A program made the position numbers and the translations under genes. From the NCBI GenBank assembly GCA_001687465.1, contig LVLI01000908.1, positions 1 through 20,724 of the forward strand: 20,724 bases of DNA. Reading direction: 5' to 3'. The DNA is from Halocafeteria seosinensis. Lineage: Eukaryota > Sar > Bigyra > Bicosoecida. The first letter of the stretch is position 1; the number at the start of each line of letters is the position of its first letter. The notes beneath the pieces were generated by a model, which saw nothing but the letters and a program-made list of their open reading frames with translations, was not told the origin of the DNA and did no database searches. Below are positions 1-20,724 of the stretch, in pieces.

Positions 1-179
1 GCAGTACTCGGATGATTATAAGCGCCTCCTCCATGATTCGTAACGGTAACATCTCTACCGTGTGTACCCGTGAACTGACCACCGTTGGTGACTACTTGCT
101 CATGGGGAGCTCCTACATTCCTCTTTGACTTTTTGAGGGATGCACTCTGGAGTGCATTCTTCAGCTGGCTCGGATCCAT
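1..179 (-). CDS. Unknown protein, N-terminal part (runs off the left edge)
   Basis: An open frame on the minus strand begins with ATG at 179 and stays open for 59 codons to the edge. An in-frame TAG lies five codons upstream, so this is the first possible Met of the frame. The protein starts MDPSQLKNALQSASLKKSKR and then becomes rich in Gly, His, Asn, Thr and Val. The basic amphipathic start (SQLKNAL...LKKSKR) could be a helix, but I recognise no domain. The gene would be divergent from the mitochondrial-protein gene at 842, with about 660 bp between the two starts. The open frame is short, so it could be chance. Confidence 0.4.
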   Translation of the reverse strand, partial: MDPSQLKNALQSASLKKSKRNVGAPHEQVVTNGGQFTGTHGRDVTVTNHGGGAYNHPST

Positions 180-841
180 TCTTTCTAGTTTCTACCTCTC
201 TCAACCGAGGAGAACAACTTTAAAAAAATCGCTTTATGGGCATAGCTACTTCCCTTGAACTTCTTCCTTCTCCTCGTGATGCGTTACATCCCCTACGATT
301 CCAATTCTTCTTTCTTGTGGTTTACTGTTTGTTTGTGAAGCAATGGATACCTCTGGATCGCGACAATCTTTTGTTTGCTTGAAGTTGAACAACGAGCTTT
401 AATGAATCAATCACAGGCCGACTTCATAACACTCGGTGGAAGCAAAGCATGAATAAACTTTACTCGGTGTTCCGGAGAAATATTCCTCGAGATCTAGCTC
501 AGCGTCATTGGGATGGATTCATTCTCGCAATAGTGTGCCAGAGTGGGTGGCTAGTCACTTTGTGAAGCTCACACATGTTCTGGTTTTGCGTCCTTGCGGA
601 CACCCTATTGCGCGACAATGCAATGAATGATTCTTTAGCACCATATACAAGCGAGCATTAAACAAAAAGGCTGCATCATTAGCACAATAATCGACCGGGC
701 TGGCCGCCCGGAAAGAGAAATCCGGGCTTTCGGCCGGGAACAGGGGGTATTGACAATCGTATTGTGCATATTCCGAGTGTATTCTCATTCTTTTCGGTCA
801 ATTCTTCAATTTTTGGGCTCTCTGTGCTGCGTGTGGACAGG
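180..841. other. Intergenic region between divergent genes
   Basis: No coding potential beyond short open frames is visible here. The stretch would hold the promoters and 5' leaders of the minus-strand gene ending at 179 and the plus-strand gene starting at 842. I see no convincing TATA box. An in-frame upstream ATG at 764 would extend the plus-strand gene by 26 residues. Confidence 0.4.
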
Positions 842-2737
842 ATGAAGAAAACGCTCTCTCAACAGGGAAATCGACGGGGTTTGTCTCAGGTCGCACGATG
901 GTGCTCTGGCTCCCCTTTCCACTCGATTCGCTGTTTTTCGTCCATACAGCCTTATCAGAGGTCCACATCCGCACGTTCAGCTCGGGATCCCTTCCTGTCG
1001 AAAGGAGGTCAACGGAAATCGTGGTTTTCGACGTCGTCGTCGTCGTCGAAAAACCAGGGAAAAGACAAAATTGTGGGACAACTTCCGGTAGGTATATTAC
1101 TGTGGATGGATGCTTTTGCCCTTTTGTGAGAAGAATGCATGCTTCCGCGGTGTTTGCAGCCTTTCTGGGGATTGAATCCGAACGAAGAAGAAAAAGCGAA
1201 AATTTTGTCCCAAAAGCTGCCCAAAGAAGCGGTTAACATTCCGCATTACATGTTTTTCTGGGGATCCGAAAAGGACTTTTTGTACCGAGCGGCACGTGCC
1301 TTCGAGAATGCGACACAAGCCGTATTTGCACCGACTTCCGACGTCCGCGCTGCGAGTGTGTCTTCCCGAAGAGAGCAGCAAATGATGGACCCGTCTCAGG
1401 TGATGGAAGACATTTTCCATTGTACGTAGACCCCTCTGACGTGGCGTGGCGTTTTTCTTTTCTGCCTGTCGGTTCACAGATCTCTTCACTTTGATGATTG
1501 AACAATAAATTTTTTTCTTCCTGACATGATGTTCGGTTTTCAGATTGGCTATTGTCCCGTGCTCAATCGTTCCGGAACAGTGGCGCTCGGACCGTAGTGG
1601 AACTCAAAGCCAAAGAAGCCCAGATTCTGCAAATCGATTATTTCTTCGTTATGCAAGATGACCCCGAAGGTGCGTGGAGAGATTCAGTCGTCCAAGTTGA
1701 TACGCGTGCCTATGTTTATTGTTGGTTGGTTGATCCGAGCAGGTTCTGGTCACAAGTCTGCGTTGCCTATCCACTATGACGCTGTTAGCAATTCTTACAC
1801 CTCCCTGAACCAAGTCGTATCTGTGATTGAGGCGTTAAAACTAATCTTTCTTCAAATGAAAAGGCCTTCTGTACTCGAGCTTGCGCGGGAGATGTATGTT
1901 CGAGCCCGAGTTCGATTTGATGGCGAAGAGCGGCAGGGTATTTACGAAGCTCCCTCCCCTCATGATGAACCAAAGCACGAAAGAACAGAGGCCGAAGGTC
2001 CGGAAATTCGATACACGAAGGATTGGACTCCAAGCACACACGTTGTCACATACGAGCTTGGATTAGAGCGAGCATCAGAAGACACTGAACTCCACGAGGA
2101 ACTGCCAGAAACTCACGAGTTTGACGGGGTTCCTCACGTGCCTTCTCCAGACGACATCAAAGGACAGGAGAAGCCAGTTTCCGGGAAAATGCTTAACGTA
2201 GTAGCTGGGGAGAAGCAACCTGATGAAGACCCCTCGGCTCAACGTTCTCAGGGCTCAGAAGAAGACAAGGAGGAGCCCTTATCAGCAGCGGCAGATGGAG
2301 GTGAGTCATCGACCTCAGACGAGACGCAATCTTCCGAAAGTATGCACGCGGCAGGCTCAACCGAAGACAAACAGGATAAAAACGAAACCAAACAAACGAC
2401 GAATGAACAAGCAGACTATGGTGAAACAAATGCTAGCGAGGAAAAAGACACCCGGCAAAAGGTGATGTTCACTAACAACGGCGAGTTTGCGATGGAGGTC
2501 CAAGGGGTACCGTGGATTCAGAAGGAAGGTTGGAGGATCGTGGATATTGATGGCCATCAGCCAGATGACAGTAGTTTCTATCCTTTCGTACGGCGCGCGA
2601 TGGAAGCTACGCGAAAGGAAGAATTGGTAATAATTCGCTCCGCCGAAGAAGGAGGTCAGCAACAAGGCTCCATGAGCAGTAATGATGCTGAGCATGAGCA
2701 GAATGGGGAAAATCAGCAGCATAAGGACAAACAATAA
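842..2737 (+). CDS. Predicted mitochondrial protein with acidic linker, four exons, family unknown
   Basis: Exons are 842-1087, 1160-1421, 1544-1669 and 1743-2737. All three introns (72, 122 and 73 nt) are GT-AG and keep phase (0, 1, 1), giving about 542 residues. The N-terminus is Arg/Ser/Thr-rich with almost no acidic residues until RDPF, and ends in a RKSWFST-like site typical of a mitochondrial presequence. Residues about 83-260 look globular (motifs PHYMFFWGSEKDF, FHYWLLSRAQSFR, ELKAKEAQILQIDYF, VRARVRFDGEERQ). An acidic, Ser/Glu/Gln-rich low-complexity linker follows (codons near 2050-2455). A short folded end contains VMFTNNGEFAMEV and EGWRIVDIDG. The helix plus beta-strand pattern followed by a WRIVD strand loosely recalls the Tim44/mL45-like fold, but this is only an impression. 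ATG 842 has A at -3; ATG 764 is an alternative start. The last-exon frame also carries an opposite-strand shadow frame. Confidence 0.75.
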
Positions 2738-2738
2738 A
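2733..2738 (+). terminator. AATAAA poly(A)-type hexamer overlapping the stop codon
   Basis: The TAA stop of the mitochondrial-protein gene (2735-2737) lies inside an AATAAA hexamer. If used, this would give a very short 3' UTR. Whether this organism uses AATAAA is not shown by the window. Confidence 0.3.
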
Positions 2739-3388
2739 GCTGAGTTGATTCTTAGAATTCTGTATTCCATCATTACCCACGATCCCTACGTTGTCCAGCG
2801 ACTGGCTGTCGAGTCAGTCGGCACAGCCTGTGCTAGCTCGCGTGCTCCCTCAGAATATACATTACCCATACACATTCACTGGTACCTATTACAGCAGGTG
2901 TGTTCCACTTGCCACTCCCTAGCCCTTTAGTTGCCATTGGTATTGCAATCATGGAATCAAGACTTATAACCCCCGCACCAACTCTGGGCGAGTAGATACA
3001 GTTCTCGTTCGTGTAGCTCAGTCTTTACGTCACAGCTTAATTGAGGGAGCATCAATACGATACAATCGCCACTATCCATGCATCATACAGTTATAATCAT
3101 TCCCCTTCTGCTTCACGGATGTTGCGCGGGGAAATACTGCTTAATTCCGCATACCGGCTTCAAGCTGGAATCGTATGTATTTGTCTCTATGGCAGTGGCT
3201 ATGCTGATAGTTCGCTACTTGTATTGGACAGTCAGGTCATAGTAATAAGGTCTCTGGCGAAGAAGCCAGCAAACGCGTAAACGCGACTTCTTGAACCGCG
3301 CCGGCAACGAGCTACGCTATGCGTGGTGGCGTAAATTTAAGCTCTAAAACCGCAGCTAGTGTTTATTGGGTCCCCGATCGAACAGAAG
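2739..3388. other. Intergenic region, no gene seen
   Basis: Only short open frames without recognisable protein features occur here (for example 3041-3280). I found no tRNA-like cloverleaf, and no repeat stands out. Confidence 0.5.
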
Positions 3389-4428
3389 ATGGAGAACTTG
3401 TTGTGCTTTAGATCAGGACGTAAAACGATAGTAACGAGTTGCGAGGGGGGCGAGAGAAAGACCGCAATAGCGAAGACGAAAGCAAAGATCATGAAGGTAT
3501 TCAGCTCCATTATTATCGTTATGTTAATGTATTACATTCCTTTGGTACATGTGCGAAGAAGGCAATGGTACAGTGGACGCCTGAGGGGCATAAATTCTGC
3601 GGCTGATGGACACCTAGCTGTTTCCTGCTGGAGACAAGTTCCTATGGCTACATGTGCCACCATTGGTTTTGGGAGAACGACGTTTAGAGTGCATATTGAT
3701 CCTGATGTACATGTGAACACGAACCCTCTGTAAGTCAAATGGCAGTTTTTTCAAGATAGTGTTACAAGTACATCATGCCCCGGTAGTTGTATTACTATTG
3801 CAGCAACTTGCTACAACCAAGCAGTGTTCAGCTGAGCCAGGCACTTCTCTCTACATTTTGCCAGTTACGGTGCCTCGAATGGTTGCCGCAGCGCAAGCAG
3901 AAAACTCTTATCCTTTGTCCGGTAGGGAACAAATACAAGTCTGCTAGTATGCATGACGGTACTGGATCACTGGCAGCCGAGTGTCGATGCAATATCTTTA
4001 GCGAGCTCGCTCACGTGACTCATTTACGCAGCTGTGCATGTTTAAGAAAAATGCAATCATATGAATCTGCTTCCACTCAATGCTTGCGAAAGGACGCTAT
4101 TGTCCGTTCGGAAGCAAACGGTGGGGTTGCGCTTAAGAGGGCTGTCGATGAGCACCCAATACTGTTTCACCCCCGGAAACTGGAGCCTCCGCATGGTCAC
4201 TGGACCGATTTACTGCTTCGTACGATACGTTTGGTTGTCCCGTTGATTCTGGCTGCCCCGTGGCTATGGGTGCATGCCAATCAAATTCCGCGAACTTATA
4301 TGGGGACTCTCGGGACGAGGCGCTCTTCCCTGCTAGACTTCCTGACCCAAGCCACCACACTGCTTCGCCAAACGAGCAACAGCAAGACAGCTATGCCTTG
4401 CGCCCCTCCAACTACTACTTTACTGAGG
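3389..4428 (+). CDS. Possible 5' exons of the GLUG-repeat gene
   Basis: An open frame with ATGs at 3389 and 3491 runs to a consensus donor (CTCT|GTAAGT, intron from 3730). It can be joined to an acceptor ending TATTGCAG at 3803. The 74-nt intron matches the other introns of the window, and both borders are phase 2, so splicing enters the GLUG frame. That frame has no stop from 3787 through 4428. The encoded part has a signal-like start at 3491 (MKVFSSIIIVMLMYYIPLV) and a second hydrophobic stretch (LVVPLILAAPWLWVHA). The rest is Arg/Cys/Trp-rich and looks unlike a known domain. Against it, a stronger and simpler signal peptide begins at 4429, so this may instead be leader sequence or belong to an alternative transcript. 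Confidence 0.35.
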
Positions 4429-5934
4429 ATGGGTAAGCTAGGTCTCTTATTACTTCTCCTTTGCCATTTCTCCAAAGAAGCAGCTGCAATTGATTTGCGA
4501 AGCGCGATCGTGAATGGAGCTGAATCATGTTTCCATTATACTTTGAGCCAGGACCTGTTCGAGATGAATTGTAGTGTGCTAAAATGGAGTAATCATGGCT
4601 ACGGAAACAACGATTATATTTCATTGAATGCTAGTGAAATTTTTGATGGTGGCAATCTCAAAGGAAATATCATTGACTTAGATGGAATGAACAACTTTTA
4701 TGGATTGTTTCGGATCATGATAACTGTTGATACCTTTGAGCATGCCCCCGTGATTCGGAATCTTGATGTTAGGAATGGAACAACTGCATATAGTGGTGGA
4801 TTTATTGTCCGAACACAGCAGAAATTCTTCATCGTGGATTCATGTAGTTCATCAGGAATCATTGGTGGCCAGGGTGGTGGTATATGTGGTTATCAGAGTG
4901 GTTATAATCATGGTCAAATCAAAGTATCAAATTCCTATTCGACAGGGAGCATAAAAGGGATTTATGCAGGTGGTATTACGGGAAGCAGTGTAGGATATAA
5001 TAACGGAATCACCAATATCACGGGGTGCTATTCCACGGGAATAATTGAAGGACAACATGCAGGTGGTATTTGCGGCAATACTGCTTGTCGTAAAAATGGC
5101 CAAGTATTCATTTCTCGCTGCTATTCCACAGGAGATATTCTTGGGTCAGGTGGTGGAGGGATTGTGGGTGATGATGCTGGCTGGACAGATGGCCAAGTCT
5201 ACATTACTCTCTCCTACGCCACTGGCGATATTCTTGGACCAAGTAGTGGTGGAATTACTGGCGAGTATGCTGGCAACACAAATGGTCAAGTGTATATTAC
5301 TCATTCATACTCCACCGGAGATATAATTGGTCTTCAAAGTGGAGGCATTGTGGGTGCTAACGCTGCTTGGGACAACGGACTGGTCAGTATCAAGGAGTGC
5401 TATAGTAAGGGGCAAATATCAGGGGACTACAGTGGTGGTATCAGTGGTAGCGGCACAGGAGGAGACCTCGGTCAAGCAAATATTATAGACTGCTACACCC
5501 GAGGTAATATTACTGGCGAACAAGCAGGAGGTATTTCAGGAGACTACACAGGTGGTCAATCAGACGCGGGAGACTATTATGTGGAACTCTTTGGAGCCAC
5601 AGGTGCTGTGTACATCGTGAATTCATATGCTGCAGGCGCAGTCACGGGAAAGGATGCTGGTGGGATTATAGGACAAATAGAAAGTGATGCCAATGGTACT
5701 ATTCAAGTGAGATATTCCGTTTTCAACAACGGTACTGGAGGAGCCTTGGTAGGTTCGGACTCTAGCAACAAACTATCAGAAACGGGGAATTCAAACGATT
5801 TGTCCGTAATACGTGGGACTCTTTATCACTTTGAGGGATATCAACGATGGTCTGATGACGTCTGGACGGTAGATAGAAGTTTAACCGATCATCATGATGA
5901 GAATCTGCCCATTTTTTGGTTTCAACTGCCATAA
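4429..5934 (+). CDS. Secreted/surface GLUG-repeat protein (N-terminal half of a split receptor-like gene)
   Basis: From ATG 4429 (A at -3, G at +4) the frame encodes 501 residues. It starts with a clear signal peptide: MGK, a run of leucines, then SKEAAA before IDLRS. ATG 4393 in the same frame is an alternative. A short N-terminal domain follows (residues about 25-135, several N-x-S/T sites). Then come nine repeats of about 31 residues with the pattern YSTGxIxG..xGGIxG....xxNGQVxIxxC. These resemble GLUG repeats, a known family of short Gly-rich motifs found in surface proteins and expected to stack as a beta-solenoid. The end (VWTVDRSL...LPIFWFQLP) matches the Trp-rich closing segment usual after such repeats. 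The TAA at 5932-5934 is in the same frame as the long downstream frame, so this protein may be half of a larger one. The start is uncertain because the frame is open back to 3787. Confidence 0.75.
   Translation: MGKLGLLLLLLCHFSKEAAAIDLRSAIVNGAESCFHYTLSQDLFEMNCSVLKWSNHGYGNNDYISLNASEIFDGGNLKGNIIDLDGMNNFYGLFRIMITVDTFEHAPVIRNLDVRNGTTAYSGGFIVRTQQKFFIVDSCSSSGIIGGQGGGICGYQSGYNHGQIKVSNSYSTGSIKGIYAGGITGSSVGYNNGITNITGCYSTGIIEGQHAGGICGNTACRKNGQVFISRCYSTGDILGSGGGGIVGDDAGWTDGQVYITLSYATGDILGPSSGGITGEYAGNTNGQVYITHSYSTGDIIGLQSGGIVGANAAWDNGLVSIKECYSKGQISGDYSGGISGSGTGGDLGQANIIDCYTRGNITGEQAGGISGDYTGGQSDAGDYYVELFGATGAVYIVNSYAAGAVTGKDAGGIIGQIESDANGTIQVRYSVFNNGTGGALVGSDSSNKLSETGNSNDLSVIRGTLYHFEGYQRWSDDVWTVDRSLTDHHDENLPIFWFQLP
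4846..5745 (+). repeat. Nine GLUG-like 31-residue (93-bp) protein repeats
   Basis: Units start at successive YSTG/YATG/YSKG/YTRG/YAAG motifs. Five middle units are exactly 31 residues, the first is one residue shorter, and the eighth has an insertion with GDYYVELFGATGA. Nucleotide identity between units is moderate, so the array is old. Conserved positions are Tyr-Ser-Thr-Gly, the GGI-G turn, and a Cys or Ser before the next Tyr. Alternating Cys at unit ends could form a ladder of buried cysteines or disulfides. Confidence 0.8.
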
Positions 5935-5955
5935 CCCTCTGTTGCTCCTACACCG

Positions 5956-8900
5956 ATGTCCACGCCATCGTTTGCACCTACAAGCTCGGAAACTTCTACG
6001 AGCAGTTCTACTCCTTCCAACACTGCGACAGTGTCGCCGTCGCAAAGCCAAACGGTGACTAACAGCCCTACCGAGACAAGCAGTTCTACTCCTTCCAACA
6101 CTGAGACAGTGTCGCCTTCACAAAGCCAAACGGCGACTAAAAGCCCTACCGAGACAAGCAGTTCTACTCCTTCCAATACTGCGACAGTGTCGCCTTCGCA
6201 AAGCCAAACGGTGACTAAAAGCCCTACCGAGACTGTGACCCCAACTATAACTAGCAGCTCGACAAGTAGTCCAACGGTTACACACTCGCGAACTAAAACA
6301 GTTACAGCGTTAGAAACTCGAACAAGCACCCTCACTGCTTCCTGCACTCCTTCGCGAAGCCAAACTATTACCCGTGGCGCCACACACACGGTAACTCCAA
6401 CAACTACTGTAACTTCGACGAGCACTCCAACGTTCACAAGGACAAGGAAGCAAACAGCGTCAATATCAGCAACCCCTACAAGCACGTTTACTCCTTCGTT
6501 CACTTCTACCCTATCTCCTTCGCAGACTCAAACGGTGACACAGACAGCAACCGCGTGCTCGACGACGACAACTACTCCTACTACAAGTGTTACCTCGTCC
6601 TCCACCACTTCGCCCTCATCGTTGGGTTCGACGACAAATTTAGGCACAACATCCCCTTCACCGACACACACAGCTAGTGATACATCGAAAGCATCCGAAT
6701 CAAGTAGTCAGTCGACTTCCATAACGAGCACTGTTTTGCAATCTGTATCACCAAATTTCCCGTCAAACCCGCCACCCTCATCCAGTTCGATTCCCTCCCT
6801 AGCACCCGTTTCGAGTGGGAACCCACTGCTTGTTCGACCCCGGGAGCTCCGCTTATCCCAAACTCGGGGACTAGCTAACGGTGAGAATGTTCTCACCCAA
6901 TACGTATTCCTTACAGCCGGGGCGGGTCATGAGGTACAATGGAGACTTTCCACCGCTGCCGCTTCCGCGTTTGTCAAACTTCCTCGTACAGAAACTATTG
7001 AACACGAAGGGGGTGTTGTCGACTTACAACGGAATATATCAGTTTTAATAGATAGCGCACCCGCTGGAACGTCGCGCTTTTCTATTTTCGTCATATTTTC
7101 CAAGCTGTTTGCGAGTCGTAGTGAGATGGAAACTGTGGCAACATTTCCAATCGGTGTCAATTTAACAATTACAGAAGCGAATCCTGCTATCGACGACAAT
7201 ACTCTGGATGTGTCGCGAAGCAGCAGCGAAAGCGAAGTAACTGTGCCGCTATTCATATTGAACTTCGGCGACCACGGTTTCCAGTTCAATGTTTCCCTTT
7301 TCACAGATGCAGGAGTTAAGATTGAAGAAGGTAGCGAATACTGGGTCACTCATCCCTTGATAGATTTCGTCGAGTCTCAAGAGACTATTGAGCTACCATT
7401 GACGTTTTTTCCGCAGAGAGTATCAGGGCTTGGAGTCTTCCGTGGTTGGATGCTTGTAGCCACGAATGCGTGGCACAGCGAGTCGGCTTATGTTGGGCTC
7501 CCATCTGCTGCTGATTTCCCTCCTTCGCTCAACCTAGAAACAAAGGGCGTTCGGGCATATTTTTGGATACGTATTCGGTTCACAGTAACCTCGATCTTCG
7601 TCTGCAGGAGTTTCCGCACAAACATCATGCTTGCACCCTACGAGACAGTGAAATTCCATTTGGAAGTGTTGAACACCGAGGCGAGACCAATAACTGTAAA
7701 ACTTCGCGATTTCTCAGTCACGACCAGCATCAAATCCCATATTGCTCATGGCGGGGCCCGCGAGCATGCTATATTTCCACTCCATTACGAGGTAGATCCT
7801 GCGCGGGCAATTTTACTGGCACCCTGGTTGACCGTGAAACCCGCTCTACTACATTTGCAACGTGGTGTGTCCAAGGTTATTGACGTGCAGCTTAGTTACC
7901 CTAAGCGGCTCCTGGAGATACAGAGAGAAGGCAAAGAAGAAGAGATATACTTATCTCCGGGAGATTTTGCGCTAAGCTTCGCACTGAATGTATACTTGAA
8001 GGGATTGACAGCAGCCCTGCCTACTGGCATTTTCGAGGAAACATTTAGCTTTAGCAATATTCCCGGGATCGCTTCTCCTTACTATTCGTCCCTATCGCTG
8101 GACGACAATAGTCTCATTAGTGGAGGAACCACCACCTGCTTCGTCAAATTTCTTGACAGTTTCGGATATGGTCCGGCGACCATGATCGTGCCTACGTCAA
8201 GCGAAATTCTAAACGCCGCTGGAGACTACTACGACAACCGCAAGTTGCATATCATCTTGATGGGCGTTTCGCCGGGAGTAATATCTTGGGTGTCTTTCCA
8301 AAGCAGTACTGTACCCGGAGATACGGTGTCGTCGCTCAAGTTCCAGGTTTCAGCAACCGGGGCCGGTCTAGTACAGTTAGATGTCCGTATTGGGAACACC
8401 TCTGTGGTGGCTTCTCCAGCAGAGATTAACGTACGCCTGATCACTTGTAATGGAACACATGAGGAACCTCACATATCCGGGTCGTTCTGTGTGTGCCAAG
8501 AAGGGTTTCATCGCACCGAAACCCAACAATGTTCACCATGCTCCCCGGGTACATTTAAGGCGGATGCCTCGAATGGGAAGATTTGCGAAGACTGCCGTCC
8601 AAACCATTTTTCAGAATGGGCCAGTTCGTCGTGTTACCCGTGTGTAGAAAGGGGGGTTTTGTGTGCGGCCGGTGCCCTCAAGCTCCAAGGTGGCATTTGG
8701 TGTGAGGAATGTGCATTGGGAACTGCGCGGCAGTACATTGTACACAAGCTGCAGCATCATGAAGAAGTAGTATTTCATAAGTGCATACCTTCTTCTTCGT
8801 GTATTGTGGATAGCCACAACTTCAGTACAACGTGCGCTGATGGATACCAAGGACCTGTCTGTAATGAGTGCGCCAGCGGCTTTACCAAAGTACAGGATGG

Positions 8901-10488
8901 TTCTTGCGAGGCGTGTGGGAAAATGGCAAAAAATCTGGCAATATTTGGAGTGTCCGTAGTAATCTTGATCTCCGTTGTAATTGCGCTTGCGCATAGATCT
9001 CACAAGGATTCAGTAAGTACAATGGAAGAGGATAGTGACTCAGACAGCGATTTCGAACACCGTAATTTAAAATCCACTTTGAATGCGTCCCAGGCGATGA
9101 GTCATTCCGAAAACGTCTCATCACATTCTGCGGTACTGAAGGCTATCCATTTCCTGGTTTTACTGGTGTTGGACTACTTACAAGTCAATGCAATTATTCA
9201 TTCAATGAAGATTTCGCCGTTTAGGGGCACAGCCTCCTGGTTCAATAGCCTTTCGGCTGCAGCAACAATGAATCCTGCAACAGCGGGGGCACTTCCGTGT
9301 CTCACCGGCTCTGTACCAGTCTATACTACGTTGACGATCATGGCATCACCGATAGCAATTGCTGTATTCGCGGTTTGTGCTCAAGCATTGGTTACGAATT
9401 GGGAAAAGGATAAGCGAGAACGATTTCCAGTAAGATTTTGGCTCAAGAATACGGTGGTGTCGGCAATAAGTCTTCTAAATCTGGTGCATATGTCTGTTAC
9501 TCAAGCGACCTTGCGGAGTTTCGAAAAATATGAATTTGAAATTGACAATTCAGCCAGAGCGAAGATGGATCTTGGTTTGCGCACAGATAGCGAAAAATAT
9601 CGGCTACTGTACAGCTCAGCGATAGTGTCTCTCGTTGTATTTATCTTAGGATATCCTGTGTCTTTGACAGTGTACTACATCAGCAGATTTCGTCGCATGA
9701 GGACTCCCGCAGATGCCGCACTTCTGCGTCGCCTAACGGGAGGATATACGTTACAGAGATATGGTTTCCTTTGGGAAAATATTGTTATTTCTCGAAAAAC
9801 CCTCCTACTATGCGTTGCTGTGTTTGTATCCGAACCACTGGAGCAACTTGCGTTTTCAACAACCATACTTTTAGGATCCTTGGCAGTTGTTTACCAAATG
9901 GATCCTTACCCGTTTCGTGTTGTAACACTACTCGAAGGACTCGTGGTATTGCTTTCTGTCCTAAACTGCTCCATGGGTGCACTTATATACACCTTGTCAA
10001 AAGAATCGTATGGATTCCATGAAGGAACTATCTTGTCGCTAACTAACACAGAGCGGAGTGTCGTAGCATTTCAGGTCGGTTTTATGTTTGTCGCCCTGAT
10101 TGTGTTACTGTACTTGTCCCCTGGTGCAGTCCGGCGCCTAAACCATATATTTTCAGAAAGAGTACTGCAGAAATGTTCTGAGTGTCTAGTGAGACGACGA
10201 GAACGACTGAGTTTGAAAACTTCATGCGTACATGTCGTGCATCGCAGTACATCGAAAGCCCATCAGTCAGTTGAAGTGCGGGCCACAGATCCAATTGAGG
10301 GTAGTCATGTTGTTACTTACAGTCAAAACCCCGCATTCCTTCCATTATTCATTCAGGCTGGAGCAGTTGAATCTGAGACGGTATCATTGAATGGGGAAGG
10401 GAGAACCTCCCCGAAAAGGCTTCGTTACCTGCGGAGAAGGACAAGTCACCGCAGAGTTAGAGGACCTCTACGGATTCAGAAGTCCTAG
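5956..10488 (+). CDS. Ser/Thr-rich stalk, Cys-rich module and multi-pass membrane protein (C-terminal half of the split receptor-like gene)
   Basis: The frame from ATG 5956 encodes 1,510 residues, and the frame is already open from 5935, directly after the TAA. Residues 1-290 are a mucin-like Ser/Thr/Pro stalk. About 290-830 form a large beta-rich-looking ectodomain. About 831-985 hold some 19 cysteines in a TNFR/GCC2-GCC3-like pattern (CSPCSPGTF, ICEDC, SSCYPC, PVCNEC). Membrane segments follow near 993-1013, then 1059, 1120, 1161, 1217, 1278, 1322 and 1369. A Ser/Asp cluster (SDSDSDFEH) lies after the first. A basic cytoplasmic tail of roughly 115 residues ends the protein. This Cys-rich plus multi-pass layout is known from large uncharacterised surface proteins of algae and stramenopiles. 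The product has no signal peptide of its own, which argues that it depends on the upstream GLUG half. A receptor or adhesion role is inference. Confidence 0.75.
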   Translation: MSTPSFAPTSSETSTSSSTPSNTATVSPSQSQTVTNSPTETSSSTPSNTETVSPSQSQTATKSPTETSSSTPSNTATVSPSQSQTVTKSPTETVTPTITSSSTSSPTVTHSRTKTVTALETRTSTLTASCTPSRSQTITRGATHTVTPTTTVTSTSTPTFTRTRKQTASISATPTSTFTPSFTSTLSPSQTQTVTQTATACSTTTTTPTTSVTSSSTTSPSSLGSTTNLGTTSPSPTHTASDTSKASESSSQSTSITSTVLQSVSPNFPSNPPPSSSSIPSLAPVSSGNPLLVRPRELRLSQTRGLANGENVLTQYVFLTAGAGHEVQWRLSTAAASAFVKLPRTETIEHEGGVVDLQRNISVLIDSAPAGTSRFSIFVIFSKLFASRSEMETVATFPIGVNLTITEANPAIDDNTLDVSRSSSESEVTVPLFILNFGDHGFQFNVSLFTDAGVKIEEGSEYWVTHPLIDFVESQETIELPLTFFPQRVSGLGVFRGWMLVATNAWHSESAYVGLPSAADFPPSLNLETKGVRAYFWIRIRFTVTSIFVCRSFRTNIMLAPYETVKFHLEVLNTEARPITVKLRDFSVTTSIKSHIAHGGAREHAIFPLHYEVDPARAILLAPWLTVKPALLHLQRGVSKVIDVQLSYPKRLLEIQREGKEEEIYLSPGDFALSFALNVYLKGLTAALPTGIFEETFSFSNIPGIASPYYSSLSLDDNSLISGGTTTCFVKFLDSFGYGPATMIVPTSSEILNAAGDYYDNRKLHIILMGVSPGVISWVSFQSSTVPGDTVSSLKFQVSATGAGLVQLDVRIGNTSVVASPAEINVRLITCNGTHEEPHISGSFCVCQEGFHRTETQQCSPCSPGTFKADASNGKICEDCRPNHFSEWASSSCYPCVERGVLCAAGALKLQGGIWCEECALGTARQYIVHKLQHHEEVVFHKCIPSSSCIVDSHNFSTTCADGYQGPVCNECASGFTKVQDGSCEACGKMAKNLAIFGVSVVILISVVIALAHRSHKDSVSTMEEDSDSDSDFEHRNLKSTLNASQAMSHSENVSSHSAVLKAIHFLVLLVLDYLQVNAIIHSMKISPFRGTASWFNSLSAAATMNPATAGALPCLTGSVPVYTTLTIMASPIAIAVFAVCAQALVTNWEKDKRERFPVRFWLKNTVVSAISLLNLVHMSVTQATLRSFEKYEFEIDNSARAKMDLGLRTDSEKYRLLYSSAIVSLVVFILGYPVSLTVYYISRFRRMRTPADAALLRRLTGGYTLQRYGFLWENIVISRKTLLLCVAVFVSEPLEQLAFSTTILLGSLAVVYQMDPYPFRVVTLLEGLVVLLSVLNCSMGALIYTLSKESYGFHEGTILSLTNTERSVVAFQVGFMFVALIVLLYLSPGAVRRLNHIFSERVLQKCSECLVRRRERLSLKTSCVHVVHRSTSKAHQSVEVRATDPIEGSHVVTYSQNPAFLPLFIQAGAVESETVSLNGEGRTSPKRLRYLRRRTSHRRVRGPLRIQKS
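5998..6231 (+). repeat. Three tandem 78-bp repeats in the mucin-like stalk
   Basis: Units 5998-6075, 6076-6153 and 6154-6231 are nearly identical. Each encodes 26 residues of the form TSSSTPSNTATVSPSQSQTV plus TxSPTE. The differences are a handful of substitutions (for example Ala/Glu, Val/Ala, Asn/Lys). The high identity contrasts with the old GLUG array and suggests recent expansion or copy-number change. Confidence 0.9.
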
Positions 10489-10924
10489 CAGGTAGTGGGC
10501 GACTGTCCGCGACCTCCTCCTGCAGAGGCTCCAATTTGCTTGTCGCTTGTCGAAACACTCTTTTCAATCCGGAGTTGAGTAGGCCAACCGCGATTGAGTA
10601 TCCGATTGAGTATTTCAGCTACGAGGGAGGGCGCATACCGCTCCTCGTTAAGAGGATGCGGTCAACTCCCGGCAGGGGCTAGAAGAGTTGAAGAGTTAGA
10701 GAAAGTAAGTGTAGTACCATAAAAGTTGATTTGTCACCGTTTGCTCAAAGGAGTACGTTGTCAAGGCTTTGTGCATGTGTCCAGATCAAACGCACTATCC
10801 AGGAAGACTACCCTGATATCACGATCATTTGTATCCCTACAGACGTGACAGTGCGCTGTGGGCTATCTGTCACACATATGTATGTGTATTTGTCACATAC
10901 ATAAGATAGGAAGATGTTTGGCAA
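10489..10924. other. Non-coding spacer between the receptor gene and its decayed copy
   Basis: No gene is visible. There are short direct repeats (ATTGAGTAT near 10583-10612, GAAGAGTT near 10683) and one perfect hairpin at 10877-10903. Confidence 0.5.
10877..10903. repeat. Perfect 10-bp stem-loop
   Basis: TATGTATGTG at 10877-10886 pairs with CACATACATA at 10894-10903 across a 7-nt loop. It lies about 20-50 bp upstream of the recognisable start of the decayed copy. Its function is unknown, and it could be a chance AT-rich hairpin. Confidence 0.4.
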
Positions 10925-11385
10925 TAGGTGTTTAAATCTGGTTCACATGTCTGGAAAAGTATGAATGAGAAATTGGGAATTCAGCTAGGGGTGACTCTAG
11001 AGCTTGCTATGCAAGCCGAAAATGACAGCTAACGCACGGTGCAGAGCATAGTTCAGCGATAGTGTCTCTCGTTCTGTTTGTCTTGAGATATCCGACATTT
11101 TTGGGTTGCTACTATATCCGCAGGTTCCATAATATGAGGACATGAGGGGATGCTGCACTTCTGCTTCAGAAGTTCTGAGTAGCCTTGCACGAGGGTATTC
11201 GTTACAAAGGTTCGGGTTTCTTCGGGAGAATGTTGCGATTTCACGTAGACGTCACCTGTATGCGTTGCTGTGTTTGTATCCGAACCCATACATGTAGAGC
11301 AACTTGCGCTTGCAACCATGATCCTTTTAGGGTCCTTTCAAGCTTCTTTGTTGTCTTTTTCCAGATGGACCTTTAACACTCCCAC
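10925..11385 (+). pseudogene. Decayed duplicate of the multi-pass membrane domain of the upstream gene
   Basis: This stretch aligns colinearly with about 9470-9925 of the intact gene at an offset near 1,440-1,460 bp. Shared blocks include CAGCGATAGTGTCTCTCGTT (11054 versus 9617) and TGCGTTGCTGTGTTTGTATC (11261 versus 9811), with many shorter matches in order between them. The copy has a deletion near 10955 (parent sequence around 9500-9525 is missing), frameshifts, and in-frame stops such as the TGA after ATGAGGACA. It cannot encode the domain. Only the TM4-TM6 part is recognisable; the rest is missing or too diverged. A PTTQLPSQS-coding scrap near 11480-11520 could be a remnant of stalk sequence but is too short to claim. 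Confidence 0.85.
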
Positions 11386-12776
11386 GCTGTAGCACACCGC
11401 TCACAGAAGTCGGTATCGACCTTCATGCCATTTACAACATCTACGATTACCATGCAGTCCAAGCAGCTCCACTTAGCGCGACCGTGACTCCAACAACGCA
11501 ACTTCCCAGTCAGTCCCGCCCTAGAATTCCTCGTAGCTTGATGTGGCAAAGAGATATCCGTTAGTTTGATGAGCCAATCTAAGTCATATGTGGGCCTCTA
11601 CGAAGTGTACCTGTCCAGCGAAAAATCTCTTCGGAGATCAGGAGGATGGTTGTCCATATGGTTATCTGGCAAACTCTGGTCGTCCATTTCTTTCCCGGCT
11701 TAGTCATGCGGCAACATCGTTCATACGCGCTTCCAATGAACTTAAAGTCTGGAACAGGCAATTTAAGAAGACCAGGTTTTGCCACGTACTCAACTAGTCA
11801 CTCGGGCCGAGTGACTGGCCGAGTCTTACAACGAAGTGGAACTTCACCTCTTCTTCGGATTCTACTCGAAGTTGAGCCTGGAACTCAAACAGGATTGTTA
11901 TGTTTGGGTAGCTGTACCACATACTGTATATATATATACCAGCACTACCGAGAACCAGTACCCTCTTAATGGTACCGCACTTCTGCTAAAATTACTTTGA
12001 ACCGAAGAAAGAAGCTGATACAGTGACACACAAATCAGTCGTATCCAGCAATGCGCAGCATATGTTTGTTGCGTGAGACGAAGAACAGTGTATCGAATGA
12101 CAAGGTCGTAGAATCGGCGCTTCTTCACAAGGTCTGCGGCATGGTGCGGAAAACGGCGTCAGAAAGGCGCCGCACTTCTGATATTCTGTTCTTATTATCT
12201 CTTCATGCTGTCATAGACGCTAAAACTGAATTGATATAAATCTATAAGAATTTGTCTATCTATTATTCTTTCAAATTTCCAGTACGATACCGCTGAATTG
12301 GGATATAGAGGAGGTATCCTCCCAGGGTCGTTCATTCCAAATCGCTTTTTGAAAGGCGAGAAATCGGCGGAGGATGCGAAGGCGTAGCCCCATTGTACGA
12401 AACAAAAATGGCAAAACCATGCACATGATGAAACTCAGAATCACATGATCACCCTCATTCGAATCTGGATGTACCATGAATTACACAAATCGCGCAACAA
12501 ACTGAAGAACCTGGTAGGCCGCCAACCAGCATCTGGGATCCATTCCGATAATACACGTCTATAGCAACTTCACTAAAAGGATTGCATTCAAATGAAGACC
12601 GCGGATACGCCAGGATTTAGTTATTCGTGGGATGCCTTTGAGTGAAGCTTGCCTGAGCCATGATACAGCCGAAGAGATATACAGGGAAAGCTTGGCCGGA
12701 AGCCGAGTGGATTCCTGAGTTTCTTCACAACTGCACTTGCGAAGCATCCAAGCAGCATGGATAACAATACAAATAA
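11386..12776. other. No supportable gene; decayed or non-coding stretch
   Basis: Open frames here are short and in conflict on both strands (11579-11785 minus, 11646-11969 plus, 12271-12477 minus, 12559-12747 minus). The last two have some hydrophobic character and might be remnants of membrane-protein exons, but I could not align them to the intact gene with confidence. A short TA tract lies near 11928-11940. Confidence 0.5.
11796..11816. repeat. Perfect 10-bp palindrome with a 1-nt centre
   Basis: AGTCACTCGG and CCGAGTGACT flank a single G. Part of the arm (GGCCGAGT) repeats immediately downstream at 11818. It could be a protein-binding site or cruciform. There is no gene context to assign a role. 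Confidence 0.5.
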
Positions 12777-12779
12777 TTG

Positions 12780-13342
12780 TATGCAGAGACTCTTTTCCGG
12801 AGTATCCAGAAGGCTACTTCAATAGTGGGTCGCCAATTCGCCCATCTCGTAACGTTGAGCAAGAGTGAAAACTGCCCTCTTTTCTACGATGCTGCTGCCA
12901 TATATGATGACAGAACGAGACAATCTTTGGCGGGCTACAGCCCGGAGGAACTCAAACAAATGTGCAAAGTTAGCGGTTTGCCTGTTTACGGTACAAAGCT
13001 TGTACTCACGACTGCACCAATACCGGCGGGAGGATACTGAGGATGTTGACGACTGTCACCAAGAAGAGGGAGCTACTTAGCCCACAAATGAGTCAGTATT
13101 GGTGAAATAAAGATGGCCATGGCACCTACTATAACGTATCAAGACGCTCTAGTGGAAACCAAGCGGATCGAGCTCCCCGTTCTATCCAAACTGGCGACTC
13201 TGAGCACGATAGCGAGTCCGTAGAAGCTTCAATGGAGCCAGATGAAACATCTTCAGAAATATATGGCAGTGCAAGCGCTCACCCCATCTTCAATAATGGA
13301 CGTCATGCGTACAGACGAGCAGATCTTGGTTATCAGACACGT
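12780..13342 (+). pseudogene. Frameshifted SAP-domain fragment plus acidic Ser-rich open frame
   Basis: In one frame, codons near 12927-12998 give LAGYSPEELKQMCKVSGLPV followed by YGTKL, a good match to the SAP motif, a helix-extended-helix DNA-binding module. The second SAP helix (SRLHQYRREDTEDVDD) is readable only in another frame, from about 13003. A -1/+1 shift therefore splits the domain, and no GT-AG intron I tried repairs it. No ATG precedes it in frame. From 13106 a third frame stays open to 13351 and encodes an acidic Ser/Glu-rich linker (TGDSEHDSESVEASMEPDE). It reaches a consensus donor (CGT|GTGAGT, 13343). This is probably the remnant of a SAP-containing gene, possibly related to, or once the 5' end of, the ATPase-nuclease gene at 14222. 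Confidence 0.5.
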
Positions 13343-13804
13343 GTGAGTTAGGAGCCGCACGTATTGTCCGAACGTTTGTGGCCGTAGAAGCCGCACGTGC
13401 TCTCCCTGACGTTGCACCCAAGCGTTGCCGCCTCATTCTTCGCTCTTCGTACGACCCTGAGTGTGCAGTCCATCCATCCATAAAGCAAAACAGTAAGCCC
13501 TGGAACAGTTGCTGTACCCACACCGAAACGCAATCATCGTGACAGTAACCTTTAGAGTGTACAGAATATCTCATTACCAATACATGTAACGTGTAACATG
13601 TGGTACCGCAAACTTTACGTCTCTATAAAGTGTTGAGATTTGTGTTGACCAAACATCAGACTGGATTATAATTATCCTGCACACAGGGTCAACGGCAAGG
13701 GAGTGTATGACCGTTCATGCCCTAACCCGTTGGTATGTGTGTCTGAGTGGCATGGATTTCCCGGTCGGAAATTCGGACCAGTCATCCCGGTCAGCGAGAA
13801 GAGG

Positions 13805-13840
13805 CAAGTTGTTCCCGTTCGAAGAACGGGCGGCAACTTG
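13805..13840. repeat. Interrupted stem-loop (7 + 7 bp)
   Basis: CAAGTTG (13805-13811) pairs with CAACTTG (13834-13840), and CCCGTTC (13814-13820) pairs with GAACGGG (13824-13830). A small internal loop separates the stems and the terminal loop is GAA. The inner arm contains GTTCGAA, like a tRNA T-loop, but no tRNA can be folded around it. The hairpin abuts the TA tract directly. Confidence 0.55.
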
Positions 13841-13886
13841 TATATATGTATACCATATATATATATATATACCATATATATATATA
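13841..13886. repeat. Imperfect TA dinucleotide tract
   Basis: About 46 bp of alternating TA/AT are interrupted by GTATACC and ATACC. It is a simple-sequence repeat, likely length-variable. Confidence 0.8.
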
Positions 13887-14073
13887 CGGTATGCGGTTAA
13901 AATGGTACGTTCTAGTTTCATATAAACCCGTCAACCTTGGGATATCAGGGAGCACTCCTTACGGAGAACTACAAAAAGGATGGGGACACCCATATAGGGA
14001 AGACGGACTGGGTTAACCTGTCTAGGGGAGCTGATCCTCGTTGGCAAGTCATTCAACTTCCTTTTATAAGCTG

Positions 14074-14083
14074 TATATAAAGG
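14074..14083 (+). promoter_or_regulatory. TATA-like box upstream of the ATPase-nuclease gene
   Basis: TATATAAAGG is a good match to a TATA element and lies about 150 bp upstream of the ATG at 14222. If the gene is transcribed from here, the long upstream intron model is unnecessary. AT-rich context makes a chance match possible. Confidence 0.35.
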
Positions 14084-14221
14084 CTATGGTCTCATGGATA
14101 CCTTTGTTCGTAGATTGAGTGAAGGATATATCCGTATAAGCCGTGGCTCCGTGTGTGTACGGAGGGAAGGTGTTGAAATGAGTGTCTTCTGACGAACATA
14201 TCGATCTCTATTAAACACCCG

Positions 14222-16276
14222 ATGATGATGATGATGTGTATTTATCCTACGTGTCCCAATTACAAGCCTCTATTACCTTCTGTACAATTGTATAATGCCT
14301 ATGTATACAGCCGCCTAAGAAAGGACCTAAACGCAGTGGAGCGGCCGCTTCATCATCTGAACAGAGTACAAACGAAGACATCACACCGACGACTCGGGAT
14401 CCCCCCAGAGAAAGAGATGGAGCCGCTTCATCATCTGATGCCGATCAAGACGACTCAGGATCCCCCAAACCATGGGCCTCAGAAGTTTTTCCCTATTAGT
14501 ACAGCGGTTGAGCCCGACCTGCACTACCATTTGATTCCCACATTATGGTCGGATCGTCTTCAGAGAGTCGTTCCTGCGTCAGATGCCATTAGCCAAATCG
14601 TCGCGAGACGGGGAGAGTGGTTCAGAATCTACGGACCCCGACAGTCCGGCAAGACTACCGCTTTGACGTGGGCAGCGAAAGCCTTACACCAGACCAAAAA
14701 ATATGTTTGCGTATACTGGAACTTACAGTCGATCAAACCTCCCGAAGTTGGTCCCGAAAACCGTGAGGTAAAGATCGGCTTTGATTTGGACCTACTGACT
14801 GAGTTAATGTATGGTGTCAGGGCAGCCCAAGCGAACGGCCACCTTCGTGAAGGATTTGACTCCGAAGCCGTGTATAACGAGCTTTTGGCTGCGAATAGTA
14901 GGGCTGGCACGCGCGTCAGGGACTATCTAACACGTCTGGCGCAATTCGTGGAAGGTCAGAAGAAACAGACGCTCGTCATCTTTGTTGATGAAGTTGACTC
15001 CCTTGCAACTGACAAGGAGAATGCTCCTTGGATGAACTACTTCCTTGAAACCCTCCGGATGCTGCATAATAATATTGCGAGCAGTACGCCCGCACCGAGC
15101 TCCATAGGGCTATGTGCGTTGTATGACATTTCGCAAGTGGTTCCTCGATCTTCACCGTTCAATAACGTCAATAGATGGTTACATCCCGTTTTCTGGAACA
15201 AAAGCGATTTACAGAAAATGTTGCAGCAATATGCTGACGATTCCGGACGAATAATTGAGAACGACGTTGTGGAAGCAATCATGTATGAAGTAGCAGGTTA
15301 TCCATGGTTTTGCAACTACATTATGTCATTAGTGGCCGATATTCCTGATGCGAACCCTGTTAAAGCGTGGCATGTGAAGTTGGTGGTGCAGCAATTGTAC
15401 CGACGTCGAGTTTCCGGAATTTCTTCTTTGGAGACCCGGCTCAAACATGACTTGCGTCTTCGCAATCTAGTGATGAAAATGAGTCTGGGGCTGGTACCCA
15501 CAAGAGATGAGGAGAAGGTAGGGTTGGAACTTGGCGTGATTCGGGAAGTTGAAGAAGCGCAATACGACTTCTCTGGCAACATGATTCGTGAGTGTTGTTT
15601 TCGGTGGTTGGCGGATGATTTAGAGACGACTGACTTTGAACTCAACGAAGCCCGTAAATCTTGCATCAAGCACGATAATGTTGACTGGGAAAAAATGATG
15701 GAACGGTTTCTTGTGCTGCACATGCACCCTTGCGTCGCCCTAGTTCTTCGGCATTTGGTCGCTAACAAGCGGAGAACTTCACCTCAGCAGAACATTTTCA
15801 ATTGGTTGGAGCGTGGGCGAAAGGACGTCGTTAGAGAAGAATTTTTCACAGATCTTGCAAGATGTGGGTATGCAAGGCTTCTAAATGGGGATAGCCGCGG
15901 CATGGTGATTACTGAACAGCCTGCAGAGGACGGCAAAAAGCCTGATTGCCTTTTGCATCGTACTTTGAATAATAGCATCCGCGTTCGCGCAATTGTAGAG
16001 CATAAACTTGCCAGGCCGCTCGAGGTGAACCAACCCGTCGATATCGAAGAAATTAATAAGAAAATGGAGGAGGCTGTAAAGGACCTAGCAGCGTACTATC
16101 GAACATATCGCGTGGATACTCACGCGCTCCTGGCAGTGGTGTATGCACCGAGCGCCGCGACTCCGAATCCGCAGTTCAAACAGTTCAGTTGTAGTATCAT
16201 TAAAGATGAAAAACGCTTCGGTGATGTACCGGTGTACAAAATCGTGTTTCGAATCGATTTGGGACCCAGCGGCTAA
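14222..16276 (+). CDS. P-loop ATPase fused to a PD-(D/E)XK nuclease
   Basis: The single-exon frame encodes 684 residues from the first of five Met codons. The ATPase core has Walker A GPRQSGKTT (138-146) and Walker B LVIFVDEVD (251-259). SPFNNVN and the AGYPWF segment follow, as in AAA_35/STAND-like ATPases where a helical or winged-helix lid comes next. Near the C-terminus, Pro574-Asp575 and Glu593-His-Lys595 after a beta strand (RVRAIVE) form the PD-(D/E)XK nuclease signature. NTPase plus restriction-fold nuclease is the core of Crinkler/CR-type eukaryotic proteins and of related transposon-derived families. The function here is unknown: a DNA-directed or host-conflict role is inference. 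The first ~85 residues look out of frame. The +1-shifted frame across 14311-14490 gives a better Ser/acidic linker and joins the ATPase frame if the T5 run at 14486-14490 were one base shorter. The true start is therefore uncertain. Confidence 0.75.
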   Translation: MMMMMCIYPTCPNYKPLLPSVQLYNAYVYSRLRKDLNAVERPLHHLNRVQTKTSHRRLGIPPEKEMEPLHHLMPIKTTQDPPNHGPQKFFPISTAVEPDLHYHLIPTLWSDRLQRVVPASDAISQIVARRGEWFRIYGPRQSGKTTALTWAAKALHQTKKYVCVYWNLQSIKPPEVGPENREVKIGFDLDLLTELMYGVRAAQANGHLREGFDSEAVYNELLAANSRAGTRVRDYLTRLAQFVEGQKKQTLVIFVDEVDSLATDKENAPWMNYFLETLRMLHNNIASSTPAPSSIGLCALYDISQVVPRSSPFNNVNRWLHPVFWNKSDLQKMLQQYADDSGRIIENDVVEAIMYEVAGYPWFCNYIMSLVADIPDANPVKAWHVKLVVQQLYRRRVSGISSLETRLKHDLRLRNLVMKMSLGLVPTRDEEKVGLELGVIREVEEAQYDFSGNMIRECCFRWLADDLETTDFELNEARKSCIKHDNVDWEKMMERFLVLHMHPCVALVLRHLVANKRRTSPQQNIFNWLERGRKDVVREEFFTDLARCGYARLLNGDSRGMVITEQPAEDGKKPDCLLHRTLNNSIRVRAIVEHKLARPLEVNQPVDIEEINKKMEEAVKDLAAYYRTYRVDTHALLAVVYAPSAATPNPQFKQFSCSIIKDEKRFGDVPVYKIVFRIDLGPSG
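14344..14466 (+). repeat. Two imperfect direct repeats in the 5' part of the ATPase-nuclease gene
   Basis: GCCGCTTCATCATCTGA occurs exactly at 14344-14360 and 14422-14438. A second shared block, GACGACTC(G/A)GGATCCCC, occurs at 14388 and 14449. In the shifted frame both encode AASSS...acidic...DPP/GSP linker sequence, which fits slippage within a low-complexity coding linker. Confidence 0.75.
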
Positions 16277-17434
16277 CCGCCCATCACTATCGTTTTCGTC
16301 TTGTGATTGATTGGAGCGACGCGTCCGTAACCCACTTGGGTGGTTTGACGATGTTGTCATGAACTTGCACGACGGCACATATACAACCGGGAGATTTGTG
16401 AGCCAATGTGCTCATTGTCAGGCGCTCAATTACACCCTCCGGGGGCAACGGTACCTGACCATCAACGGGGTCACCCTCGGAGCACTCATGGGGCCGCTGA
16501 TTATCGTTGCCATCATCGGGCTGGTTGGGCTCCAGTAAAGGTACGATTGTCTCCGATAAATTTCTTGGCATGCGCCAAATGCTGGCATATGATGCATCTC
16601 TGTCCGCAGTGTACGATATGCGTTCCTGGGGAGCGCATGTTCTCAGCCCAGGTAAAACGCACCAAAACACGCGGCAGCTCATCCAACAATGTGCGGGCCG
16701 AATCGAGCATAGACCGGCTACACGGAATCCACGACGCCGTCCTCGACGGAGCGCGAGTTTTACTGCGGATTTCGCGGGGACCGGGAGGGGCATCAGCCGT
16801 TCATCATTATCAACTGGTGGGCTAGGCGGCAACAACTATTGCTGAGGGGCGTTAACGTGTAACAAAGGGATAAGGGTTTTTCGTAAATGTGTTGCTTCGA
16901 TTTGTTTGGCAACCCGTCCAGCAGTCCTTGCGCGAACAACACTACCCAAGCGTTCGTGTACCGTTAGGGTGCGTTCTACGGCAAACTAAATGCAGGAACC
17001 GCGTCTACTAAATTATACAGCTGCACGAGTTGTCGATATGTGGGCGGATCAACGCTCATACAGCTGAAACACATACAGGACGACCTACATTCCTATTTCT
17101 ACGGAGGGGGAGCAGACGACCGTTGGCCAGAGGAACGACACCTGTGTGCTGCACGTTTCGCGACACAACAACACGGCGCTGCGCGTGTGCACAGAGATTG
17201 CACCGGATCCACATGCAAGGAGCGACCCGACGAAACGCAGAAAATCTGTGCGGCGCTCGTTCGTGGGTGTGAGCTGCGACACCCGACAGGTACACCCGAG
17301 CTCGGAACCGCTGCAGAGCAAGGCAAGACCATTTCTTTGTCGGAATACTGCGGAGCCATCCGCTGGCCGTCTTTCCATGTACGCGTGCTATCTGATGAGG
17401 GGCACCCAGAGACCGTCCATCCGACCGTGCACCT
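16277..17434. other. No supportable gene
   Basis: The sequence is GC-richer than its surroundings and has many overlapping short frames on both strands. One plus frame (16311-16538) ends in a hydrophobic stretch (GPLIIVAIIGLVGL), and an opposite frame (16287-16835) is 182 codons. Neither shows a domain, and the two conflict. I see no RNA gene. Confidence 0.45.
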
Positions 17435-17846
17435 GTGAAGGAGCGTGAATTTCTCCGAGATGTTTGTGCGGCGCCTGGCCAAGTGCCATGCGGAACCTTC
17501 CAATGCAATTGCGGCGGAACAGCTGAAACACACGTCGTACTACGAAAGTTGGGACCTTGGCAAAAAAGGTGCGTTTTGAGGGGCACTACGTGTATCCGAT
17601 TGTTCCGTGGATCACAAAAGGCGGCGCAGTGCGCAAGGACCTAACGGGTGCGATGAAGGGTGGTGGTACGCAGAACAGCCCACGGGGTCCAAGGTGTTGA
17701 GGGATGGAGAGACGTCTGCGGTCTGTCATGTCCACATCTGATGGTGGTGAAATACTTGCCGCACAACCTTCGGAAAATGCTCCTGCAACAGCGGGAGACT
17801 CCAGGCGCCAGCCGCCGGAGAGTGACGAGAAGTTCGAGGATTTGTA
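17435..17846 (+). pseudogene. Possible decayed gene in shifting frames
   Basis: Protein-like pieces follow one another in different frames. AAEQLKHTSYYESWDLGKK runs up to an A6 run near 17563, then RFEGHYVYPIVPWITKGG continues in the next frame. CDEGWWYAEQPTGSKVLRDG comes in another, and then from ATG 17728 a Ser/Glu-rich piece (MSTSDGGEILAAQPSENAPA) reaches a GTAAGT donor-like site at 17844. Homopolymers and shifts between the pieces suggest a broken gene of unknown family. The evidence is only the look of the translations, so a chance pattern is possible. Confidence 0.2.
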
Positions 17847-18561
17847 AGTCACAGCAACCTCGTTACATACAAAGCCTTCAAAGGCCACCCTGGCCCAGTG
17901 TCGGCGTCCGCTACTCACTGGGCTACTGTGCAAGCTACCAGCGGCTGCTCCATCTGCTTGAGACCTCCTCCATGAGAAGCTGTCAGTGTCGCTTTTTGTT
18001 TTTCTCTTGGTTAGCATCGCTCTTGTATAGTTAATCGCTGCAAGATCTTGCCCAGGTGCTTCTGTAGCTTCAGTTTGGTCCACTATCCTCGCCGAGGCAG
18101 ATGACAACAGTACCAGTCCTCAGTGCAGCTACCTATTTGATGCATTCCTAGACGCCGTTTCCTCGAAATAGCAAGGCTGAGCTCGTCAAAACCGGAAGAA
18201 GCTCTGAGGCCGCTGCAAAGGGTACCATCGCATAATAAAACGGCCATCTTAAACGCGCTTCTTGGTACTCCCACAGATAAACAATGCCAATAGACTTCAT
18301 CAATTGGAAAGGAGCGCTGAAACCAATATCACTCTTAGCCTCTCATGTCAATGGTTATTGTCTACATATATGCAATGCTATGCTATTCCATGTATTATGC
18401 ATCATCATGATGCATGCCGCCTGCGGCCCGGACGGGGGGGGCACTGATAGACCTGCAAGTTAGGCTACAACAGCGCACCTGATTGAACTGGTTGTCCGTA
18501 TTGTGTAAATGCATAAATGATATAGTTCCATTGTGTCTTGTGCTAGACATCACTTGTCAGT
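17847..18561. other. Intergenic region upstream of the MAP kinase gene
   Basis: No convincing gene is seen. A 173-codon minus-strand frame (17586-18107) has no recognisable feature. A 19-bp palindrome lies at 18397-18415 and a G8 run near 18435. The MAP kinase promoter must lie here or in the adjacent region, but no TATA box is obvious. Confidence 0.45.
18397..18415. repeat. Perfect 9-bp palindrome with a 1-nt centre
   Basis: ATGCATCAT and ATGATGCAT flank a C, about 150 bp upstream of the MAP kinase ATG. It could be a dimeric transcription-factor site. There is no further support. Confidence 0.4.
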
Positions 18562-19958
18562 ATGTCTCGTCGAGGCTCGGACGGCTCCACTGTCTCCTTC
18601 AAGGTAGGAAAGCGCCCATTGTCACTCATCGTCACGCCCAACTGACAGCCTGATACACGTACTATGCGGTCGCCGCATGACTACCTGCAGGTATACGATG
18701 TGCCGTTCTATCTGGGAGACAAGTATGACCTCATCAAGCCCCTCGGCCGGGGAGCGTTCGGCGTTGTATGGTAAGCACGCACGCAAGCACACGGAGAAGC
18801 CCCCGTTACTAACAAGCTGTTAATCTGCCTGCAAACGTCTCTTGGTAATGCAGCTCTGCAAAGCGCGTGGATACCGGTCAAAAATATGCTATCAAAAAGA
18901 TAAAACCTATGGCCGAATCCATTATCGATGGGAAGCATACACTGCGCGAAATCAGGCTGATGCGCCACCTTGGGAAACATGAAAACGTCGTGTCTCTTAA
19001 AGATGTAAGCCCAACATCACCTCCAGCTGAGTAGTTTTGATGTATCACATATCGTAACTATCACGGGCTGCTGCAGCTTATTGTAAGAGAACATGATGAT
19101 GAACTATATGTGATTATGGAGCTACTGGATACGGATCTCCATCGCATCATTTCCAGCTCCCAAGCTCTAGGAGATGCACACTTTAAGCACTTTATGTTTC
19201 AACTATTACGTGGCTTGCGATTCACTCACAGGGCAGGTGTCATTCACCGAGATTTGAAGCCTGCGAACTTACTTGTGACGAAAAACTGTGACTTGCGCAT
19301 TTCGGACTTTGGTCTGTCCCGTTTGCTACCGGAAGAGCATGCTACGACCAAAGCTATGACTGAGCATGTGGTTACTCGCTGGTATAGACCACCTGAACTG
19401 ATGCTCAATGCTGACGGTAATTACGACGAGTCCATTGACATATGGAGCTGTGGTTGTATTTTTGCAGAAATGCTGGGAAGAAAGACACTGTTTCCGGGTA
19501 AAGATTTCATGCATCAACTAAAACTGATCTTCGAAGTCATTGGAACACCTCCAAAGGAGGAACTGGAGTATGTGCGATCCGAACAAGCGATTAAGTTTAT
19601 GGAAAGCCTGTCGCATAAACAGAAAATGCCATGGAATGAGGTATATCCCGATGCTAATGCGAAAGCGCTTGATCTACTGGACAAAATGTTAGCGTTCCAT
19701 CCAACGAATAGAATATCCATTGAGGACGCTCTTGCACACCCGTATTTTGATAGCGTTAGGAGCCAATATTCCTTGGAGGAACCTGAACTACCACCTGAAT
19801 TCGAGTTTTCCTTTGAATACAAGAAAGAACTCAATGTTGAAGACTATCGACAATTGATCATCGCAGAGGCAAAAAGCTTCAAACAGGAACGTTTGAACGA
19901 GGCTAATGAGCGAAGAGCCAGGCGCCGCAGTTCCGGTAGCGGCGGTCACAGTCATTAG
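18562..19958 (+). CDS. Mitogen-activated protein kinase with an atypical TEH activation loop
   Basis: Exons 18562-18603, 18691-18770, 18854-19004 and 19077-19958 are joined by GT-AG introns of 87, 83 and 72 nt in phases 0, 2 and 0, giving 384 residues. The Gly-rich loop is GRGAFGVV (33-40), the ATP-binding Lys lies in YAIKKI (about 55), the catalytic loop is HRDLKPAN (148-155) and the Mg-binding motif is DFG (168-170). LMLN, SCGCIFAEML, LFPGKD and the C-terminal FEFSFEYKKEL extension are MAP-kinase hallmarks, closest in style to plant and protist MAPKs. The activation loop reads MTEHVVTRWYRPPE. The Tyr of the usual T-x-Y is His188 (codon CAT at 19365-19367), so canonical dual phosphorylation by a MAP2K is impossible. 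All catalytic residues are intact, so the kinase is probably active but activated differently. The tail is basic and Ser/Gly-rich. Confidence 0.95.
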
Positions 19959-19986
19959 GCTCGTAATATATATTCCATGAATAAGA
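19959..19986. other. 28-bp gap between convergent stop codons
   Basis: The MAP kinase stop (19956-19958) and the USP stop (complement of 19987-19989) are separated by 28 bp, AT-rich in its first half. The 3' UTRs of the two genes must overlap as antisense RNA unless both are only a few bases long. Confidence 0.8.
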
Positions 19987-20724
19987 CTAGGCCTTGTTTC
20001 TCTTGACATAGAACAGAATGTAAGCATTGCTCCCGGAAATTTGCTCGGGAGAAATTGGGGAAACCTTGGTATCATTAAAGTTGTACCATTCGCCCGTATC
20101 CATATTCCGTGCGTCCCTGTGAGCATATACAAAACTTCTAGCCGACGAATACTCGACAGTAACAAAGCCTGAGCACGTACGCGGTATAATGACCTCCATT
20201 GAGGGTCCCCATGTGGTTCGAAACGGCCACGAGGTCATAGACAGGAGGGACATTCCATTCATGAGCTGGTTCCGATTGCCAAAGAAGCGCAAATGTTACT
20301 ATTATACATTACAAATGCAATTCGCGAAGACTTACAATTCTTTGAAATATACGGTGAAATGTCAAGCTGCAGAGTTGGGAAATCAATACTGGCGGTGATC
20401 TTACTACGGCGAAACGTGGAGAAGGTGAACCGCTTCAAATGAAACACCAAAATTTCAGGGCTCTTGAATATTGTTAAATACTTTTCACAAGAAGTTTCCC
20501 GTTTACACCTCTTGCAAATATATCCTTCAGCGCTGATTCTTTCTGGCCCAATATACGATTTTAAGCAGTTGTGGATCGAAATATTGCGATTTGAGCCAAA
20601 CCTTCCAGAAGACCGTCGACCCGCAGCCTGCACCGATTGTGGAATCTGAAGCGACAAATCCAGAAAGGGATCGAAACACCGCGAAACTGCGCCACAAGAC
20701 AGGCACTTCACTTCACTCTTCAAC
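19987..20724 (-). CDS. Ubiquitin-specific protease (USP/UBP family), C-terminal part
   Basis: Read on the minus strand, exons are 20724-20336 (open at the edge), 20265-20181 and 20116-19987. Introns are 70 nt (GTAAGT donor, phase 1) and 64 nt (GTACGT donor, phase 2). LKSEVKCLSCGAVSRCFDPF is the USP finger entry. CLSC and CKRC form the zinc-ribbon cysteine pairs, and ILVFHLKRF is the family core strand. YDLVAVSNHMG then GGHYTA carries the catalytic His, and GEWYNFND carries the Asn/Asp that orients it. SNAYILFYVKRNKA closes the fold. It would cleave ubiquitin from proteins. The Cys box lies beyond the right edge. The spacing HYTADARNMDTGEWY matches family spacing, supporting the 64-nt intron. 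An in-phase 43-nt alternative (acceptor GGCTAG) would add seven residues. The usual Tyr of GHYTAY is Asp at the exon junction. Confidence 0.92.

What the first reader, a model, noticed from the sequence alone, without database searches (positions are those of the whole stretch)
5932..5934. A single in-frame TAA splits what looks like one ~2,000-residue receptor
The GLUG-repeat frame (open from 3787) and the 1,510-codon frame from 5956 are in the same frame, separated only by TAA at 5932-5934. The codons right after the stop already read as the Pro/Ser/Thr stalk (PSVAPTPMSTPSFAP). The upstream half has a signal peptide and no membrane anchor. The downstream half has a stalk, Cys-rich module and membrane domain but no signal peptide. 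Together they make a complete architecture. Either this allele is newly broken, the stop is read through, or it is spliced out. The 1,517 intact codons downstream mean any loss must be very recent.
Basis: partly seen in the sequence, partly recalled or inferred. Interest (0 to 1): 0.88.

Follow-up and report, generated by a model that had tools for sequence, protein, structure and literature searches.

The report
Receptor gene interrupted by one stop
In a single-celled eukaryote with a large family of cell-surface receptor genes, this copy carries one stop codon exactly where the outer domain meets its stalk, while most sister copies read straight through, so it most likely is a recently broken copy rather than a new mechanism.

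Summary
In detail: TAA 5932-5934 separates two long frames of one reading phase. The window lies in an unnamed 30.6 Mb eukaryotic genome (G000) with dozens of relatives of the upstream GLUG-like half and 36 loci, window included, of the downstream membrane half. Of 17 loci recognised as having both halves, 14 carry them in one stop-free frame. One is 100% identical to a 2,166-residue transcript ORF, P0001, without an intron. Homology runs on across the TAA, so no intron of this genome's kind fits. TAA ends intact relatives, so it is not recoded. The three broken loci show one break each: the window (TAA), its 67% sister C520 (frameshift about 33 codons further on) and C201 (frameshift). Two GLUG copies without the membrane half carry one TAA. 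Another, C587, has two frame breaks, and its transcript-derived protein ends at the first genomic stop, so a broken copy can be transcribed. Best explanation: a recent nonsense mutation in one member of a birth-and-death receptor family, leaving at most a secreted ectodomain. Assembly error, a useful soluble form and readthrough remain rivals.

The parts
4429..5931 (+). Upstream half: signal-peptide-like start, then GLUG-like repeat ectodomain ending in LPIFWFQLP
   Evidence: homologous to dozens of own-genome copies and to transcript-derived proteins
5932..5934 (+). In-frame TAA at the ectodomain/stalk boundary
   Evidence: sense codons at the aligned place in C492 (L013) and C520 (L033); codon absent in C81 (L024)
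5935..6850 (+). Pro/Ser/Thr stalk with a 78-base tandem repeat at 6001-6233; end approximate
6851..8427 (+). Region between stalk and Cys-rich module, conserved in the membrane family; start approximate
8428..8916 (+). Cys-rich module, ephrin-receptor/TNFR-like; 18 invariant Cys columns in alignment A1 of 15 sequences
8917..10209 (+). Multi-pass membrane domain, about 7 hydrophobic segments by a simple scan (about 8 in P0001)
10210..10488 (+). Basic C-terminal tail and TAG stop

Best explanation
The locus is one gene: signal peptide, GLUG-like repeat ectodomain, Pro/Ser/Thr stalk, Cys-rich module and multi-pass membrane domain. It belongs to a large birth-and-death family of putative surface receptors. 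This copy has recently acquired a nonsense codon at the ectodomain/stalk boundary. Shown: the in-frame stop, single-frame relatives, homology that continues across the stop, and TAA used as an ordinary terminator in the family. Inferred: translation ends at 5932, giving at most a secreted ectodomain without stalk or anchor. The membrane half, which has no signal peptide, is not made. The copy is a young pseudogene or a segregating null allele.
For: Fourteen of 17 loci recognised as having both halves carry them in one frame. Two C117 loci, C198 and C201:41220 are covered by overlapping stop-free match rows (C198 also read). The linking stretch of ten others was read and is stop-free. P0001, a transcript-derived ORF, is 100% identical to C117:110351-116848 with no intron. 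In 22 of 22 other distinct GLUG ends that fitted the pattern the frame runs on. DNA alignment with C492 (L013) crosses the TAA without a gap there, 119 columns at 70%. TAA ends 8 of 22 frames of 300 or more codons in the loci then held; three are the lesions under discussion, three follow the conserved C-terminal motif and one is the natural end of the C520 receptor. Broken copies recur: C520, C201, C371 and C81, C587. For C587 the transcript-derived protein ends at the genomic stop after the first break. No near-identical protein for either half appeared in searches that do reach that transcript set.
Against: The stop is not verified by reads or RNA. Both halves look constrained against C520 (third-position differences 0.46 and 0.37, second-position 0.22 and 0.17), but that covers the whole time since duplication. 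The two closest copies are both broken in or beside the early stalk, which uniform decay would rarely give.
Confidence: 0.72

Rival explanations
1. Assembly or base-calling error: the genome has a sense codon at 5932 and the gene is intact.
For: The call rests on one assembly. Three loci with one break each among 17 is a rate an imperfect draft could give, above all for the two frameshifts.
Against: Transcript-derived proteins agree with the assembly: P0001 100%, P0054 100% to residue 502, P0057 99% over residues 81-541, P0009 98% over 31-856, MAPK 100% over the 282 residues queried. The first C587 break is also in the transcript-derived protein. A substitution-type stop is a less usual error than an indel (general knowledge).
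Confidence: 0.13
2. The stop has been kept because a secreted ectodomain without anchor is useful; a receptor has become a soluble decoy or matrix protein.
For: The stop leaves the GLUG domain complete. Sister C520 also breaks soon after it, about 33 codons past the FQL motif. Many GLUG relatives lack the membrane half: 12 of 22 frames end in a shared C-terminal motif instead, and similar transcript-derived proteins exist.
Against: Those relatives have a stalk and the motif (IVLP[AV]QRP[KR]RTVKG or similar), and the window product would have neither. Two lesions are few. The downstream frame is still open.
Confidence: 0.09
3. Stop-codon readthrough makes both a secreted form and a full receptor.
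For: The 1,517 downstream codons are open and in phase. C371 and C81 also have one in-frame TAA each, as the window does.
Against: TAA ends intact family members. TAA followed by C is not a readthrough motif I know of (recalled). C520 and C201 break by frameshift, which readthrough cannot explain. The RNA folds after the stop (-11.9 kcal/mol over 81 bases) were not compared with shuffles, so they say nothing either way.
Confidence: 0.04
4. An intron removes the stop.
For: The genome has introns: three of 72-87 bases, GTAAGC or GTAGGA to TGCAG, in the MAPK gene of this window (read). A script found 74 phase-keeping GT...AG pairs of 45-400 bases across the stop; it did not test the joints for stops.
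Against: The top-scoring pair (5802-6083) has a GTCCGT donor and would delete the conserved end of the GLUG domain. The pair with the donor nearest the stop among the 20 printed (5919) starts GTTTCA, 2 of 6 consensus bases by the script's count, inside the conserved FQL motif. Homology continues across the site. The receptor matched in full by P0001 is intronless over that ORF.
Confidence: 0.02

Closest known systems
C117:110351-116848 / transcript ORF P0001 (GECG01009629), same genome
   Same: GLUG-like repeats, P/S/T stalk, Cys-rich module, multi-pass membrane domain; 35-37% identity in the downstream half
   Different: Two GLUG blocks, one uninterrupted 2,166-residue ORF
C520 paralog (L033)
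   Same: 67% identical membrane half, same order and junction
   Different: No TAA; the frame shifts by one base about 33 codons after the GLUG end
Pfam Glug (PF07581) proteins
   Same: 48% identity over 61% to P0027, which matches PF07581
   Different: Window itself not matched at E up to 1
Ephrin-receptor-like and TNFR-like Cys-rich domains; mastigoneme-like protein Mst1 (8tx1)
   Same: Profile of the Cys-rich plus membrane region matches 8tx1 at 4.8e-15, in the Cys-rich part
   Different: Window's own Pfam matches stay under the curated cut-offs; no significant PDB match to the membrane domain

Membership tests
GLUG-stalk-membrane receptor family of this genome | GLUG-like ectodomain followed in phase by P/S/T stalk, Cys-rich module and membrane domain | tested here: met
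   all parts present in order and phase
GLUG-stalk-membrane receptor family of this genome | One uninterrupted reading frame | tested here: not met
   TAA 5932; 14 of 17 loci intact, 3 broken
Pfam Glug PF07581 | Match above the curated cut-off (20.5 bits) | tested here: not met
   No hit for the window at E up to 1; 2 of 15 aligned proteins weak, best 0.052; homolog P0027 met at 51.8 bits
GLUG relatives without membrane half | Stalk plus C-terminal IVLP[AV]QRP[KR]RTVKG-like motif | tested here: not met
   The window product would end at FQLP; motif in 12 of 22 frames and in several proteins
Pseudogene | Disabling lesion in conserved coding sequence | tested here: met
Pseudogene | Loss of constraint after the lesion, or no product | not testable with these tools
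   Single copy; no population data or reads
Programmed readthrough gene | Protein or ribosomes beyond the stop | not testable with these tools
   No such data held

The most novel reading that the evidence does not exclude
In this receptor family, stops and frameshifts in or beside the early stalk are a recurrent switch from anchored receptor to released ectodomain. The window and its closest sister, both broken there, and the existence of a transcribed broken copy elsewhere in the family would be examples, either as contingency 'off/soluble' alleles in a variable surface repertoire or as decoys.
Probability: 0.12. Interest if true: 0.7.

Novelty: new member of a known kind. Interest (0 to 1): 0.34.

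Why it matters
It shows that an apparently split gene is a single receptor with one lesion. It also uncovers a large, thinly sampled receptor family in which intact, broken and broken-but-transcribed copies coexist; one relative of the membrane half was found in a search of 5.8 billion proteins, of which the 7,993 sharing most words were scored. If early-stalk breaks proved selected, the locus would make receptor-to-soluble conversion directly testable.

Tried and rejected
Intron across the stop: rejected. Recoding of TAA as sense: rejected, since intact family members end in TAA. Downstream half as an independent gene: rejected. Two membrane relatives in whose fetched upstream stretch I saw no GLUG repeats (C564, C340) have their own hydrophobic N-terminal stretch and another ectodomain (read by eye); the window's downstream half has neither. 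Short membrane frames at C179 and C340:10925 were dropped as contig-end truncations. The frame lengths can run through a stop (the window is given as 2,233), so equal lengths were not trusted alone; linking stretches were read. Organism: not identified. The MAPK stretch queried is 100% identical to an unnamed EukProt protein (TSA prefix GECG); the nearest named record is Symbiodinium sp. KB8 (68%), and the next named ones include stramenopiles at 52-54%. Paper searches for GECG01 and GECG00000000 found none. A paper search for GLUG gave 44 papers, 25 listed; by title and the start of the abstract none is on a eukaryotic GLUG receptor; I opened none. A looser search was uninformative. The rRNA search did not complete.

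Full report
OBSERVATION. TAA 5932-5934 is in phase with the open frame from 3787 and with ATG 5956. Downstream, 1,517 codons are open to TAG 10486. The most plausible start of the upstream protein is ATG 4429, where a signal-peptide-like stretch directly precedes the DLR...C motif that opens the ectodomain in many relatives. The 214 codons upstream of it in the same frame have no convincing match in the loci then held (best E 0.018), so they may be untranslated.

GENOME. The window is contig C466 of an unnamed 30.6 Mb, 605-contig genome. Its MAPK gene has three short GT-AG introns of 72-87 bases, read. The 282 MAPK residues queried are 100% identical to a EukProt protein with TSA prefix GECG. 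Four GECG proteins were searched against this genome and all four matched: P0001 100%, P0054 100% to residue 502, P0057 99% over residues 81-541, P0009 98% over 31-856. That transcript set is therefore the same or a nearly identical species (inference).

FAMILY. The upstream half gave 162 matches, including the window and often several per gene. The downstream half gave 39 rows at 36 loci, window included. Both are lower bounds by the tool's own note. I paired GLUG rows with membrane rows on the same contig, strand and frame. Seventeen loci have both halves. Fourteen have them in one stop-free frame: C117 twice, C198, C525, C580, C201:41220, C62, C241, C356, C515:77219, C383, C272, C106 and C246. 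Because the tool's frame length can run through a stop, I checked the link. Overlapping stop-free rows cover both C117 loci, C198 and C201:41220. The stretch between the halves was read and is open in the other ten (C525 and C580; eight more). C272 came only. Three loci are broken: the window, C520 and C201:35601. The locus C117:110351-116848 equals the transcript ORF P0001 (2,166 residues) along its whole length without an intron. So the usual gene is one long uninterrupted frame.

THE SITE. Among the loci then held, 22 distinct other GLUG ends fitted a strict pattern (a 23rd printed row is one of them again, cut by the end of a locus). In all 22 the frame continues at least 53 residues; for C520 most of these lie beyond its frameshift. 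GLUG ends that did not fit the pattern were not counted. DNA alignment with C492 (L013) covers 119 columns at 70%, with one three-base gap upstream, none at the junction, and a sense codon at the TAA. C81 aligns with that codon missing. C520 aligns without a gap over the same place. Codons on both sides are therefore conserved coding sequence, and no intron of the size seen in this genome fits between them without removing some of it. A script found 74 phase-keeping GT...AG pairs; the best has a poor donor and would remove the conserved GLUG end, and the one with the donor nearest the stop among the 20 printed has 2 of 6 consensus bases. TAA is a normal terminator here. Of 22 frames of 300 or more codons ending in the loci then held, 11 end in TGA, 8 in TAA and 3 in TAG; of the 8, three are the lesions discussed, three follow the conserved C-terminal motif, one is the natural end of the C520 receptor and one is of unknown meaning.

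OTHER BROKEN COPIES. In C520 the P/S/T-rich frame jumps by one base about 33 codons after the FQL motif, inside a stalk motif shared with other paralogs. In C201 two frames that match the window's residues 304-420 and 424-723 (counted from 5935) abut within about five bases. C371 and C81 have one in-frame TAA inside the GLUG domain. In C587 the GLUG repeats pass through three frames, so it has two breaks. The transcript-derived protein P0057, annotated as a complete ORF, ends at the same residue before the same genomic stop after the first break, at a G run. So broken copies are not just assembly artefacts, and at least one is transcribed.

AGE. If the downstream half is unconstrained since the stop, 3.3% of substitutions there would create a stop. 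Having none excludes more than about 2.0% neutral divergence at P = 0.05 from substitutions alone, or 0.7% with an assumed 0.1 indels per substitution (transition bias 2 assumed). This supports a recent lesion but gives no date.

EXPRESSION. Searches with either half found no near-identical protein. One search scored 7,993 candidates and found one relative at 35%. In one search (best 120 of 488 listed) the top GECG hit has 44% identity, and the highest identity of any is 59%, over 26% of the query. The window gene is thus not represented in that protein set. This is weak evidence of silence: one search showed only one membrane relative in all, and its word filter may miss others.

MECHANISM. 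Most likely the ribosome stops at 5932, and any product is a secreted GLUG-like ectodomain lacking the stalk and the basic C-terminal motif that many relatives carry. Restart at ATG 5956 would make a protein with about 990 residues before its first strong hydrophobic segment and no signal peptide, which is unlikely to be inserted correctly (inference). The Cys-rich module resembles ephrin-receptor-like, TNFR-like (ELAPOR1) and NCD3G domains, each matched at E up to 1 by 12 of 15 aligned members. The window itself matches the first two weakly, under the curated cut-offs, and NCD3G not at all. The best solved match of the profile is the mastigoneme-like protein Mst1. The membrane domain has no significant sequence relative in the PDB (one hit at E 0.53).

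AGAINST THIS READING. There are no reads or RNA for the site itself. The two closest copies are both broken within about 33 codons of each other in genes of about 2,000 codons; given one, chance puts the second that near roughly 3% of the time (my estimate, after the fact). Stalk repeats are also prone to slippage, which would explain C520 but not a TAA.

VERDICT. A real and correctly described feature, best read as a young nonsense mutation in a large receptor family. It is ordinary in kind; the family and its C-terminal motif are the more interesting part.

Noticed in passing
Loci L011, L014-L018, L020, L021, L023, L028, L029, L031, L035; proteins P0020, P0024, P0028, P0031, P0033 among others: GLUG relatives without the membrane half often end in a conserved basic C-terminal motif (IVLP[AV]QRP[KR]RTVKG or similar) after the P/S/T stalk, possibly a sorting or attachment signal.
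   Followed up: partly
L053 (C587:6740-8122) and P0057: A GLUG copy with two frame breaks is transcribed; the transcript-derived protein ends at the genomic stop after the first. An intron near residues 80/81 is implied by the change of frame there.
   Followed up: yes
L054 (C117:92638-94143) and P0054: The transcript-derived protein is 100% identical to residue 502, then diverges and ends after five more, while the genomic frame is 858 codons long; cause unknown.
   Followed up: partly
L002 / L024 (C81): This GLUG copy ends in a stalk followed by a single hydrophobic stretch and a short tail (by eye), so some relatives may be single-pass proteins.
   Followed up: no
window 14222-16276: ORF with an AAA/ATPase_2 domain (1.2e-08) and a C-terminal part that looks nuclease-like by eye (not tested).
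   Followed up: no
C525, C580, C515, C27, C563: Very long open frames (3,373-5,735 codons as reported) with several GLUG blocks; C525, C580 and C515 also carry the membrane half.
   Followed up: partly
window 20259-20723, minus strand: Part of a ubiquitin carboxyl-terminal hydrolase gene at the contig end.
   Followed up: no
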